A DNA stretch of 64,000 nt from Streptomyces europaeiscabiei (GTDB lineage Bacteria > Actinomycetota > Actinomycetes > Streptomycetales > Streptomycetaceae): NCBI RefSeq assembly GCF_036346855.1, contig NZ_CP107841.1, positions 8,684,001-8,748,000 on the forward strand, read 5' to 3'. The notes under the pieces were generated by a model. It was not told the DNA's origin. It did no database searches and saw only the letters and a program-made list of their open reading frames with translations. Positions 1 through 64,000 of this stretch are shown here, piece after piece. Made by a program: the position numbers and the translations under genes. Each line of letters begins with the position of its first letter. Position 1 is the stretch's first letter.

Positions 1-317
1 GGAACTTCGGTCAGAAGATAAGAGGGGGGCATGTGCGCGTCAATGGATTCGGTCAGGTTTTCTGCGAGACGAGATTCCGCTTTGAGCCCGCCCTGACTCC
101 GCTGTGATGCGGCTGTGCCCGCCTTCCCCTTCCCCCCGTACCACTCCGGCGTTGCCTCCGGTTCCGTGTTTCCGCAGGTCGCCCCCCGTTTCCCGGTTGC
201 CGCACAGGAGGGCAACAGGAAACCCGTCGACCCCGGTGGGCGGCGGAGCAACTCTTGAGTCGTCAGCAGCGACGGAGCCCGGAAACGGGACGGATGAGGC
301 CAAGGGGGGTGGAGGTC
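1..317. other. Upstream stretch without a convincing gene
   Basis: I see no gene here that I can support. Short open frames exist on both strands but have arginine- and proline-rich translations typical of off-frame reading in high-GC DNA. The last 25 bases carry a purine-rich stretch (AAGGGGGGTGGAGG) that probably serves as ribosome binding site for the following lipoprotein. Confidence 0.5.
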
Positions 318-1247
318 ATGAGACGAGCGCTCATGTCTCTGTGCGTGGTCATGGCGGCCACCGCGGCCGTCACCACCGGATGCGCCGGCGGTGACAGCGG
401 CGACGGGGGCCGGGAGCAGGCGGACCGGCAGCCGCGTCCCCCGGCGCTGACCTGGCAGCAGGAACTGCGCAACAACGACGCCCAGCAGCGCCTGACGGCC
501 CAGTGCATGAAACGCCAGGGCTTCACCTACTGGGAGGACCGCACCCTGACCCTCCAGGAGAGCCGCCCGGTGCGCTACGTCCAGGACGACGTGGCGTGGG
601 CCCTTACGTACGGGTACGGCGGGCGGATCGATGCGAAGAGCCAGGAAGTCCGTGAGGACAACCCCATCGGCACCTACCGTCAGAGCCTCTCCCCGTCCCG
701 GCGCGACGCCTTCGACATCGCACTCGACGGCGGCGACGACGCCCGGCTCCTCACCGCGCCGCTGCCGGGCGGCGGTGAGATCCGCAAGCGCGTCGGCGGC
801 TGCACCGAGGAGGCCGAGCGCAAGCTCTACGGCGACCCGGCCGCCTGGTTCCGCACGAGCAAGGTCGCTGCCGGCCTCAACGCCCTCTACGCCGACGACC
901 TACTGAAGGACCGTCAGTTCAGTGCGGCGGTACAGGCATGGGCCCGGTGCATGACGAAGGCCGGGCAGCCCTACAAGGACCCCCAGGCGGCCCGCGACGC
1001 CGCCCGGGTCAACACCAGTCGGCTGGGCGCCGCTCGCGCCGACGAGGCGTTCGCCGCCGAGCGTAGGACGGCCCTGGCGGACGCGACCTGCGCCCGCGAG
1101 ACGTCCCTCCGGGCCGTGGTGTCGGCCCGGGAGACCCACTACCAGGACCGCCTGCGCGACCGGTACGGCAAGGATCTCGACACCTACCGGAACCTCGGTC
1201 GGCAGGCCTACGACCGGGCGGTGCGCATCGTTCCGGCGCGCGACTGA
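318..1247 (+). CDS. Secreted lipoprotein of unknown function
   Basis: Predicted 309-residue surface lipoprotein. It opens with a short basic n-region (MRRA), a hydrophobic stretch and a lipobox-like VTTGC, so the mature protein would start at about Cys21 and be lipid-anchored outside the membrane. The mature part is charged, rich in Arg, Asp and Ala, with several cysteines (for example in AQCMKRQGF and WARCMTKAG) and no domain I recognise. I chose the ATG at 318 because it gives a compact signal peptide. In-frame ATGs at 294 and 333 are possible alternatives. It stands alone on this strand, 115 bp before the next secreted protein. Function unknown; proteins of this type are common in Streptomyces. 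Confidence 0.75.
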   Translation: MRRALMSLCVVMAATAAVTTGCAGGDSGDGGREQADRQPRPPALTWQQELRNNDAQQRLTAQCMKRQGFTYWEDRTLTLQESRPVRYVQDDVAWALTYGYGGRIDAKSQEVREDNPIGTYRQSLSPSRRDAFDIALDGGDDARLLTAPLPGGGEIRKRVGGCTEEAERKLYGDPAAWFRTSKVAAGLNALYADDLLKDRQFSAAVQAWARCMTKAGQPYKDPQAARDAARVNTSRLGAARADEAFAAERRTALADATCARETSLRAVVSARETHYQDRLRDRYGKDLDTYRNLGRQAYDRAVRIVPARD

Positions 1248-1362
1248 CCATCTCGCGCGCCGGCGCACACCGTTCACCGGTGGCGGCACCGGGCAACCGC
1301 CCTGCGCACCGTCACCGCCGCACCGCCACCCCGCACCATCAACCGAAACGAGGGGAAACACC

Positions 1363-1809
1363 ATGCGCAAGTTCACCGTCACGGCAGCGCTTCTCGGGCT
1401 CACCGCTCTGGGCGTCGTCGTACCCACCGCCACCGCGCAGGCAGCCGAGAGCGCCGTCGCGGGCCCCGGCTGTGACAGCAAGTGGGGTCCGCGCAACGGC
1501 AACGTGTACGCCTGGGACGGCCAGGACTGCTCGGGCGAGCAGTTGATCGGTACCCCCAACAGCAGCGGCGACTGGGGCAACTCCAGCAACAGGGCCTCGT
1601 CCGTCATGAACCGCGGCTACACCGGCAATCTGGCGATCGTCAAGTTCTTCTACCTGCGGAACCACGAAGGAGGCCACACCTGCCTCCACCCGGGCGAGCT
1701 GTACGCCGACAACCTGACAGACAACAACTTCACCAACGGACAGATCGTGGACAACAACATCATGTCGCACCAGTGGGTGAACGGCGGCTGCGGGGTCAAC
1801 CTCACCTGA
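1363..1809 (+). CDS. Small secreted protein, I36 peptidase-inhibitor/crystallin-like
   Basis: 148 residues with a clear Sec signal peptide (MRKFTVTAALLGLTALGVVV, cleavage near AQA-AES). The mature domain of about 115 residues has the pattern of small extracellular actinobacterial beta/gamma-crystallin or SMI/peptidase-inhibitor I36 proteins: YAWDGQDCSGE followed by an NSSNRASSVMNRGY segment, four cysteines and many Asn, Gly and Trp. A ribosome binding site (GAGGGGAAA) precedes the ATG by a few bases. A strong terminator lies 71 bp after the stop, so the gene is probably a single unit. The family assignment rests on pattern alone; a general secreted-protein label is the safe reading. Confidence 0.65.
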   Translation: MRKFTVTAALLGLTALGVVVPTATAQAAESAVAGPGCDSKWGPRNGNVYAWDGQDCSGEQLIGTPNSSGDWGNSSNRASSVMNRGYTGNLAIVKFFYLRNHEGGHTCLHPGELYADNLTDNNFTNGQIVDNNIMSHQWVNGGCGVNLT

Positions 1810-1879
1810 TCCGTCCGACCGGCACGGGCGGCACGGTACCGACCACCCCGGGCCGCCCGAGCCCTTGCCGACAGAGCTG

Positions 1880-1926
1880 ACGAACGTCCGGAACCGGCCG
1901 CCCTGCCCGCGGTTCCGGACGTTCGT
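1880..1926 (+). terminator. Rho-independent terminator after the small secreted protein
   Basis: A perfect inverted repeat: arms 1880-1895 and 1911-1926 (16 bp), 15-base loop, followed by TTTTCG. It separates the secreted protein from the STAND NTPase gene. Confidence 0.85.
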
Positions 1927-2013
1927 GTTTTCGCCACTCCGGGTGAAAGACTTGGTCACCCTCACCGAACCGACAGTAACCTGGGCATCCGCCGTCTCAC
2001 GGCCAGCACTGCC

Positions 2014-5000
2014 TTGGGGGACACCTTGGGGGACCCGCAGCTCGGCGATGACCCAGAGCACCGCGACGACCGGGAGCGGACCGCGCTGACCACGCGATCC
2101 CTCCCTGCACAGCAGTCCTTTCCCGCCCAACTGCGACGACTGCGGCGCGAACGCGGACTGTCGCTCACCGACCTGGCCCGCCGGACCCACTACAGCAAGG
2201 GCTATCTCAGCAAGATCGAGACCGGTACGAAACGCGCCACTGTCGACGTCGCCCGCTTGTGCGACCAAGTCCTGTGCGCCGAGGGTGAATTGCTGCGGCT
2301 GGTGCAGCAGGCTCCACCCCGCGACGCCGACTGCGAACGCGAGGCCGACGCCGGGCCCCGGCCGTCGGGCGGGACTTGTCCCTACCGCGGCCTGTCGGCG
2401 TTCACCCCGCAGGACGCGGAATGGTTCTTCGGCCGGGAGCGCGCGACGGCCGCCCTGGTGGAACGGATCTTCGAACACGTCGGCCGTGGACCGCTGATGC
2501 TGGTCGCTCCTTCGGGCGCGGGCAAGTCGTCCCTGCTCAACGCCGGCCTCGTCCCCGCCCTTCGGCGCGGCGATCTCCCGATGCCGGGCGCCGACCACTG
2601 GCCGGTGGTGCTGCTCACCCCCACCGCGCGCCCGCTGGACGAACTGCTGGAACGCACCGCCAAGGTGCTCGGCGGGGACCTCGGCATCACCGCCGACGAG
2701 GTGCGGGAGAACCCCGCCGCCCTGCTCGACTCGGTACGCGCGTTGCCCGACGAACCGCCGACGGCTCTCGGGGACCGCAGACCCCCGCCCCCTCGACTCG
2801 TCCTGATCGTGGACCAGTTCGAGGAACTGTTCACCCTCTGCTCCGACGACGAGGAACGACGCGCCTTCGTCCGGGTGCTCCGCGCCCTGGCGACGGCCGG
2901 GCCGGATGAGGACACGCACGCCCCGGCCGTCGTGGTGCTCGGGGTACGTGCCGACTTCACCGGCAGCTGTCTGGGACTGCCCGAACTGACCCCGGTCCTC
3001 ACCGACGGGCTGTTCGTCCTGGCGCCGATGTCCGTGACGGAGCTGCGGGAGTCGATCACCCGCCCCGCCGAACTCGCCGGTGTCACCCTCGAACCCGGCC
3101 TCGTCCCCCTTCTCCTGCGCGACGCCGGCCTGCGCGACGAACCGGAGACAGCACTCCAGGACACCGCGCGGGTCACCGGGATCGGCGCCCACGAGACGCC
3201 GTCCGGCGCCCTCCCCCTGGTCTCCCACGCGCTGCTCGCCACCTGGCAGCGCCGCACGGACTCCGCGCTGACCGTCGACGGGTACGAACGGGCCGGCGGC
3301 ATCCAGGGCGCCATCGCCCGCACCGCCGAGAACGCGTTCGCCCGGCTCTACCCGGCCGAACAGAAGACGATCCGCCGCATTCTGTCCCGGCTGGTACTCG
3401 TCGCGGACGGCGCCGGGGCGACCCGCCGCCGGATGAGCCGGGACGCCCTGATGGAACAGCTCGGCGAGGCGGACGGCACGGCCGCCGCCCTCGACGCCTT
3501 CGTACGGGCCCGGCTCATCACCCTGGACAGCGACACCGTCCAGATCACCCACGAGGCCCTGCTGCACGCCTGGCCCCGGCTGCGCGACTGGATCCACGCC
3601 GACCGGGCCGGACTCCTCCTCCACCAGCAACTGGCCCACGCGGCCGCCGAATGGGGGCGCGAGGACCGCGACCCGTCCGCCCTCTACCGGGGTTCGAGGC
3701 TGGACACAGTACGGTCCTGGGCCGACGAGTCGGACGGCTGGAGCAGGCTCGGGCCCGGCGAGGAGGCCTTTCTGAGGGCAAGTCAGGCCGAGGAGGACGG
3801 CCGCCGCAGACAGGCCGGACGGCAGGTCCGGCTGCGCCAGTCCATGCTCGCCACGCTCGTCGTCCTGCTGGGGCTCGCCGTGACCGCCGGCGGACTCGCC
3901 TACCAGCAGCGGGAGGGCGCCCTCGACCAGGAGCGGGTCGCCCGCTCCCAGGCCCTCGCCGTGCGCTCCGCATCCCTCGCCGGGGGCCAGCCGGAGGCGT
4001 CGATGCTGCTCGCGGAGGAGGCCTACCGGGCCGACACCACCTCCGAGGCACGCGGCGCCCTGCTCAGTACCCAGTCCCAGCCCTTCTCCGCACGGCTCGG
4101 CGGACACCGTGGACCGGTCAACGTGGTGGCCTTCGCGCCGGACGACCGGACACTGGCGACGGCCAGCTCCGACGGCACCGTCATCCTGCGCAGCGCGGGC
4201 GGCGACCATCGGAAACTCGCCACCTTCACCGTCCTCGGCCGCGTCCGCTCGGTCGCCTTCAGCCCCGACGGCCGCGTCCTCGCGGCCACGTCGACGGACG
4301 GGCCCGTGACCCTCTGGGACGTCGCCGACCGCCGCCGCACGGCCCATCTCTCCGCGAGCACGAAGGGCGCCCGCGCGGTGGCCTTCGACCCGCGCGGCGG
4401 AGCGCTCGCCGTCGCGACCGTCGACGGAACGGTCCAGCTCTGGGAGACCGGGCGCACACCCCGGCGCACCGCCTCGCTCAGGGGCCACGAAGGCACGCTC
4501 CACGCGCTGTCGTACGCCCCCGACGGCAAGACCCTCGTCTCCGCCGGCGCCGACCGGACCGTACGCCTGTGGGACACCGACCGCGTCCGGAGGATCGACG
4601 TGCTCAGGGGCCACACCGACGAGGTGCTGGGCGCGGCGTTCTCCCCGGACGGGCGGCAGGTGGTCTCCGGCGGCATCGACCGGACCGTCCGGCTGTGGGA
4701 CGTGCGGGACAAGCGGGACGGCCGGGCGACCGCGACGTTCACCGGGAGCAGCGACGACATCAACGCAGTCGCCTACACACCCGACGGCACGGCGGTGGTC
4801 GGCGCGGTCGGCGACGGCACGACCCGACTGTGGGACGTGCGCAGCGGCCGGCAGACCGCGGTGCTCGCCGGACACACCGACTACGTCATGGGGGTCGCCG
4901 TGACCTCCGACGGCGCCCTGCTGGCCACGGCCGGATTCGACCAGTCCGTAGTCCTCTGGGAGCTGGGCGGAGCGGTGCTGACGGCGCGTCCGTTCACGGA

Positions 5001-5958
5001 GGTCTGGCAGGCGGTGTACAGCCCCGACGGGTCACTGCTGGCCACCGCCGACACCGACCACACCGTACGGCTCTGGGACGCCCGCAGCCACCGGCTCCTC
5101 AAGCGGCTGACGGGCCACACCGAGACGGTCTTCTCGGTGGCCTTCGCGCCCGATGGCAAGACCCTCGCCTCGGCGGGTTCCGACGGCACGATCCGTCTGT
5201 GGGACGTGGCCTCGCGCAAGCACCTGGCGACGCTCACCGGCCATGCCGGGGAGGTCTTCTCGGTGGCCTTCGCCCCCGACGGCAAGACCCTCGCCTCGGC
5301 CGGCGCCGACCGCACGGTCCGCCTGTGGGACGTGGCCTCGCGGCGCGACGTCGCCACCCTCGACGGGCATGAGGACTACGCCAACGACGTGGCCTTCAGC
5401 CCCGACGGCCACACCCTGGCGAGCGTCGGCGACGACCTGACCGTACGGCTCTGGGACGTCCGGTCGCACCGCGCCCTGGCCGAACTCGCCGGCCACACGG
5501 GCGCGGTGCGGGGCGTCGCCTTCAGCCCCGACGGCCGCACCCTCGCCAGCAGCGGCAACGACGGCACCGTACGTCTGTGGGACGTCCGCGAGCACCGCTT
5601 CGAGGTCGCTCTGACCGGACACACCGGCTCCGCCCGGGGCCTCGCCTTCTCGCCGGACGGCCGGATGCTCGCCAGCAGCGGCAACGACCGTACGGTGCGG
5701 CTGTGGGACGTGGCCTCGCGGCGGCCATGGGCGACCCTGACCGGCCACAGCAACGCCGTGTGGGGTGTGGACTTCGCCCCGGACGGCCGGACGGTGGCCA
5801 GCAGCAGCACCGACGGCACGGTACGGCTGTGGGACCTCGACCCCGGGGCCAGGCTGGCGCAGATCTGCCGGCTCAGCGCCGGAATGGACCCCGACGAACG
5901 CGCCGGCCTCCTGCCGGGGGTCCCGATCTCGGCGGAACCGGCCTGCGGTCGCACCTGA
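2014..5958 (+). CDS. XRE-HTH / nSTAND NTPase / 14-repeat WD40 protein
   Basis: A 1314-residue signal-transduction protein. Residues about 35-100 form an XRE-type helix-turn-helix (LRRERGLSLTDLARRTHYSKG). About 122-560 is a novel-STAND NTPase module with CPYRGLSAF entry motif, FFGRE, Walker A APSGAGKSS (165-173) and Walker B LVLIVDQFEELF near 265. A hydrophobic helix (SMLATLVVLLGLAVTAGGLA) lies near 610-630, and about 690-1295 holds 14 WD40 repeats, enough for two seven-bladed propellers. STAND ATPases act as ligand-gated switches; here the propellers would sense and the HTH might bind DNA or a partner. Start is TTG 2014 (TTG 2026 also possible); no ATG or GTG lies nearby. If the hydrophobic helix spans the membrane, the WD40 part would lie outside the cytoplasm. 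The direct role is unknown. Confidence 0.85.
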   Translation: MGDTLGDPQLGDDPEHRDDRERTALTTRSLPAQQSFPAQLRRLRRERGLSLTDLARRTHYSKGYLSKIETGTKRATVDVARLCDQVLCAEGELLRLVQQAPPRDADCEREADAGPRPSGGTCPYRGLSAFTPQDAEWFFGRERATAALVERIFEHVGRGPLMLVAPSGAGKSSLLNAGLVPALRRGDLPMPGADHWPVVLLTPTARPLDELLERTAKVLGGDLGITADEVRENPAALLDSVRALPDEPPTALGDRRPPPPRLVLIVDQFEELFTLCSDDEERRAFVRVLRALATAGPDEDTHAPAVVVLGVRADFTGSCLGLPELTPVLTDGLFVLAPMSVTELRESITRPAELAGVTLEPGLVPLLLRDAGLRDEPETALQDTARVTGIGAHETPSGALPLVSHALLATWQRRTDSALTVDGYERAGGIQGAIARTAENAFARLYPAEQKTIRRILSRLVLVADGAGATRRRMSRDALMEQLGEADGTAAALDAFVRARLITLDSDTVQITHEALLHAWPRLRDWIHADRAGLLLHQQLAHAAAEWGREDRDPSALYRGSRLDTVRSWADESDGWSRLGPGEEAFLRASQAEEDGRRRQAGRQVRLRQSMLATLVVLLGLAVTAGGLAYQQREGALDQERVARSQALAVRSASLAGGQPEASMLLAEEAYRADTTSEARGALLSTQSQPFSARLGGHRGPVNVVAFAPDDRTLATASSDGTVILRSAGGDHRKLATFTVLGRVRSVAFSPDGRVLAATSTDGPVTLWDVADRRRTAHLSASTKGARAVAFDPRGGALAVATVDGTVQLWETGRTPRRTASLRGHEGTLHALSYAPDGKTLVSAGADRTVRLWDTDRVRRIDVLRGHTDEVLGAAFSPDGRQVVSGGIDRTVRLWDVRDKRDGRATATFTGSSDDINAVAYTPDGTAVVGAVGDGTTRLWDVRSGRQTAVLAGHTDYVMGVAVTSDGALLATAGFDQSVVLWELGGAVLTARPFTEVWQAVYSPDGSLLATADTDHTVRLWDARSHRLLKRLTGHTETVFSVAFAPDGKTLASAGSDGTIRLWDVASRKHLATLTGHAGEVFSVAFAPDGKTLASAGADRTVRLWDVASRRDVATLDGHEDYANDVAFSPDGHTLASVGDDLTVRLWDVRSHRALAELAGHTGAVRGVAFSPDGRTLASSGNDGTVRLWDVREHRFEVALTGHTGSARGLAFSPDGRMLASSGNDRTVRLWDVASRRPWATLTGHSNAVWGVDFAPDGRTVASSSTDGTVRLWDLDPGARLAQICRLSAGMDPDERAGLLPGVPISAEPACGRT

Positions 5959-6110
5959 GGGCGCTGTTCAGCCGATGGCCGACCGCCCTGCTCGGAGGGG
6001 GTTTCCCAAGTGTTTCCCCGTTGCCCGATCGGGTGGGCGACGCACGGGCCTCGACGAGCGGGCCGTACCGCCAGCAGGCTGCTGCACGACCACACCACCA
6101 CACCACCGCA

Positions 6111-6158
6111 CGACCACGCCACGGCGCGACCACGCCACGGCGCGACCACGCCACGGCG
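6111..6158. repeat. Three perfect tandem copies of a 16-bp unit
   Basis: The unit CGACCACGCCACGGCG occurs three times back to back (6111, 6127, 6143), preceded by degenerate CCAC-rich copies from about 6085. It is followed by a two-copy GATCCACGCC motif. The array lies in the 266-bp gap before the NlpC/P60 gene, so it may sit in its 5' untranslated region or promoter. Confidence 0.9.
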
Positions 6159-6224
6159 CGACACACCCACACTTGATCCACGCCCACACTCGATCCACGC
6201 CGAACAGGAAACGGGGGTCCCGGC

Positions 6225-7118
6225 ATGGTGAGCCGGACCGCTTTCATTCGCACACTGATCACGCTCCTGGCCGTCCTCCTCTGGGCGCCGGTGTCCCTGA
6301 CAGCCACCGCGCAGGCGGCGCAGACGGCACCGGCCGCTGCCGCCGCCGACGACTGCCGCGCCCTCGCGCCCGGCGCGTCCGCGGCCGCCGAGCGGGCCAT
6401 CGCCGCCGCGTGCGCCCAGGTCGCCGCCGGCACCTGGTACACCTGGGGCGGCGGCCACGGGGCTCAGCCCGGCCCCACGTACGGGCAGGTGGACCCCACC
6501 GACCCGGCCAGTGAACACGACCCCGAGCGGCGCGGCTTCGACTGCTCCGGCCTGGTCCGGTACGCGTACGCCCAGGCCGCCGGCTCGGACATCCTCAACG
6601 GGGTCGCGAGCCAGCAGTACTACACGCACCGCGCCGCCGCCCGCTTCACCGCCGCCCAGGGCCTCGCGCCGCTCCTCCCGGGCGACCTCCTGGCCTACGG
6701 CACCAAGAAGGACCTCCAGCACATCGCCATCTACCTCGGCGCGGGCAAGATGGTCGAGGCCCGGCAGTCCGGCACCAAGCTCATGGTGAGCGACGTCCGT
6801 CTCGGCAACACCTACTTCGGGGCGGTCCGCGTCAACACCGGCCAGGTCACCGGCAACATCCACCGGACCTGGGGCACCGACGTCTGGACCAAGGCCGAGC
6901 CCAGCCTCGGGGCCGACCGCGTCTACGCCTTCCCGTACTCCACCACCATCCGCGTCCACTGCCAGAAGCACGCGGAGTTGGTCTCCGCCGAGGGCTACGA
7001 GAACGACGTCTGGTCCTACCTCCCCGACTACAAGGCCTGGGTCACCAACATCTACATCCAGGGCCCGGCCTGGCTGGAGGGCGTGCCCGACTGCAAGGAC
7101 AACCCTCCCGCACCGTGA
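6225..7118 (+). CDS. Secreted NlpC/P60 family cell-wall hydrolase
   Basis: 297 residues. The N-terminus is a Sec signal (TAFIRTLITLLAVLLWAP, cleavage after AQA near residue 31). The catalytic NlpC/P60 domain occupies about 60-195: the nucleophile is Cys107 in FDCSGLV, the catalytic His is H166 in QHIAIYLG, and LLPGDLLAYG is the usual strand between them. The C-terminal 80 residues (DVWTKAEPSLGADRVYAF onward) look like an SH3b-type wall-binding domain. Such enzymes cleave peptide stems of peptidoglycan outside the cell. The insertion between the TWGGG motif and the catalytic Cys is typical of Streptomyces members. The gene is monocistronic, ending just before a strong hairpin. Confidence 0.88.
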   Translation: MVSRTAFIRTLITLLAVLLWAPVSLTATAQAAQTAPAAAAADDCRALAPGASAAAERAIAAACAQVAAGTWYTWGGGHGAQPGPTYGQVDPTDPASEHDPERRGFDCSGLVRYAYAQAAGSDILNGVASQQYYTHRAAARFTAAQGLAPLLPGDLLAYGTKKDLQHIAIYLGAGKMVEARQSGTKLMVSDVRLGNTYFGAVRVNTGQVTGNIHRTWGTDVWTKAEPSLGADRVYAFPYSTTIRVHCQKHAELVSAEGYENDVWSYLPDYKAWVTNIYIQGPAWLEGVPDCKDNPPAP

Positions 7119-7179
7119 CATGACACGTCCCGCACCATGACGCTTCCCACACCATGACAGTGCCCGCACCATGACGCCG

Positions 7180-7220
7180 CTCGCGCCGGTGACCGCCAGG
7201 GGGACGGTCGCCGGCGCGAG
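7180..7220 (+). terminator. Terminator of the NlpC/P60 gene
   Basis: Arms 7180-7194 and 7206-7220 pair over 15 bp with one G-T type wobble, loop of 11 bases, followed by TTCTGTGCTT. Between the stop at 7118 and this hairpin an ACCATGAC motif recurs three times (about 7134, 7151 and 7168), also in the untranslated region. Confidence 0.75.
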
Positions 7221-7273
7221 TTCTGTGCTTCGCTCAGTTCGACCTGCGAGGCAGCGGATCAGTGCAACAGCAC

Positions 7274-7343
7274 GACCTGAGTCCTGAATGCCGAGGATTC
7301 GCGGGCTCTGCTGGAGCGACTCCGAGGGGAACCAGACCTATGA
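7274..7343 (+). pseudogene. Remnant of the C-terminus of an XRE regulator (frameshifted)
   Basis: Two frames together spell the tail typical of Streptomyces XRE-family regulators paired with DUF397 proteins: DLSPE in one frame (7274-7288), then, after four extra bases (TGCC), EDSRALLERLRGEPDL followed by TGA (7293-7343). The stop overlaps the ATG of the DUF397 frame by four bases, the usual coupling of this pair. No helix-turn-helix is present upstream, where the NlpC/P60 gene and its terminator lie. I read it as a truncated, frameshifted relic. The family call rests on a short segment. Confidence 0.5.
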
Positions 7344-7966
7344 ACTCGACGGAACTGGCGTGGTTCAAGTCCAGCTGCAGCGGCAGTCAGGGTGACAGCT
7401 GCGTCGAAGTCGCGGTCACCCGGCAGGCCGTGTGCGTACGTGACTCCAAGGACGTGGCCCTTCCGCACTTCGCGGTCGGACGTGCGGGATGGTCGCGGTT
7501 CGTGGGGTTCGTGGGGTGCGTGGGATTCCAGGGAGACGGGGGAAGCCCGCGACAGCAGGGCCTCACCTCGTGGACCCGACAGTGGGCGCCTCCCGTCCGA
7601 GGAGGCGCCCACCGGCACGTCACGGGCGCTGCCGGGAGTCCAGGATCAGTAGCCGTAGATCATCTTGTAGGCGACCTCGGGGAGGAACTGTCCGGCCGAG
7701 GAGCCGGATCCGACGCCGCAGTTGCCGTCGGACTCACCCGGGACCTTGATCCACAGGAGCATCTCGGCGCCCCCGCCCATCTGGGTGGCGGGGCCGATGC
7801 GGCGCCCCGAGGGGTTGCACCACTGGCCGTTGGAGCCGTTGCCGTTGCGGCTGGTGTCCACGACGAAGGGCTTGGTGTAGCCGTAGCGGGCACTGAGCTG
7901 ACTGTTGACGGCGTTGCCGTAGGCGGTGTTCTCGGCGGTGGTGAGGTAGTTGGAGACGTTGAGTGA
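7340..7966 (+). pseudogene. DUF397 protein with lost stop codon
   Basis: The first 59 residues are a full DUF397 domain: LAWFKSSCSGSQGDSCVEV, VCVRDSKD, then WSRFVGFVG, where members of this family normally end within a few residues. Here the frame stays open, running 320 bp antisense into the convergent GH6 gene and stopping only at 7966. A small deletion probably removed the native stop near 7520. DUF397 proteins are encoded beside XRE regulators such as the BldB/WhiJ-type sets and are thought to act with them; the partner here is only a remnant, so the pair is probably dead. Functional extent, if any, is 7340 to about 7520. Confidence 0.6.
7583..7611. terminator. Hairpin between DUF397 remnant and GH6 gene
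   Basis: Perfect 11-bp stem (7583-7593 with 7601-7611), seven-base loop. It lies 35 bp after the GH6 stop on the minus strand and can serve either direction. Confidence 0.75.
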
Positions 7967-8611
7967 GAAGCCGTGCGCCTGACGGACGCCGGCCTCGTGG
8001 AGGCGCCGGGCCATGGTCCCCGCGTCCGTCCAGGCGGGGTTGCCGGCGTCCATGTAGACCCAGGTGTTGGGGGCCTGGCGGGCGAACTGGGAGACGGCGC
8101 CGCTGAGCATGTTCTGGCGTTCGGTGATCTGGGCCTGGTTCATGCACCCGTAGTCCCCGAGGGAGTCCGGTTCCAGGACGACCAGGGCCGGGCGGTTGCC
8201 GATCCCGCCGGCGAACTGGGCGATCCAGCTCGCGTAGGCGGACGGTGAGGCGGCCCCGCCCGCGGAGTGCCCGCCGCAGTAGTCGCGGTTGTAGATGTTG
8301 TACGCGACGAGCAAGGGAAGCTTGTCACGGCTGTCCGCGGCGCCCGTGTACGCGCCCGTGGCGGTGCCGATGGTTCCGCTCCAGGAGCCGAACCAACGGG
8401 CCGTCGGGGTGTTGGCGATGGAGGCGTTGATCGCGGACGCCCGGCCGTCACCGGGGTTGGCGGCGACCCATCTCTTCGCGCTGGAATCGGGGTCCACGTA
8501 GAACCCGCTGGTCATGGTGGTCGGGTCGGCCGCGTGGGCGGACGGCGCGACGGTGAGCGCCAGTGGCAGAGCGAAGAGCGCTGCCGTCAGGACCCGGAGT
8601 CTGCGGCGCAT
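7646..8611 (-). CDS. Secreted GH6 cellulase (endoglucanase type)
   Basis: 321 residues. Signal peptide 1-27 (RRRLRVLTAALFALPLALTV, AHA-AD cleavage). The rest is a single glycoside hydrolase family 6 domain, which inverts beta-1,4-glucosidic bonds of cellulose: YNIYNRDYCGGHSAGG (Asp110), LVVLEPDSLGDYGC with the catalytic acid Asp149, WVYMDAGNPAW, and KPFVVDTSRNGNG. Cys112 and Cys156 probably form the conserved disulfide. No carbohydrate-binding module is attached, so it is a bare catalytic domain. The start is the ATG at 8611. Three CebR-type boxes lie in the shared intergenic region with the divergent LacI regulator, so expression should be induced by cello-oligosaccharides. Confidence 0.92.
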   Translation of the reverse strand: MRRRLRVLTAALFALPLALTVAPSAHAADPTTMTSGFYVDPDSSAKRWVAANPGDGRASAINASIANTPTARWFGSWSGTIGTATGAYTGAADSRDKLPLLVAYNIYNRDYCGGHSAGGAASPSAYASWIAQFAGGIGNRPALVVLEPDSLGDYGCMNQAQITERQNMLSGAVSQFARQAPNTWVYMDAGNPAWTDAGTMARRLHEAGVRQAHGFSLNVSNYLTTAENTAYGNAVNSQLSARYGYTKPFVVDTSRNGNGSNGQWCNPSGRRIGPATQMGGGAEMLLWIKVPGESDGNCGVGSGSSAGQFLPEVAYKMIYGY

Positions 8612-8709
8612 GACATCACCTCGAATTCCTGGGAGGGACACGTCACGCGCTCTCGTCCCGAGCGTGTGACGCGCTGAGGAAGTGCGGTGGTAAGGCGTTC
8701 CCCGGATGC

Positions 8710-8738
8710 TGGGAGCGCTCCCATTGGAAGCGCTCCCA
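8710..8738. promoter_or_regulatory. Tandem CebR-type operator boxes upstream of GH6
   Basis: TGGGAGCGCTCCCA at 8710-8723 is an exact match to the 14-bp palindrome bound by the Streptomyces cellulose-utilisation repressor CebR. A second copy, TGGAAGCGCTCCCA at 8725-8738, differs at one position. They lie about 100 bp before the GH6 start. The match is seen; binding by the neighbouring regulator is inferred. Confidence 0.85.
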
Positions 8739-8860
8739 GTTGCACTGAGAACCGTCGGGGTGTGGTGGGTATCGTGTGGCTGGCTGGGAGAACTGTCAAG
8801 GGCCGGAGTGCGAACCTTCCTCTGTACAGCGCGAGTTCGACGCTCTACCGTCCTGATGAC

Positions 8861-8874
8861 CGGAAGCGCTCCCA
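8861..8874. promoter_or_regulatory. CebR-type box before the LacI regulator
   Basis: CGGAAGCGCTCCCA, two mismatches from the consensus palindrome, 27 bp before the regulator's ATG. Its place predicts autoregulation. Confidence 0.7.
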
Positions 8875-8900
8875 GTTTTCGGGCCAGGGGGAAGAGGCTC

Positions 8901-9920
8901 ATGGGCATGGCAGCGGATCCGGCGCGTCGGCAGCCCACGCTCGACGCCGTGGCCGAACTCGCCGGAGTCTCCCGGTCCGTGGCCTCCCGCGTCCTCAACA
9001 ACGCACCGCACGTCAGCCGTTCGAAACGCGAGGCGGTCGAGCGGGCCGTCCGGCAACTCGACTACGTACCCAATCCGAGCGCCCGCGCCCTGGTCACCCG
9101 GCAGACGCGAGCGGCCGCCCTGGTCATCTCCGGAGAGGAACCGTCGATCTTCGCGGATCCGTTCTTCGCCCAGGTGATCGTGGGGGCCTCGGCCGCGCTG
9201 GAGGAGGCCGACCTGCATCTGATGCTGTGCCTGGCCGCTTCCGACCGGGGCCGTGAGCGAGTGGCGGAACTGCTCCGCTGCAAGGGCGCCGACGGCGTCA
9301 TGATGATGGCGCTGCGGGAGGACGATCCACTGGCCCGGACGGCCGAGGAGGCGGACCTGCCCGTGGTGTTCGGCGGACGCCCGGTCGGATCCGTTCCCCG
9401 CTGGTACGTGGACGTCGACAACACCGGCGGAGCCCGCGAGGGGACCGAGTATCTGCTCTCACGCGGCAGGACTCGGGTCGCCGCGCTCTGCGGGCGTCTG
9501 GACACCGAGGCGGGGCGTGCCCGGTATCGCGGCTACCGGGACGCCATGCTGGCGGCCGGGCTCGATCCGTTTCCGCCGCGGGAGGGGGACTTCACCGAGT
9601 CCGGCGGCGCCGCGGTCATGGCCGCGCTGCTGGCCGAACACCCTGATCTGGACGGGGTGTTCGCCGCCAGCGACAACATGGGGGCGGGGGCGCTGCGCAC
9701 CTTGCGTCGGGCGGGACGGTCGGTCCCCGCGGACGTCGCCGTGGTCGGTTTCGACGACCTGGCGGTGGCCCGGATCGCCGATCCGCCGCTCACCACCGTC
9801 CACCAGCCCATCACGGCCCTCGGACGGGAGATGGCGCGCATGCTCGTCGCACTCATCGACGGTCAGGACCCCACCCCGCTGATCCTGCCCACCCGCCTGG
9901 TCGTCCGTTCCAGCACCTGA
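8901..9920 (+). CDS. LacI-family regulator, CebR-like
   Basis: 339 residues. An N-terminal LacI helix-turn-helix (TLDAVAELAGVSRSVASRVLNN) and hinge (LDYVPNPSARALV) precede a periplasmic-binding-protein-like sensor (ALVISGEEPSIFADPFF, VVFGGRPVG, DGVFAASDNMGAGALR, VAVVGFDDL). Such proteins bind palindromic operators as dimers and release them on binding a sugar. The ATG at 8901 follows a purine-rich GGGGGAAGAGG. It is divergent from the GH6 cellulase and surrounded by CebR-type boxes, so I infer repression of the cellulase and of itself, relieved by cellobiose or a related oligosaccharide. No cebEFG transporter or bglC is nearby, so it may be a CebR paralogue with a local regulon. Confidence 0.85.
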   Translation: MGMAADPARRQPTLDAVAELAGVSRSVASRVLNNAPHVSRSKREAVERAVRQLDYVPNPSARALVTRQTRAAALVISGEEPSIFADPFFAQVIVGASAALEEADLHLMLCLAASDRGRERVAELLRCKGADGVMMMALREDDPLARTAEEADLPVVFGGRPVGSVPRWYVDVDNTGGAREGTEYLLSRGRTRVAALCGRLDTEAGRARYRGYRDAMLAAGLDPFPPREGDFTESGGAAVMAALLAEHPDLDGVFAASDNMGAGALRTLRRAGRSVPADVAVVGFDDLAVARIADPPLTTVHQPITALGREMARMLVALIDGQDPTPLILPTRLVVRSST

Positions 9921-9935
9921 CACAGCGGGGCCCGA

Positions 9936-9976
9936 GGCCGCGCGGGCGGGTGCAGATTCCGCCCGGCCGCGCGGCC
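9936..9976. terminator. Bidirectional terminator between convergent genes
   Basis: A GC-rich hairpin in the 81-bp gap between the LacI gene and the dehydrogenase: GGCCGCGCGGGCGG at 9936-9949 pairs with CCGCCCGGCCGCGCGGCC at 9959-9976, with a small bulge. Confidence 0.6.
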
Positions 9977-10001
9977 CCGCTCGTTCCGGGCCGCAGGTCC
10001 C

Positions 10002-11012
10002 TCAGCCGGCCTGCCTGCGCACCTCGTCCAGCCGCACCGGCCGGTGCTCCGCCACCGACAGCGTGGCCGCCTCGGCGATCCAGCTGGCCTCGATGGCGTC
10101 GGCGACGGTGCAGGGGGAGGTGCGGGTGCCGGCGACGACCTCGGTGAAGGCGATGAGTTCGGCGCGGTAGGCGGGGGCGAAGCGGTCCATGAAGAAGTTG
10201 TGCGGCGGTCCTGCGGGGAAGGTGACGCCCGGCTCGGCGGAGCGGAGCGGGAGCTGGGTGTCGAGGCCGGCGGCGATGCTGTCCTTCATGCCGTGAAGTT
10301 CCAGGCGGACGTCGTAACCACGGGCGTTGTGACGGGAGTTGGAGATGACGCCGATCGTGCCGTCGTCGAAGGTGAGGAGCGCGGAGGCGGTGTCGACGTC
10401 GCCGGCCTCCTTGATGTAGTCCGCGCCGCGGTTGCCGCCGGTCGCGTAGACCTCCACGACCTCCCGGCCCGTCACCCAGCGGACGACGTCGAAGTCGTGC
10501 ACCGCGCAGTCCCGGAAGATGCCGCCCGAGGACGCCACGTACCCGGCCGGCGGGGGCGCCGGGTCCAGGGTCGTGGAGCGTACGGTGTGGAGTTCGCCGA
10601 GTTCGCCGTTGAGGAAGGCCTCCCGGGCGGTCACGCAGCCCGCGTCGAAGCGGCGGTTGAAGCCGATCTGGACCTGCACGTCACTGGCCTGGACGGCCCG
10701 CAGCACGTCGAGGCTCTCCTCGATCGTCTTCGCCACCGGCTTCTCGCAGAACACCGGGATGCCCGCCTCGACCGCGGCCAGGATCAGCCCCGGGTGCGCG
10801 TCCGTCGCGGCGGTGACCACGACACCGTCGATCCCGGAGGCGAACACGGCCTCGGGCGAGTCGGCCACCGTCGCGCCGAACTTCTCGGCGGCGGCCGCGG
10901 CGGCCGCGGCCAGCGGGTCGGAGACCACCAGCTGCTCCACGACGTCGAGCCCGGCGAGAGTCCCGGCATGGAAGGCGCCGATACGGCCCAGCCCCAGGAT
11001 GCCAATGCGCAT
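10002..11012 (-). CDS. Gfo/Idh/MocA dehydrogenase, inositol 2-dehydrogenase type
   Basis: 336 residues, full length for the family. The N-terminal Rossmann fold has GILGLGRIGAFHAG, the substrate domain carries CEKPVAKT (catalytic Lys) and DCAVHDFDVVRWVTG (catalytic Asp-x3-His region). These features match NAD-dependent myo-inositol 2-dehydrogenases (IolG) and related sugar or scyllo-inositol dehydrogenases, which oxidise a ring or C1 hydroxyl in the cytoplasm. It lies downstream of the SDR gene on the same strand (81 bp gap), divergent from a LacI regulator; no other iol gene is in the window. The exact substrate is not fixed by sequence alone. Confidence 0.82.
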   Translation of the reverse strand: MRIGILGLGRIGAFHAGTLAGLDVVEQLVVSDPLAAAAAAAAEKFGATVADSPEAVFASGIDGVVVTAATDAHPGLILAAVEAGIPVFCEKPVAKTIEESLDVLRAVQASDVQVQIGFNRRFDAGCVTAREAFLNGELGELHTVRSTTLDPAPPPAGYVASSGGIFRDCAVHDFDVVRWVTGREVVEVYATGGNRGADYIKEAGDVDTASALLTFDDGTIGVISNSRHNARGYDVRLELHGMKDSIAAGLDTQLPLRSAEPGVTFPAGPPHNFFMDRFAPAYRAELIAFTEVVAGTRTSPCTVADAIEASWIAEAATLSVAEHRPVRLDEVRRQAG

Positions 11013-11093
11013 GACGAGTGTCCCTTTCGGAAAGTGCGGATGAACGCGTGCAGATGAGAGAGGTCGAAGCAGGTGGAGGCAGGTGGAGGCAGA

Positions 11094-11855
11094 TCAGTCG
11101 GAGGTGCCCAGGACGTTCTGGTCCCAGTCGATCACCGAACCGGTCACCACGCCGCTGCGGGCGGACAGCAGCAGGACGACGAAGTCGGCGATCTCGTCGA
11201 CCTGGCCGAGCCTGCCCATCGGGAGGCGCTCGGCGGCCCGCTCGCGCCAGTCGTCGCCCGCGCCGTGGAACTCGCGCTGGATCGCGTCCTCGCCCTCGGT
11301 CTCCGTCCAGCCGATGTTGAGGTCGTTGATCCGGATGCGGTCCCAGCGGTGGGCGTGGGCCGCGTTGCGGGTGAGGCCCGCGAGGCCGGCCTTCGCGGCG
11401 GAGTAGGGGGCCAGGTGCGGCGGGCCGCCGTGCGCGCAGTTGGAGCCGATGTTGACGATCGTGCCGGGTGCCTCGCGGGCGACCAGGTGTTCCACCACCG
11501 CCTGCATGGCGAAGAACGGGGCGCGCAGGTTGATCGCGATGTGGGCGTCGAACAGTTCGGGCGAGGTGTCGAGGAGCGAGCCCCGGGAGGTCAGGCCGGC
11601 CGCGTTGACGAGACTGTCGACCCGGCCGTGGGCCGCGACCACCCGTTCCACGGCGCCGCGTACCTGCGCAGGGTCCGCCAGGTCGGCCCGTACGAACGTG
11701 GCCCCGGTGTCGGCCGCGAGCCTCTCGCCGACCTCGGCACGGCGGCCGGTGAACGCGACGGTCGCGCCCTCGCGCAGGGCCGCCCGGACGATGCCCGCGC
11801 CGACGCCCTGGCTGCCGCCGTTGACGAGGACGACCTTGTCCTCGAGTAGTGCCAT
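11094..11855 (-). CDS. Short-chain dehydrogenase/reductase (sugar or polyol type)
   Basis: 253 residues with the classical SDR pattern: cofactor loop NGGSQGVGAG near the N-terminus, NAAG, catalytic Ser in NIGSN, YSAAK (Tyr/Lys pair) and the C-terminal VTGSVIDWDQNVLG. The D after the second strand region suggests no clear NADP marker. Start is the ATG at 11855. It is the first gene of a two-gene unit with the Gfo/Idh/MocA dehydrogenase and lies divergent from LacI at 12039. The pair probably oxidises a polyol or sugar in two steps under LacI control. Confidence 0.8.
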   Translation of the reverse strand: MALLEDKVVLVNGGSQGVGAGIVRAALREGATVAFTGRRAEVGERLAADTGATFVRADLADPAQVRGAVERVVAAHGRVDSLVNAAGLTSRGSLLDTSPELFDAHIAINLRAPFFAMQAVVEHLVAREAPGTIVNIGSNCAHGGPPHLAPYSAAKAGLAGLTRNAAHAHRWDRIRINDLNIGWTETEGEDAIQREFHGAGDDWRERAAERLPMGRLGQVDEIADFVVLLLSARSGVVTGSVIDWDQNVLGTSD

Positions 11856-12038
11856 GAGGGGAGTTTCCTTCCGGGCTGGGCCCCGCGGGGTGCCGGGTCC
11901 GTTGACAGGTCTGGTCGCGGGAGCTTCCACGGCGCCCTCGCCTCTGTCAGTCTTGGGGCGCGTGGCCCCTCGTACAACCCGCAGCGGGCCATCAAAAACC
12001 CATCATCCTGACCACGCCGAGATCCAGGACGCACCGCC

Positions 12039-13079
12039 ATGACACACCCCTACACGATCCGTGAGATCGCCCGTCAGGCCGGCCTGAGCCAGGCCACGGT
12101 CGACCGGGTCCTCAACGGCCGGGGCGGGGTGCGGGAGAGCACCGCCCGTGAGGTGCGGCAGGCCGTCAAGGACCTGGACCGGCAGCGGACGCAGGTGCGC
12201 ATCGGCGGCCGTACGTTCATGGTCGACATCGTGATGCAGACCCCGGACCGGTTCTCCACGGCGGTCCGGGAGGCGCTGGAGGCCGAACTGCCGTCGCTTC
12301 ATCCGGCCGTCGTACGGTCCCGCTTCCACTTCCGGGAGACGGGGTCCGCCTCGGAGATGGTCAGGGTGCTCGACCGGATCGGCCGACGCGGTTCGCAGGG
12401 TGTGATCCTCAAGGCGCCGGACGTCCCGGAGGTGACCGCGGCCGTCGAACGGCTGGTCGCGGCCGGGGTCCCCGTGGTCACCTTCGTGACGGACCTGCCG
12501 AGCAGCCCGCGCGGCGCGTACGTCGGCATAGACAACCGGGCCGCCGGGGCGACCGCCGCGTATCTGCTCCGGCAGTGGCTCGGCGACCGGCCGGGTGCCG
12601 TGCTGGTGACGATCAGCCGCAGCTTCTACCGCAACGAGGAGGAGCGCGAGATGGGCTTCCGCGGGGTGATGCGGGCCGTCGAGCCGCGGCGGACCCTCGT
12701 CGAGGTCACCGACAGCGACGGTCTCGACGCCACCCAGCGCGACCTCGTCCTCGACGCGCTGCGGCGGGAGCCGGGGATCGCCGCCGTCTACTCGATCGGC
12801 GGCGGCAACACCGCGACGCTCGACGCCTTCGCCGCGCTCGGCCGGGAGCCGCACGTCTTCGTCGCCCACGACCTCGACCACGACAACACCCGGCTGCTGC
12901 GCGAGCACCGCCTCTCCGCCGTGCTCCACCACGACCTTCGCCAGGACGTACGACGCGCCTGCCAGATGATCATGCGAGCCCATCAGGCACTCCCCGACGA
13001 GGGCCCGTTCCTCCCGTCGGCGATCCAGGTGGTGACGCCGTACAACATGCCGCCCGGGGCCGGGGCCGTCACCGGCTAG
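12039..13079 (+). CDS. LacI-family regulator with sugar-binding domain
   Basis: 346 residues: LacI helix-turn-helix (YTIREIARQAGLSQATVDRVLNGRGGV is longer than allowed to list fully; key part AGLSQATVDRVLNG) and a periplasmic-binding-protein fold of the AglR/RbsB-like class (VDIVMQTPDRFS, VVTFVTDLPSS, YVGIDNRAAGATAAYLL, VYSIGGGNTATLDAF). The start ATG at 12039 follows AGGA. It is transcribed away from the SDR/dehydrogenase pair across a 183-bp intergenic region, the usual place for a local repressor. I infer control of those two genes by a pentose, inositol or related ligand. Confidence 0.85.
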   Translation: MTHPYTIREIARQAGLSQATVDRVLNGRGGVRESTAREVRQAVKDLDRQRTQVRIGGRTFMVDIVMQTPDRFSTAVREALEAELPSLHPAVVRSRFHFRETGSASEMVRVLDRIGRRGSQGVILKAPDVPEVTAAVERLVAAGVPVVTFVTDLPSSPRGAYVGIDNRAAGATAAYLLRQWLGDRPGAVLVTISRSFYRNEEEREMGFRGVMRAVEPRRTLVEVTDSDGLDATQRDLVLDALRREPGIAAVYSIGGGNTATLDAFAALGREPHVFVAHDLDHDNTRLLREHRLSAVLHHDLRQDVRRACQMIMRAHQALPDEGPFLPSAIQVVTPYNMPPGAGAVTG

Positions 13080-13083
13080 CCCC

Positions 13084-13551
13084 TCAGGGAGCGGCGCTCC
13101 CCGCCCGGAACGTACGCCGATACGTCAGCGGCGGCACTCCGATCGCCGCGTGCAGATGCCGGCGCAGGGACGTACCCGTGCCGAAGCCGACGTGGCCGGC
13201 GATCTCGTCGACCGGGAGGTCGGTGGATTCCAGGAGGTGGCGGGCGCGGGACACGCGTTGCTGGACGAGCCAGCGGCCGGGGCTCCTCCCGACCTCGTCG
13301 TTGAAGCGGCGGGCGAAGGTGCGCAGGCTCATCCGGGCGTGCTGGGCGAGGTCGGCCAGCGCCAGCGGAGCGTCCAGGTGTTCGAGCGCCCACTGCCGGG
13401 TGGCGGCGGTGCCGCTGGCCGGATCCTGGGGGACGGGGTGTTCGATGTACTGAGCCTGGCCGCCCTCCCGCCACGGCGGCACCACGCAGCGGCGGGCGAC
13501 CCGGTTGGCGACCTCGCTGCCCTGGTCCCTGCGCACGAGGTGCAGACAGAA
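13084..13551 (-). pseudogene. C-terminal half of a GlxA-type AraC regulator
   Basis: About 155 residues match the C-terminal part of AraC regulators that carry an N-terminal DJ-1/PfpI domain: the linker CLHLVRRDQGSEVANRVARR, VVPPWREGGQAQYIEHPVP, then two helix-turn-helices (LADLAQHARMSLRTFARRF and DEIAGHVGFGTGTSLRRHL) and the TYRRTF ending. The DJ-1 domain and start codon are missing: homology ends abruptly at about 13551, where sequence on the opposite strand becomes a dehydrogenase fragment. The reading frame stays open beyond the junction, but the translation there is low-complexity. Confidence 0.8.
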
Positions 13552-13764
13552 AGCGGGCCGCGGAGCTGGGCGTACGGCTGGAACCGATGCTCGTGGAGGC
13601 CGACCACGAGGGGATGTGGGCCATCGCCGAGCTGGTGGAGAAGGGGCAACTGCGGGCGCTCGTCGACGCGACCTTCCCGCTGGCCGAGGGCGCCGAGGCA
13701 CACGCTCACGGGGAGACCTACCGCCGACCGGACGACCGGGAGGATCGTCCTCACGGTGCGCTGA
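13551..13764 (+). pseudogene. C-terminal remnant of an MDR zinc/quinone oxidoreductase
   Basis: From 13551 the plus strand encodes KRAAELGVRLEPMLVEADHE, then GMWAIAELVEKGQLRALVDA and FPLAEGAEAHAHGETYR, the C-terminal end of NADP-dependent medium-chain oxidoreductases. After codon 13722-13724 four extra bases (CGAC) shift the frame, and the family's closing motif RTTGRIVLTVR appears in the second frame, ending at TGA 13762-13764. The cofactor domain and start are absent. It is a truncated, frameshifted relic joined back to back with the AraC remnant. Confidence 0.75.
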
Positions 13765-13803
13765 GCGGCCCCGTACGGGGTCGGCTCGCGGTGAGCCCGT
13801 CGG

Positions 13804-14616
13804 TCAGCTGGTGACGAGTTCGGCGGTCCGGCGCTCGGCGGGGGCCACCACGGCCATGGTCACCGTCTCGTTCGCGGTCGCCGTGGCCGTCGGCACGTTC
13901 CGGCCCTCCCGGTTGCGGAACAGCCAGGCGATGTCCCGCCCGAACGACCAGAGCAGCGAGCCCAGCGCCAGCGCGACCAGGCCGAAGCCGGCCGCGTACG
14001 GGAGCAGGCCGGAGGCGGCGACCAGCAGGAAGACGCCCTGGATCGCGGCGACCGTCTTGCGGGCCATGCTGTGCGGGAGGGCGCCGTTCAGCCACGGCAT
14101 GACCTTGGCGGCGGCGACGAAGACGTACCGCATGAGACCGATCAGCAGCACCCACGGGCCCATCGACATGGAGACGTAGACGCTCAGCACCAGGATCAGG
14201 AACGCGTCGACCTCCATGTCGAAGCGGGCGCCCAGCGCGGTCGAGGTGTTCGTACGCCGGGCCACCTTGCCGTCGACGCCGTCGAGGATCAGGGCCACGG
14301 CGGTCAGGCCGACGAAGAGCGAGACGGGCGGCGAGCTCTGGAACGAGTCGGCGACCAGGGCGGTGACGGCGCCGACGAGTATCGCCCGCCCGAGGGTGAC
14401 GCGGTTGGCGGGGCCGAACGTGCGGGTCCGGGTGCGCAGCAGGGCACGGTTGAGGACGGCCCAGGTGGCGAGCCCGAAGGCCAGCCCGGTCAGCCAGCCC
14501 GCCGGGCCCAGTCCGATCGCCGTGCCCAGGAAGGCGAGGAGCAGCACCTGGGCGCCCGCGCCCACGGTCGTCTCCGAGAGCAACAGCCGGCCGTCGTATG
14601 TGTTGATCAGGGCCAC
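13804..14616 (-). CDS. CDP-alcohol phosphatidyltransferase family membrane protein
   Basis: 270 residues, with about six hydrophobic segments. The family signature is complete: LDGVDGKVARR followed by GARFDMEVD, giving the DGxxAR...GxxxDxxxD metal and CDP-alcohol site near residues 112-140. These enzymes join a CDP-activated alcohol (for example CDP-diacylglycerol) to an acceptor alcohol (inositol, glycerol phosphate or another) in the membrane. Start is GTG 14616, preceded by GGAAGG. It is divergent from the MDR dehydrogenase that opens the pterin-like cluster, with 106 bp between, and probably belongs to that cluster, making a lipid or head group for its product. The acceptor cannot be read from sequence. 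Confidence 0.85.
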   Translation of the reverse strand: MALINTYDGRLLLSETTVGAGAQVLLLAFLGTAIGLGPAGWLTGLAFGLATWAVLNRALLRTRTRTFGPANRVTLGRAILVGAVTALVADSFQSSPPVSLFVGLTAVALILDGVDGKVARRTNTSTALGARFDMEVDAFLILVLSVYVSMSMGPWVLLIGLMRYVFVAAAKVMPWLNGALPHSMARKTVAAIQGVFLLVAASGLLPYAAGFGLVALALGSLLWSFGRDIAWLFRNREGRNVPTATATANETVTMAVVAPAERRTAELVTS

Positions 14617-14722
14617 CGCATACCTTCCGAACGTGTGACAAGTGGATCATCGCCGCGTACCGTGTCCGCGACTTCCACCGCTGCGTACGTGGCGAACCGC
14701 TCGACCGTTCACGGAGACGCAC

Positions 14723-15703
14723 ATGAAACCGACAGCCGAGGCCTTCTGGCTACGCTCCCCGGGGCAGGGTGAGATCCGCGAGGAGCCCCTCGCCGAACCC
14801 GGCGAGAACGAGGTGCTCGTCCGTGCGCTGTACTCAGGAGTCAGCCGGGGCACCGAGACGCTCGTGTTCCGCGGCCAGGTGCCCGAGAACCAGCACGCGA
14901 CCATGCGCGCGCCCTTCCAGGAGGGCGAGTTCCCCGCTCCCGTGAAGTACGGCTATCTCAGCGTCGGGCGGGTGGAAGAGGGGCCGGACGCACTGGTCGG
15001 CAGGACCGTCTTCTGCCTGTATCCGCACCAGAGCCGCTACGTCGTTCCCGTGAGCGCCGTCACCGTCGTGCCGGAGTCCGTGCCCGCCGCGCGGGCCGTC
15101 CTCGCCGGGACCGTGGAGACGGCCGTCAACGCCCTGTGGGACGCGGCCCCCCTCGTCGGGGACCGGATCGCCGTCGTGGGCGGCGGCATGGTCGGCTGCT
15201 CGGTCGCCGCGCTGCTCGCCCGCTACCCGGGCGTGCGGGTCCAGCTCGTCGACGCCGACCCGGCGCGCGCCGACATCGCCCGCGCGCTCGGCGTCGACTT
15301 CGCGCTGCCCGGGGACGCGCTGGGCGAATGCGACCTCGTCGTGCACGCCAGCGCGAACGAACACGGGCTCGTACGCTCCCTGGAACTTCTCGCCGCCGAG
15401 GGCACGGTCATCGAACTGAGCTGGTACGGCGACCGCCGGATCGCCCTGCCGCTCGGCGAGGCCTTCCACTCGCGCCGGCTCACCATCCGCAGCAGCCAGG
15501 TCGGAACCGTCTCCCCGGCCGGACGCGTCGGACGTACGTACGCGGACCGGCTGGGGCTCGCCCTCGAACTCCTCGCCGACGCCCGCTTCGACGCGCTGGT
15601 CACCGGAGAGTGCGCCTTCGACGAGCTCCCGGACGTCATGCCGAAGCTGGCGAGCGGAGAGCTGCCGGGGATGTGCCATCGGGTCCGCTACGACGCCGAG
15701 TGA
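14723..15703 (+). CDS. MDR zinc-type dehydrogenase of the pterin-like cluster
   Basis: 326 residues, shorter than typical alcohol dehydrogenases (about 350). GroES-like N-terminal domain with ALYSGVSRGTET and a Rossmann domain with IAVVGGGMVGCSVAALLA. The catalytic zinc Cys of classical alcohol dehydrogenases (GICGSD) is replaced by YSGVSRGTE, a feature of the BchC-like and related MDR subfamily, so it may be zinc-independent. It would oxidise or reduce a carbonyl with NAD(P). ATG at 14723. First gene of the plus-strand series running through 20206, though a 168-bp gap precedes the next gene. A side-chain reductase role on a pterin-like product, as sepiapterin reductase plays in biopterin synthesis, is only speculation. 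Confidence 0.75.
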   Translation: MKPTAEAFWLRSPGQGEIREEPLAEPGENEVLVRALYSGVSRGTETLVFRGQVPENQHATMRAPFQEGEFPAPVKYGYLSVGRVEEGPDALVGRTVFCLYPHQSRYVVPVSAVTVVPESVPAARAVLAGTVETAVNALWDAAPLVGDRIAVVGGGMVGCSVAALLARYPGVRVQLVDADPARADIARALGVDFALPGDALGECDLVVHASANEHGLVRSLELLAAEGTVIELSWYGDRRIALPLGEAFHSRRLTIRSSQVGTVSPAGRVGRTYADRLGLALELLADARFDALVTGECAFDELPDVMPKLASGELPGMCHRVRYDAE

Positions 15704-15871
15704 GCCAGAGGTCGAGTGTTCCGGGTCACCCCACCCGCCCCTGAACTGCCCGAACGGAACATTGACCTCCAAAGAAACCGCAAAACTCGGCTGAACAACG
15801 GGTAGGGAGCAGCCGTACTACACGGCATGCCCCGGCCCGGGGGCAGACGTACCGCACTGGAGGGTCGTCCG
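15704..15871 (+). promoter_or_regulatory. Intergenic region with probable promoter of the PTPS operon
   Basis: 168 bp without a gene. The centre (15756-15795) is unusually AT-rich for this window and holds GGAAC and TTGACC within ten bases, a plausible -35 region; no clear -10 follows. The ribosome binding site GGAGGG at 15859-15864 lies seven bases before the TTG start of the next gene and decides that start. Confidence 0.4.
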
Positions 15872-16270
15872 TTGTTCAGCATCACCGTCCGCGATCACAT
15901 CATGATCGCCCACAGCTTCCGCGGGGAGGTCTTCGGACCCGCGCAGCGCCTCCACGGCGCCACGTTCCTCGTGGACGCCACCTTCCGACGCGCCGAACTG
16001 GACGACGACAACATCGTCGTAGACATCGGGCTGGCCACGCAGGAGCTCGGGGCCGTGGTGAGCGAGTTGAACTATCGCAACCTCGACAACGAGCCCGCCT
16101 TCGCCCACACGAACACCTCCACGGAGTTCCTGGCCAAGGTGATCGCCGACCGCCTCGCCGAGCGGATCCACAAGGGTGCCCTGGGGGAGAACGCCAAGGG
16201 CATCGCGGGAATCACGGTCACCCTGCACGAGTCGCACATCGCCTGGGCGAGTTACGAGCGTGCTCTGTGA
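15872..16270 (+). CDS. 6-pyruvoyltetrahydropterin synthase (PTPS/QueD) homologue, atypical zinc site
   Basis: 132 residues, the normal length of the PTPS/QueD fold. Recognisable elements: MIAHSF (His14), RLHGATF (His28), VVDIGLA (the conserved Asp after the second strand), [10 protein letters not shown] (NPTxExLA motif) and [11 protein letters not shown] near the C-terminus (conserved Glu120). Family members bind zinc through three His, the second pair as HGH; here the third ligand is Ala30 (HGA). The catalytic Cys usually found between the His motifs is also missing. So it is a divergent member that probably does not run the canonical PTPS reaction. Start TTG 15872 is set by GGAGGG. Its stop overlaps the glycosyltransferase start by four bases (GTGA), so the two are translationally coupled. 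Confidence 0.85.
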
Positions 16271-17490
16271 CCGACGTGACCATCGACCGGGCGGCCGTCG
16301 GCACCACCGCCCAGGCAGGCGGGGGAGAGCAGTTGAGGCTCGGCTATGTGCCCGTGCAGAACGCGGCGCTGAAGAACGCGGCCATCGTCCCCATGTCGCT
16401 GCGTTCCCTGCACTTCGTGATGCCGGGTGGCGTGGACGACCTGGCCCGGCCCAGCGGCGGCAACGCCTACGACCGCCGGATCTGCCTGGATCTGCCCGGC
16501 TTCGGCTGGCAGGTCCACAAGCACGCCATCGACGGCGGCTGGCCCAGCCCGTCCGAGACGGCGCGCGCCGAACTCGCCCGTACGCTGAGTGAATTCCCCG
16601 ACGGCACGGTCGTCCTCCTCGACGGCCTGGTCGCCTGCGGAGTCCCGGAGATCATCCTCCCCGAGGCCGAGCGCCTCTGCCTGGCCGTGCTGGTGCATCT
16701 GCCGCTCGGCGACGAGACGGGCCTGGAACCCGACGTCGCCGCCGAACTCGACGCCAAGGAGCGGGCGACCCTGCGGGGCGTGTCCGCCGTGATCGCGACC
16801 AGCGAATGGGCCGTCCGCAGACTCGTGTCACACCACGGGCTCGCCCCCGAGCGCGTTCACGTCGCCGCCCCCGGCGCCGACATCGCGCCCCTCGCCTCCG
16901 GCACCGACGGTGTCTCCCGGCTGCTGTGCGTGGCCGCGGTCACCCCGCGCAAGGGGCAGCACCGGCTGGTGGAGGCCCTCGCGACCGTCACCGAACTGCG
17001 CTGGAGCTGTGTGCTGGTGGGCAGCCTCGACCAGGAGCCCGAGTACGTCGACCACATCCGCACGCTGATCGCGAAGTTCGGCCTGGAGGACCGGTTCCAC
17101 CTCGCCGGACCGCAGGCCGGCGCGGAACTCGGCGCCAGCTACGCCGCCGCCGACCTGATGGTCCTCACCTCCTACGCCGAGACGTACGGCATGGCGGTCA
17201 CCGAAGCCCTCGCGCGCGGAATCCCCGTCCTGGCCACGGACGTCGGCGGTCTCCCCGAGGCCGTCGGACGTGCCCCCGACGGCGGGGTCCCCGGCATCCT
17301 CGTCCCGCCGGAGAACCCCGCGGCCATCGCGGCGGAGCTGCGCGGCTGGTTCGGGGAGGCCGACGTACGGCGTCGGCTGAAGGCCGCGGCGCGCGGGCGA
17401 CGGGCCGCGCTGGACGGGTGGGCGACCACGGCCCGCAGCCTCGCCCATGTACTGGGCCGGCTGCGGCACGAACCTCGGAGGGCGGCATGA
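16267..17490 (+). CDS. GT4-type glycosyltransferase
   Basis: 407 residues with the GT-B fold of family 4: [20 protein letters not shown] opens the nucleotide-sugar domain, and [21 protein letters not shown] is the E-x7-E donor-binding motif, followed by GGLPEAV and GILVPPENP. It would transfer a hexose or similar sugar from an NDP donor with retention, in the cytoplasm. The acceptor is unknown. Start GTG 16267 overlaps the PTPS stop; its own stop overlaps the methyltransferase ATG. The placement makes the PTPS-cluster product or a lipid-linked intermediate the likely acceptor; pterin glycosides are known in some bacteria. Confidence 0.88.
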
Positions 17491-18452
17491 CCACTTCTGC
17501 CGATATGACCGCGTCCGCGGGTGGGCCCCTGTCCGTGGGTGCCACCGCCGCCGCGGGTGCGGCCGTTTCCGGTGCCGCGCTGAGCATGGCGGGACGCGGT
17601 GGTGACACACCGGCGCCCGAGGGACACCAGTACGCGCCGCAGTGGCTGGAGCTGCGCGAGAGCGCCGACGCCGACGCCCGTGCGGCGGATCTGCTGGACC
17701 CGCTGCGGATCCGTCTCGCGAACCTGCCCGGCCGGGCCACCGGGCTGACCGTCCACGACCTGGGCTGCGGCACCGGCTCGATGGGCCGCTGGCTCGCGCC
17801 CCGGCTGGACGGCGCCCAGCGGTGGGTCCTGCACGACCAGGACCCGAACCTGCTGCGGCTGGCCGTCGCGCGGGCGCCCCGTGCGGCCGCCGACGGCAGC
17901 CCCGTCACGGTCACCACGCGGCGCGGCGACATCGGGCGGCTGACGGCGGCTGACCTGGACGGCGCCTCGCTGGTCACCGCGTCCGCGCTGCTCGACGTCC
18001 TCACCCGCGAGGAGATCGAGGCGCTCGCCGCGGCCTGCGCGGGCGCGGGGGTCCCCGCCCTGCTGACCCTGTCGGTCGTGGGCCGCGTGGACGTCGTCCC
18101 CGCCCACCCCATGGACACCGAGATCGCCGAGGCGTTCAACGCCCACCAGCGTGCGAGCGATCTGCTCGGTCCGGACGCGATCACCACGGCCTGCGAGGCC
18201 TTCGCCCAGCAGGGCGCCACGGTCCGGGTCCACCCGAGTCCCTGGCAGCTCGACCGGCGGCACACCGCCCTCACCGAGGAGTGGCTGCGCGGCTGGGTCG
18301 GCGCCGCCTGCGAACAGCGCCCCGAACTCACCGAGCGCGCCGACGCCTACCTCCGCGACCGCCTCCGGGACAACGCGGCCGGCGAACTCCGCGTCGTCGT
18401 CCACCACAGCGACCTCCTGGCCCTGCCCCGGCCGACGGGCGGAGTCTCATGA
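17487..18452 (+). CDS. SAM-dependent class I methyltransferase
   Basis: 321 residues. After a 45-residue Ala/Ser/Gly-rich leader comes a Rossmann methyltransferase: motif I VHDLGCGTGSMGRWLA, motif II VLHDQDPNLLRLA, an acidic post-motif and TLSVVGRVDVVPAHPMD. The fold is clear, but the target atom cannot be read. Starts at ATG 17487 within the previous stop (ATGA) and ends overlapping the next start the same way, so it is tightly coupled in the PTPS, glycosyltransferase and membrane-protein series. Confidence 0.85.
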   Translation: MTTSADMTASAGGPLSVGATAAAGAAVSGAALSMAGRGGDTPAPEGHQYAPQWLELRESADADARAADLLDPLRIRLANLPGRATGLTVHDLGCGTGSMGRWLAPRLDGAQRWVLHDQDPNLLRLAVARAPRAAADGSPVTVTTRRGDIGRLTAADLDGASLVTASALLDVLTREEIEALAAACAGAGVPALLTLSVVGRVDVVPAHPMDTEIAEAFNAHQRASDLLGPDAITTACEAFAQQGATVRVHPSPWQLDRRHTALTEEWLRGWVGAACEQRPELTERADAYLRDRLRDNAAGELRVVVHHSDLLALPRPTGGVS

Positions 18453-20206
18453 CAGCGCCGGTGGAGGAGGCGGTCGAGGCCCACCCGCCGGCGACGGGGG
18501 ACCGTATACGCCTGCGCCCGCGCGGAGTCCGGGCCCGGGTGAGGGCCAGCACGTCCGGGGCGCCGGCGAGGATGCGCGCGCTCGGGCCCGGCACGGGGCC
18601 GCGTGAACTGCCGGCCACCGCGGCGGTACCGGGCACGGACCTGCGCGGGGCGGCCCCGGACGCGGGTTCCGAAAGAGGCTCGGCGGCGATGTCCGCTGCC
18701 ACGGCGGACGGCCGCACCGCGTCGCCGACGGTCGCCTCGGACATGGGCGCCGACTCATCCACCCCCGTCCTCGGTGCGACCTCGGTGTCGGTCACTGCCT
18801 CGCAGGCCGCTGCCGACTCGGCCACGCCGGTCGGCCCCACGGCCTCGACGGAGGGCGTCCCGGGCGGAAGTTCCGTCGAGCCGGTGTCCGTGGCGGGGCC
18901 TCGGACGGTCGTGGCGCACGGAGCGACGGAGCCGGCCGGTGGCCGGAGCCGGGACGAGGCCGGTGCGGCATCCTGCCGGGCGGCCGCGCAGACGACCGCG
19001 AGCGGTGTCCTGCCCGAGGCCCCCGCGGTGTCCGTCGCCACGCCGGACGTCACCTCGCCCCAGGCCCCCGCCGAGCCCCGCCCCACCGGCAGGTTCACCC
19101 GTGTCCTGCGCACCCACTTCGGCACACTCGCCGGAACGGTCATCCTCGCCGTCGTCTTCTGGCGGATGGGGACCGGCGTGTTCGTGGACGGGCTGCGGCG
19201 GATCGACGGCGCGACGCTGGCGGCGGCGGTCGGGATCGGCGTGTTCACCACGGTGTGCAGCGCGTGGCGCTGGTGCGCGGTGACCCGGGCGCTCGGGATC
19301 AGACTGCCGCTCGGGCCGGCCGTCGCGGACTACTACCGCGCGCTGTTCCTCAACGCGGCACTGCCCGGCGGTGTGCTCGGCGATGTGCACCGCGCGGTGC
19401 GGCACGGCCGGAGTTCCGGGGACATGGGCCGGGGCGTGCGGGCGGTCGTCATCGAGCGCACCGCGGGCCAGTTGGTGCTGGCAGCCGTGGGCGTAACGGT
19501 TTTGCTGGTGCTGCCGTCCCCGGTGCTGGAGCAGACCCGTCACGCGGCGGGTGTGACCGTGCTCGTCGCGCTGGGCGCGCTGGCGATCTGGGCGGCGCTC
19601 CGGATGGGCCGCAGGCCCGGCGCGGCCGCGGGCCGGGGCCGCCGGGTCCGGGCCGCCCTCACCGAGGCGCGCGGCGCGCTGCTGAACCGCGACAGCGGCC
19701 CCGCCGTGCTGGTCTCGTCGGTGGCGGTACTGGCCGGATACGTGGCGACGTTCCTGCTCGCCGCACGCGTCGCCGGGTCCGCCGCGACCCCGCTGGAGGT
19801 GCTGCCCCTGGCGCTGCTGGCCCTGATCGCGATGAGCCTGCCGCTCAACGTCGGCGGCTGGGGCCCCCGCGAGGGCGTCACCGCCTGGTCCTTCGGCGCC
19901 GCCGGTCTGGGCGCCTCCCAGGGGCTGACCGTGGCCGTCGTCTACGGTGTGCTCAGCTTCGCGGCCGCCCTGCCCGGGGCCCTCGTGCTCGTCGGACGCT
20001 GGTACGGCTCCCTGCGGGCCCGCCGTCAGCCGACGGACGAGGCGGGTGCCGACGGCGCCTCGGGCGGAACCGTTCCCGTGTCCCAGGCGTCCGAGGTGAC
20101 CAATGAGAAGTACGCCCCGAAGGATTCGACGAACCCTGCAAGCAGCTCCTTCCCCTTCGCGGCGGATGCCAGGGACGGACGGCCGATGACACCGGAATCG
20201 GTGTAG
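18449..20206 (+). CDS. UPF0104/LPG-synthase-type membrane protein with long disordered N-terminus
   Basis: 585 residues in three parts. Residues 1-210 are low-complexity (Ala, Thr, Ser, Pro, Val), probably disordered and cytoplasmic. About 215-535 form a seven- to eight-helix membrane domain of the lysylphosphatidylglycerol synthase transmembrane/UPF0104 (AglD-like) family: YYRALFLNAALPGGVLGDVHRA, VVIERTAGQL, and SLPLNVGGWGPREGVTAW, the most conserved block. There is no C-terminal aminoacyltransferase domain, so transport or flipping of a lipid-linked product is more likely than lysine transfer. The last 60 residues are hydrophilic and are encoded antisense to the creatininase gene. Start ATG 18449 overlaps the methyltransferase stop. 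Confidence 0.8.
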   Translation: MTAPVEEAVEAHPPATGDRIRLRPRGVRARVRASTSGAPARMRALGPGTGPRELPATAAVPGTDLRGAAPDAGSERGSAAMSAATADGRTASPTVASDMGADSSTPVLGATSVSVTASQAAADSATPVGPTASTEGVPGGSSVEPVSVAGPRTVVAHGATEPAGGRSRDEAGAASCRAAAQTTASGVLPEAPAVSVATPDVTSPQAPAEPRPTGRFTRVLRTHFGTLAGTVILAVVFWRMGTGVFVDGLRRIDGATLAAAVGIGVFTTVCSAWRWCAVTRALGIRLPLGPAVADYYRALFLNAALPGGVLGDVHRAVRHGRSSGDMGRGVRAVVIERTAGQLVLAAVGVTVLLVLPSPVLEQTRHAAGVTVLVALGALAIWAALRMGRRPGAAAGRGRRVRAALTEARGALLNRDSGPAVLVSSVAVLAGYVATFLLAARVAGSAATPLEVLPLALLALIAMSLPLNVGGWGPREGVTAWSFGAAGLGASQGLTVAVVYGVLSFAAALPGALVLVGRWYGSLRARRQPTDEAGADGASGGTVPVSQASEVTNEKYAPKDSTNPASSSFPFAADARDGRPMTPESV

Positions 20207-20817
20207 GCCGACATACCGAGGGAGAGGAGATGACGGCGGTCGTCGGCAAGGAAATCGGTGGTCTCGTGACCGGGCCGGACCAATTCGGGGTGGCAATGCA
20301 GAAGTATGGAGGTCTCTATTTCTCCCGCATGCATATCGCTGAGCAACGAGGTCTGTACGCCCGCCCGTTCGCGGGCGGATTCCCAGTCCTCCATCGCCGG
20401 GAAAAGCGCCATTCGATGTCCCGCCGCGGTGGATTCCTGGACGACATTGCCCAGAACATAATTCCCACCGTGACCGTTCACCACCACCAGAGCCTCGACG
20501 CCCGACCGGCGCAGGGACGCGGCGATGTCGCGGACCATCGCGTGCAGGGTCGTCGCGGAAATGCTGACGGTGCCCGGCCAGGCCGCGTGCTCGTGCGAGC
20601 AGGCGATGGTCACGGGCGGGAGGAGATGCACCGGGTACGCGGCGGCTATCTCCCGGGATATGGCGCAGGCGACGAGCGTGTCGGTGGCCAGCGGCAGATA
20701 CGGGCCGTGCTGCTCGTAGCTGCCGACGGGAAGCACCGCGACCTGTCGGCCGGCCTTCGCCCCCCGCGCGCGGACGTCCGCGGTGGTGTCCGTCGGTACA
20801 AGACTCGAACTGCTCAT
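20026..20817 (-). CDS. Creatininase-family amidohydrolase, possible FAPy deformylase
   Basis: 263 residues, full length. All metal-site motifs of the creatininase fold are present: GSYEQHGPYLPLATDT (Glu35, His37, Asp46), CSHEHAAWPGT, VNGHGGNY (His116) and DMHAGEIETS (Glu166/Glu168). The family hydrolyses cyclic or linear amides and includes archaeal ArfB, which removes the formyl group from the formamidopyrimidine nucleotide in riboflavin and F420 synthesis. Its divergent neighbour 78 bp away is a GTP cyclohydrolase II of the formamidopyrimidine-releasing type, so deformylation of that product is a good prediction. Its 3' end overlaps the convergent membrane-protein gene by 181 bp. The first half of the gene is noticeably less GC-rich than its neighbours. 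Confidence 0.85.
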   Translation of the reverse strand: MSSSSLVPTDTTADVRARGAKAGRQVAVLPVGSYEQHGPYLPLATDTLVACAISREIAAAYPVHLLPPVTIACSHEHAAWPGTVSISATTLHAMVRDIAASLRRSGVEALVVVNGHGGNYVLGNVVQESTAAGHRMALFPAMEDWESARERAGVQTSLLSDMHAGEIETSILLHCHPELVRPGHETTDFLADDRRHLLSLGMSAYTDSGVIGRPSLASAAKGKELLAGFVESFGAYFSLVTSDAWDTGTVPPEAPSAPASSVG

Positions 20818-20895
20818 CTTTTCAAGGCCTCTCGTCTCTGCTGATGCTCCGTCATTTTCGCATGACGTCAGGGCTTACCAGATTGGAATCAGATC

Positions 20896-21555
20896 ATGAC
20901 AGAAAATGTTGGTGTACTCGGCACGAATGCCCAGTCCTCCGGCGCCGTACGCGTGGTGAACGCCCCCCTGCCCACGACGTACGGCGACTTCGAGGCCGTA
21001 GGTTATCTCGACCAGGACCGCGGCGAGGAACAAGTGGCGTTGGTGTTCGGCGACATCAGCGGCGGTGAGGGAATTCTCATACGGCTGCACTCGGAGTGCC
21101 TGACCGGTGACGCGTTCGGTTCCCAGCACTGCGAATGCGGCGAGCAGCTCGACAGCGCGCTCCGGTCGATAGTCGCCGAGGGGCGCGGCGTTCTCGTCTA
21201 TCTGCGCGGCCACGAGGGCCGCGGCATCGGTCTGCTGGCCAAGCTCCAGGCGATGAAGCTCCAGGCGGAGGGGCTGGACACCGTCGAGGCGAACCTCGCC
21301 CTCGGGCTGCCGGTGGACGCCCGCGACTACCGGGTGGCGGCCGAGATGCTGCACGACCTCGGCGTACGGTCGGTCCGGCTGATGTCGAACAACCCGCGCA
21401 AGCGGGAGGCGCTGCTGCGCCACGGCATCGCGGTCTCCGAGCAGGTGCCGCTGTTGATCACGCCGTGCGAGGACAACATCACCTACCTGCGCACCAAGCG
21501 GGAGCGGCTCGACCACTACCTGCCGCACCTGGACGCGGTGGTCCACTCGTCCTGA
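20896..21555 (+). CDS. GTP cyclohydrolase II homologue with Met120 (FAPy-forming type)
   Basis: 219 residues. The GTP cyclohydrolase II core is intact: zinc cysteines in SECLTGDAFGSQHCECGEQL (Cys68, Cys79, Cys81), LRGHEGRGIGLLAK, NNPRKREAL and the VPLLITPCEDN ending. The active-site Tyr of true RibA proteins (IRAYALQ in E. coli) is replaced by Met120 (LQAMKLQ, codon 21253-21255). From memory of published work on S. coelicolor, the paralogue SCO6655 with Met at this exact position stops after ring opening and yields the formamidopyrimidine nucleotide. So this is probably not the housekeeping riboflavin enzyme. It starts at ATG 20896 and is divergent from the creatininase-family gene, its likely next step. 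Confidence 0.9.
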   Translation: MTENVGVLGTNAQSSGAVRVVNAPLPTTYGDFEAVGYLDQDRGEEQVALVFGDISGGEGILIRLHSECLTGDAFGSQHCECGEQLDSALRSIVAEGRGVLVYLRGHEGRGIGLLAKLQAMKLQAEGLDTVEANLALGLPVDARDYRVAAEMLHDLGVRSVRLMSNNPRKREALLRHGIAVSEQVPLLITPCEDNITYLRTKRERLDHYLPHLDAVVHSS

Positions 21556-21772
21556 GCGCCGGGGTTCGCGCGGCGGCCGTCCCGGAGGCGACTGAAAGCT
21601 CCGACACCGGCCGCCGCGCCCGCCCGGAGCCCCGTACGCAACTCCCCTTCGGGCAAGTACCGGGGCGCTCCGCTTCGGGCAAGTAAGGGGACGCTCCGCA
21701 TGAACGTTCGCCCGTGGTGGAAGACCTGACTCCGTCGGGTGGTCCGACCACGTCCGGTCGAAGGGAGCGTTC
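21556..21772. repeat. 217-bp gap with an imperfect direct duplication
   Basis: No gene seen. Between about 21649 and 21699 a 25-base block is duplicated head to tail: TTCGGGCAAGTA followed by a GGGG run and CGCTCCGC occurs twice with three differences. A further AACGTTCG and a purine-rich AAGGGAG (ribosome binding site at 21761) precede the oxidoreductase GTG. Confidence 0.6.
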
Positions 21773-22918
21773 GTGATCCGCAGCGCACGGGTCGTCGTCA
21801 TCGGCGGAGGCGTCATCGGGACGAGCATCGCCTACCACCTGGCCGCCGCCGGAGTGGACGACGTCGTCCTAGTCGAACGCGACGAGCTGGCCTCCGGATC
21901 GACCGCGAGGGCCGCCGGCGGGGTCCGCGCGCAGTTCTCCGACGAACTCAACATCCAGCTCGGCGCCCGCAGTCTGGAGGCGTTCGGCCGTTTCAGGCAG
22001 GAGCTGGGCCACGACATCGGACTCCACCGGGTCGGCTACCTCTTCCTCCTGACCACCCCCGACGAGGTCGCCCAGTTCGAGGCGGGCGTACAGCTCCAGA
22101 ACGACCTGGGTGTGCCCAGCCGCATGGTCGATCCCGCCGAGGCCCGGCGGCTCTCCCCGCTGATCTCCACCGAGGGCCTGCTAGCCGCCGCGTTCTCGCC
22201 CGACGACGGGCACTGCACCCCCGAGTCCGTGGTCCACGGCTACGCCGCCGGGGCCCGCCGCCACGGCGCGACCGTGCTGCGCAACTGCGAGGTCCAGTCC
22301 ATCGAGACCTGGCGGGACACGATCACCGCGGTGGTCACGAGCAAGGGCCGCATCGTCACCGACACGGTCGTGTGCGCGGCCGGCGCCTGGTCCCGGTCCG
22401 TCGGCGCCATGGTGGGTGTGGACCTCCCGGTGGAGCCCCTGCGCCGCCAGATCGCCGTCACGGAACCGGTCCCCGGCCTCCCGCCGAACCTCCCCATGAC
22501 GATCGACTTCACCAGCAGCCTCTACTTCCACACCGAGGGCCCCGGTCTCCTCGTCGGCATGTCCGACCCCGACGAACGGCCCGGCTTCGCCACCGACACC
22601 CACGACCGCTGGATCCCCCGGCTGTACGAGGCCATGGAGCGCCGTGCGCCCGGCCTGCTCGATCTGCGCCGGACCGGCGGCTGGGCGGGCCTGTACGAGA
22701 TCACACCGGACCACAACGCCCTGATCGGCGAGGCCGGTTCGTGCTCCCGCTTCCTGTACGCGACCGGGTTCTCCGGCCACGGTTTCCTCCAGGGCCCGGC
22801 GGTCGGCGAGGTGGTCCGTGACCTGTACCTCGGGCGCGTACCCTTCGTCGACATCAGCCCGCTGAGCGTCGACCGGTTCACGGCCGACTCCCTGCGCCCG
22901 GAGGCCAACCTCGTATGA
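21773..22918 (+). CDS. FAD-dependent amine oxidoreductase (DAO/sarcosine-oxidase type)
   Basis: 381 residues, full length for the DAO family. The FAD dinucleotide fold is VVVIGGGVIGTSIAYHLA at the N-terminus, with GSTARAAGGVRAQF after it and GLYEITPDHNALIG plus YATGFSGHGFLQGPAVGE at the C-terminus. Such enzymes oxidise secondary or primary amino acids such as sarcosine, glycine, proline or pipecolate, yielding an imine. Start GTG 21773 with AAGGGAG. Its stop overlaps the ATG of the following saccharopine-dehydrogenase-like gene (ATGA), so it works in the same pathway; oxidation of saccharopine or pipecolate is one possibility. Confidence 0.85.
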   Translation: MIRSARVVVIGGGVIGTSIAYHLAAAGVDDVVLVERDELASGSTARAAGGVRAQFSDELNIQLGARSLEAFGRFRQELGHDIGLHRVGYLFLLTTPDEVAQFEAGVQLQNDLGVPSRMVDPAEARRLSPLISTEGLLAAAFSPDDGHCTPESVVHGYAAGARRHGATVLRNCEVQSIETWRDTITAVVTSKGRIVTDTVVCAAGAWSRSVGAMVGVDLPVEPLRRQIAVTEPVPGLPPNLPMTIDFTSSLYFHTEGPGLLVGMSDPDERPGFATDTHDRWIPRLYEAMERRAPGLLDLRRTGGWAGLYEITPDHNALIGEAGSCSRFLYATGFSGHGFLQGPAVGEVVRDLYLGRVPFVDISPLSVDRFTADSLRPEANLV

Positions 22919-23955
22919 CCGATCTCCACTTGTGGCTCCGCCACGAGACCCGCACCACCGAACGCCGCACCCCGATCGTGCCGTCCGACGCCCGGCGGCT
23001 CGTCGAGAGCGGGGCGAGGCTCACGGTCGAGGACTCCCCACAGCGGATCTTCCCCACCGAGGAGTACGAGGCGGCCGGGTGCCAGGTCGCCGACCCCGGC
23101 TCGTGGGTGTCGGCGTCCGCGCAGGCCGTGGTCGTGGGGCTCAAGGAACTCCCGGACGCACCCACGCGATTGACGCACCGTCATATCTTCTTCGGGCACG
23201 CCTACAAGGGACAGCCCGGTGCCGGGACGCTGCTGCGCAGGTTCGCGGCCGGGGGCGGTGCGCTGCTCGACCTGGAGTACCTGGAGGACGACCGGGGCCG
23301 CAGACTCGCCGCCTTCGGCTTCTGGGCCGGCTATCTGGGCGCGGCCCTCGCCGTACTCCACCACCGGGGCATGCTGCGGGCCCCGCTCCGGCCGACCTCC
23401 AAGGAGGCGATGGAGGCCGAGCTCCGCGCGTCCACCGGTGACGTGAGCGCGCTGGTGATCGGCGCCCTGGGCCGCAGCGGCCGGGGTGCGCGCGTGGCGC
23501 TCGGCGAAGCGGGCGTCGAACCGACCTGCTGGGACCTCGCCGAGACCCGTGACCTGGACCGACCGGCGCTGCTGGCACACGAGTTGATGGTCAACACGGT
23601 CCTGACGACCAGTCCGGTCCCGCCCTTCCTGACGGACAAGGACCTCGACGGCCCGGACCGCCGGCTCAGGACGCTCTCCGACGTCACCGTCGACGTCGGC
23701 TCACCCATGAACGTCCTGCCGGTCTACGACACGACCACGGAATGGGACCACCCCGTACGGCGGCTGCGCGAGCACCCTCCGCTCGATCTCATCGCCATCG
23801 ACAACCTGCCCTCCCTGCTGCCCCGGGAGGCGAGCACCGACTTCTCGGCCGCACTGCTGCCGCAGTTGCTGGACTTCGAGACCGGGGGTGCGTGGGGCCG
23901 CTGCCTGGACCGATTCCGTCAGGTCAGCGACGAACTGGGGCTCACAGAAAGGTAG
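22915..23955 (+). CDS. Saccharopine dehydrogenase, lysine-forming (LYS1-like)
   Basis: 346 residues, in the range of single-domain saccharopine dehydrogenases (NAD, L-lysine-forming). The alanine-dehydrogenase-like N-terminus has WLRHETRTTERRTPIVP, and the family marker IFFGHAYKGQPG is present; the Rossmann segment includes VLVIGALGRSG-like ALVIGALGRSGRGA. The reaction joins lysine and 2-oxoglutarate to saccharopine or reverses it. The two neighbours, an FAD amine oxidase upstream and a LYS9-like protein downstream, complete a saccharopine-type module. Coupled to the preceding gene by a four-base overlap. Confidence 0.8.
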   Translation: MTDLHLWLRHETRTTERRTPIVPSDARRLVESGARLTVEDSPQRIFPTEEYEAAGCQVADPGSWVSASAQAVVVGLKELPDAPTRLTHRHIFFGHAYKGQPGAGTLLRRFAAGGGALLDLEYLEDDRGRRLAAFGFWAGYLGAALAVLHHRGMLRAPLRPTSKEAMEAELRASTGDVSALVIGALGRSGRGARVALGEAGVEPTCWDLAETRDLDRPALLAHELMVNTVLTTSPVPPFLTDKDLDGPDRRLRTLSDVTVDVGSPMNVLPVYDTTTEWDHPVRRLREHPPLDLIAIDNLPSLLPREASTDFSAALLPQLLDFETGGAWGRCLDRFRQVSDELGLTER

Positions 23956-23962
23956 TCGCCCG

Positions 23963-25114
23963 ATGACCGAGATGGTCCCCGCGAGCGGTACCGTCCACTG
24001 GGTCGGCGCCGGCCTGTCCACGGGCAGCGGCCTGGCGGCGCTGTGCGACACAGCCGCCCGGGTGCGGCTGTGGCACCGCACCGAGGAGCGCGCCGGGCAG
24101 GCCCTGGCCGCGCTGGGCCTGGCGGGCCGCGCCGAGCCCCGCGCGTACACCCTGCCGGCACTCGTGGCCGAGCTGGCCCCCGGGGACATCGTGGTCTCGA
24201 TGCTCCCGGCCCCGGACCACGGCCCGCTGCTCCACGCGTGTGTCGGGGCGCGGGCCCACTTCGCCTGCTCCAGCTATGTCTCGGACGCGATCCTGGAGCA
24301 GGTGCCGGCGGCCTCGGCCGCGGGGGTCACCGTCCTGACCGAGGCGGGCCTCGACCCGGGCATCGACCACCTCTTCGCGCACAGCCTGATCGCCCGGGCG
24401 ACCGCCGCGATCGGTCCGCGGACCGCCGCCTCGTACACCCTCACCTCGTACTGCGGCGGCGTCCCCGCCGTACCCAACGACTTCAGGTACCGCTTCAGCT
24501 GGGCACCGGCCGGTGTGCTCAACGCCCTGCGCTCGCCCGCCCGTTACATCGAGGACGGCGCCGAGACGACGGCCGACCGGCCCTGGACGGCGACCCGCCC
24601 CCATGTCGTCGACGGCGAGACCTTCGAGGCCTACCCGAACCGCGACAGCGTTCCCTTCGTCGGCCAGTACGGCCTCCCACCGGCCTGGAAACCGCAGACC
24701 TTCGTGCGCGGCACCCTCCGTCTCGACGGCTGGCTCAGCGCCTGGGCGCCGGTCTTCGCGGAGCTGGAGGACGGCGACGACCTGCGCATCGCCGCGCTGG
24801 CACGGGAGTTGGCCGCCCGCTATCCGACCACCGACACCGACCGCGACCGGGTCGTCCTGACCGTCAGCCTCGACGTGCGCGCCGGTTCGGGCGAGCGCTG
24901 GTCCGGCCGCTACCTCCTCGACGTCGTCGGCACGCAGGAGGAGAGCGCGATGGCCCGCCTGGTGTCCCGCCCCCTCGCCCTCGGGGTGGGACACATCCTC
25001 GACGGCTCACTGCCGGTGGGCCTCAGCCGGGCGGCGGAGACGGGCGGGCGATCCGAGACGTGGCTGTCCGAACTGGCACGGGCCGGTGTGGAGTTCGGGT
25101 TGCGGACCGACTAG
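23963..25114 (+). CDS. Saccharopine reductase/dehydrogenase-like protein (LYS9-like)
   Basis: 383 residues. Rossmann N-terminus HWVGAGLSTGSGLAALCD, then LPAPDHGPLLHACVGARAHF, FACSSYVSD and the hallmark LTEAGLDPGIDHLFAH, followed by the substrate domain YCGGVPAVPNDFRYRFSWAP. These are strong matches to saccharopine dehydrogenases of the glutamate-forming or spermidine-type family. With the LYS1-like neighbour it would convert lysine through saccharopine to aminoadipate semialdehyde plus glutamate. ATG 23963 lies seven bases after the previous stop. Third gene of the three-gene operon. Confidence 0.8.
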   Translation: MTEMVPASGTVHWVGAGLSTGSGLAALCDTAARVRLWHRTEERAGQALAALGLAGRAEPRAYTLPALVAELAPGDIVVSMLPAPDHGPLLHACVGARAHFACSSYVSDAILEQVPAASAAGVTVLTEAGLDPGIDHLFAHSLIARATAAIGPRTAASYTLTSYCGGVPAVPNDFRYRFSWAPAGVLNALRSPARYIEDGAETTADRPWTATRPHVVDGETFEAYPNRDSVPFVGQYGLPPAWKPQTFVRGTLRLDGWLSAWAPVFAELEDGDDLRIAALARELAARYPTTDTDRDRVVLTVSLDVRAGSGERWSGRYLLDVVGTQEESAMARLVSRPLALGVGHILDGSLPVGLSRAAETGGRSETWLSELARAGVEFGLRTD

Positions 25115-25220
25115 GGGTGCGGTCCGCTTCTGTCCGGGGGCGCGGGGGCTGTGTCCGCTCTGCGGCTCCGCCGCGTGGGCGCGACAAGTCCCCACCGACC
25201 CGCGGTCGTGCCTTCCGGAG

Positions 25221-26447
25221 TCAGCCCACCACGGCCTCATGCACCAACCGCTTCAGCTGCGGATACACGGAGAACGACGAACGCCGCCGCACCTGCGTCA
25301 TGAACTGGACCGTCAGGTCCCGGCGCGGATCCACCCAGAAGATCGTCGTCGCCGCCCCGGTCCACCCGAACGTGCCCGGAGAGGAGGGGCATTCGGTCAC
25401 GGAGGGGTCGATGACGACGGAGACCCCGAGGCCGAAGCCGACGCCCACATTGCCCGGCTGCCGGTGGAACGCACTGCCGTGCGAGTGAATGTCGACGCCC
25501 CCCGGCAGCTGATTCGTGGCCATCATGTCGACGGACTCGGCGGAGAGCAGCCGTACGCCGTCGAGTTCGCCGCGGCGGCGCAGGAACTCGGCGAAGCGGT
25601 GGTAGTCCCGGGCGGTGGCGGCCAGGCCGCCGCTGCCGGAGAGGAAGCGCGGCCGGCCGCGCAGCGGGAGGCCGGGAACGGGCGTGATCGAGCCGTCCTC
25701 CTGCTCGCCGTACAACTCGGCCAGCCTGCCCGCCTGTTCGGGGCTGATCTGGAAGCACGCGTCCGTCATGCCGAGCGGGCCGAGGATCCGCTCGGCGAAG
25801 AACGCGTCGAGGTCCTGTCCCGACACCACCTCGACGATCCGGCCGAGGACGTTGGTGGAGACGGAGTAGTTCCACTGCGAGCCCGGCTCGAACTGCAGCG
25901 GCAGGCGCGCGTACTCCGCGCACGTCTGCGCCAGGGTGGCGCCCGGCCGTACGGAGTTCTCCAGGCCCGCGTCGCGGTAGAGCGCGTCGACGGGGTGGTC
26001 GTAGTAGAAGCCGAACGTCAGGCCCGAGGTGTGGGTCATCAGATGGCGGACGAGGATCGGCTGCTCGGCCGGGCGGGTCCGGACGTCGGCGCCCGCACCG
26101 GACTCGTACACGCGCGGCTCGGCGAACTCCGGGAGGTAGCGGGAGACCGGGTCCGAGAGCGACAGTCTTCCCTCCTCGATCAGTATCAGTGCGGCGACCG
26201 AAGTGACGGGCTTCGTCATGGAGTAGACCCGCCACAACGTGTCGGTCTCGACGGGGAGCCGTGCCTCGCGGTCGCGCTGTCCGTACGTCGTCAGGTGGGC
26301 GACGCGACCGCCGCGGGCCAGGGACAGCAGGTAGCCGGGCAGCCGGCCCTCGTCGACCTGCCGTGCCAGGTACTCGTCCAGACGGGCCAGGGTCTTCGGG
26401 TCGAGGCCGGCCTCGCGCGGCTCGACCTCTCGGCGCAGTCGTTCCAT
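25221..26447 (-). CDS. Serine hydrolase, beta-lactamase/esterase family
   Basis: 408 residues, no obvious signal peptide. Class C beta-lactamase fold: nucleophile in VYSMTKPVTS (Ser-x-x-Lys), WNYSVSTNVLG (the Tyr-x-Asn position), and a late FGWTGAATTIFWVDP, the usual HxG-type strand replaced by WTG as in EstB-type esterases. It would hydrolyse an ester or amide in the cytoplasm or at the surface. Start ATG 26447 is preceded by GGAGGAG. It is followed by the efflux operon on the same strand but 25 bp separate them, so a shared transcript with the MFS gene is possible. Substrate unknown. Confidence 0.82.
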   Translation of the reverse strand: MERLRREVEPREAGLDPKTLARLDEYLARQVDEGRLPGYLLSLARGGRVAHLTTYGQRDREARLPVETDTLWRVYSMTKPVTSVAALILIEEGRLSLSDPVSRYLPEFAEPRVYESGAGADVRTRPAEQPILVRHLMTHTSGLTFGFYYDHPVDALYRDAGLENSVRPGATLAQTCAEYARLPLQFEPGSQWNYSVSTNVLGRIVEVVSGQDLDAFFAERILGPLGMTDACFQISPEQAGRLAELYGEQEDGSITPVPGLPLRGRPRFLSGSGGLAATARDYHRFAEFLRRRGELDGVRLLSAESVDMMATNQLPGGVDIHSHGSAFHRQPGNVGVGFGLGVSVVIDPSVTECPSSPGTFGWTGAATTIFWVDPRRDLTVQFMTQVRRRSSFSVYPQLKRLVHEAVVG

Positions 26448-26472
26448 GATGGTTCTCCTCCGGTGACCCGGG

Positions 26473-27918
26473 TTACGGCTCTGTTTCATCGTTCTTGTCT
26501 TCATCGTTCCGTACTGATCGCGTTCCATCCCTCGCGGGGCGGGCGGGTCGGGGCATTCGTAGGGCGAGGGGTGCACCGAGCGCGGCCACACCGGCCAGGA
26601 GCAGCAGCGCTGGGCCCGTGCCGAGCGGCATGAGCGTGGTCGCGGCCGCCACCCCCAGCGTGGGGCCGATGTTCATCGCGGTCTGTTGCAGCCCGCCCGC
26701 CACGCCCGCCGACTCCGGCGGCGCATGCCGTACGACGACGGCGGTCGCGGTGACCATCAGCGCGCCGAAACCGGCCCCCAGCAGCAGGAATCCGCCCCCG
26801 ATCACCATCGTCGACGATCCCGGGCCGAGCCGGGACAACGCCAGGACCCCGCCGGTGAGCAGCACCGTGCCCGTGAGGGCCGTGGGACGGGCGCCCCAGC
26901 GGCGCAGCAGTACGGCCGACAGCGGTGCCCCGAGCACCATCGTCACGCCGCCGGGCAGCGCGACGAGGCTCGTTGTCAGCGGGTCCATGCCCAGTACGTC
27001 CTGGAGGACGAAGCTGCACACGAACAGCGCGCCGAGCATCGCCGCCGACGCGGCCACCAGCACCCCGAGCGCGGCACACACCGTGGCCGACCCCACCACG
27101 GCGGGCGGCAACAGCGGGTCGGGGGTGCGCTGTTCATGCCGGACGAGGGCGAAGGCGGACGCGGCGCCGATCAGCAGGCCGAGCACACCGGTCGCCGTCC
27201 AGCCGTGCTCCGCCACCCCGACCAGCGTGTGCACGAGAGCCGCCAGGGCCACGGCCAGCAGCGCGGCGCCCGGCAGGTCGAGGCGGGTGGTGGAGACCCG
27301 CTTCGCGTCGCGCGCCATCGGGGTGCGCACCGCCAGCGCCAGCAGGCCCATGACCAGGGCCGGTACGACGTTGAGGAAGAACACCGCCCGCCAGCCCAGC
27401 TGGGCGACGAGCGCACCGCCGACCAGTGGGCCGGCGGCGACCGCCACACCGATGGCGCTGGTCCGCAGCGCGATGGGCATCCCCAGTCGGTCGGGCGGGA
27501 AGGCGCCCCGCAGCATCCCGAGGGTGGCGGGCTGCAACAGGGCGCCGAAGACGCCCTGGACGACCCGCAACCCGATCACCCAGCCCACACCGGGAGCGAA
27601 CCCGATACCGGCGGAGGCCGCGCCGAACCCCAACACCCCGCAGGCGAACACGCGTTGGTGCCCGAACCGGTCACCCAGGCGCCCGGCGAACACCAACAGC
27701 CCGGCCACCGCGATCAGATACCCGGTGCTGGTCCACTGCGCCTCGGTGAGGGAGGCGTCCAGGTCCCGCCGCAGGGTCGGCTGAGCGATCGTCAGCACGG
27801 TTCCGTCGAGGGCGACGATCACGGCACCGAGGACACTGTTGGCGAGGGTGAGACGGCGGTGCGGCGCGGACATCGGTGCGCCCCGGTCGACGCAGGCCTG
27901 CGACGTGGCGGCCGTCAT
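26473..27918 (-). CDS. MFS drug:H+ antiporter (DHA2/EmrB-QacA type)
   Basis: 481 residues with about 14 hydrophobic segments. Motif A-like GRLGDRFGHQRVF after the second helix, LDGTVLTIAQPTLRRDL (motif D1 of DHA2 pumps) in the first helix and GPLVGGALVAQLGWRAVFF (motif C and the following loop) define a proton-driven multidrug exporter. Its ATG at 27918 overlaps the stop of the TetR gene by four bases and has GAGGAG before it, so pump and repressor form one operon. The inducer is probably the drug or toxic metabolite that binds TetR. Confidence 0.88.
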   Translation of the reverse strand: MTAATSQACVDRGAPMSAPHRRLTLANSVLGAVIVALDGTVLTIAQPTLRRDLDASLTEAQWTSTGYLIAVAGLLVFAGRLGDRFGHQRVFACGVLGFGAASAGIGFAPGVGWVIGLRVVQGVFGALLQPATLGMLRGAFPPDRLGMPIALRTSAIGVAVAAGPLVGGALVAQLGWRAVFFLNVVPALVMGLLALAVRTPMARDAKRVSTTRLDLPGAALLAVALAALVHTLVGVAEHGWTATGVLGLLIGAASAFALVRHEQRTPDPLLPPAVVGSATVCAALGVLVAASAAMLGALFVCSFVLQDVLGMDPLTTSLVALPGGVTMVLGAPLSAVLLRRWGARPTALTGTVLLTGGVLALSRLGPGSSTMVIGGGFLLLGAGFGALMVTATAVVVRHAPPESAGVAGGLQQTAMNIGPTLGVAAATTLMPLGTGPALLLLAGVAALGAPLALRMPRPARPARDGTRSVRNDEDKNDETEP

Positions 27919-28493
27919 CGCTCCTCGCTCCCCAGGTGCGCGTCCAGCGCGGTGTGCAGCAGGGGTGCGAAGTCATCGACGCCCGTGGTGAGTTGGAGGC
28001 TGCCCCAGATCCACAGCTGGGCGATGCCGTAGAGGTTCGCCAGCAGCGCGCCCGCCACCAGCCGGGTGTCGGCGTCGGGCCGGGCCCGTCCGACCAGGTC
28101 CACCAGCAGGGAGAAGACCGGCAGGCTGGCGTCGCGCAGCCCCAACTCGTTGCTCTCCAAGAGATCGTGACGGAACATCAACTCATGCATGCCCCGGTGG
28201 GTGAGCGCGAAGTCGAGATACACGCGCCCCAGCGTCGCGATCTGCTCGCGCGGGCTCGCCGTACCCTCCCCGAGTGCCTCTGCCCCCTTGGCCGCCAACT
28301 CCTCGAAGCCCCGCCGCGCGATGGCCGACAGCAGCTCCAGGTGGGTCGGGAAGTAGCGGCGCGGCGCCCCGTGCGACACCCCCGCCCGCCGTGCGATCTC
28401 CCGCAGGGACAGCGCCTGGACGCCCTCCGCCGTGACCAACTCGACGCCTACGTCGACCAGCCGGGACCGCAGCCCCGAGTTCGGCTCGCTCAT
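27915..28493 (-). CDS. TetR-family repressor of the adjacent efflux pump
   Basis: 192 residues. N-terminal helix-turn-helix LREIARRAGVSHGAPRRYF with the preceding ALSL segment; C-terminal ligand domain is helical. The likely start ATG at 28493 lies within the left half of a large inverted repeat (28493-28529), with no ribosome binding site, so translation is probably leaderless; a GTG at 28499 is an alternative. It is cotranscribed with the MFS pump and should repress both. This arrangement is typical of self-regulated drug efflux. Confidence 0.88.
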   Translation of the reverse strand: MSEPNSGLRSRLVDVGVELVTAEGVQALSLREIARRAGVSHGAPRRYFPTHLELLSAIARRGFEELAAKGAEALGEGTASPREQIATLGRVYLDFALTHRGMHELMFRHDLLESNELGLRDASLPVFSLLVDLVGRARPDADTRLVAGALLANLYGIAQLWIWGSLQLTTGVDDFAPLLHTALDAHLGSEER

Positions 28494-28529
28494 AGACACT
28501 GTCTACCAGGCAGCGGTAGACAGTGTCTA
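28493..28529. promoter_or_regulatory. Twin TetR operator at the tetR start
   Basis: A perfect 15-bp inverted repeat, TAGACACTGTCTACC (28493-28507) and its complement at 28515-28529, seven-base spacer. Each half is itself a near palindrome (TAGACA-TGTCTA), spaced 22 bp centre to centre, so two dimers could bind the same DNA face. It covers the TetR start codon. Confidence 0.85.
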
Positions 28530-28552
28530 CTGAAGTGGATCTGCTCGCTGAT

Positions 28553-29137
28553 CTACTCCTTGGTGCGGTCGGCCGCTCTCTCCAGTACGCACAGCCGGCT
28601 TTCGTCGGGATCGCCGATGTACGTCCACAGGACCGGGTCCTTCGACGTGCCTCGCGCTTCGTACTGGCCCCGCACACCGCCGGGCGTGAACGTGAGAAGG
28701 ACCGTGGAGGTGGGGGTGTCCGTGCCGATGCCGTTGTCGGTGTCGTGTTCCCAGGTTCCCGCGCCGGGGGTCGGGGAGGCGACATCATCGAAATGGTCGT
28801 CGTCGTTGTCGTCGAAGTCGCCGCAGATCTTGGCCGATGTGAACGTCCCGCCCTCCTTCAGCACCAGACGTCCACCCTGCCCGTCCACCCATGCGCCCGT
28901 GACCTCGGCCGTGCTCATGGTCAAGGGCTCGCCGTCGGGTACGGGGTTGAACACGCGGCTCACTATGAACAGCAGCGCGAACGCGCCGATCCCGAGCAGG
29001 AACAGCAGACCGCACCCCGCCGCTCCGACGAGCGGGACGATCAGCCCGATCCGCCAACGCCGTCGGCTCATCTCGGCCGATGGCCACCCCTGCCACGGAG
29101 GCGGGGTGGCTCTGTAAGGGTTCTCGCCGCGCTTCAC
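28553..29137 (-). CDS. Membrane-anchored protein of unknown function
   Basis: 194 residues. A charged 28-residue cytoplasmic head (MKRGENPYRATPPPWQGW) is followed by one transmembrane segment (IGLIVPLVGAAGCGLLFLLG, likely extended to LLFIVSRVF), then an outside domain of about 130 residues. That domain has TAEVTGAWVDGQGGRLVLKE and FTSAKICGDFDDNDDD, resembling the lipocalin-like or DUF-type beta-sandwich found in many Streptomyces membrane proteins. Start GTG 29137 fits AGGGGGA four bases before it. Function unknown. It is a single gene between two diverging transcription units. Confidence 0.75.
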   Translation of the reverse strand: MKRGENPYRATPPPWQGWPSAEMSRRRWRIGLIVPLVGAAGCGLLFLLGIGAFALLFIVSRVFNPVPDGEPLTMSTAEVTGAWVDGQGGRLVLKEGGTFTSAKICGDFDDNDDDHFDDVASPTPGAGTWEHDTDNGIGTDTPTSTVLLTFTPGGVRGQYEARGTSKDPVLWTYIGDPDESRLCVLERAADRTKE

Positions 29138-29263
29138 ATCGTCCCCCTGATGGTGGTGCCGCCCTGTCGCGGCGGTGCGGTCATCATGCCGCTGAGCTGG
29201 GAGGGTCTTCGCATCGGGGTCGTTCGCGGGGGCCGCCCTCGTGCCGTCCGCCGCCACGCACGA

Positions 29264-29294
29264 GTCCCCGGACACCTCGAAGGTGTCCGGGGAC
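29264..29294 (-). terminator. Terminator of the MFS shikimate-type transporter gene
   Basis: Perfect 14-bp stem (29264-29277 with 29281-29294), three-base loop, 24 bp after the minus-strand stop at 29318. Confidence 0.8.
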
Positions 29295-29317
29295 CCGGAG
29301 CGGAACCCGGTCGTGGC

Positions 29318-30658
29318 TCAGGCCGCGACGCGCTCCCGGTCGTTCTTCTCGCGCGGGGTGCGGACACCGAGGAGCTCGGTCGGGACCTTGTGGGTCTCGC
29401 GGGCGGTGAGCGCGGCGACGACCGGAGGGATGCACAGGGCCGTGGTGAAGAGGGCCACGGCGAACCAGTCGTCGCCGTCCGGGCCGGCGATCTGCGCGGC
29501 GAAGGTGACCGCGAAACCGGCGACCGCGAAGCCGATCTGGGTGCCGATGGCCATGCCGGACAGGCGGACCCGGGTGGAGAACATCTCGCCGTAGAAAGAG
29601 GGCCAGATGCCGTTCGCGGCGCTGTAGACGACACCGAAGGTGACGATGCCCAGGATCAGGACCAGCGGGTAGGAGCCGGTGGAGATCGCCCACAGGTAGG
29701 CGAACATCATCACCGCGCTGCCGGCCGCGCCGATCGCGAACACCGGGCGGCGGCCGATGCGGTCGGAGAGCGTGGCCCACAGCGGGATCGCGCCGAGCGC
29801 GACCAGGTTGGCGAGCGCGCCCACCCACAGCATGGACGAACGGGACAGACCCACCGACTCGCTCGTGCCGTACGCCAGCGCCCACACGGTGAAGATCGTG
29901 GAGACCGAGGCGACCAGCGCGCCCGCGATCACCCGCAGCACGTCCGCCCAGTGCTCGCGCAGGAGGATGGCCAGCGGCAGCTTGGCGACGCCCTCGGACT
30001 CGGTCTGCGCGGTGAAGGCCGGGGTCTCCTCCAGCGTGCGGCGGATGACGTAGCCGACGACGGCGACCGCGATGCTCATCCAGAACGGGACGCGCCAGCC
30101 CCAGGACAGCAGCTGGTCCTCGGGGAGCGCGGCGATCGGGATGAAGACCAGGGTGGCGAGCAGCTGCCCGCCCTGGGTGCCGCTGAGGGTGAAGCTGGTG
30201 AAGAAGCCGCGCCGGTCCGACGGCGCGTGTTCCAGCGTCATGGAGTTGGCGCTGGCCTGCTCACCGGCCGCCGAGATGCCCTGCAGGACACGGCAGAGCA
30301 CCAGGAGGACCGGGGCGAGGGTGCCGACCTGGTCGCGGGTGGGCAGGCAGCCGATCAGGAACGTCGACACACCCATCAGGATCAGCGTGAAGACCATGAT
30401 CTTCTTGCGGCCCAGCCGGTCCCCGAAGTGCCCGAGGAACAGCGCGCCGATCGGCCGTGCCGCGTACGCGACACCGAACGTGCCCAGCGACAGCAGGGTC
30501 GCGGTGGCCGGATCGGACTCGTCGAAGAAGACCGTCGGGAAGATCAGGGCGGCGGCGCTGCCGTAGATGAAGAAGTCGTAGTACTCCAGGGCGCTGCCGA
30601 TCCAGGCGGCCGTGGCGGCCTTCTTGGGCTGGCCCGGAGGTGCGGCGGGGACGGACAC
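29318..30658 (-). CDS. MFS transporter, MHS family, probable shikimate/quinate uptake
   Basis: 446 residues, 12 predicted helices. Metabolite:H+ symporter features: WIGSALEYYDFFIYGSAAA at the start (family marker), GHFGDRLGRKKIM (motif A), and LSDRIGRRPVF in the second half. The subfamily includes the E. coli shikimate transporter ShiA and KgtP/ProP. Start GTG 30658 is chosen because AAGGAG lies six bases before it. Its neighbours are a TetR regulator, shikimate dehydrogenase and 3-dehydroshikimate dehydratase, so import of shikimate or quinate is the best prediction. A terminator follows at 29264. Confidence 0.8.
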   Translation of the reverse strand: MSVPAAPPGQPKKAATAAWIGSALEYYDFFIYGSAAALIFPTVFFDESDPATATLLSLGTFGVAYAARPIGALFLGHFGDRLGRKKIMVFTLILMGVSTFLIGCLPTRDQVGTLAPVLLVLCRVLQGISAAGEQASANSMTLEHAPSDRRGFFTSFTLSGTQGGQLLATLVFIPIAALPEDQLLSWGWRVPFWMSIAVAVVGYVIRRTLEETPAFTAQTESEGVAKLPLAILLREHWADVLRVIAGALVASVSTIFTVWALAYGTSESVGLSRSSMLWVGALANLVALGAIPLWATLSDRIGRRPVFAIGAAGSAVMMFAYLWAISTGSYPLVLILGIVTFGVVYSAANGIWPSFYGEMFSTRVRLSGMAIGTQIGFAVAGFAVTFAAQIAGPDGDDWFAVALFTTALCIPPVVAALTARETHKVPTELLGVRTPREKNDRERVAA

Positions 30659-30936
30659 GGCGTGCTCCTTCGAGGGATCTCCACCGTAGGCGGAGGAAGG
30701 CAAGTGCTGCTGGGGGAGGCAGGTGCTGCAGAGGGGGGAGGGGTGCCGGATCCCTGGGGGTGGCGGGGCGGCCGTGCCGGGGGCTACCCGGCTATGTAAC
30801 GCACTGGATAGTTAATAGCGGTTGGCTACGGATGTTGCGCCGACGTTTCTCGGGTGTCAAGAGGTCATGCGGAAGGATCTTCCCGGCGGGATCCGGCCGA
30901 GACCCGGCCGGGACCGTTCACCTCGCCGCCGGGGCC
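30659..30936. other. Intergenic gap before the MFS gene
   Basis: 278 bp without a gene. An AT-rich island at about 30795-30835 includes TAACGCACTGGATAGTTAAT, which resembles parts of the TetR operator at 31779-31804 (TAACGTACTAG), so it may be the second binding site and promoter of the transporter. The rest is GC-rich and featureless to my reading. Confidence 0.35.
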
Positions 30937-31602
30937 TCAGTCCGCCGCGCGGTCCGCCGTCAGGTAGGTGATCACCATGTCGCCCAGCATCTGGCGATAG
31001 TGCTCGCGCCTGCCGGGGTCGACCAGGTCGCGGCCGAAGAGGGCGCCGAAGGTGTGCCGGTTGGCGACGCGGAAGAAGCAGAACGCGCTGATCATCGCGT
31101 GCAGGTCGACGGCGTCGACGTCCGCCGTGAACAGGCCCGACTTCTGGCCCGACTCCAGGATCCGGCGGATCACGTCCAGTGCGGGCGAGCCGATCTTGCC
31201 GAGCATCTCGGAGGAGGCGATGTGCTCGGCCTCGTGGATGTTCTCGATGCTCACCAGGCGGATGAAGTCGGGGTGGGCCTCGTGGTGGTCGAACGTCACC
31301 TCGGCGAGCCGGCGGATGGCCGCGACCGGGTCCAGATGTTCGACGTCCAGCTCCTGCTCCGTCTGCCGGATCACGGAGTACGCCCGCTCCAGCACGGCGG
31401 TGAACAGCTGCTCCTTGCCGCCGAAGTAGTAGTAGATCATCCGCTTTGTGGTGCGGGTCCGGGCGGCGATCTCGTCGACCCGGGCACCGGCGAACCCGGA
31501 ACGCGCGAACTCCTTGGTCGCGACGTCGAGAATCTCGGCCTTGGTGCGGGCGGCGTCACGGATGCGCCCGTTCGGTCGTGCCGGTTCTTCGACGCTGGTC
31601 AT
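30937..31602 (-). CDS. TetR-family regulator of the shikimate/quinate locus
   Basis: 221 residues. Helix-turn-helix EFARSGFAGARVDEIAARTR followed by TTKRMIYYYFGGKEQ, the usual TetR start; the ligand-binding domain carries a C-terminal TetR_C motif (HPDFIRLVSIENIHEAEHI) typical of the CatR/PcaU-like group around aromatic catabolism. ATG at 31602. Divergent from shikimate dehydrogenase, with a 26-bp operator between. It should repress the dehydrogenase/dehydratase operon, and probably the transporter, until shikimate, quinate or a product such as protocatechuate binds. Confidence 0.82.
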   Translation of the reverse strand: MTSVEEPARPNGRIRDAARTKAEILDVATKEFARSGFAGARVDEIAARTRTTKRMIYYYFGGKEQLFTAVLERAYSVIRQTEQELDVEHLDPVAAIRRLAEVTFDHHEAHPDFIRLVSIENIHEAEHIASSEMLGKIGSPALDVIRRILESGQKSGLFTADVDAVDLHAMISAFCFFRVANRHTFGALFGRDLVDPGRREHYRQMLGDMVITYLTADRAAD

Positions 31603-31685
31603 CGCGTTCCTTCGGGCAAGGGGCCAGTGTCCGCGATTGTAGAAGCCCGCGCCCCGGGGCTCGGTGCCGAGTTCCCTGTCGCGTG

Positions 31686-31715
31686 CCCCGTCCCCGTCCC
31701 CGTCCCCGTCCCTGT
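31686..31715. repeat. CCCCGT hexamer microsatellite
   Basis: Four perfect CCCCGT units (31686-31709) plus one CCCTGT in the intergenic region between the TetR gene and its operator. Confidence 0.9.
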
Positions 31716-31778
31716 CGCAGCCGTCGTCGCCGTCGGGTTCGCGATGGGGGCTTCCCCTGCTCGCCCCTGGCTGCTATG

Positions 31779-31804
31779 ACTAACGTACTAGTTCGTACAT
31801 TAGT
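31779..31804. promoter_or_regulatory. TetR operator before shikimate dehydrogenase
   Basis: A 26-bp inverted repeat with 10-bp arms, ACTAACGTAC (31779-31788) and GTACATTAGT (31795-31804), one mismatch, six-base spacer TAGTTC. It ends 21 bp before the dehydrogenase GTG, in an otherwise GC-rich region; typical of TetR binding sites. Confidence 0.8.
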
Positions 31805-31825
31805 GAGCCGCTCAGGAGGCCCGCC

Positions 31826-32725
31826 GTGCCCAAGGTCTCGAACCCTGTCTCTTCGCAGGACTCGTATCTCGTCGGCCTCATCGGCTCCGGTATCGGGCCC
31901 TCCCTCAGCCCCGCCCTGCACGAGCGCGAGGCCGACCGGCAGGGCCTGCGCTATGTGTACCGGCTGATCGACATCGACGACCTCGGAGTCGGGCCGGAGG
32001 CGGTCGGCGATCTCGTGCGCGCCGCCCGTGACCTGGGCTTCGACGGGCTGAACATCACGCACCCGTGCAAGCAGCTCGTCATCGAGCACCTCGACGGGCT
32101 CGCCCCGCAGGCCGCCGCGCTCGGCGCGGTCAACACCGTCGTCTTCGAGGACGGCCGCGCCGTCGGCCACAACACGGACGTCACCGGCTTCGCCGCGTCC
32201 TTCGCCCGCGGTCTGCCCGACGCCCCGTTGGAGAAGGTGGTGCAGCTGGGCGCCGGGGGCGCGGGCGCGGCCGTCGCCCACGCCATGCTCACCCTCGGCG
32301 CGGAGCACGTCACCGTCGTCGACGCGATGCCCGACCGGGCGACCGACCTCGCCACCTCCCTCAACCGGTACTTCGGCCCGGGGCGGGCCGCCGCGGCGAC
32401 GCCGGACGCGCTGCCGGCGCTGCTGGGGGCGGCCGACGGGGTCGTCCACGCGACGCCGACGGGGATGGCCGCGCACCCCGGGCTGCCGTTCGCCACCCAG
32501 TCGCTGCATCCCGGGCTGTGGGTGGCGGAGGTGGTGTACCGGCCCTTGGAGACGGAGCTGTTGCGGGCCGCCCGGGATCTCGGCTGCGCCACGCTGGACG
32601 GGGGAGGGATGGCGGTGTTCCAGGCGGCCGACGCGTTCCGCCTGTTCACCGGGCGGGAGCCGGACGCTTCGCGGATGCTGGCCGACATCGCCGAGTTGGC
32701 CGGGGTTGCCGGGGTTGGTCCCTGA
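31826..32725 (+). CDS. Shikimate/quinate dehydrogenase (AroE-like)
   Basis: 299 residues. N-terminal substrate domain with LIGSGIGPSLSPALHE, GLNITHPCKQ (catalytic Lys), AVNTVVF and GHNTDVTGF (catalytic Asp); NAD(P) fold LGAGGAGAAVAHAML; and ADGVVHATPTGM. This is the AroE/quinate dehydrogenase family. In a biosynthetic AroE the cofactor loop is usually NRTxxR; here it is VDAMPDRA, an acidic residue favouring NAD and a catabolic role, oxidising shikimate or quinate. GTG 31826, with AGGAGG before it. Followed by 3-dehydroshikimate dehydratase, so the flow is shikimate to dehydroshikimate to protocatechuate. Confidence 0.88.
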   Translation: MPKVSNPVSSQDSYLVGLIGSGIGPSLSPALHEREADRQGLRYVYRLIDIDDLGVGPEAVGDLVRAARDLGFDGLNITHPCKQLVIEHLDGLAPQAAALGAVNTVVFEDGRAVGHNTDVTGFAASFARGLPDAPLEKVVQLGAGGAGAAVAHAMLTLGAEHVTVVDAMPDRATDLATSLNRYFGPGRAAAATPDALPALLGAADGVVHATPTGMAAHPGLPFATQSLHPGLWVAEVVYRPLETELLRAARDLGCATLDGGGMAVFQAADAFRLFTGREPDASRMLADIAELAGVAGVGP

Positions 32726-32732
32726 GCGTCGT

Positions 32733-32768
32733 AGGGGCGCGGCCGGTCGCGCAGTTCCCCGCGCCCCT
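32733..32768. terminator. Hairpin of the common Streptomyces GGGGCGCGG type
   Basis: AGGGGCGCGG (32733-32742) pairs with CCGCGCCCCT (32759-32768) with a 16-base loop holding GCGCAGTTCC. It lies between the dehydrogenase and the dehydratase, so it may attenuate rather than end transcription. Confidence 0.65.
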
Positions 32769-32801
32769 TGTAGGGCTCGGCAAGTCTTGAAGGAGCTCCA
32801 T

Positions 32802-34595
32802 ATGCGTACATCCATCGCCACCGTCTCCCTCAGCGGGTCCCTCACCGAGAAGCTCACCGCCGCCGCGCGGGCCGGCTTCGACGGGGTGGAGATCTTCGAG
32901 AACGATCTGCTCGCCAGTCCGCTCGCGCCCGAGGAGGTGCGGGCCCGCTGTGCGGATCTGGGGCTGAGCGTCGACCTCTACCAGCCGATGCGGGACATCG
33001 AGGCCGTGCCGGCGGAGGTGTTCGAGCGGAATCTGCGGCGTGCCCGGCACAAGTTCGAGGTGATGGGGCGGCTCGGCTGCGACACGGTGCTCGTCTGCTC
33101 CAGCGTGCATCCGCTCGCCGAGGACGACGACGCGCTCGCCGCGTCCCACCTGCACCGACTGGCCTGTCTGGCCGAGGAGTTCGGCATCCGGGTCGCGTAC
33201 GAGGCATTGGCCTGGGGGCGGCACGTCAGTACGTACGACCATGCGTGGCGCATCGTGGAGGCGGCCGGCCATCCGGCGCTCGGGACCTGTCTGGACAGCT
33301 TCCACATCCTGGCCCGGGGCTCCGATCCCAAGGGCATCGAGGACATCCCCGGCGAGAGGATCTTCTTCCTCCAGCTCGCCGACGCGCCGCTGATGGCGAT
33401 GGACGTGCTGCAGTGGAGCCGGCACTACCGGTGCTTCCCGGGGCAGGGCGGCTTCGACGTCACGGGGCTGGTCGAGCACGTCATGGCGGCCGGTTACGAC
33501 GGGCCGCTGTCGCTGGAGGTGTTCAACGACGTATTCCGGCAGGCCGAGGCGGGCCCCACCGCCGTCGACGCCCACCGCTCGCTGCTGATGCTCCAGGAGG
33601 CGGCGGGCATCGCCACGCTGCCTAAGCGGGTGGTACCCACGGGTGTCGCCTTCGCCGAACTGGTCACGCCCGACGCCGAACCGGTGGGCGCGCTGCTCGG
33701 TGCGCTCGGCTTCGCCCGGACCGCCCGGCACCGGAGCAAGCCGGTGGACCTGTGGCAGCAGGGTGAGGCACGCGTGCTCGTCAACACCGGGCCGGCCGCG
33801 CGGCGCGACGGCACCCAGCTCGCCGCGATCGGACTGGAGTCACCGGACCCGGCCGGCGCCGTCCGCCGCGCCGAGGCGCTGCTCGCGCCGGTGCTGCCGC
33901 GGCGCCGGGCCGCCGAGGACGCGCCGCTGGACGCGGTGGCAGCGCCCGACGGGACGAAACTCTTCCTCTGTGCGACGGACCGCCCCGAACTCCCCAGCTG
34001 GACCGGGGACTTCCGGCCCGTGGAACACCCGGAGGCCGCCGGCCACGTCCACCGCGTCGACCATCTCGCCCTGACCCAGCCCTGGCACCAGTTCGACGAG
34101 GCGGCCCTCTTCCACCGCACGGTGCTGGGCCTCCACGCCAGCGACAGCGTCGATGTCGCCGACCCCTACGGCCTGTTCCGCAGTCGGCCGGTGACCAACG
34201 AAGGCGGCACCGTCCGGATCGCCCTCAGCGTCGGCCCCGCCCCGACCGACGACACCGCCCGCGCCCAGCACATCGCCCTCGCCACGGACGACGTCGTCGC
34301 CGCGGCCCGTGCCTTCCGCGCGGCCGGGGGCCGGCTGCTGGCCGTCCCCGCGAACTACTACGACGACCTGGCCGCACGGTTCGAGTTCGCCGACGGCGAG
34401 CTGGAGACGTACCGCGAACTCGGTGTCCTCTACGACCGCGACGAAACGCACGGCGAGTTCCGTCACTGCTACACCGAGACCGTCGGCCGCGTCTTCTTCG
34501 AACTCGTCCAGCGGGACGGCGGGTACCAGGGTTACGGCGCGCAGAACGCGTCCGTGCGCCTTGCCGCCCAGCACGTCCAACGACCGGCCAGGTAA
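32802..34595 (+). CDS. 3-Dehydroshikimate dehydratase fused to HPPD-like VOC domains (QuiC-type)
   Basis: 597 residues in two halves. 1-285 is an AP-endonuclease-2-type TIM barrel (GFDGVEIFENDL, VAYEALAWGRHVSTYDHAW, GTCLDSFHILARG, ISF-like FFLQLADAP, LSLEVFNDVFR) with the metal-site Glu, Asp, His and Glu residues typical of 3-dehydroshikimate dehydratases. About 300-590 is a two-module vicinal-oxygen-chelate region like 4-hydroxyphenylpyruvate dioxygenase (HVHRVDHLAL, AQHIALATDDVV, FFELVQRDGGY). This fusion is known in Pseudomonas QuiC1 and gives protocatechuate. ATG 32802 has AAGGAG. Lies downstream of shikimate dehydrogenase; probably the same transcript. Confidence 0.88.
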   Translation: MRTSIATVSLSGSLTEKLTAAARAGFDGVEIFENDLLASPLAPEEVRARCADLGLSVDLYQPMRDIEAVPAEVFERNLRRARHKFEVMGRLGCDTVLVCSSVHPLAEDDDALAASHLHRLACLAEEFGIRVAYEALAWGRHVSTYDHAWRIVEAAGHPALGTCLDSFHILARGSDPKGIEDIPGERIFFLQLADAPLMAMDVLQWSRHYRCFPGQGGFDVTGLVEHVMAAGYDGPLSLEVFNDVFRQAEAGPTAVDAHRSLLMLQEAAGIATLPKRVVPTGVAFAELVTPDAEPVGALLGALGFARTARHRSKPVDLWQQGEARVLVNTGPAARRDGTQLAAIGLESPDPAGAVRRAEALLAPVLPRRRAAEDAPLDAVAAPDGTKLFLCATDRPELPSWTGDFRPVEHPEAAGHVHRVDHLALTQPWHQFDEAALFHRTVLGLHASDSVDVADPYGLFRSRPVTNEGGTVRIALSVGPAPTDDTARAQHIALATDDVVAAARAFRAAGGRLLAVPANYYDDLAARFEFADGELETYRELGVLYDRDETHGEFRHCYTETVGRVFFELVQRDGGYQGYGAQNASVRLAAQHVQRPAR

Positions 34596-34601
34596 GAGAA
34601 G

Positions 34602-36080
34602 TTACTGGCGGCTGACGGTACGCGTCACACCCGTGACGACCGTCGTCGCCAGAATCCAGCCGGTGATGACGAGGACGTACGACAGCCACTGCGACCCGCC
34701 CTCGGGCGCGTAGGCCCGCTCCTGTCCGAAGTCGATGATCGGGAGAAGCAGGTCGAGGGTGTAGACGACCGCGTTGAAGGGCGGGGCCTCGTCCGCCTTC
34801 AGCGGGCTCGGTGGTTGCACGGCGTACGTCACCGAGCCCACCGCCATCAGCGACAGCAGCCAGACGGCCGCGCGCAGCGGGCGGAAGCCGTAGCCGACGG
34901 CGGCGTCCTGGGCGTAGCCCCAGAGCCGCCCGTACCAGCGGAGCGTGTCGCGATGGCGTCGCTGCTTGGCGAGTTGGACGCGCCGGGCGGCGTCCTCGTC
35001 GCCGATCCTGCGGTACGCGGCGGTCAACTGCTCGTAGGAGTACGGCAGATAGGCCTCCCCGTCCCGCTCCAGCATGGGCAGCCTTCGCTGCGCGGGCTCG
35101 TGCGGGATGAGGGAGGTGTAGGTGAGACTGTTCAGGAGGACCTTGTCCGGCAGCATGTCCGGTTCCACGAACAGCACTTCTATCTGGGCGCGGCGCATAT
35201 TGAGGTCACCCTCCATCGGAGGTCCCTTGCGCAGCCAGAGTTCGCTGATGACGCAGCTGCTCACCCGCAGCGCCGTACCCCCGGGGTTCGACAGCCTGGC
35301 GTACGACAGCTCCAGCCAGCCGCCCACCCGGGCACCCCGCAACTCGACCCGGCCGCGTACGTCCGCGTGCCGCAGCACCACATCGGACTCGGTGACGAGC
35401 GCCTCCGCGCTGAGAGCGGTGCCGCCGGGCCGGTGCAGCCGGGCCCGCTTCAGGTCGAGCGCGCCGGCGACATGGGCACCGCCGAGCCGGACCTCGCCGT
35501 CCGCGCGCAGCCCGGGAGCGCACAATTCCTCACCGATCTCCGCCTGGTTGAGCCGCAGCGCGGGCTCGTCGCCCGACGCGGTGAACTCGGCCCTCTCCAT
35601 GAACAGGGTCCCGGAGATCTGTGCCCCGGTGAGCCTCACCGGACCCCGGAACCGGCACCCCGACAACCGCAGCCCGCCGTCCACCCGCACCCGCGCCGAA
35701 CGCAGCCCGGGAAGCACGGACCCGGTCAGGTTGAGGTAGGTGAACTGCGCGCCCGAGAAGTCGGGGACCTCGTCGAAGTGGCAGCCGCTCAGCCGTACGA
35801 CGCTGTCGACCGCCGCGTACTTCAGTTCCAGTCTGCCGGTGATCCGGGCGCCCTCGATCTTGAGCGCGGCGACCTCGCCCTCCTGCTGGGGAGCGGTGAG
35901 CAGCAACGCCCGGAGCACCCGGGCCCGTACGGTCCGTTCGGGGCCCCATCCGGCGCCGTCCGCCGCGTTCTCGTCCTCGGCGGTCCCGAGGGCCAGGGCC
36001 CTGAAGTCCACCGCCGCGCCCAGCGGAAAGGCCTCCCACACCCGCCGCTCGGCCGCCGTCAGATCGTTGATCATCATCAC
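34602..36080 (-). CDS. Membrane protein with pentapeptide-like beta-helix domain
   Basis: 492 residues. About 60-300 is made of short repeats with a right-handed beta-helix flavour (ALKIEGARITGRLELKYA, VRLSGCHFDEVPDF, GTLFMERAEFTA, ALDLKRARLHRPGG), similar to pentapeptide-repeat proteins. About 375-480 holds two or three transmembrane segments (AAVWLLSLMAVGSVTYAV; YVLVITGWILATTVVTGV) with a soluble loop between. Homologues in Streptomyces are often labelled membrane-associated oxidoreductase, which I cannot support. Start ATG 36080 (two more ATGs follow directly). It converges with the dehydratase gene; stops lie six bases apart. Confidence 0.75.
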   Translation of the reverse strand: MMMINDLTAAERRVWEAFPLGAAVDFRALALGTAEDENAADGAGWGPERTVRARVLRALLLTAPQQEGEVAALKIEGARITGRLELKYAAVDSVVRLSGCHFDEVPDFSGAQFTYLNLTGSVLPGLRSARVRVDGGLRLSGCRFRGPVRLTGAQISGTLFMERAEFTASGDEPALRLNQAEIGEELCAPGLRADGEVRLGGAHVAGALDLKRARLHRPGGTALSAEALVTESDVVLRHADVRGRVELRGARVGGWLELSYARLSNPGGTALRVSSCVISELWLRKGPPMEGDLNMRRAQIEVLFVEPDMLPDKVLLNSLTYTSLIPHEPAQRRLPMLERDGEAYLPYSYEQLTAAYRRIGDEDAARRVQLAKQRRHRDTLRWYGRLWGYAQDAAVGYGFRPLRAAVWLLSLMAVGSVTYAVQPPSPLKADEAPPFNAVVYTLDLLLPIIDFGQERAYAPEGGSQWLSYVLVITGWILATTVVTGVTRTVSRQ

Positions 36081-36159
36081 CCGGGACTCTCACCCGGAAC
36101 GCTCGTACCTGTCAACAACCGCGATCCGGCCGCGCGTTCCGGCCGGACCCCGGCCGATG

Positions 36160-37644
36160 TCACCGCCGCTGGTGAGCCCAGGCCTCGTCGTGGGCGCGGT
36201 GCGCGTCCGTGAGACCGTTCGTGAAGAACTTTTCGTAGTACTCGTTCTCCACGTGATGGACCTGGAGCCACACGCCCGGGACATGGATCGCGTCCGTGTG
36301 GGCCGGGAAGCGGCCGTGCGTGCGGTGGATGTACTCGCAGATGTCGCGGGCGCAGTCGATCACCCGCTCCTCGTACTCACTGGCCTCGGTGAGATAGCGC
36401 TGCCCGTAGTCCTCCCGGTAGATCCGGGCGAAGACGTCCCGGTCGGTGTAGACGCCGTCGCGGCCGAACTTCTCCTGGATGATGGTGTCCACGGCCTCCG
36501 ACATGCTCCCGAACATCGGCGGGCACGCGGCGGCGATCAGTGGGGCGCCGCCGTCGGGGGCGGGCAGCCGGACCGGGTGCGAGCGCACAGCGGCGTACTT
36601 CGGCAGCGGGATGTGCCAGCGCCAGATGTCGGCGGGCCGCCAGCGCGGAGTGACGAAGTCGAAGCCGAGCATTCTGCCGTACGTGCGGGAGAACTTCGGG
36701 TCGCCGAGGGCGATCTGCGGGTTGATGGTGGCGTGGATCCAGGCGCCCAGGCCCATCGCCTCGGCCGTGAGCATCAGGTTCTGCAGCAGCAGATCCGCCT
36801 CTATCTGGGTGCGCATCGGGCCGAGGGCGCCGAGGGGCAGCTTCAGATCCCCGTTGAGGAAGCCGTTCTTCACCCACTTCCTCACCCCGGCGGGACGGTA
36901 GAAGTTGCGGTCGTCCACGAGGGTGGGGCGGGCGCCGTCCGGCTGGGTGAGCAGATACATCAGCGCGTTCACGTACTGGTGGGAGAGGTCGACCACCGGG
37001 AACAGCAACGTCGTTCCGGGCAGGTTGGACAGGAAGCGGTTCGAGTCCAGGTACGCCGGGAAGTCCCGCTTGCCCGGCGCGACGTCGAGGCGGTGGTCCA
37101 GGACCTTCACCTTCGCCTCGTGTGCCCGCGTGACCAGGGTCTCGGCGTCGAAGGGCTCGTCCGGTGCCGGCTTCAGCCTGCGCAGGAAGTACGTGCCGGA
37201 GTCGTTCACGAGGAAGAAGTGGGTGCCCTGCGCGTTGTCCGGGCTCCCGGCGGTGCGGCCCGCCATCGTCAGGTTGGGCTTGGACATGATGGGCGTGCCG
37301 TTGTCCGGGTCCTCGAAGGGCCGGTCGGGCATGGTGAGCCCCGTGGTGCCGGTGATCGCGATCAGCACCGCCTCCTCCAGCTCGGTCAGGGGCTGCACCG
37401 CGTTGCGGGACGTGTAGGTCATGGTCCCGGCGGACACCTTGGCGCCACGGCTCACCCGGTGCGTACGGCGGCGCCACACGGTCCGCAGCAGTGGGCGCCC
37501 GAAGAGGTCGGCGAGCCCCGGGTGGGTGGTGGCACCGGCGACGCCGGACGGAGCCTCCCGTACTGTCGGCTGCTCCCCGGCCCCGGCTGTCGTGGACAGC
37601 TCCCCTGTTCCGGGCAGCTCGGAGTGGTTGTCGGTGAACGTCAT
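36160..37644 (-). CDS. Large nitroreductase-fold protein beside the dioxygenase fusion
   Basis: 494 residues. Several signatures are those of nitroreductase/SagB-type flavoproteins: VWRRRTHRVSRG near the start of the domain (RRSxR-type), PLTELEEAVLIAITGTTG, and QNLMLTAEAMGLGAWIHA (the helix over the FMN). A 70-residue unstructured head precedes it, and the C-terminal 130 residues (FGRDGVYTDRDVFARIYRED, ICEYIHRTHGRFPAHTDA) are unfamiliar. FMN-dependent reduction or dehydrogenation would fit, but FMN ligands are not all evident. It starts 63 bp after the dioxygenase fusion on the same strand and probably acts on its products or recycles its cofactor. Confidence 0.65.
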   Translation of the reverse strand: MTFTDNHSELPGTGELSTTAGAGEQPTVREAPSGVAGATTHPGLADLFGRPLLRTVWRRRTHRVSRGAKVSAGTMTYTSRNAVQPLTELEEAVLIAITGTTGLTMPDRPFEDPDNGTPIMSKPNLTMAGRTAGSPDNAQGTHFFLVNDSGTYFLRRLKPAPDEPFDAETLVTRAHEAKVKVLDHRLDVAPGKRDFPAYLDSNRFLSNLPGTTLLFPVVDLSHQYVNALMYLLTQPDGARPTLVDDRNFYRPAGVRKWVKNGFLNGDLKLPLGALGPMRTQIEADLLLQNLMLTAEAMGLGAWIHATINPQIALGDPKFSRTYGRMLGFDFVTPRWRPADIWRWHIPLPKYAAVRSHPVRLPAPDGGAPLIAAACPPMFGSMSEAVDTIIQEKFGRDGVYTDRDVFARIYREDYGQRYLTEASEYEERVIDCARDICEYIHRTHGRFPAHTDAIHVPGVWLQVHHVENEYYEKFFTNGLTDAHRAHDEAWAHQRR

Positions 37645-37707
37645 GCGATTTCCCCCGTTGTGGTTCGGACCCGGGGCGTGCCACACCCCGGGTCGTGTGT
37701 CACGGCG

Positions 37708-40680
37708 TCATGGTGAACCGCCGTTGTTCGTACCGCCGTTGTTCGTACCGGCGTTGTTCGTACCGCCGTTGTTCGTACCGGTGTCGTTCGTACCGCCGTT
37801 GTTCGTACCGCTGTCGCTCGTACCGCCGTTGCCGGTCTCCCGCACCGTCCGCCAGGGCGCGAACGCGCTCGCGTCGCGCGGCAGCAGCGGAGCCAGCTCC
37901 GGGCAGTGGCGCAGGATCACGGAGTTCATGCCGCCCTTCTCGACCCAGTCGATGCCGAGCGGTGTGTAGACCTCCGGCCGGTAGTCGACGGTCAGGAACC
38001 GGTCGCTCTGCAGCCGTCGGCTGGCCATCAGGATGAAGATGCGGAACGCGGTGTCGCTGAACCCGAAGCCCTCCGGCGGGTTCTCCGCGAACAGGCCGAC
38101 CACCGTGTCGACCTCGTCGACGTCGCGGTAGACGTCCTTCAGCCGTGCCAGCGTCCGAGGGTTCTCGGTCAGCTCCTCGAAGGAACGGATGCGTCCCCTG
38201 TGGAGCCCGGCCCGGAAGTCGTTGTAGCGCGGCACCCCGCGCCGACGCGTGCGGACGAGGTCGACGACGGACAGGTCGATGATCTCCCCGTCACGCTCGA
38301 AGCGCTGCAGCGAGCGCGGGAAGTTGTGCAGCGTGATCGCGCCGGGATGGGCGATGCCGAAGGAGTACAGCGAGTTCGCGAGGCCCGTCTTGCGGATCTG
38401 CGACTCGGCCGCCCCGCCCTGGATGTCCGAGAAGCCCACCGTCTCCAGCCGCCGCCCGAACTGGTGCTCCCGCAGCTCGTAGTCGTCCGGGATCAGCGGA
38501 TGCATGCGGTAGACGGTCGTGAAGTCCTCTGTCAGCGAGTACGGCGCAGCGTGATGGTCCGGCAGCGTCTTCGGGATGCCGGTCAGCGAGTGCGCCTCGA
38601 ACAGCCACAGGCCCAGCTGGTTGAGCCAGTTCCTGGGCGGGCCCGACCAGTTGGTGTGCAGCGCGAGATCGATCGCCTCGGTGGCGAGGATCGCCGGTGT
38701 CCACTCCACGGTGTGGATCTTCGCGATCAGCGCGGACACCACGAGCCGGGCCGTGTGGTGGATCTTCTCCTCGCTCATCGACGGGTACTCGGCGCGCAGT
38801 GCGTCGCACACCGCGTTGTGCTCCCGGGCGAACAGCGTGTGCATAGCGCTGAGCCCCATCCACCAGCTCTCGTTGAACCCGGTGAGCGGGACGCCGTTCG
38901 CCCCGCCCGGCAGATGGCCGTCCTCCAGGCGGAGTCCCGCGCCCCCGCCCGGCTCGCGCAGGAAGCGCGCGGTCCGCTCGTTCTCGCCGTACACCTCGGA
39001 GCCGTCCCACCAGTGCGAGGCGGAGTTGGCGAACAGGATCGGCGGGCGGCCGGGCGCCTCGATGCCCTCGTTCTCCGCGAACCGCATCACCCGCTCCGTC
39101 GGCCCGCCCGGCACGTTCCGCCAGTCGCCGTCGAAGCCGGGCGGCAGCGGCACCTCCACACTGCGGTCACCGGTCCTGTACCGCCGGTGGTTCACCCAGT
39201 CGTGCACCTGGAACTGGATCCACGCCGCCGCCAGCACATTGAGCGAGGTCGCCGGCACGAAGCTCTCCCGGTACAGCAGCTGCCTGCTGACCGTGACCGG
39301 GTTCGGCGTGTCGAAGAGATCCGGCCGGTAGTCCGGCTTCAGGTTCCGCCCGAAGGCGGCCCCCACGGCACCCATCGCCGGCTCCGACAGATCGTTGTAC
39401 GTCCCGTCGTACGACCGCTCCGTGCGCAGCCGCTCGGGGACCGGCTCCGGCGCGGGCCGGGCCTTCGGCGGCGCCTCACGCACCTCGGTGTCGATCAGAT
39501 TCCTCCTGCGCAGCACCTTCCGCAGGAACATCAGGTTCAGCAGGCTCAGCGACAACGGCAGCCGGTGCCACGGCACGGCACGGTTCAGCAGCCCGAGGAC
39601 GGCACCCACGGGACGGCCGAGCACCCGGTTGCGCAAGGGTTCCGCGGTGACGAAGCGCAGCCCGAGACGGTGTGCGCCACTCGCCCGGTACCCCGCCTTC
39701 CGCGCCCGGTTGATATTGCCCAATGGCCGGAACTCATCGGTCGTGTACCAGGGGTTGAAGGTCAGATCCTCGACCCGCCGCGCGGCCGCCCGCGCCTCGG
39801 CACCGTCCAGTTCCTGGGCGGGGACGGTCAGCCGGGCGATCGGCACCGCCGGTGCCACCGCGTCCTTCCACTCCACCGCCGCGTCCTCGATCGGTGTGCG
39901 CCGCTCGTCCACGTACCGCTGCACACACAGGTCGAACGCGACGTCCGCCCGGCCCAGCCGCCGCGCCAGTTCGCGGTGCAGGAAGTCCGGGTCCCGGCGA
40001 TCGGGCTCGGCGGCGGCCGGCGTACCGGGCGCGGGGCGCAACAGATACCGCACCGGCCCGGCCTCGCCCCACAGCACGGCCCCACGACTCCAATAGGTCT
40101 CGTTGGCGAGGGAGTCGACACTCCGCCGGGTGGCGTCCTGCACGTTGCGCCGCATCCGCGTGGCCGTCGCCGGCCCCACCGCGAGCGGTAGTTTCACGAA
40201 CAGCCCGAGCGCCTTGCGCAGCGGACTCCGGGCCCCCGCCATGGCCTTGGCGAACGCCACGAACTCCCGCGCGTCGCTCGCGTGCGACACGGGGTGGTTG
40301 GTGGCCAGCAGGTCATGGCTCACCCCGTCCGTCACCTGTATCCGCACCGCCGCGCCCCGCAGGTCCGGTGAGCCGTCGCCCTGCCGGATGCCGCTCGCGT
40401 TGGACAGCCGGACCACCGCCGGATAGTCGGCGCCGGGCTGCGCGAACCCGACGCGCAGCGCCACCGGCAGATCGTCGTGGAACCGCAGCCGCGCGTTCTC
40501 CACGCCCAACGGGGCCTTCGCGTGGAACGCACGCGCGATGTCACCGCCTCCGGCCCGCCGGTTCCTGACCTGGACCGCCATCAGCTCCCGCGCCAACCGC
40601 TCGAACACGAGCCGCTCGGCCTCGGGGCTGCCACCGTCGTACCGCTCGTAGCGCTGATCGTGCTGCCCGGTCTCGGCCAT
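37708..40680 (-). CDS. Catalase-like / fatty-acid dioxygenase (DOX/COX-type) fusion
   Basis: 990 residues. 1-345 is catalase-like: HAKAPLG (His53), VVRLSNASG, TNHPVSHASD (Asn128) and FNPWYTTDEF leading to RKAGYRASGAHRLG, where Tyr331 sits in the catalase RxxxY heme-ligand position. About 420-950 is a heme dioxygenase of the cyclooxygenase/alpha-DOX family: FQVHDWVNH (distal His493), FAREHN, IAKIHTVEWTPAIL, and YRMHPLIPD with Tyr722 and His725 matching the catalytic Tyr and heme His of COX (Tyr-x-x-His). The tail (955-990) is repeated TNNGG. The two heme modules in one chain suggest formation of a fatty-acid hydroperoxide and its conversion on the same protein. ATG 40680 with AAGGAAA. Confidence 0.85.
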   Translation of the reverse strand: MAETGQHDQRYERYDGGSPEAERLVFERLARELMAVQVRNRRAGGGDIARAFHAKAPLGVENARLRFHDDLPVALRVGFAQPGADYPAVVRLSNASGIRQGDGSPDLRGAAVRIQVTDGVSHDLLATNHPVSHASDAREFVAFAKAMAGARSPLRKALGLFVKLPLAVGPATATRMRRNVQDATRRSVDSLANETYWSRGAVLWGEAGPVRYLLRPAPGTPAAAEPDRRDPDFLHRELARRLGRADVAFDLCVQRYVDERRTPIEDAAVEWKDAVAPAVPIARLTVPAQELDGAEARAAARRVEDLTFNPWYTTDEFRPLGNINRARKAGYRASGAHRLGLRFVTAEPLRNRVLGRPVGAVLGLLNRAVPWHRLPLSLSLLNLMFLRKVLRRRNLIDTEVREAPPKARPAPEPVPERLRTERSYDGTYNDLSEPAMGAVGAAFGRNLKPDYRPDLFDTPNPVTVSRQLLYRESFVPATSLNVLAAAWIQFQVHDWVNHRRYRTGDRSVEVPLPPGFDGDWRNVPGGPTERVMRFAENEGIEAPGRPPILFANSASHWWDGSEVYGENERTARFLREPGGGAGLRLEDGHLPGGANGVPLTGFNESWWMGLSAMHTLFAREHNAVCDALRAEYPSMSEEKIHHTARLVVSALIAKIHTVEWTPAILATEAIDLALHTNWSGPPRNWLNQLGLWLFEAHSLTGIPKTLPDHHAAPYSLTEDFTTVYRMHPLIPDDYELREHQFGRRLETVGFSDIQGGAAESQIRKTGLANSLYSFGIAHPGAITLHNFPRSLQRFERDGEIIDLSVVDLVRTRRRGVPRYNDFRAGLHRGRIRSFEELTENPRTLARLKDVYRDVDEVDTVVGLFAENPPEGFGFSDTAFRIFILMASRRLQSDRFLTVDYRPEVYTPLGIDWVEKGGMNSVILRHCPELAPLLPRDASAFAPWRTVRETGNGGTSDSGTNNGGTNDTGTNNGGTNNAGTNNGGTNNGGSP
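37718..37834. repeat. Seven-copy 15-bp tandem repeat encoding the TNNGG tail
   Basis: Unit CCGCCGTTGTTCGTA (15 bp) in seven copies from 37718 to 37822 plus a partial eighth. Copies 1, 2, 4 and 6 are identical; the others have a few substitutions (CCGGCG, CCGGTGTCG, CCGCTGTCG). It is in frame at the 3' end of the dioxygenase gene. Confidence 0.9.
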
Positions 40681-40952
40681 CTGCGTTTCCTTCGTACAAA
40701 GGCATACGGGATGCATGCGACGTGCATACGGGACAGGGGCCGCACGCTACCGGCGGCGGGGTTCCGGCCGCAGCGACAGTTCACGCCATGTACACATCTG
40801 ATAGTAATGCGGGTGAATATCGCATTCCGTCACGTCGCGGCGGGTTCGGACGGTGGAACGAAAGTTCCCCGCGCCCCCGAAGGGACGCGGGGAACCGCGT
40901 GACCTGTCACGTACCGAAGGGGCCGCGCCTGTCTCGTCGCCTACTTCTTCGC
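40681..40952. other. Intergenic region before the dioxygenase fusion
   Basis: 272 bp without a gene. Two GCATACGGG copies (about 40702 and 40724, period 22) flank a GCATGC centre before the dioxygenase ATG and could be a regulator site. An AT-rich block near 40795-40835 (ACATCTGATAGTAATGCGGG) is a possible promoter. A hairpin at 40864-40895 ends gnd. Confidence 0.5.
40864..40895 (-). terminator. Terminator of the pentose phosphate operon
   Basis: GTTCCCCGCG (40864-40873) pairs with CGCGGGGAAC (40886-40895), 12-base loop, 58 bp after the gnd stop. Another member of the GGGGAAC hairpin family common in Streptomyces. Confidence 0.7.
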
Positions 40953-41840
40953 CTACTTCTTCGACTCGACCGCGTGGCCCCCGAACTGGTTCCGCAGCGC
41001 TGCGATCATCTTCATCTGCGGGGAGTCGTCCTGGCGTGACGCGAAGCGCGTGAACAGGGACGCGGTGATCGCCGGCAGCGGTACCGCGTGGTCGATGGCG
41101 GCCTCGACCGTCCACCGTCCCTCACCGGAGTCCTCGGCGTAACCGCGCAGCTTCTCCAGGTGCTCGTCCTGGTCGAGCGCGTTGACGGCGAGGTCCAGCA
41201 GCCAGGAGCGGATGACGGTTCCGTCCTGCCAGGAGCGGAACACCTCGCGGACGTCCGTCACCGAATCGACCTTCTCCAGCAGCTCCCAGCCCTCGGCGTA
41301 CGCCTGCATCATGGCGTACTCGATGCCGTTGTGGACCATCTTGGAGAAGTGCCCGGCACCCACCTTGCCGGCGTGGACGTAGCCGTACGGCCCCTCCGGC
41401 TTGAGCGCCTCGAAGATCGGCTGGAGCCGCTCGACATGCTCCTTGTCGCCGCCGACCATCAGGGCGTAGCCGTTCTCCAGCCCCCACACGCCCCCGGAGA
41501 CACCCGCGTCGACGAAGCCGATGCCCTTCGCGCCCAGCTCGGCCGCGTGCTTCTCGTCGTCCGTCCAGCGGGAGTTGCCGCCGTCGACGACCGTGTCGCC
41601 GGGCGACAGCAGCTCCGCCAGTTCGTCGACGACGGACTGGGTGGCGCCGCCTGCGGGCACCATCACCCACACCGTGCGCGGGCCGTCGAGGCGCTCGACC
41701 AGTTCGGCCAGGCTGCCCACGTCGGAGACGTCGGGGTTGCGGTCGTAGCCGACGACGGTGTGGCCCGCGCGGCGGATCCGCTCGCGCATGTTGCCGCCCA
41801 TCTTGCCGAGACCGATCAGGCCCAGCTGCATGGCTGCCAT
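40953..41840 (-). CDS. gnd: 6-Phosphogluconate dehydrogenase (short GndA type)
   Basis: 295 residues, the short decarboxylating type. Rossmann motif QLGLIGLGKMGGNMRER, DGGNSRWTDDEK, VDAGVSGGVWGLENGYALMV (substrate site), and KVGAGHFSKMVHNGIEY with the catalytic Lys and Asn. It oxidises 6-phosphogluconate to ribulose 5-phosphate, CO2 and NAD(P)H in the cytoplasm. ATG 41840 is one base after the opcA stop; a second ATG at 41831 is possible. Last gene of the tkt-tal-zwf-opcA-gnd operon. In S. coelicolor I recall pgi next to its gnd copy; no pgi is present here. Confidence 0.93.
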   Translation of the reverse strand: MAAMQLGLIGLGKMGGNMRERIRRAGHTVVGYDRNPDVSDVGSLAELVERLDGPRTVWVMVPAGGATQSVVDELAELLSPGDTVVDGGNSRWTDDEKHAAELGAKGIGFVDAGVSGGVWGLENGYALMVGGDKEHVERLQPIFEALKPEGPYGYVHAGKVGAGHFSKMVHNGIEYAMMQAYAEGWELLEKVDSVTDVREVFRSWQDGTVIRSWLLDLAVNALDQDEHLEKLRGYAEDSGEGRWTVEAAIDHAVPLPAITASLFTRFASRQDDSPQMKMIAALRNQFGGHAVESKK

Positions 41841-41841
41841 G

Positions 41842-42804
41842 TCAGTTCACTTCTCCCTGAGTGTCACGAACGTTGCGAAGGGTCTTGCCGGTGTTCTCGC
41901 CGCCGCGCAGGGCTACGGCGTACATCTCGTCGGCGTCGAGGCGCCGCAGCTCCTCTGCGATCAGCTCGGAGGTGGGGCGCACCTTCAGGGCGAGGGTGCG
42001 GGACGGCTGGCCCGGCAGGGTGAGCGTGGCGAGCGGGCCCTCGGGGCGGTCGATGACGATCTCGCCCTTCGCGGTGCCGAGGCGCACACCCGTCACGACC
42101 GGCCCGGCGGTCAGGACCCGCTCGACGGACACGCCGAGACGGGCCTCCAGCCAGCGGGCCAGCAGTTCGGCGCTCGGGTTGTCGGCCTCGCTCTCCACGG
42201 CCGCCGTGGTGATGGTCTCCTTGGCCTGGTCGAGGGCGGCCGCCAGCATCGAACGCCACGGCGTCAGCCGGGTCCAGGCGAGGTCGGTGTCGCCGGGGGT
42301 GTAGGAGGAGCCCCGCTGCTCCAGGGCGGCGAGAGGGTTCTCCACGGCGTACATGTCGGTGATCCGGCGTTGGGCGAGCGCGCCCAGCGGGTCCTTCGCC
42401 GGGTGCTGCGGCGCGTCCACCGGCCACCACACCACCACCGGCGCGTCGGGCAGCAGCAGCGGCAGGACCACGGAGTCGGCGTGGTCGGACACCTCGCCGT
42501 ACGTCCGCAGCACGACCGTCTCGCCGGTGCCGGCGTCGGCGCCGACCCGTACCTCGGCGTCCAGGTGCGACTTGGTGCGGTCCTTCGGGGTGCGGGCGTG
42601 CCGCTTGATGACGACCAGGGTGCGCGAGGGGTGCTCGTGCGAGGCCTCCTCGGCCGCCTTGATCGAGTCGTACGCGTTCTCCTCGTCCGTCACGATCACC
42701 ATCGTGAGGACCATGCCCACGGCGGGCGTGCCGATGGCCCTGCGGCCCTTCACCAGGGCCTTGTTGATCTTGCTTGCCGTGGTGTCCGTCAGGTCGAATT
42801 TCAT
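41842..42804 (-). CDS. opcA: Glucose-6-phosphate dehydrogenase assembly protein OpcA
   Basis: 320 residues. Recognised by [72 protein letters not shown] and the C-terminal DADEMYAVALRGG. OpcA is needed for assembly or activation of G6PDH in cyanobacteria and actinobacteria. ATG 42804 overlaps the zwf stop by four bases (ATGA), and its stop is one base before gnd, so translation is coupled. Full length, no unusual residue. Confidence 0.95.
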   Translation of the reverse strand: MKFDLTDTTASKINKALVKGRRAIGTPAVGMVLTMVIVTDEENAYDSIKAAEEASHEHPSRTLVVIKRHARTPKDRTKSHLDAEVRVGADAGTGETVVLRTYGEVSDHADSVVLPLLLPDAPVVVWWPVDAPQHPAKDPLGALAQRRITDMYAVENPLAALEQRGSSYTPGDTDLAWTRLTPWRSMLAAALDQAKETITTAAVESEADNPSAELLARWLEARLGVSVERVLTAGPVVTGVRLGTAKGEIVIDRPEGPLATLTLPGQPSRTLALKVRPTSELIAEELRRLDADEMYAVALRGGENTGKTLRNVRDTQGEVN

Positions 42805-44330
42805 GGCCTGCGCCAGCTCCGTCCGTCTCGTGCGAGCATCTCGTCCGCTTCCTCGGGGCCCCAACTGCCCGAGGCGTACTGCGCGGGCCTGCCGTGCTTG
42901 GCCCAGTACTCCTCGATCGGGTCGAGAATCTTCCAGGACTCCTCCACCTCCTGATGGCGGGGGAAGAGGTTGGCGTCGCCGAGCAGCACATCCAGGATCA
43001 GCCGTTCGTACGCCTCCGGGCTGGACTCGGTGAACGACTCGCCGTACGCGAAGTCCATGGTGACGTCCCGGATCTCCATCGAGGTACCCGGCACCTTCGA
43101 ACCGAAGCGCACGGTCATCCCCTCGTCCGGCTGCACCCGGATGACGATCGCGTTCTGCCCCAGTTCCTCGGTGGCGGTGGAGTCGAACGGGGAGTGCGGG
43201 GCGCGCTGGAAGACCACCGCGATCTCCGTCACCCGGCGGCCGAGGCGCTTGCCCGTCCGCAGATAGAAGGGGACGCCCGCCCAGCGGCGGTTGTCGATGC
43301 CCACCTTCACCGCCGCGTACGTGTCCGTCGTCGAGGACCGGGCGATGCCCTCCTCCTCCAGATAGCCGGGCACCTGCTCGCCGCCCTGCCAGCCGGCCGC
43401 GTACTGGCCGCGCACGGTGTGCCGGCCCAGGTCCTCCGGCAGCCGCACGGCCTTGAGCGCCTTCAGCTTCTCGGCCAGCAGCGACTCGGCGTCGAACGCC
43501 GCCGGTTCCTCCATGACGGTCAGGGCCAGCAGTTGGAGCAGGTGGTTCTGGATGACGTCACGGGCCGAGCCGATGCCGTCGTAGTACCCGGCGCGACCGC
43601 CGATGCCGATGTCCTCGGCCATCGTGATCTGCACGTGGTCGACGTAACTCCGGTTCCAGATGGGCTCGTACATCTGGTTGGCGAAGCGGAGCGCCAGGAT
43701 GTTCTGGACGGTCTCCTTGCCGAGGTAGTGGTCGATCCGGAAGACCTGCTCGGGGTCGAACACCTCGTGCAGGACCGCGTTCAGCTCGCGGGCGCTGGCC
43801 AGGTCGTGGCCGAACGGCTTCTCGATGACCGCGCGCCGCCAGGACCCCGCGGGCGGGCCGGCCAGCCCGTGCTTCTTGAGCTGCTTGACGACCTTCGGGA
43901 ACATCTTCGGCGGCACGGAGAGATAGAACGCGAAGTTGCCGCCCGTGCCCCGGGAGCCGTCCAGTTCCTCGACGGCCTCGCGGAGCCGCTTGAACGCCTC
44001 GTCGTCGCCGAAGTCGCCCGGGATGAACCTCATCCCCTCAGAGAGCTGCTGCCAGACCTCCTCACGGAACTCGGTGCGGGCGTGCTCGCGGACCGCGTCG
44101 TGCACGATCTGCGCGAAGTCCTCGTCCTCCCAGTCCCGGCGCGCGAACCCCACGAGCGAGAAGCCCGGCGGCAGCAGACCCCGGTTGGCCAGGTCGTACA
44201 CGGCCGGCATCAGCTTCTTGCGGGACAGGTCACCGGTCACCCCGAAGATGACGAGCCCGGACGGGCCCGCGATCCGGGGGAGCCGGCGGTCGTCCGCGTC
44301 CCGGAGCGGGTTGAGCCACTCGTCGGTCAT
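42801..44330 (-). CDS. zwf: Glucose-6-phosphate 1-dehydrogenase
   Basis: 509 residues, standard length. NADP motif [17 protein letters not shown], active-site [14 protein letters not shown] with the catalytic His, and EKPFGHDL. It oxidises glucose 6-phosphate to 6-phosphogluconolactone, the first step of the oxidative pentose phosphate pathway, in the cytoplasm. ATG 44330 overlaps the transaldolase stop by four bases and its stop overlaps opcA. No lactonase gene (devB/pgl) is in this operon. The second G6PDH that Streptomyces normally carry may be elsewhere. Confidence 0.95.
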
Positions 44331-45499
44331 TCCCCATCAACTCCCTTGCTGTTCAAGGACTTCGCCACCACGTCCAACAGGTCCTGCCACGCCGCCTCGA
44401 ACGTGGCGACGCCCTCGTTCTCCAGTAGACCCACGACCTCCTCGTAGGAGACGCCGAGCGCCTCCACCGCCGCGAGGTCGGCGCGGGCCTGCGCGTATCC
44501 ACCGCTCACCGTGTTCCCGCGGATGACGCCACGGTCCGCGACGGCGTCGAGCGTGGCCTGAGGCATCGTGTTGACGGTGCCGGGCGCGACCAGCCCGTCC
44601 ACGTACCGGGTGTCCCTGTACGCCGGGTCCTTCACGCCGGTCGAGGCCCACAGCGGGCGCTGCTTGTTGGCGCGGGCCCCGGCGAGGGCGGTCCAGCGTC
44701 CGCCGGGGTGAGCGCAACCGTCGGCCCCGCCGAACACCTCCTCGTACGCCTCGTGGGCGAGCCGAGCGTTGGCGAGCGCGGCGCGGCCCCTGAGGGCGAG
44801 CGCCTCGGCCGTGCCGAGCAGGGTCAGCCGCTTGTCGATCTCGGTGTCGACGCGGGAGACGAAGAAGGAGGCGACGGAGTGGATGGCGGACAGGTCGAGG
44901 CCCGCGGCCCGCGCCTTCTCCAGGCCCGCCAGATAGGCGTGCATCACCTCGTAGTGGCGCTCCAGCGAGAAGATCAGGGTGACGTTGACGCTGATGCCGA
45001 GCCCGATGACCTCGGTGATCGCCGGGAGGCCCGCCTTCGTCGCCGGGATCTTGATCATCACGTTGGGGCGGTCGACGAGCCAGGCGAGCTGCTTGGCCTC
45101 GGCGACCGTCGCCGCGGTGTCGTGGGCCAGCCGGGGGTCGACCTCGATGGAGACCCGGCCGTCCCGTCCCGCCGTCGCGTCGTACACCGGGCGCAGGACG
45201 TCGGCGGCGGCGCGTACGTCGGCGGTCGTCAACATCCGTACGGCCTCGTCGACCGTCACCCCGCGCACGGCGAGGTCGGCGAGCTGGTCCTCGTAGCCCT
45301 CTCCCGAGCCGATGGCGGCCCGGAAGACGGACGGGTTGGTGGTCACGCCGACGACGTGCTGCTTCTCGACGAGCTTCGCGAGGTTGCCGGAGGTGACGCG
45401 TTCGCGGGAGAGGTCGTCGAGCCAGACGGAGACGCCTTCGTCGGAGAGGCGCCGCAGGGGATCCGTGACGGTGCTCGCCACGGTCGCTTCGGTGGTCAC
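44327..45499 (-). CDS. tal: Transaldolase
   Basis: 390 residues. TalB-type (long actinobacterial) barrel: [44 protein letters not shown] with the Schiff-base Lys, and [14 protein letters not shown]. It moves a dihydroxyacetone unit between sedoheptulose 7-phosphate and glyceraldehyde 3-phosphate. I chose GTG 45499 because GAAGGAAG lies nine bases ahead; the upstream ATG at 45508 has no room for a site. Stop overlaps the zwf start. Second gene of the operon, 28 bp after tkt. Confidence 0.93.
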
Positions 45500-45527
45500 A
45501 ATGATCATCTTCCTTCAGGCGCTCGCA

Positions 45528-47579
45528 TCAACCGCGGACGGCGACGAGTGATTCCCTCGCGGCGGTGACGACGTTCTCGGGGGTGAAGCCGTACTCGGCG
45601 AACAGGGTCTTCGCGTCGGCGGAAGCGCCGAAGTGTTCGAGGGAGACGATGCGGCCGTGGTCACCGACGTAGCGGTACCAGGTCAGACCGATCCCCGCCT
45701 CGACCGCCACGCGGGCCTTCACGGACGGCGGCAGCACGCTCTCGCGGTATTCGCGCGGCTGTTCCTCGAACCACTCCACCGACGGCATCGACACCACCCG
45801 TGTCCCGACCCCCTCCGCCTCCAGCCGCTCCCGCGCGGCGACGGCCAGTTGCACCTCCGAGCCGGTGGCGATCAGGATCGTCTCAGGAGTCGCGGTCGAG
45901 GACTCCTGGAGCACATAACCTCCCTTCGCCGCCTCGGAGTTGGGCGCGTACGTCGGCACGCCCTGGCGGGTGAGCGCCAGCCCGTGCGGCGCCGGGTCGG
46001 TGGCGTGGCGCCTGAGGATCTCGGCCCAGGCGATCGTCGTCTCGTTGGCGTCGGCCGGGCGGACGATGTTCAGGCCAGGAATGGCCCGCAGGGAGGCCAG
46101 GTGCTCGACCGGCTGGTGCGTCGGGCCGTCCTCGCCCAGACCGATGGAGTCGTGCGTCCAGACGTACGTCACGGGGAGCTGCATCAGCGCGGACAGGCGC
46201 ACGGCGTTGCGCATGTAGTCGGAGAACACCAGGAACGTGCCGCCGTAGACACGGGTGTTGCCGTGCAGCGCGATGCCGTTCATCGCCGCGGCCATGGAGT
46301 GCTCGCGGATGCCGAAGTGGATGGTGCGGCCGTACGGGTCGGCCTCCGGGAGCGGGTTGTCCGCCGGGAGGAAGGACGACGTCTTGTCGATCGTCGTGTT
46401 GTTCGAACCGGCCAGGTCGGCCGAGCCGCCCCACAGCTCCGGGATCACCGCGCCGAGCGCCTGGAGCACCTTGCCGGACGCGGCCCGGGTCGCCACCGGG
46501 GTGCCCTCCTCGAAGACGGGCAGTGCCTGTTCCCAGCCCTCGGGCAGCCGGCCCGCGACCACCCGGTCGAAGAGCCGGGCCCGCTCGGGCCGGGCGGTGC
46601 GCCACTCGGCGATCCGCTTGTCCCAGGCGGCGTGCGTCTCCGCGCCCCGGTCGAGGGCCCGGCGGGTGTGGGCGAGCACGTCGTCGGCGACGTCGAAGGT
46701 CTTGCCCGCGTCGAAGCCGAGAACCCGCTTGGTGGCCGCGACCTCGGCCTCGCCCAGCGCCGAGCCGTGCGCGGCCTCGGTGTTCTGCGCGCCCGGAGCC
46801 GGCCAGGCGATGATCGTGCGCATCGCGATGATCGAGGGTCGGGATGTCTCCTCCCGCGCGGCCAGCAGCGCGTCGTACAGGGCGTGCACGTCGACGTTGC
46901 CGTTGAAGGCGGGCTCGATCCGCTGTACGTGCCAGCCGTACGCCTCGTACCGCTTCAGCACGTCCTCGGAGAACGCGGTGGCCGTGTCGCCCTCGATGGA
47001 GATGTGGTTGTCGTCGTACAGGAAGACGAGGTTGCCGAGCTTCTGATGGCCCGCCAGCGACGAGGCCTCGGCGGAGATACCCTCCTCCAGGTCACCGTCG
47101 GAGACGATGGCCCAGACGGTGTGGTCGAACGGGGACGCTCCCTCGGGGGCGTCCGGGTCGAACAGGCCGCGTTCGTAGCGGGCGGCCATCGCCATGCCGA
47201 CGGCGTTGGCGGCGCCCTGGCCCAGTGGGCCGGTCGTGGTCTCCACCCCGGCGGTGTGGCCGTACTCGGGGTGGCCCGGCGTCTTCGAACCGTGCGTCCG
47301 GAACGCCTTGAGGTCGTCCAGCTCCAGTTCGTACCCGGCGAGGAAGAGCTGGGTGTAGAGGGTCAGCGAGGTGTGGCCGGGGGAGAGGACGAAGCGGTCG
47401 CGGCCCGTCCACTCGGGATCGGCCGGATCGTGACGCATCACCTTCTGAAAGAGCGTGTACGCGGCGGGCGCGAGGCTCATCGCCGTTCCCGGGTGCCCGT
47501 TGCCGACCTTCTGCACGGCGTCGGCGGCCAGCAGACGGGCGGTGTCGACGGCGCGCCGGTCGAGTTCTGTCCAGTTCAT
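45528..47579 (-). CDS. tkt: Transketolase
   Basis: 683 residues. Thiamine diphosphate enzyme: KVGNGHPGTAMSLAPAAYTL, GPLGQGAANAVGMAMA, SDGDLEEGISAEASSLAGH (TPP motif), and the pyrimidine domain MHGNTRVYGGTF-like ALHGNTRVYGGTFLVFSD, with HDSIGLGEDGPTHQPVEHL. It moves two-carbon units in the pentose phosphate pathway. Start ATG 47579 (MNWTEL) matches the usual N-terminus and has GAGGA before it; a TTG at 47627 would extend it by 16 residues. First gene of the operon, divergent from an AraC regulator. Confidence 0.94.
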   Translation of the reverse strand: MNWTELDRRAVDTARLLAADAVQKVGNGHPGTAMSLAPAAYTLFQKVMRHDPADPEWTGRDRFVLSPGHTSLTLYTQLFLAGYELELDDLKAFRTHGSKTPGHPEYGHTAGVETTTGPLGQGAANAVGMAMAARYERGLFDPDAPEGASPFDHTVWAIVSDGDLEEGISAEASSLAGHQKLGNLVFLYDDNHISIEGDTATAFSEDVLKRYEAYGWHVQRIEPAFNGNVDVHALYDALLAAREETSRPSIIAMRTIIAWPAPGAQNTEAAHGSALGEAEVAATKRVLGFDAGKTFDVADDVLAHTRRALDRGAETHAAWDKRIAEWRTARPERARLFDRVVAGRLPEGWEQALPVFEEGTPVATRAASGKVLQALGAVIPELWGGSADLAGSNNTTIDKTSSFLPADNPLPEADPYGRTIHFGIREHSMAAAMNGIALHGNTRVYGGTFLVFSDYMRNAVRLSALMQLPVTYVWTHDSIGLGEDGPTHQPVEHLASLRAIPGLNIVRPADANETTIAWAEILRRHATDPAPHGLALTRQGVPTYAPNSEAAKGGYVLQESSTATPETILIATGSEVQLAVAARERLEAEGVGTRVVSMPSVEWFEEQPREYRESVLPPSVKARVAVEAGIGLTWYRYVGDHGRIVSLEHFGASADAKTLFAEYGFTPENVVTAARESLVAVRG

Positions 47580-47716
47580 GTTCAAGAAGTCCTCGATGAG
47601 ACGGCGGAACTGCTCTGACGTGTTCAAAAGTAAAAGTCTGACCTTTGTTGGGGAAGGTCGTGGTGTGCCAGCCTTCGGTGAAACTGGGACACCGACGACG
47701 ACGCGGCGGCGAGGAC

Positions 47717-48604
47717 ATGACGGACAGAGACTTCCCGGACGGCGACCGGATCAAGACCTTCCCGTTCCCCGTCGACCGCAGCCTCTCCGGTGTCGGCATG
47801 CAGATCGGCCCGATGGACGGCGGCGGCCCCTGGCGCGCGGACACACCCGTGGAAGGGGTCCACCGCATCGACTTCCATGTGGTGATGCTGTTCGACGGCG
47901 GCCCGGTGCACCACATGATCGACTTCACCGGGTACGAGGTGGGCGCGGGCGACGTGTTGTGGATCCGTCCGGGGCAGGTGCATCGATTCTCACGCGTGAG
48001 CGAGTACCGCGGGACCGTCCTCACCATGCAACCGGGCTTCCTGCCCCGCGCGAGCGTCGAGGCGACGGGCCTCTACCGCTACGACCTGCCGCCGCTGCTC
48101 CGCCCCGACGAGGCCCAACTGGCGGGGCTGCGCGCCTCGTCGGCCCAGCTCGAACGCGAGTACGTCGACACCGCCACGCTGCCGCTCAGCCTCCACACCG
48201 CCGTACTGCGGCACTCCCTGACGGCCTTCCTGCTGCGCCTCGCCCATCTCGCCGCCAGTTCGGCGGAGGCGGAGCGCCGGCCCGGCGACACCACCTTCAC
48301 CCGCTTCCGGGACGCCGTCGAGCGGGACTTCGCCGGCAACCACAGCGTCAGCGCGTACGCCGACGCCCTCGGTTACTCCCGCCGCACCCTCGTCCGCGCG
48401 GTCCGCGCCGCGACCGGCGAGACACCCAAGGGCTTCATCGACAAGCGGGTCGTCCTCGAGGCGAAACGGCTGCTGGCCCACACGGATCTGCCGATCGGCC
48501 GGGTCGGCGTGGCCGTCGGCTTCCCCGACGCGGCCAACTTCTCCAAGTTCTTCCAACTGCACGCCGGGGCAACGCCGGTAGCGTTCCGGGCGGAGATGCG
48601 GTGA
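47717..48604 (+). CDS. AraC-family regulator with cupin-type sensor
   Basis: 295 residues. N-terminal AraC_binding cupin: HRIDFHVVMLFDGGPVHHMI and YEVGAGDVLWIRPGQVHRF. C-terminal AraC double helix-turn-helix: VSAYADALGYSRRTLVRAVR, TGETPKGFIDKRVVLEAKRL, IGRVGVAVGFPDAANFSKFF. ATG 47717 with GGCGAGGA before it. It is divergent from tkt across 137 bp that include an AT-rich block (TTCAAAAGTAAAAG), so it may control itself and the operon; a sugar ligand is plausible. The 423 bp after its stop hold a minisatellite and the GH16 terminator. Confidence 0.82.
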   Translation: MTDRDFPDGDRIKTFPFPVDRSLSGVGMQIGPMDGGGPWRADTPVEGVHRIDFHVVMLFDGGPVHHMIDFTGYEVGAGDVLWIRPGQVHRFSRVSEYRGTVLTMQPGFLPRASVEATGLYRYDLPPLLRPDEAQLAGLRASSAQLEREYVDTATLPLSLHTAVLRHSLTAFLLRLAHLAASSAEAERRPGDTTFTRFRDAVERDFAGNHSVSAYADALGYSRRTLVRAVRAATGETPKGFIDKRVVLEAKRLLAHTDLPIGRVGVAVGFPDAANFSKFFQLHAGATPVAFRAEMR

Positions 48605-48970
48605 CCCTCCGGGGTGAACGCGGGGGCCGGCGTGCGAGCGGTGCTGTCGGGGGTGAAGTGGGCGGCCGGCGTGCGAGCGGTGCTGTCGGGGGTGAAGTGG
48701 GCGGCCGGCGTGCGAGCGGTGCTGTCCGGGGGTGGACGTGGGTGGTTGGCGTGCGAGCGGTGCTGTCGGGGGTGGACGTGGGTGGTTGGCGTGCGAGCGG
48801 TGCTGTCGGGGGTGGACGTGGGTGGTTGGCGTGCGAGCGGTGACCCGTCGGGGGTGAAAGCGGGTGGTCGGCGTGCGCGGTGACCCGTCGGGGGTGAACG
48901 CCCACGGCCGACGGCCGACGTGCGGGCGGTGGCCCATCAGGGGTGAACACCGACGACCGGCGTGAACGTG
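48605..48970. repeat. G-rich minisatellite, 39-41 bp unit
   Basis: A tandem array after the AraC stop. GTGCGAGCGGTG recurs at 48632, 48671, 48710, 48751, 48791 and 48831, so units are 39, 39, 41, 40 and 40 bp; two more degenerate copies follow to about 48955. Each unit has TGTCGGGGGTG then a GTGGG or GGGCGGCC run. No gene is seen; both strands stay open in several frames because of the repeat. Runs of four or more G could form G-quadruplexes. Confidence 0.88.
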
Positions 48971-49008
48971 CCCGAGGGGCTCCGCGCTCGTGCGCGAAAC
49001 CCCTCGGG
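48971..49008 (-). terminator. Terminator of the GH16 gene
   Basis: CCCGAGGGG (48971-48979) pairs with CCCCTCGGG (49000-49008), 20-base loop with an inner GCGC pairing; 18 bp after the GH16 stop. Confidence 0.7.
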
Positions 49009-49026
49009 GATGTGCCGACGCGCCGC

Positions 49027-50415
49027 TCAGCGGCCGAAGTTGAACCAGTTCACGTTCACGAAGTCCTGCGACTGCCCGCTCGTGAAGGTCAGATAGACGT
49101 CATGGGTGCCGGTGACCTGGCTCATGTTCATGGGCACCGTCCGCCAGGACTGCCAGCCACCGGTGTTGGCGATCGAGAAGTTGGCGACCGGTGCGCTCGT
49201 CCGGCTGTCGAGTCTGACCTCGACCAGACCGCTCACCCCGGTGTTGGCGCCGGAGGCGACCCGGGCGATGAACTGGGTGGCCGCCGTGGAGCCGAAGTTG
49301 ACGTTCTGGAACAGCGCCCAGTCGCCGTTGGCCAGGGAGCCGATGTTCTGGCCGCCGCCGGTGTCGGTCGTGGTCTCGGTGAGGGTGCCGCTCTGGCTGT
49401 TGTACGACTCGGCCTGGATGGCGCTGTACGCGTCACGGGTGCCCGTCGGCGGCGGTGTGGTGGTGCCTCCGCCGGCCGACAGCACCTGCACGTAGTCGAC
49501 GACCATCGGGACACCGGACCGGGTGTCGCCGTCCAGGCCGCCGCCGAACGCGTCCGGGAAGGCGCCGCCCATCGCCACGTTCAGGATGATGAAGAAGCCG
49601 TGGTTGGTGGCGTTGGACCAGGTGGTCGCGTCCACCTGGTTCGCGTTGACCGAATGGAACTGGGTGCCGTCGACGGAGAACCGGATCGTCTCGGGGGTCA
49701 CCGAGCGGTCCCACTCCATGGTGTACGTGTGGAAGCCGGACTGGCAGGTCGTGTTGGGGCAGGCCGTGGAGTTGCCGATGCCGGTCGTCTCGTTGCACGG
49801 GCCGCCGGGGTTGGTGCCGCAGTGGATCGTGGCCCAGACCTGGTTGCGGCCCTGGACGTTCTCCATGATGTCCAGTTCGCCGACGCTGGGCCAGTTCTGG
49901 TAGTTGCCCCGGTAGGGGGCGCCCAGCATCCAGAACGCCGGCCAGTAGCCCTCGGCGGCCGTTCCGGTGACGTTCGGCATCTGGATCCGGGACTCGACCC
50001 GCAGCTTGCCGCCCGCCGGGGGCTGGAAGTCGGTGCGGTTGGTCTCGATCCGGCCCGAGGTCCACCTGCCCGCCGAGTCGCGGACCGGGGTGATGCGCAG
50101 GTTGCCGCTGCCGTCGAGGGAGACGTTGGCGGTGCTGTTCGTCATCGTCTCCACCTCGCCGGTGCCCCAGTTGGCGGGGCCACCCGGGTACGAAGTCCCA
50201 GTTGCGTACTGCCAGTTGGAGGTGTTGACGCCGGTGCCGGCGGTGCCGTTGAAGTCGTCGACGAAGACCTGGGTCCAGCCGGCGGGCGGTGCGGGGGCGG
50301 CTCCCTGCGCGGTCGTCGCCCAGGCCGTGGCCAGCGCCAACGCGCCGGCCATGGCGAGGAACGCGCGCCTGAGCGGGCGGCGGCGTCTGATGGGTATGCC
50401 GGAGGTTTCACTCAT
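49027..50415 (-). CDS. Secreted GH16 beta-glucanase with C-terminal CBM6-like module
   Basis: 462 residues. Twin-arginine-like signal (IRRRRPLRRAFLAMAGALAL, TTAQGAA cleavage). Catalytic GH16 domain at about 42-315 with WPSVGELDIMENVQG: Glu180 nucleophile, Asp182, Glu185 acid/base, and RIETNRTDF. A Thr/Pro/Gly linker (SAGGGTTTPPPTGT) leads to a CBM6-type domain (330-462; AIQAESYNSQSGT, GGQNIGSLANGDWALFQNV, GLVEVRLDS). GH16 with this motif hydrolyses beta-1,3- or 1,3(4)-glucans such as laminarin, and the module binds such polymers. ATG 50415 with GAGG. Two LacI-type palindromes lie upstream. Confidence 0.9.
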   Translation of the reverse strand: MSETSGIPIRRRRPLRRAFLAMAGALALATAWATTAQGAAPAPPAGWTQVFVDDFNGTAGTGVNTSNWQYATGTSYPGGPANWGTGEVETMTNSTANVSLDGSGNLRITPVRDSAGRWTSGRIETNRTDFQPPAGGKLRVESRIQMPNVTGTAAEGYWPAFWMLGAPYRGNYQNWPSVGELDIMENVQGRNQVWATIHCGTNPGGPCNETTGIGNSTACPNTTCQSGFHTYTMEWDRSVTPETIRFSVDGTQFHSVNANQVDATTWSNATNHGFFIILNVAMGGAFPDAFGGGLDGDTRSGVPMVVDYVQVLSAGGGTTTPPPTGTRDAYSAIQAESYNSQSGTLTETTTDTGGGQNIGSLANGDWALFQNVNFGSTAATQFIARVASGANTGVSGLVEVRLDSRTSAPVANFSIANTGGWQSWRTVPMNMSQVTGTHDVYLTFTSGQSQDFVNVNWFNFGR

Positions 50416-50455
50416 AGCGGCCTCTTCGGGTGTACGGAGTGAAATGCGCGGGTGG

Positions 50456-50495
50456 GGGGAGCGCTCCGTGGAGTCCCGTCCTGAGAGCGCTCTCA
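50456..50495. promoter_or_regulatory. LacI-type palindromes before the GH16 gene
   Basis: TGAGAGCGCTCTCA (50482-50495) is a perfect 14-bp palindrome and GGGGAGCGCTCCGT (50456-50469) has a perfect GGAGCGCTCC core. Both share the AGCGCT centre of the CebR-type boxes at 8710-8874, 26 bp apart. Confidence 0.75.
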
Positions 50496-50649
50496 AGAAG
50501 AGCGTGCGGTCAATGTGCGCTCCGGCGCTGCGGCCGTCAAGAGTTAAAGCGGAGAAAGTCCGTGCGGGAGGGGCGAGTTCACCAGGTGAAGATCGGCCGA
50601 TGTCGGGCGGTCACGGACCGGGCGGGTGAGGGGAAGAGGGGACGGTGAG

Positions 50650-52893
50650 TCAGTCCCCGGCGGCGGACGCGGACGGCCGGGCCTTCGGCTCGTCCGGGTT
50701 CACCGAGAGCGCCGTGTCCCCGGCCACCGCCACGATCGCGTCGTCCACGAGCAGCACTCCGGGCGGCGCCTCCGCCGCGATGTCCCCCGGGTCGTCGAGC
50801 GCGTCCGTACGCCACAACTCGCCGCCCGTGGCTCTGTCCAGGGCCAGCAGTCGGCCGAACCGGTTGGCGAAGTAGATCTCGTCGCGGGCCGTCGACACCA
50901 CCGGAGCGGACAGGTTCTCCATGTCCGTGGCGCGTTCCCACAGCTCCTTGCCGCTCGTCGCCGACACGGCGGTGACCGACCCGTTGGTCCGCACGAAGTA
51001 CACGACCCCGTCCACCAGCCTCGCCGAGCCGCGCAGCGCCCGTTCCAGCGCGATCCGGTCGGTCTTCCCGGTGTCCGGGTCCACTCGCAGGAACGCGTTG
51101 TACGGCCGCTCGTACCCGGCCTGGTACACCTCCTCGGTGGTCTCCGCCTTCAGGAACAGCGGCCGACCGTCGACGGTGCCCAGGGCGAGCGACTTCTCGG
51201 GCAGCGCGGCGAGCTCCCGCCGTGTGCCGTTGTCCGGATCGAGCCGTACGAGCTCGAACGGCCTGGTGTCGAGGAATTCGTCGCCCGTCCAGCACAGTTC
51301 GTACGGGTCGCCGCCGAGCACCGAGGGGACGCAGCTCACTTCGCCGGGCACGGACGACCGCCACAGCTCCTTGCCCGCCGTGGAGTAGGCGATCAGCTCC
51401 TGGTGGTCGGGCGCGAGGGTGAGGATGCCGCCGTCATGGAGGTAGGCCGGTTCGCTGGCGCTGATGTTCCGGGCCCACCGCTGCTTCCCGGTCCGGGTGT
51501 CCAGGGCCACCAGGCGCCGTCGGGTGGTGTCGGGTTCTGAGTAGGCGTACACCAGGCCGTCCCGCACGCCGACGGGGTGCGAGGTCTGGGGCAGGGTGCC
51601 GTGCCGCCAGCCCATGCGGCCGGTGCCGGCGTCCACCTTCGCGACGACGAAGCCCGTACCGCCGCAGTACAGGTCCGTTCCGTCCGTCAGGCACCCCGGT
51701 TCCTTGTAGCCGGTCGCGAGGTACTCGGAAGGGAAGCCGTGGTCGTTCCGCAGTGGTGTACGCCACGGCTGCCAGCCCTTGGGCAGGGACACGGAACGGT
51801 AGTCGACGGCGGTGTCGGGGGCGGACGGCGTCGAGCTGTCCTCGAACCCCGCGTACCCGAGCAGTGCGGCGCTCAGCGCGGTGACGGTGAGGGCGGCGCC
51901 GAGGCCGATGAGGAACACCTGCCGTTTGGCGCGGCGCTTCGCGGGGCGTCCGTCCGCCGGCCGGTCGTCCTCCGGCCGGCCGGTGGCCGTCCTGGCGTGC
52001 GCCTGTCCCCCTTCTGTGCGCCCGTGGTCCGTCGGCCGGTCGAGCGGCACGGGCGCGGTCCCGGTGGCGGCGGGGCCGGCTCCGGGCGAGACCGGCAACT
52101 CCAGGAACAGGCGGTGCAGTTCGGAGAGGTCCGGCCGGGCCGTCGGGTCCTTGTCCAGGCATCGTCCGGCGATGCTCCGCAACGGCTCGGGCACCGCGTC
52201 CAGTTTCGGTGCCTCGAACATGACCTGGTAGCCCGCCAGATAGGGGCTCTCCGCCTTGAACGGGCTGTGCCCACTGGCCGCGTACACCAGCAGTGAGCCC
52301 AGCGAGAACACGTCCGACGCGGCGGAGACGTCCCTCGGCGAGCGCAGCTGCTCCGGTGACATGAACGGCGGCGTGCCGATCACCCGGCCGGTCACGGTGA
52401 GCTGCAGGTTGTCAGCGGCACGCGAGATGCCGAAGTCGATGACCCGCGGGCCGTCCTCGGCCATGAGGACGTTCGCCGGTTTCAGGTCCCGGTGCACGAC
52501 TCCCGCCCGGTGGATGTCCCGCAGTGCCTCGACCAGCCCGAGCGCGAGGCCCCGCATGCCGGCCCCGCTCAGCGGACCCTCCTCGCGGACCAGATCGGAG
52601 AGGGTCGGCCCCGGCACGTACAGCGTCGCCATCCACGGCCGGGCCGCCTCCGGGTCGGCGTCCACCACGGGGGTGGTGAACGCCCCGCTCACCCGCCGCG
52701 CCGCCGCGACCTCCTGCCGGAACCGGGACCGGAACTCCTCGTCGTCGCAGTACTGGGCGTGCACCAGCTTGATCGCGACCAGCCGCCCCGACGCGGACCG
52801 GGCACGATAGACGACCCCCATGCCACCCGCGCCGAGCCGGTCCTCCAGGACGTATCCGTCTATGACGGTGGGATCGTCGTCCTTCAGCGGCAT
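50650..52893 (-). CDS. Membrane Ser/Thr kinase with PQQ beta-propeller sensor
   Basis: 747 residues. PKN-type kinase domain at about 10-270: RLGAGGMGVVYRA (P-loop), VAIKLV (Lys), VVHRDLKPANVL and VIDFGISRA; all catalytic residues present. A Pro/Thr/Arg-rich linker follows, then one transmembrane helix (FLIGLGAALTVTALSAALLG, near 330-350) and an outside domain with PQQ-type propeller repeats (GKQRWARNI, GKELWRSSV, GKELWERAT, GGELWRTDA). The kinase acts inside the cell and the propeller senses outside. ATG 52893 is chosen (family-like MPLKDDDPT); ATG 52911 is possible. No substrate gene is obvious. Confidence 0.87.
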   Translation of the reverse strand: MPLKDDDPTVIDGYVLEDRLGAGGMGVVYRARSASGRLVAIKLVHAQYCDDEEFRSRFRQEVAAARRVSGAFTTPVVDADPEAARPWMATLYVPGPTLSDLVREEGPLSGAGMRGLALGLVEALRDIHRAGVVHRDLKPANVLMAEDGPRVIDFGISRAADNLQLTVTGRVIGTPPFMSPEQLRSPRDVSAASDVFSLGSLLVYAASGHSPFKAESPYLAGYQVMFEAPKLDAVPEPLRSIAGRCLDKDPTARPDLSELHRLFLELPVSPGAGPAATGTAPVPLDRPTDHGRTEGGQAHARTATGRPEDDRPADGRPAKRRAKRQVFLIGLGAALTVTALSAALLGYAGFEDSSTPSAPDTAVDYRSVSLPKGWQPWRTPLRNDHGFPSEYLATGYKEPGCLTDGTDLYCGGTGFVVAKVDAGTGRMGWRHGTLPQTSHPVGVRDGLVYAYSEPDTTRRRLVALDTRTGKQRWARNISASEPAYLHDGGILTLAPDHQELIAYSTAGKELWRSSVPGEVSCVPSVLGGDPYELCWTGDEFLDTRPFELVRLDPDNGTRRELAALPEKSLALGTVDGRPLFLKAETTEEVYQAGYERPYNAFLRVDPDTGKTDRIALERALRGSARLVDGVVYFVRTNGSVTAVSATSGKELWERATDMENLSAPVVSTARDEIYFANRFGRLLALDRATGGELWRTDALDDPGDIAAEAPPGVLLVDDAIVAVAGDTALSVNPDEPKARPSASAAGD

Positions 52894-53215
52894 TTCCCAC
52901 CACGTTCTCATCCGTACGGCAGCTGCCGCCGATCAGCCTAGGGGATGGGTGCGGGGCCGCCGGACCAGGGGCGCCGGAGCGCCGTGCGAGGCCGCGGTGC
53001 GGTTCGGAGCGCGCTCCCGTCCTTCCGGCCGGCCCAGGACCGGCTTCCGGCCGTTGAGGCCGTCGGACGCGTCGAAGGTCCGCCCGCCCGGGTTCTTCAC
53101 GATCACGACGTGCCGAGCGGCGAGCCGTCGCGGAACTGACGGTCCGGCACCGAGGCGTCGCCGCGCCCTTCGTGCCGCGCCCTTCGTGCCGTGCGATTCG
53201 TGTCGTGTGAGCGGT
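52894..53215. other. Gap between kinase and ArsR genes
   Basis: 322 bp with no gene I can support. Short in-frame segments exist on the minus strand (VKNPGGRTFDASDGLNG near 53050-53105), and a GCCGCGCCCTTCGTGCC motif is doubled near 53160-53190. Nothing else stands out. Confidence 0.4.
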
Positions 53216-54226
53216 TCACGCAGGAGCCGTGGACGGCGGGGGCCCCGCGCCCGCGGCCTCCACGACGGTCTCGCCGGCCCGGGTGCGGGCGTACAGCACC
53301 TCTCGGCCCGCCCGGTGGGCGCTGACCAGACCGGCGGTGCGCAGGGCCGTCAGGTGCTGGGAGACGCCACCGGGAGTCAGTCCGGCACGGCGGGCGAGGT
53401 CGGTGGTCGAGGCGGGGGCGGTCAGTTCGGTCAGAAGGGTTGCGCGGGAGCGGCCCAGTACCCCCGCCAGGGCATCGGATCCGGTCCCGGCCCGCTTGTG
53501 CCAGAGCGTGCCGACGGCGCGTGGCGGATAGCGCAGCGAAGGCTGCCACGGCTCGTCGAGTACGGAGAACACACGCGGCCACACGAAGGCCGACGGCACC
53601 AGCAGCAGGCCACGGCCGTCGAGCCGGCGTGCCCCGCGCACGGTGCGGTGCTCCAGACGCAGGTTGCCCCCGGCCCAGGTGACCTGCGGGTCGAGGTCGG
53701 CGAACAACTGCTGGGCGCCGCCTTCGACCAGACGGCCGGCGCGGTAGCGGATGTCGTCCTCCAGCAGGGTGAGGATCCGCGACCAGTACGGTGCGAGAGC
53801 CAGCTCCCAGTACGCCTCGATCACCTCGGCCAACCGCCCCAGTCCGGCGGCCGGGTCGGCATGCAGCGCCGCCATCCGTGGGGGCGGTATTTCGGCCGTC
53901 GTGCGCAGCAGCGCCTGCGGGGTGGCCCGGACCGTGGCCAGCTCCACCTCCAGCGACGGCAGCGGCGTCGTGGGCGGCGGACAGACAAACCCCGGGACGC
54001 GACCGGCCCAGGGTGAGCGGGTCGGTACCGGGACGAGGTCGAACAGCGGGCTCAGATCGAGGTCCGCTGCCGCCAGCCGCGGGCGCACCTGCTCGGCCCA
54101 GGTGCGATGCACGCCCTGTCCGTCCGCGCCCTTGAGCACCCGGACGCTGGCCACCACCTCCCACAGCGGGGAGATCGCGAAGCGGGTACGGGCCACGTCC
54201 TCCACACCGAGTTCGATCTCGATCAT
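53216..54226 (-). CDS. ArsR-type regulator with DUF5937-like N-terminal domain
   Basis: 336 residues. The long N-terminal part (EDVARTRFAISPLWEVVASV and PPPRMAALHADPA, VEGGAQQLFADLDPQVTWAG) is the DUF5937-type extension of Streptomyces ArsR proteins. The winged helix lies at about 260-325: LAGVLGRSRATLLTELT, STTDLARRAGLTPGGVSQHL and TAGLVSAHRAGREVLYART. There is no obvious metal-binding Cys pair, so a non-metal ligand is likely. Divergent from an MFS pump at 54282 (55 bp gap), a typical repressor/exporter pair. Confidence 0.82.
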   Translation of the reverse strand: MIEIELGVEDVARTRFAISPLWEVVASVRVLKGADGQGVHRTWAEQVRPRLAAADLDLSPLFDLVPVPTRSPWAGRVPGFVCPPPTTPLPSLEVELATVRATPQALLRTTAEIPPPRMAALHADPAAGLGRLAEVIEAYWELALAPYWSRILTLLEDDIRYRAGRLVEGGAQQLFADLDPQVTWAGGNLRLEHRTVRGARRLDGRGLLLVPSAFVWPRVFSVLDEPWQPSLRYPPRAVGTLWHKRAGTGSDALAGVLGRSRATLLTELTAPASTTDLARRAGLTPGGVSQHLTALRTAGLVSAHRAGREVLYARTRAGETVVEAAGAGPPPSTAPA

Positions 54227-54281
54227 TCAGCCGAGGGTAAATCAGTAGGTGCGAGGCCGGCGGTCGCGCACGGTGGCGCGC

Positions 54282-55583
54282 ATGACCGAAGTCCCCGATT
54301 CCCCGTGGCGGTCGCGCGACTTCCGCGTGCTCTTCGCCGCGGGCGCCCTCAGCCACCTCGGCGGCAACGTCGGCTACGTGGCGATCCCGCTGCTCGCCGT
54401 CACCACGCTCGACGCGGGTCCCGGCCAGGCCGGTGCGCTGGCCGCGCTGTCCACCGTCGCCTTCCTCGTCATCGGCCTGCCCGCGGGCGCCTGGCTGGAC
54501 CGTCTGCCCGGCCGCCGGGTGCTGGTGGCCGCCGACGCCGCCCGCGCGATGCTGTTCGCCTCGATCCCCGTCGCCTGGTGGCTGGGCACTCTGTCGCTGC
54601 CGCAGCTGTACGCGGTGGTGCTGCTGAACGGCTGTGCCACGGTGTTCTTCGACGTCGGCTCGCAGAGTGTGCTGCCCGAACTGGTCGGCCGCGAGCGCCT
54701 GGTGCGGGCCAACACGGCCGTCGTGAGCCTGATGGCCGGCGCCAACATCGCGGGCCGCGGTGCCGGCGGCTTTCTGGTCCAGCTCCTCACCGCCCCCCTG
54801 GCGATTGTCGGCGGGGCCGTCGCCTACCTTGTCTCCGCCGTCGGCCTCACCGGCATCGTCCGACGACGCGCTCCCGCGACGCCGGGGGAGGGAGGAGTGG
54901 CGGGGGCCGGTCGGCGACGGCTGTCGGCCGAGATCGCGGAGGGGCTGCGCCACGTCCTCGGCAGCCGGGAGCTGCTCGCGCTGGCCCTCACCGCGACGCT
55001 CACCAACCTCGGCGCACAGATGATCAACGCCGTACTGCCGGTGCTGTTCACCCGGGATCCACACCTGTCCGCCGGGGCACTCGGGGTGTACTGGGCCGCC
55101 GGCGGCGTGGGCATCCTGCTCGGCGCAGGTCTCGCGCGCCGCTTCGCCGCCCGCCTCGGCCACGGTCGCACCCTGGGGCTGGCCGGCCTGTGGTTCGCGC
55201 CCGGCGCACTCGCCGTCGCGCTGATCGGCTCCGGGCCGTGGCTGTGGGTGGCCGGCGCCGGATGGCTCGTGGTCATGACGAAGACGGGCATCGACAACGT
55301 CCTCGGCGTCACCCTGCGCCAGCACCTGACCCCGGACCCGCTGCTCGGCCGCATGAACGCCACCTTCCGCTTCCTGCTCACCGGCGCACTGGCCGTCGGC
55401 TCCGCCCTCGGTGGCCTCGTCGGTCAGGTGGCGGGCGTACGCGTGGCTGTCTGGACGGGCGCGATCTGCCTGGCCGGCGCCTTCCTCCCGGTCTTCTGCT
55501 CCCCGGTCCGTACGCTGCGCGAACTTCCGCCGCCCGCCACGCCACAGCACCCGGCGGCAGCGGCGTCCGCCACCGAGGCGTGA
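54282..55583 (+). CDS. MFS exporter (DHA3-type)
   Basis: 433 residues, about 12 helices. RSRDFRVLFAAGALSHLGGN at the N-terminus and GLPAGAWLDRLPGRRVLVAAD (motif A) are typical of DHA3/macrolide-type pumps; GFLVQLLTAPLAIVGGAVAY and a second half LGVYWAAGGVGILLGAGLARR follow. It would export a small lipophilic compound with proton exchange. ATG 54282. Divergent from the ArsR gene, so likely controlled by it. Its neighbour 103 bp downstream is a serine hydrolase. Confidence 0.83.
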   Translation: MTEVPDSPWRSRDFRVLFAAGALSHLGGNVGYVAIPLLAVTTLDAGPGQAGALAALSTVAFLVIGLPAGAWLDRLPGRRVLVAADAARAMLFASIPVAWWLGTLSLPQLYAVVLLNGCATVFFDVGSQSVLPELVGRERLVRANTAVVSLMAGANIAGRGAGGFLVQLLTAPLAIVGGAVAYLVSAVGLTGIVRRRAPATPGEGGVAGAGRRRLSAEIAEGLRHVLGSRELLALALTATLTNLGAQMINAVLPVLFTRDPHLSAGALGVYWAAGGVGILLGAGLARRFAARLGHGRTLGLAGLWFAPGALAVALIGSGPWLWVAGAGWLVVMTKTGIDNVLGVTLRQHLTPDPLLGRMNATFRFLLTGALAVGSALGGLVGQVAGVRVAVWTGAICLAGAFLPVFCSPVRTLRELPPPATPQHPAAAASATEA

Positions 55584-55686
55584 CGCGCGGACCGGGCATC
55601 GACGGTGAGATCCGCAGCAACGTTTCCTCGTCGGTGCCCCCGTTTATTCGATGGCTCCGCCCGAGGGCCCCCGCTACCTTCCCCTC

Positions 55687-56784
55687 ATGGCGTTGACTTA
55701 TGGCACGTGCACGGACCGGTTCGCAGCGGTGCGCGAGGCGTTGGCGGCCTCGCTGGACGACAAGGACGTGGGGGCGTCGGTCGCCGTGTACGTGGACGGT
55801 GAGCCGGTGGTCGACCTCTGGGGCGGATACACCGACGCGGACCGCACCACACCGTGGGAGCGGGACACCCTCACCCATGTGTGGTCCACCACCAAGACGA
55901 TGACCGCGCTGTGCGTGCTGATGCTCGCCGACCGGGGCGAACTGGACCTGGACGCGCCGGTGGCGACGTACTGGCCCGAGTTCGCCGCGGCGGGCAAGGA
56001 GGACGTACGCGTCAGGCATGTGCTCGCGCACACGGCCGGCCTGCCCCGCTTCGAAGCACCCACGACGCTGGAGGACCTGTACGACTGGCCGACCGTCACC
56101 TCCCGGCTCGCCGCTCAGGCACCGGCCTGGGAGCCCGGTACCGAGGCCGGCTACCACGCGGTCACCCAGGGGTATCTGCTCGGGGAGATCGTCCGCCGGG
56201 TCACCGGCCGCAGCCTGGGCACCTTCCTCGCCGAGGAGGTCACGGGCCCGCTGGGCGCCGACTTCCACATCGGGCTCCCCGCCGAGCACGACCACCGGGT
56301 GGCGCCGATCATCGCGCCGCCCTCGTCCTCGCCCCGGGGCGGCCCGCCGCCCAACCCGGCCATACCGGACGGCACCGCCAACACGACCGCCTGGCGCCGC
56401 GCCGAGATCCCGGCCGCGAACGGTCACGGCAACGCCCGCTCGGTCGCCGCCGTGCAGTCGCTGCTGGCCTGCGGCGGGGCGGCGCGCGGTGTGCGCCTGC
56501 TGTCGGAGAAGGGGTGCGAACGGGTCCTGGAGGAGCAGTTCGACGGCACGGACAGTGTCCTGGGCGTACCGATGCGCTACGGCATGGGCTACGGCCTCAA
56601 CGGCGGCCAACTGCCCAACCCCCGGACCTGTTTCTGGGCCGGCTGGGGCGGCTCGATCGTCCTGGTCGACCTCGACGCCCGGATGGCCGTGGCGTACGTG
56701 ATGAACCAGATGATCGACGAAGGACTCGGCGACGACCGGGCCTTCATGATCCTCGCGGCCGTCTACGAGGGCCTGTCCGGCTGA
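55687..56784 (+). CDS. Serine hydrolase, class C beta-lactamase/EstB family
   Basis: 365 residues, no signal peptide. Ser-x-x-Lys in WSTTKTMTAL, a Tyr motif in GYHAVTQGYLLG, and WAGWGGSIVLVDLD near the C-terminus (the HxG/WxG strand). This is the EstB-like esterase/beta-lactamase-related family found in many Streptomyces genomes; it would cleave a small ester or amide. ATG 55687 (MALTYGTCTDRFAAVREAL). Not close to the hydrolase at 25221 in sequence. Terminated by the perfect hairpin at 56829. Confidence 0.85.
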   Translation: MALTYGTCTDRFAAVREALAASLDDKDVGASVAVYVDGEPVVDLWGGYTDADRTTPWERDTLTHVWSTTKTMTALCVLMLADRGELDLDAPVATYWPEFAAAGKEDVRVRHVLAHTAGLPRFEAPTTLEDLYDWPTVTSRLAAQAPAWEPGTEAGYHAVTQGYLLGEIVRRVTGRSLGTFLAEEVTGPLGADFHIGLPAEHDHRVAPIIAPPSSSPRGGPPPNPAIPDGTANTTAWRRAEIPAANGHGNARSVAAVQSLLACGGAARGVRLLSEKGCERVLEEQFDGTDSVLGVPMRYGMGYGLNGGQLPNPRTCFWAGWGGSIVLVDLDARMAVAYVMNQMIDEGLGDDRAFMILAAVYEGLSG

Positions 56785-56828
56785 AGCCGACGGCGCACTC
56801 CTGCTGACCGCACCGGCCACACGACCGC

Positions 56829-56871
56829 ACGCCTCGCACCGGCCCGGGAACCCCGGGCCGGTGCGAGGCGT
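56829..56871 (+). terminator. Perfect 20-bp terminator hairpin
   Basis: Arms 56829-56848 and 56852-56871 are exactly complementary over 20 bp with a three-base loop, 45 bp after the serine hydrolase stop. The 208 bp to the next start hold no gene. Confidence 0.9.
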
Positions 56872-57079
56872 GGCAAGGGTGTCTGGCAAGATCAACTGTC
56901 CTCGGTGGAACCAGAACCCCGCCTTCCCCCTCTCCAGGGTCGGGGGGCGCACAGGTGAGGACCGCGGCCTCCTCCGGCCTGCCGCCACACGATGTTCATG
57001 CCCTGTGCATGGTGTTGCTCCAGGGGACCCGTCCACCATCGGATCACGATCGTCCGCCCGTCATCGCCCAGGAGTTCGC

Positions 57080-58879
57080 ATGCCCAGCCGCCGTCGCTTC
57101 CTCACCGGGACCGCCGCCGTCGGCGCGACCGGGGCGGCGGCCGGATGTGTCGAGCACGAGGGACGCAAGGCGGGGGTGCGCGAGGTCGCCGCTCCGCAGG
57201 TGAGCCGCCCGTCCGCGCCGGTCGTGCCCGCCGCCAGGACCCCGTCGCGGCGGCCGAACTTCGTGGTCGTCCTCGCCGACGACCTCGGCTACGGCGAACT
57301 CGGTTCCTACGGCCAGGAACTGATCGACACCCCGCGCCTGGACGCCCTGGCCGCGGAGGGACTGCGCTTCACCGACGCCTACGCCGCCGCCCCGGTCTGC
57401 GCCCCCTCCCGCTGCTCCTTCCTCACCGGACTGCACAGCGGCCATGCCACCGTTCGCGAGAACCCCTGGGGTCCGGGCGGCCAAGGCGCTCTCACCGAGC
57501 AGGACTTCACCTTCGCCGAAGCGCTGCGCGCCCTCGGCTACCGCACCGCGCTCATCGGCAAATGGGGCTTCGGCCCCGAGCGGCCGGATCAGCCGAGCCA
57601 CCCCAACTCCCGTGGCTTCGAGCAGTTCTACGGCTATCTGACGCACAAGCACGCGCACGAGTACTACCCGACTTACCTCTGGGACAACGGCAGGAAGCAG
57701 GACATCCCCGAGAACCGGGACGGCGCCCGCAGGACCTACGCCCCCGACCTCATCGAGGACCGGGCGCTCGGCTTCGTCGACGCCCACAAGGACGAGCCGT
57801 TCCTGCTCTTCCTCGCCCCGACCGTGCCGCACGCCCCGAGCCGCGCCCCGCAGCTGGGGGCGTACGCCGACGAGCCCTGGACCCAGCCGAACAAGGCGCA
57901 CGCGGCCCAGGTCACCGGCCTCGACACCCTCGTCGGCAACATCGTGGACCGGCTGCGGACACACGGCATCGACCGGCGCACCGTCGTCCTCGTCACCAGC
58001 GACAACGGCCCGCACGAGGAGGGCGGCACCGACCCCGACCTCTTCGACGGCAACGGACCGCTGCGCGGCTACAAACGCAACCTGTACGAGGGCGGCATCC
58101 GCGTCCCCCTCATCGCCTGGTCCCCGCAGCGCGTCCCGGTCGGCACCACCGACCGGCCGACCCCGCTGACCGACCTGCTGCCCACCCTCGCCGAACTCGC
58201 GGGCGCGCCCGCCCCGTCGGACATCGACGGGCTCTCCGTGGCACCGCTGCTGAGCGCCGGTGACGGCGAGGCGGCACGCCACGACCACCTGTACTTCTAC
58301 CGCAACCACAGCGGTGTCACCTCGCGCGCCGACCAGGTCGACCGGGGCCGGGCCCGGCGACTGGCGGAGGCAGTGCGGCGCGGAGACCTCAAGGCGGTGC
58401 GGTTCGCGCCCGGCCAGAACCGCAAGGCGCCCGACGGGAGGTGGGAGGTCGAGCTGTACGACCTCGCCAGGGACCCCGGTGAGCGGAACGACCTCGCGGC
58501 GGCGCGGCCCGCCCAGGCCGACGCGCTGGTACGGCTGATGCGGTCCTCCTGGGTGGACGACTACCGGCGCAAGCCCTACGGCGTCACCCTCCAAGTCCAG
58601 CCGGAAGACGGGAAGTTCCTGGTCATCGCGTCCTTCGCCAACGGCTCCGCCCGCCCCTGGACCGCGGCCCGCCTCGCCCTCACCGCGCCCAGCGGCTGGC
58701 AGGTGCGCGACCTCGGCACGGTCACCACGGACCGCATCCGCTCCGGCGGCCGGTTCGCCGCCCGCTGGGAGGTCACCCCAGACGCGGACACCGACCAGGT
58801 CCTGTTTATGGTCCGTGGCACGGCGACACACGCGGGTGCCGTCGTGACGTACGCGGCGCAGGCCCTGGCCGGGAAATAG
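57080..58879 (+). CDS. Secreted/lipid-anchored type I sulfatase
   Basis: 599 residues. Tat-like RRRFLTG start and lipobox-like GAAAGC (Cys23), so exported folded and possibly anchored. Alkaline-phosphatase superfamily core: VVVLADDLGYGELG (metal Asp pair 67-68), CAPSRCSFLTG with Cys107, the C-x-P-S-R site turned into formylglycine by FGE, and SDNGPHEEG. The C-terminal 100 residues are a beta-rich tail (LQVQPEDGKFLVIASFANGS). It would hydrolyse sulfate esters outside the cell. ATG 57080 follows AGGAG. No formylglycine-generating enzyme is in the window. Stands alone on this strand. Confidence 0.88.
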   Translation: MPSRRRFLTGTAAVGATGAAAGCVEHEGRKAGVREVAAPQVSRPSAPVVPAARTPSRRPNFVVVLADDLGYGELGSYGQELIDTPRLDALAAEGLRFTDAYAAAPVCAPSRCSFLTGLHSGHATVRENPWGPGGQGALTEQDFTFAEALRALGYRTALIGKWGFGPERPDQPSHPNSRGFEQFYGYLTHKHAHEYYPTYLWDNGRKQDIPENRDGARRTYAPDLIEDRALGFVDAHKDEPFLLFLAPTVPHAPSRAPQLGAYADEPWTQPNKAHAAQVTGLDTLVGNIVDRLRTHGIDRRTVVLVTSDNGPHEEGGTDPDLFDGNGPLRGYKRNLYEGGIRVPLIAWSPQRVPVGTTDRPTPLTDLLPTLAELAGAPAPSDIDGLSVAPLLSAGDGEAARHDHLYFYRNHSGVTSRADQVDRGRARRLAEAVRRGDLKAVRFAPGQNRKAPDGRWEVELYDLARDPGERNDLAAARPAQADALVRLMRSSWVDDYRRKPYGVTLQVQPEDGKFLVIASFANGSARPWTAARLALTAPSGWQVRDLGTVTTDRIRSGGRFAARWEVTPDADTDQVLFMVRGTATHAGAVVTYAAQALAGK

Positions 58880-59019
58880 CCGCGCGCCTCGCTCAGGAAA
58901 CGGCCGCGCGCCTCGCTCAGGAAACGGCCGCGCGCCTCGCTCAGGAAACGGCCGCGCGCCTCGCTCAGGAAACGGCCGCGCGCCTCGCTCAGGAAACGGC
59001 GCCGCGCGCCTCCCTCAGG
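58879..59019. repeat. Five perfect 24-bp tandem repeats plus a partial copy
   Basis: The 24-base unit starting GCCGCGCGCCTCGCTCAGG occurs five times without a change (58879, 58903, 58927, 58951, 58975), then a partial sixth with one substitution to 59019. It spans from the sulfatase stop into the IclR stop (59015-59017), so the last part codes for the IclR C-terminus. Confidence 0.92.
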
Positions 59020-59887
59020 CGGGAGAAGTGCCCCGGCCCGGAATCAGTGACCCCCGGCGGGGTTCGTCCGGCTGCCAGCCCAGAGCGCGGGAGATCCCGC
59101 GTGCCGCCACCCGGACGGCGGGCGTCAACACCGGTACCTGGGCGCCGACGTGGGGCACGACGACGGACACGGCGGCCACCACGGCCCCGCCAGGACCGCG
59201 TACCGGCGCGGCCACCGACAGGGCGTCCTCGGTGACCTGACGACCGCTCACCGCCACGCCAGTGCGCCGGACTTCGGCGAGCACACGCCGCAACCGGGTC
59301 GCGTCGGCGATGGTGTACGGCGTGAAGGAGGCCAACGACCCCTGGCAGTAGGTCTCCTGGGACGAGGCGTCGCCGTGCGCGAGGAGGGCCAGGCCCACCC
59401 CCGTGGCGTGCAGGGGCCAGCGTCCGCCGACCCGGATGTGGACGCCGACGGCGGAGCGCCCGGAGAGCCACTCGATGTAGACGACCTCGTCACCGTCGCG
59501 CACCGCGAGCTGCACGTTCTCGTGCGTGGCCTCGTACAGGTCCTCCAGGTACGGCAGCGCGATCTGCCGTAGCGCGAGCCCGCGCGGGGCGAGCGCCGCG
59601 AGCTCCCAGAGCCGGAGCCCGACGTGGTAGATCCCGTCCGCGTCCCGCTCCAGGGCGCCCCACTCGGTGAGCGCGCCCACCAGCCGGTGGGCCGTGGTGA
59701 GGGTCAGCCCGGCCCGGCGGCTGATGTCGGTGAGGGAGAGCGCCGGGTGGTCGTGGTCGAAGGCGGCCAGCACGGCGAGGAGCCGGTCGGGGGCGGAGCG
59801 GACGGCCCCCGGGGGCGCGGTCCTCGGCGACGCGGCCTGCTGGGGCACGGGTCCCGGCGAGGGGAGAGCGTCGGTGGTCATCGTCAT
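59015..59887 (-). CDS. IclR-family regulator
   Basis: 290 residues. N-terminal winged helix: LLAVLAAFDHDHPALSLTDI then RRAGLTLTTAHRLVGALTEW. C-terminal GAF-like effector domain: ALRQIALPYLEDLYEATHEN, LRVGGRWPLHATGVG-type HIRVGGRWPLHATGVGLALL, and VAAVSVVVPHVG. Many IclR members control aromatic acid degradation. ATG 59887 lies four bases after the MarR stop, so the two regulators are one unit transcribed away from the SDR operon. Probably acts on it together with MarR. Its final codons lie in the 24-bp repeat. Confidence 0.85.
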   Translation of the reverse strand: MTMTTDALPSPGPVPQQAASPRTAPPGAVRSAPDRLLAVLAAFDHDHPALSLTDISRRAGLTLTTAHRLVGALTEWGALERDADGIYHVGLRLWELAALAPRGLALRQIALPYLEDLYEATHENVQLAVRDGDEVVYIEWLSGRSAVGVHIRVGGRWPLHATGVGLALLAHGDASSQETYCQGSLASFTPYTIADATRLRRVLAEVRRTGVAVSGRQVTEDALSVAAPVRGPGGAVVAAVSVVVPHVGAQVPVLTPAVRVAARGISRALGWQPDEPRRGSLIPGRGTSPA

Positions 59888-59891
59888 GGCG

Positions 59892-60317
59892 TCACCCCAG
59901 TCCGGCTTCGGCGACCTTCTGCAGCAGCACGTGGAGGGTCTCACGCTCGGCGGCGTCGAGGGGTTCCAGCAGTTCGTTCGTGACGCGCTGTCCGGCCTCG
60001 TCGGTGTCGCGGAGGAAGGACCGGCCGTCATCGGTCAGGACGATGATCCGGCTGCGGCGGTCGTCGGGGGAGGGGCGCCGCTCGGCGAAGCCCAGCTTCT
60101 CCAGGTCGTCCACCAGCCCGACGATCGCGCTCGGGTCGTAGCCGAGCGACGCGCTCAGCTCGCGCTGGAGAACGCCGGGGGACGTGGCCAGGAAGCGCAG
60201 CAGCGCGTAGTGCCGCAGCCGCAGCCCCGACTCCTGGAGGGACGAGTTGAACAGCTGCCCTGACCGCAGCCCCAGGCGGTACAGCAGATAGCCCGTGTCC
60301 GCGTGCAGCCCGCGCAT
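59892..60317 (-). CDS. MarR-family regulator (hydroxycinnamate-type context)
   Basis: 141 residues from ATG 60317. MarR fold: FNSSLQESGLRLRHYALLRF, QRELSASLGYDPSAIVGLVD recognition helix, DRRSRIIVLT wing. In-frame sequence upstream, ARQQTQDAASIDAHEPW, looks coding and begins at an ATC codon (60369-60371) with GGGAG six bases before it, as though ATG had changed to ATC; the true start may lie there. It is divergent from the SDR/amidohydrolase/CoA-ligase operon. MarR proteins such as CouR repress hydroxycinnamate genes until an acyl-CoA binds. Confidence 0.8.
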   Translation of the reverse strand: MRGLHADTGYLLYRLGLRSGQLFNSSLQESGLRLRHYALLRFLATSPGVLQRELSASLGYDPSAIVGLVDDLEKLGFAERRPSPDDRRSRIIVLTDDGRSFLRDTDEAGQRVTNELLEPLDAAERETLHVLLQKVAEAGLG

Positions 60318-60391
60318 CCACGGCTCGTGCGCGTCGATCGAGGCGGCGTCCTGAGTCTGCTGGCGGGCGATGGCGGGCTCCCTGGTCTTTG

Positions 60392-60576
60392 GGGCCTGTC
60401 TTTCGGATCAGGCCTGGTCGCGGGGTTGGGTGCGCGCGTCCGCGGCGTTGTCGTCGGTGGCCGACGCTTCGCGTCGACGCCCTCCTCCGCCCTCGCGGCC
60501 GTACGCGCCCAGCCCCGCTCACCGGTGTTCGTCCGGCACCCCGGCCCGCAGCCGGCCTGATCCGAGAGGCAGGCCC
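60392..60576. mobile_element. MITE-like 185-bp element with 23-bp terminal inverted repeats
   Basis: GGGCCTGTCTTTCGGATCAG plus GCC (60392-60414) is mirrored at 60554-60576 with 21 of 23 positions matching. The 139 bp inside hold no gene. No target duplication is clear at the edges. It lies in the MarR/SDR intergenic region, just ahead of the MarR start. Confidence 0.55.
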
Positions 60577-60637
60577 TGGGTCCCGAGCAAGGGTCGGCGC
60601 TTGTGTACCGCCCCAGCATGACGCAACGCCCGGGGAA

Positions 60638-60665
60638 CAACAACTATTGACGTCAACAACTATTG
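60638..60665. promoter_or_regulatory. Direct-repeat operator and promoter region of the SDR operon
   Basis: CAACAACTATTG occurs twice (60638-60649 and 60654-60665, period 16) with the palindrome TTGACGTCAA (60647-60656) between them. It is a strongly AT-rich island about 80 bp before the SDR start; a probable MarR or IclR site. Confidence 0.65.
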
Positions 60666-60746
60666 CTCTTAGCTTCGATCTCGTAGCCGCAGTCGGCAGG
60701 CGCTCGACAGCGTCGGCCGTCGCACCCCATCCGAAGGGATCCCCTC

Positions 60747-61664
60747 GTGCCCAGCATCGATCTCACCGGCAAGGTCGCCGTCGTCACGGGCAGTGGCCGT
60801 GGCCTCGGTCTGGCCTACGCACAGGCCCTCGCCGCCGTCGGCGCCTCCGTCGTCGTGAACGACATCGACGAGGCCGTGGCCGAAGCGGCCGTGAAGTCCA
60901 TCACCGAGGCGGGCGGCAAGGCCGTCGCCGAGGTCGTCGCAGTCGGTACGACCGAGGCGGCCGACCGGCTGGTGGGCCGCGCGGTGGAGGAGTTCGGGCG
61001 GCTCGACATCCTCGTCACCAACGCGGGCATCCTGCGCGACAAGGTGCTGTGGAAGATGTCCGACGACGACTTCGACGCGGTGATCAACACCCACCTCAAG
61101 GGCACCTTCACCTGCGCCCGCGCCGCCGCGATCCGGATGCGCGAGCAGGGCGAGGGCGGCTCCCTGATCCTCGTCGGCTCCCCGGCCGGCCAGCGCGGCA
61201 ACTTCGGCCAGACGAACTACGCCGCCGCCAAGGCCGGTATCGCCGCCTTCGCCCGCACCTGGTCGATGGAACTGGGCCGCGCCGGCATCACCGTCAACGC
61301 GATCGTCCCGGTCGCCGCCACCGCGATGACCGAGACCATCCCGGTCTTCGCCCCGTACGTCGAGGCGCTGCGCGAGGGCAAGCCGTTCCCGGAGTTCCTG
61401 CGCAAGGGCGAGGGCTTCGGCACCCCCGAGGACTGCGCGGCCCTGGTCCCGTTCCTCGCCTCGGAGGCGGCGCGCGGTGTCACCGGCCAGGCCATCGGCA
61501 TCGGCGGCGACAAGGTGGCACTCTGGTCGCACCCGCAGGAGATCAGGACGGCGTACGCGAACGGCGGCTGGACCCCCGAGGCCCTCGCCGACGTCTGGCC
61601 GACCTCGCTGGGTGCCGAGCCGCAGACCGTGGGCGTCCCCGCCCCGAAGATCCCGGAGGCGTGA
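60747..61664 (+). CDS. SDR dehydrogenase, hydroxyacyl-CoA type
   Basis: 305 residues, longer than classical SDRs. TGSGRGLGLAYAQALA (cofactor loop), NDIDEAV (Asp pointing to NAD), NAGILRDKVLWKM, the catalytic Ser in LVGSPAGQRGNFGQ, and YAAAKAGIAAFARTW. This resembles the hydroxyacyl-CoA dehydrogenase domains of multifunctional enzymes (NAGILRDK is typical). With an amidohydrolase and a CoA ligase behind it, oxidation of a beta-hydroxyacyl-CoA made from a phenylpropenoid is plausible. GTG 60747 with AAGGGA. Stop overlaps the next ATG (TGATG). Confidence 0.85.
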   Translation: MPSIDLTGKVAVVTGSGRGLGLAYAQALAAVGASVVVNDIDEAVAEAAVKSITEAGGKAVAEVVAVGTTEAADRLVGRAVEEFGRLDILVTNAGILRDKVLWKMSDDDFDAVINTHLKGTFTCARAAAIRMREQGEGGSLILVGSPAGQRGNFGQTNYAAAKAGIAAFARTWSMELGRAGITVNAIVPVAATAMTETIPVFAPYVEALREGKPFPEFLRKGEGFGTPEDCAALVPFLASEAARGVTGQAIGIGGDKVALWSHPQEIRTAYANGGWTPEALADVWPTSLGAEPQTVGVPAPKIPEA

Positions 61665-62560
61665 TGAGTCCCGCCAACCCCGCCATGAACGTGGACGAGC
61701 TGGTCGCGATCGACGTCCACACCCACGCGGAGGTGTCCTCCAAGGGCAACGCCTCCCTGGCCGACGACCTGCACGACGCCTCCTCGGCGTACTTCAAGGT
61801 CGAGGGCAAGCGGAAGCCCACCCTGGAGGAGACGGCCGCCTACTACCGCGAGCGGAGAATGGCCGCCGTGATCTTCACGGTGGACGCCGAGTCCGCGACC
61901 GGCACCGAGCCCGTCCCGAACGAGGAGGTCGCCGAGGCGGCCGCCGCCAACGCGGACGTGCTGATCCCCTTCGCCTCCATCGACCCCTTCCGCGGCAAGG
62001 CGGGCGTGAAGCAGGCCCGCCGCCTGGTCGAGGAGTACGGGGTGAAGGGTTTCAAGTTCCACCCCAGCGTCCAGGGCTTCTTCCCCAACGACCGCGCGGT
62101 GGCGTACGCCCTGTACGAGGTGATCGAGGAGACGGGCACGATCGCCCTCTTCCACACCGGCCAGACGGGCATCGGCGCGGGCGTCCCAGGCGGCGGTGGC
62201 ATCCGGCTGAAGTACTCCAACCCGATGCACGTGGACGACGTGGCCGCCGACTTCCCGCACCTCAAGATCATCCTGGCGCACCCGTCCTTCCCCTGGCAGG
62301 ACGAGGCGCTCGCGGTGGCCACGCACAAGCCGGGCGTGCACATCGACCTGTCCGGCTGGTCGCCGAAGTACTTCCCGCCGCAGCTGGTGCAGTACGCGAA
62401 CACCCTGCTCAAGGACAAGGTGCTCTTCGGCTCCGACTACCCCGTCCTCACCCCCGACCGCTGGCTCTCCGACTTCGAGAAGCTGCCGATCAAGGACGAG
62501 GTCAAGCCGAAGATCCTGAAGGAGAACGCCGCCCGGCTGCTCGGACTGACGAAGCCATGA
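61664..62560 (+). CDS. Amidohydrolase-2 family metal-dependent hydrolase
   Basis: 298 residues. IDVHTHAEVSS (metal HxH) at the start, GFKFHPSVQGFFPND, LFHTGQTG (metal His), LKIILAHPSFPWQDE (metal His), and LFGSDYPVLTPDRW (metal Asp). This is the ACMSD/gamma-resorcylate decarboxylase-type subfamily. In Rhodococcus, CouO of this family cleaves a beta-keto acyl-CoA in hydroxycinnamate degradation; a similar retro-Claisen step fits here. ATG 61664 overlaps the SDR stop by one base, with GGAGG five bases upstream. Operon second gene. Confidence 0.85.
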   Translation: MSPANPAMNVDELVAIDVHTHAEVSSKGNASLADDLHDASSAYFKVEGKRKPTLEETAAYYRERRMAAVIFTVDAESATGTEPVPNEEVAEAAAANADVLIPFASIDPFRGKAGVKQARRLVEEYGVKGFKFHPSVQGFFPNDRAVAYALYEVIEETGTIALFHTGQTGIGAGVPGGGGIRLKYSNPMHVDDVAADFPHLKIILAHPSFPWQDEALAVATHKPGVHIDLSGWSPKYFPPQLVQYANTLLKDKVLFGSDYPVLTPDRWLSDFEKLPIKDEVKPKILKENAARLLGLTKP

Positions 62561-62621
62561 CGACGCCATGAGGAAACCGTGAGGGACCACCCCATGTGCA
62601 ATGACGGACAGGGGCACAGAC

Positions 62622-64000
62622 ATGCGCAATGAGGGACTGGGGTCGTGGCCCGCCCGCCGTGCCCGCAAGACCCCGCAGCGCACCGCGCTGATCCACGGCG
62701 ACACGAGCATCACCTACGGGGAGCTGTACGAGCGCACCACGCGCCTGGCCCACGCACTTCGCGCCTCCGGCGTACGCCGCGGCGACCGCATCGCCTACCT
62801 GGGGCCCAACCACCCCTCGTATCTGGAGACGCTGTTCGCCGCCGGTACCCTCGGCGCGGTCTTCGTCCCGCTCAACACCCGCCTCGCGGGCCCCGAGATC
62901 GCCTACCAGCTGGCGGACTCCGGGGCCAAGGCGCTGGTGTACGGGCCGGCTTTCACCGGGCTCGTCGCCGGACTGCCGGGCGACGGCACCGGCGTCCGCA
63001 CGTTCGTGGAGACCGGCGCGGAGTACGAGGCACTGCTCGCCGGGGCCGAGGCCGAGCCGATCGACCAGCCCGTCACCGCCGACGACACCTGCATCATCAT
63101 GTACACCTCGGGGACGACGGGCCGCCCCAAGGGCGCGATGCTCACGCACGGCAACATCATCTGGAACGCCGTCAACGTGCTCGTCGACCAGGACGTCATC
63201 ACCGACGAACGCGCCCTGGTCTCCGCCCCGTTGTTCCACACGGCAGGGCTGAACATGCTCACCCTGCCCGTGCTGCTCAAGGGCGGCACCTGCGTCCTGG
63301 TCGAGGCCTTCGCCCCGGAGGCCACCTTCGACCTGATCGAACGGCACCGGATCACCTTCATGTTCGGTGTGCCGACCATGTTCGACCAGGTCGCCCGGCA
63401 TCCCCGCTGGGCCGACGCCGACCTGTCGTCGCTGCGGATGCTGTCCTGCGGCGGCTCACCGGTGCCGACCCCGCTCATCGCGAAGTTCCAGGAGCGCGGG
63501 CTCACCTTCCTCCAGGGCTACGGCATGACGGAGGCGGCCCCCGGCACGCTCTTCCTCGACGCGGAGCACGCCGTGAGCAAGGCCGGTTCGGCGGGTGTGC
63601 CGCACTTCTTCAGCGATGTGCGGGTCGTACGGCCGGACATGACCCCGGTCGACGTCGACGAACCCGGCGAGGTCGTGGTCCGCGGACCGCACGTCATGCC
63701 CGGCTACTGGGGGCTGCCCGAGGAGACGGCCGCGGTCTTCGCCGACGGCTGGTTCCGCAGCGGGGACGCCGCCCGGGTCGACGAGGACGGCTATGTCTTC
63801 ATCGTCGACCGCATCAAGGACATGATCATCTCCGGGGGAGAGAACATCTACCCCGCCGAGATCGAGGACCAGCTCCTCGCCCACCCGGACGTCGTCGAGT
63901 GCGCGGTCATCGGCATCCCCGACGACAAGTGGGGCGAGGTGCCGCGCGCGGTCGTCGTGCCGCGGGAGGGCAGCGCCCTGGACGCCGACGAGGTGCTCGC
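62622..64000 (+). CDS. Acyl-CoA synthetase (AMP-binding), partial at window end
   Basis: 459 residues visible, cut by the window edge. ANL-family features: CIIMYTSGTTGRPKGAML (P-loop), FLQGYGMTEAAPG, DGWFRSGDAARVDEDGYVF and DRIKDMIISGGENIYPAEIE (hinge). It activates a carboxylic acid as AMP ester and CoA thioester; the family covers 4-coumarate, ferulate and fatty acids. ATG 62622 with AGGGG; ATG 62601 would also be in frame. It is 61 bp after the amidohydrolase, third gene of the operon. A hydroxycinnamate or related aromatic acid is the likely substrate. Confidence 0.88.
   Translation, partial: MRNEGLGSWPARRARKTPQRTALIHGDTSITYGELYERTTRLAHALRASGVRRGDRIAYLGPNHPSYLETLFAAGTLGAVFVPLNTRLAGPEIAYQLADSGAKALVYGPAFTGLVAGLPGDGTGVRTFVETGAEYEALLAGAEAEPIDQPVTADDTCIIMYTSGTTGRPKGAMLTHGNIIWNAVNVLVDQDVITDERALVSAPLFHTAGLNMLTLPVLLKGGTCVLVEAFAPEATFDLIERHRITFMFGVPTMFDQVARHPRWADADLSSLRMLSCGGSPVPTPLIAKFQERGLTFLQGYGMTEAAPGTLFLDAEHAVSKAGSAGVPHFFSDVRVVRPDMTPVDVDEPGEVVVRGPHVMPGYWGLPEETAAVFADGWFRSGDAARVDEDGYVFIVDRIKDMIISGGENIYPAEIEDQLLAHPDVVECAVIGIPDDKWGEVPRAVVVPREGSALDADEVL

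Follow-up and report, generated by a model that had tools for sequence, protein, structure and literature searches.

The eight genes at 13804..21555 of the window (the whole analysed stretch of 64,000 nucleotides from Streptomyces europaeiscabiei, GCF_036346855.1, NZ_CP107841.1, forward-strand positions 8,684,001 to 8,748,000) probably belong to an old and widespread actinobacterial pathway that is fed by GTP and keeps the 2-amino-4-oxo-pyrimidine ring, with a Met120 GTP cyclohydrolase II and a creatininase-family protein as its opening enzymes. Comparison of sequences and loci supported the view that these two proteins convert GTP in two steps to a deformylated pyrimidine nucleotide. The late steps and the identity of the product are what we infer; the product may be a sugar-bearing compound of the cell membrane.

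Domain matches recovered in place all eight genes described in an earlier, sequence-only reading of this DNA. The gene for a CDP-alcohol phosphotransferase (13804-14616, minus strand; PF01066, 57 bits; motif D..DG..AR(8)G(3)D(3)D) is divergent from that for a BchC-like medium-chain dehydrogenase (MDR; 14723-15703, plus strand), with 106 bp between them. On the plus strand these are followed by a PTPS homologue of the PTPS-IV type (15872-16270, start inferred; PF01242, 73.9 bits), a GT4-family glycosyltransferase (16267-17490; PF00534, 102 bits; 89 bits against the MshA model, cut-off 462), a class I methyltransferase (17487-18452; PF13649, 35 bits) and a flippase-like membrane protein (LPG_synthase_TM; 18449-20206; PF03706, 109 bits, residues 228-508) with a long N-terminal part beyond the matched domain. 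The flippase-like reading frame overlaps tail to tail, by 181 bp, with that of a creatininase-family amidohydrolase, a putative FAPy-nucleotide deformylase (20026-20817, minus strand; PF02633, 217.9 bits), and the last gene encodes the GTP cyclohydrolase II (20896-21555, plus strand; PF00925, 221.5 bits). The coordinates bear out the four-base overlaps (16267-16270, 17487-17490 and 18449-18452) and the divergent creatininase/cyclohydrolase pair with its 78-bp gap (20818-20895) that had been described. Domain and model searches found no deaminase, lumazine synthase (RibH) or riboflavin synthase (RibE) among the eight proteins, so the cluster is not a riboflavin operon; nor did these proteins include QueE or QueC (queuosine/7-deazapurine), FO synthase or the products of later F420 genes.

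Within the family, 27 of 150 genomes carried the PTPS gene, adjoined by the MDR gene in all 27, window included, which is more than chance. Across the class it was present in 58 of 394 genomes, one of the 58 being a weak case. The 57 loci that we read at length are 57 of the 66 PTPS places found in the family and class genome searches (the remaining nine are those of G107, G089, G128, G048, G040, G086, G204, G219 and G198). Gene families were counted by tblastn, because the automatic gene caller missed many genes. PTPS occurred together with both MDR and GT4 in 56 of the 57 loci, and the individual counts around PTPS were 57 for MDR, 56 for GT4, 50 for the flippase-like gene, 48 for the CDP-alcohol phosphotransferase, 46 for the methyltransferase and 40 for GTP cyclohydrolase II, the other 17 loci having no cyclohydrolase in the fetched stretch. 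The sequence-only reading had depended on these genes staying together in relatives, and they do. A wider PTPS search matched 55 of 396 genomes, a number that is not a count of PTPS-IV because the PTPS of L206-L211 carry the ordinary Cys-HGH motif; nine of the matching genomes were already known, and among 15 new ones that were fetched, eight from another actinobacterial family (f58) as well as L205 showed the core. In f58 a RibD_C-MDR-PTPS-GT4 core was found in 8/8 loci fetched, of 24 matches, with FolB adjoining it in all eight and a methyltransferase also present. A protein with an LtaS-like fold was found in 17/57 loci; it is absent from the window cluster and present only in relatives. 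As the RibD_C reductases of the cluster likewise occur only in relatives, both kinds of protein had been out of sight of the sequence-only reading.

The window cyclohydrolase has the PF00925 fold and retains the zinc ligands Cys68/79/81, which were conserved in 32/32 non-Tyr and 44/44 Tyr sequences of cyclohydrolase II, but not the active-site Tyr (Tyr105 of E. coli RibA). As had been proposed, Met120 aligns with this Tyr (2bz0 match: KIRAY vs KLQAM). This residue agrees with a predicted FAPy formation of the kind that SCO6655, a Met120 paralogue of cyclohydrolase II in S. coelicolor, reportedly carries out in the 2006 work of Spoonamore. In the tree, the non-Tyr enzymes made up two clades, each with 16 members and none of the Tyr type, and 10 of the 12 Tyr-type cluster cyclohydrolases fell in another lineage (L081 and L082 were unplaced). 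Cyclohydrolases of 24 genomes without PTPS-IV were of the Tyr type (28/30 by pattern and a 29th by eye); G476, a genome without the cluster, has a non-Tyr (Leu) enzyme of a different kind.

The metal site of the creatininase-family protein is complete, as first read: E35, H37, D46, H116, E166 and E168, which we take to be the metal ligands, are each kept by at least 94% of the 34 cluster copies compared. In 12 sister-clade copies the same positions were conserved in at least 90%, and the cluster proteins split from these copies with values of 97/96 (rough bootstrap). This sister clade comprises ten copies from PTPS-less genomes (G166 left out) and the second copies of two PTPS-bearing genomes, and an XRE-type regulator match lies beside 11 of the 12. 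Close creatininases were found in 11/44 genomes without PTPS; we rejected these as counter-examples, the fetched copies being those of the sister clade. One creatininase, that of L063, was placed in the wrong reading frame in the locus searches and tree; the true cluster copy of that genome (C51:271025) is 68% identical and lies 3 kb from PTPS, and the presence count is unchanged. A score of 38.4 bits against the NCBIfam ArfB model (NF033501), with a cut-off of 180, indicates that the window protein is not ArfB by sequence.

Of the 40 loci with a cyclohydrolase, all 28 with a non-Tyr enzyme had a creatininase in the region (27 within 11.5 kb, and one, in the genome of L094, at about 13.5 kb), while none of the 12 Tyr-type loci had one in the fetched stretch and no close copy was found elsewhere in those genomes. 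The 12 Tyr clusters nevertheless keep later genes (GT4 in 12, MDR in 12, flippase in 11, CDP-alcohol phosphotransferase in 10 and methyltransferase in 7). In a set of named genomes, which is Streptomyces-heavy because the best 80 of 574 loci were taken, 73/80 loci had a cyclohydrolase, all of them non-Tyr (70 Met, 3 His), and all 73 had the creatininase. Since the non-Tyr cyclohydrolases require only one or two origins in the tree, the clean split is partly due to shared descent, which Fisher p-values for the split ignore. With the co-variation, the swap of gene lineage and the BrbF precedent considered below, the earlier proposal of FAPy formation followed by deformylation by the creatininase withstood the comparative test. 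The Met120 enzyme would open GTP and keep the formyl group, giving the FAPy nucleotide, and the creatininase-family enzyme would deformylate it to 2,5-diamino-6-ribosylamino-4(3H)-pyrimidinone 5'-phosphate (DARPP). Other lineages, which have no creatininase, would leave both steps to one normal cyclohydrolase II of the Tyr type. The one-enzyme and two-enzyme routes to the same pyrimidine seem to be interchangeable, with few independent events (one or two).

Such a division of labor has parallels. The archaeal riboflavin pathway opens via ArfA, ArfB and ArfC, with FAPy formation, deformylation and reduction before deamination, and ArfB is a creatininase-fold protein that deformylates the FAPy compound. 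The same reactions are predicted for the cluster, with the reduction step in relatives, although the ring is opened by GCHIII in the archaeal route and by GCHII in the window cluster, and the end product also differs. BrbF of Sinorhizobium and relatives is a creatininase-family formamidase with measured FAPy-nucleotide deformylation (PMC9478397); it resembles the window protein in family and in the compound predicted here. The BrbF system differs in serving riboflavin and in lacking an identified FAPy-forming partner. The same study also reports that two distant BrbF homologues failed to complement, which indicates that not every creatininase-family protein deformylates the FAPy nucleotide (PMC9478397).

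RibD_C reductases, which fall into two or more kinds, were found in 26/57 loci, including all 12 Tyr clusters, but not in the window cluster; this count leaves out matches below about 205 bits, which were due to a query in which GCHII and RibD_C are fused (L081) and were located on the cyclohydrolase. The best NCBIfam model for the RibD_C of L072 was TIGR01508 (Rib7/ArfC; 128 bits, cut-off 186), and its solved relatives include the DARPP reductase 6p8c, whereas that of L038 scored 92 bits with TIGR01508 and better with the general ribD_Cterm model (119 bits, cut-off 150). The six RibD_C proteins of Streptomycetaceae non-Tyr clusters had 25-34% identity to the others (the two sets compared whole). 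Judged from these comparisons, the cluster RibD_C proteins are more than one group. Outside the cluster, the window genome encodes a 57% identical RibD_C domain (226 residues) fused to a deaminase and beside a Tyr cyclohydrolase, an arrangement that looks like a riboflavin module. We had considered a loss of the reductase step from this genome, and rejected it: the low best match (32%) arose because the Streptomycetaceae-type RibD_C was the sole query, and the 57% domain was found with the second type. In many relatives a RibD_C reductase would convert DARPP to the ribityl form as a third step. The similar deaminase-fused domain encoded elsewhere in the window genome speaks for such a step, and the finding of two RibD_C groups weakens it.

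The best NCBIfam model of the MDR was BchC (49.5 bits, below the cut-off of 291), with 25.4 bits against ADH_zinc_N (cut-off 31.8), and the protein carries GVSRGTE at what is presumably the position of the catalytic Cys in zinc-type relatives. The window PTPS is the orthologue of SCO6650 (3d7j, E=6e-76); we found no product or full pathway for SCO6655/SCO6650 in the open-licence literature. The window gene probably starts at TTG 15872 (alternatives ATG 15827 and ATG 15902), a choice based on the alignment of the 3d7j Met with this position and on a GGAGG that precedes it. The protein has an FGPAQ signature, HGA in place of HGH and no Cys, lacks the Cys + HGH zinc motif of PTPS-I to III (PTPS/QueD), and scored 31.8 bits against the QueD model (cut-off 89). 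PTPS-IV is defined by the FGPAQ signature, with PF00925 and RibD_C neighbors on record (PMC5445326); the window protein falls under this definition by its signature and PF00925 neighbor, the RibD_C neighbor occurring only in relatives. The main texts of two papers on PTPS-IV do not mention a creatininase, and they label PF00925 as GTP cyclohydrolase I/FolE2, whereas it is GTP cyclohydrolase II (PMC5445326; PMC5041015).

For the later steps, the zinc-less T-fold PTPS-IV and the BchC-like dehydrogenase may alter the side chain or the ring, perhaps with closure of a pterin; GT4 would attach a sugar, the methyltransferase would methylate, and the CDP-alcohol phosphotransferase and flippase-like protein, joined in relatives by the LtaS/EptA-like protein, might deliver the product to the membrane, within it or on its surface. 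Cyanopterin-type pterin glycosides, which start from GTP cyclohydrolase I, are likewise made with a PTPS-type protein and a glycosyltransferase, so the likeness to the cluster extends to these two proteins and the difference lies in the starting cyclohydrolase (I vs II). A bolder version, which we regard as doubtful, is that an undescribed membrane-linked pterin/diaminopyrimidine glycoside is made across Actinomycetota by GTP cyclohydrolase I chemistry split over separate proteins: the half-acting cyclohydrolase II would open the ring, the creatininase would take off formate, the reductase and BchC-like dehydrogenase would shift the oxidized position of the sugar from C1' to C2', and the zinc-less T-fold protein would close the pterin ring.

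The same first two enzymes could instead lead to a pterin or pyrimidine glycoside that is soluble and resembles a cofactor, with the membrane genes serving export or a neighboring function. We consider this a reasonable possibility, though well short of probable: the eight f58 loci have the core and methyltransferase with no match to the CDP-alcohol phosphotransferase or flippase, yet both genes persist in most of the 57 loci (48 and 50), in gene orders that vary among the loci carrying them, and the CDP-alcohol phosphotransferase is fused to the LtaS-like protein in 9/16 members of the LtaS-like family. Much less credible is that the cluster is an alternative feeder of riboflavin or F420, standing in for the opening rib steps in certain conditions. 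RibD_C and cyclohydrolase are neighbors, the cluster cyclohydrolases of the Tyr type group in one clade with the window genome's L003 enzyme, itself beside a reductase-deaminase fusion, and according to a review citing unpublished work PTPS-IV takes part in making F420 in archaea (PMC5041015). However, the eight proteins include no deaminase, RibH or RibE, the 24 PTPS-IV-less genomes manage without the cluster with their Tyr-type cyclohydrolases, and such a role has no place for sugar, methyl and phospholipid enzymes.

Alternatively, the creatininase may act on an intermediate further along the pathway, as a peptidase or amidohydrolase, and be tied to the non-Tyr cyclohydrolase by common descent only. 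Its closest NCBIfam model is the peptidase MftE (TIGR03964; 135.1 bits, below the cut-off of 172), the origins are only one or two, and no cluster-specific residue was found between the 34 cluster and 12 sister copies. We nevertheless think this unlikely, as the protein is missing from 12/12 Tyr clusters that keep most later genes, and BrbF is a published creatininase-family formamidase (PMC9478397).

The proposed GTP-fed pathway would bring two orphan S. coelicolor proteins, the reportedly FAPy-forming cyclohydrolase and the solved PTPS homologue, into one widespread pathway, in which the orphan FAPy gains a likely partner enzyme and, in relatives, a likely next enzyme. Three purified enzymes and GTP would suffice to test it, and the non-Tyr cyclohydrolase II suggests what kind of enzyme the missing partner that forms FAPy for BrbF in alphaproteobacteria may be. 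If the product is truly a pterin-bearing envelope lipid, it would represent a new class of compounds.

All eight genes that the sequence-only reading had assigned to the cluster were found where it had placed them, at 13804..21555 of the window (G000:C1:8684001-8748000, genome size 10.95 Mb), with the arrangement it had described. The PTPS homologue, GT4 glycosyltransferase, methyltransferase and flippase-like genes are consecutive with three exact four-base overlaps, and the creatininase and GTP cyclohydrolase II genes form a divergent pair 78 bp apart. The creatininase and flippase-like reading frames overlap tail-to-tail by 181 bp (20026-20206), both tails lying outside the Pfam domains. 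The PTPS gene is carried by 27 of the 150 family genomes searched and by 58 of the 394 class genomes (one weak), or 25 of 137 genera. Long stretches were analyzed for 57 of the 66 PTPS places, the window counted in. Among these loci, which were selected for holding PTPS, the MDR dehydrogenase lies within 11.5 kb of it in all 57, GT4 in 56, the flippase-like gene in 50, the CDP-alcohol phosphotransferase in 48, the methyltransferase in 46, cyclohydrolase II in 40, the creatininase in 28, a RibD_C reductase in 26 and an LtaS-like membrane protein in 17. L065, L071 and L096 have two extra genes between GT4 and the methyltransferase, one for an MFS transporter and the other a second methyltransferase-like gene. 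In family f58 of the same phylum, all eight loci fetched, of 24 matches, have RibD_C-MDR-PTPS-GT4 with a methyltransferase of their own, and one also has a cyclohydrolase with the RibA active-site Tyr. The genes thus stay together in relatives, both in the 57 PTPS loci and in the eight f58 loci.

The window cyclohydrolase retains all three zinc cysteines, and its Met120 does align with a Tyr of E. coli RibA in the stretch matched to 2bz0. The other cyclohydrolases read in this genome (L001, L003 and L004; three of four other matches) have Tyr. The matches L004 and L005 (G000:C1:140229 and C1:10614894) have equal scores and lie on opposite strands, one about 140.2 kb from either end of the contig (10,755,582 bases), and are therefore probably in terminal inverted repeats. 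SCO6655 reportedly makes the formamidopyrimidine nucleotide FAPy. If non-Tyr enzymes halt at FAPy, their clusters need a deformylase, whereas ordinary clusters do not. Among the 40 cyclohydrolase-bearing loci, the enzyme is non-Tyr in 28 and Tyr in 12. A creatininase lies within 11.5 kb in 27 of the 28 non-Tyr loci and about 13.5 kb off in the remaining one (L094); none was found in the stretches of the 12 Tyr loci, and no close copy (E at most 1e-45) anywhere in their genomes. Locus L083, with a creatininase and no cyclohydrolase within its stretch, has a Leu-type cyclohydrolase 9 kb upstream. In the named genomes, the best 80 of 574 loci, nearly all from Streptomyces, include 73 with a cyclohydrolase, every one non-Tyr (70 Met, 3 His) and accompanied by a creatininase. 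In 19 genomes searched because the stretch lacked a gene, or as a check, 30 cyclohydrolases were read; all had Tyr except two, the enzymes of the L083 and L094 genomes. In 24 control genomes without PTPS-IV, 28 of 30 matches had Tyr by pattern, and the remaining two are distant GTP cyclohydrolase II-like proteins encoded in tandem (L281/L282, G476:C1:6833707-6835000), by eye one Tyr and one Leu. This Leu protein breaks the rule that a non-Tyr enzyme is always accompanied by the cluster.

The association does not amount to 28 independent observations, because the non-Tyr cyclohydrolases need only one or two changes on the tree: among 76 sequences, the 32 non-Tyr ones form two clades of 16, requiring two changes, though a single origin may also apply (55% of bootstrap trees). 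A functional link is nevertheless favored by three features. In the non-Tyr enzymes the active-site position varies (Met 18, His 7, Leu 6, Gln 1) with no return to Tyr; position 80, which lies between the zinc cysteines, holds Glu in 31 of 32 non-Tyr sequences and Asp in 43 of the 44 with Tyr; and 10 of the 12 Tyr clusters have a cyclohydrolase of another lineage, L081 and L082 being unplaced. From these sequences, it looks as though one enzyme has been swapped against a pair. The cluster creatininases separate from 12 other close copies (97/96; bootstrap had not settled). With no residue found that tells the two groups apart, the substrate is not proved by sequence alone. The sister copies (L251 7921-9847; L255-L265) are mostly in genomes without the cluster, and an XRE-type regulator adjoins in 11 of 12 loci.

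The window PTPS is identical to a Streptomyces stelliscabiei protein over the 122 residues compared (named-genome collection), and S. coelicolor SCO6650 (3d7j) is the only PDB entry that it matches. FGPAQ and HGA replace the catalytic Cys and HGH zinc motif of QueD-type enzymes; in f58 proteins HGH is retained and FGPA stands where the Cys motif would be. All 19 aligned sequences share a Glu close to the C-terminus (E110 of A1), which we take to be the pterin anchor. In PMC5445326, a network study, FGPAQ is the signature of the PTPS-IV subfamily, and PF00925 and RibD_C had already been noted near PTPS-IV genes; a review cites unpublished work tying PTPS-IV to archaeal F420 (PMC5041015). Streptomyces tendae JCM 4610 carries both a full cluster (L141) and a PTPS-IV gene with no other cluster gene within 20 kb (L186).

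RibD_C occurs in all 12 Tyr clusters, 6 of 28 non-Tyr clusters and 8 of 17 loci without a cyclohydrolase in the stretch, and in L081 (near 9313, -) it is fused to a Tyr-type cyclohydrolase II adjoining MDR-PTPS-GT4. Among NCBIfam models, the L072 protein scores highest with that of the archaeal 2,5-diamino-6-ribosylamino-pyrimidinone phosphate reductase (128 bits against a cut-off of 186); its top matches among solved structures are 5xux ("conserved protein") and 6p8c, such a reductase. The archaeal-type enzyme acts before deamination, which fits with there being no deaminase among the eight cluster proteins. The RibD_C proteins fall into more than one group: three from Streptomycetaceae non-Tyr clusters share 25-34% identity with 15 others, the remaining three loci of this sort have that kind as their best match, and for one member (L038) the general ribD_Cterm model gives the top score. 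In all eight fetched f58 loci (L197-L204), RibD_C has a divergent neighbour identified by eye as FolB (dihydroneopterin aldolase), a hint of pterin chemistry. The window cluster contains no RibD_C. Elsewhere in its genome, at about C1:4961544-4962701, a domain sharing 57% identity with the L040 protein runs on, by eye, into a deaminase-like part, adjoining the Tyr cyclohydrolase L003. In this region (L297 6984-9702; G000:C1:4959983-4962701), the cyclohydrolase and a MarR-like gene are divergent from the reductase-deaminase fusion, whose domain order is reversed. L003 and the fusion look like a riboflavin module; this pair could also serve the cluster pathway in trans.

The motif of the CDP-alcohol phosphotransferase was recognized in 48 of 57 loci. 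When 16 relatives were compared, the protein proved to be fused to a membrane protein in 9 (L068 12388-14646 (-), L073, L074, L076, L078, L090, L091, L097 and L098); the one member scanned gave no further Pfam match. The predicted structure of an unfused relative in L072 (mean pLDDT 82.9) matched the lipoteichoic acid synthases LtaP/LtaS best, with EptA and GacH lower (4uop, 4uor, 5fgn and 6dgm; E 1e-10 to 1e-7, TM by target 0.44-0.51). This modeled LtaS/EptA-type fold supports a membrane-linked product, but the window cluster has no LtaS-like protein.

The observation of the cluster is thus confirmed and its interpretation supported in part. The gene set, its conservation and the cyclohydrolase/creatininase co-variation hold at the level of sequence; all steps after DARPP, the deformylated form of FAPy, are ones we infer. 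PMC9478397 describes a bacterial creatininase-family enzyme that deformylates the same FAPy nucleotide, and two distant homologues that failed to complement its loss. Beyond DARPP, our guess is that RibD_C and the BchC-like MDR would jointly shift oxidation of the sugar from C1' to C2', and that the T-fold protein would then close a pterin ring. Within the open-licence literature searched, no paper on the cluster product was found, and the two S. coelicolor papers that came up name SCO6655 and SCO6652 once each, in tables. Compared with the archaeal Arf-like split, the cluster would have the same kind of opening, here as a new variant heading a widespread pathway.
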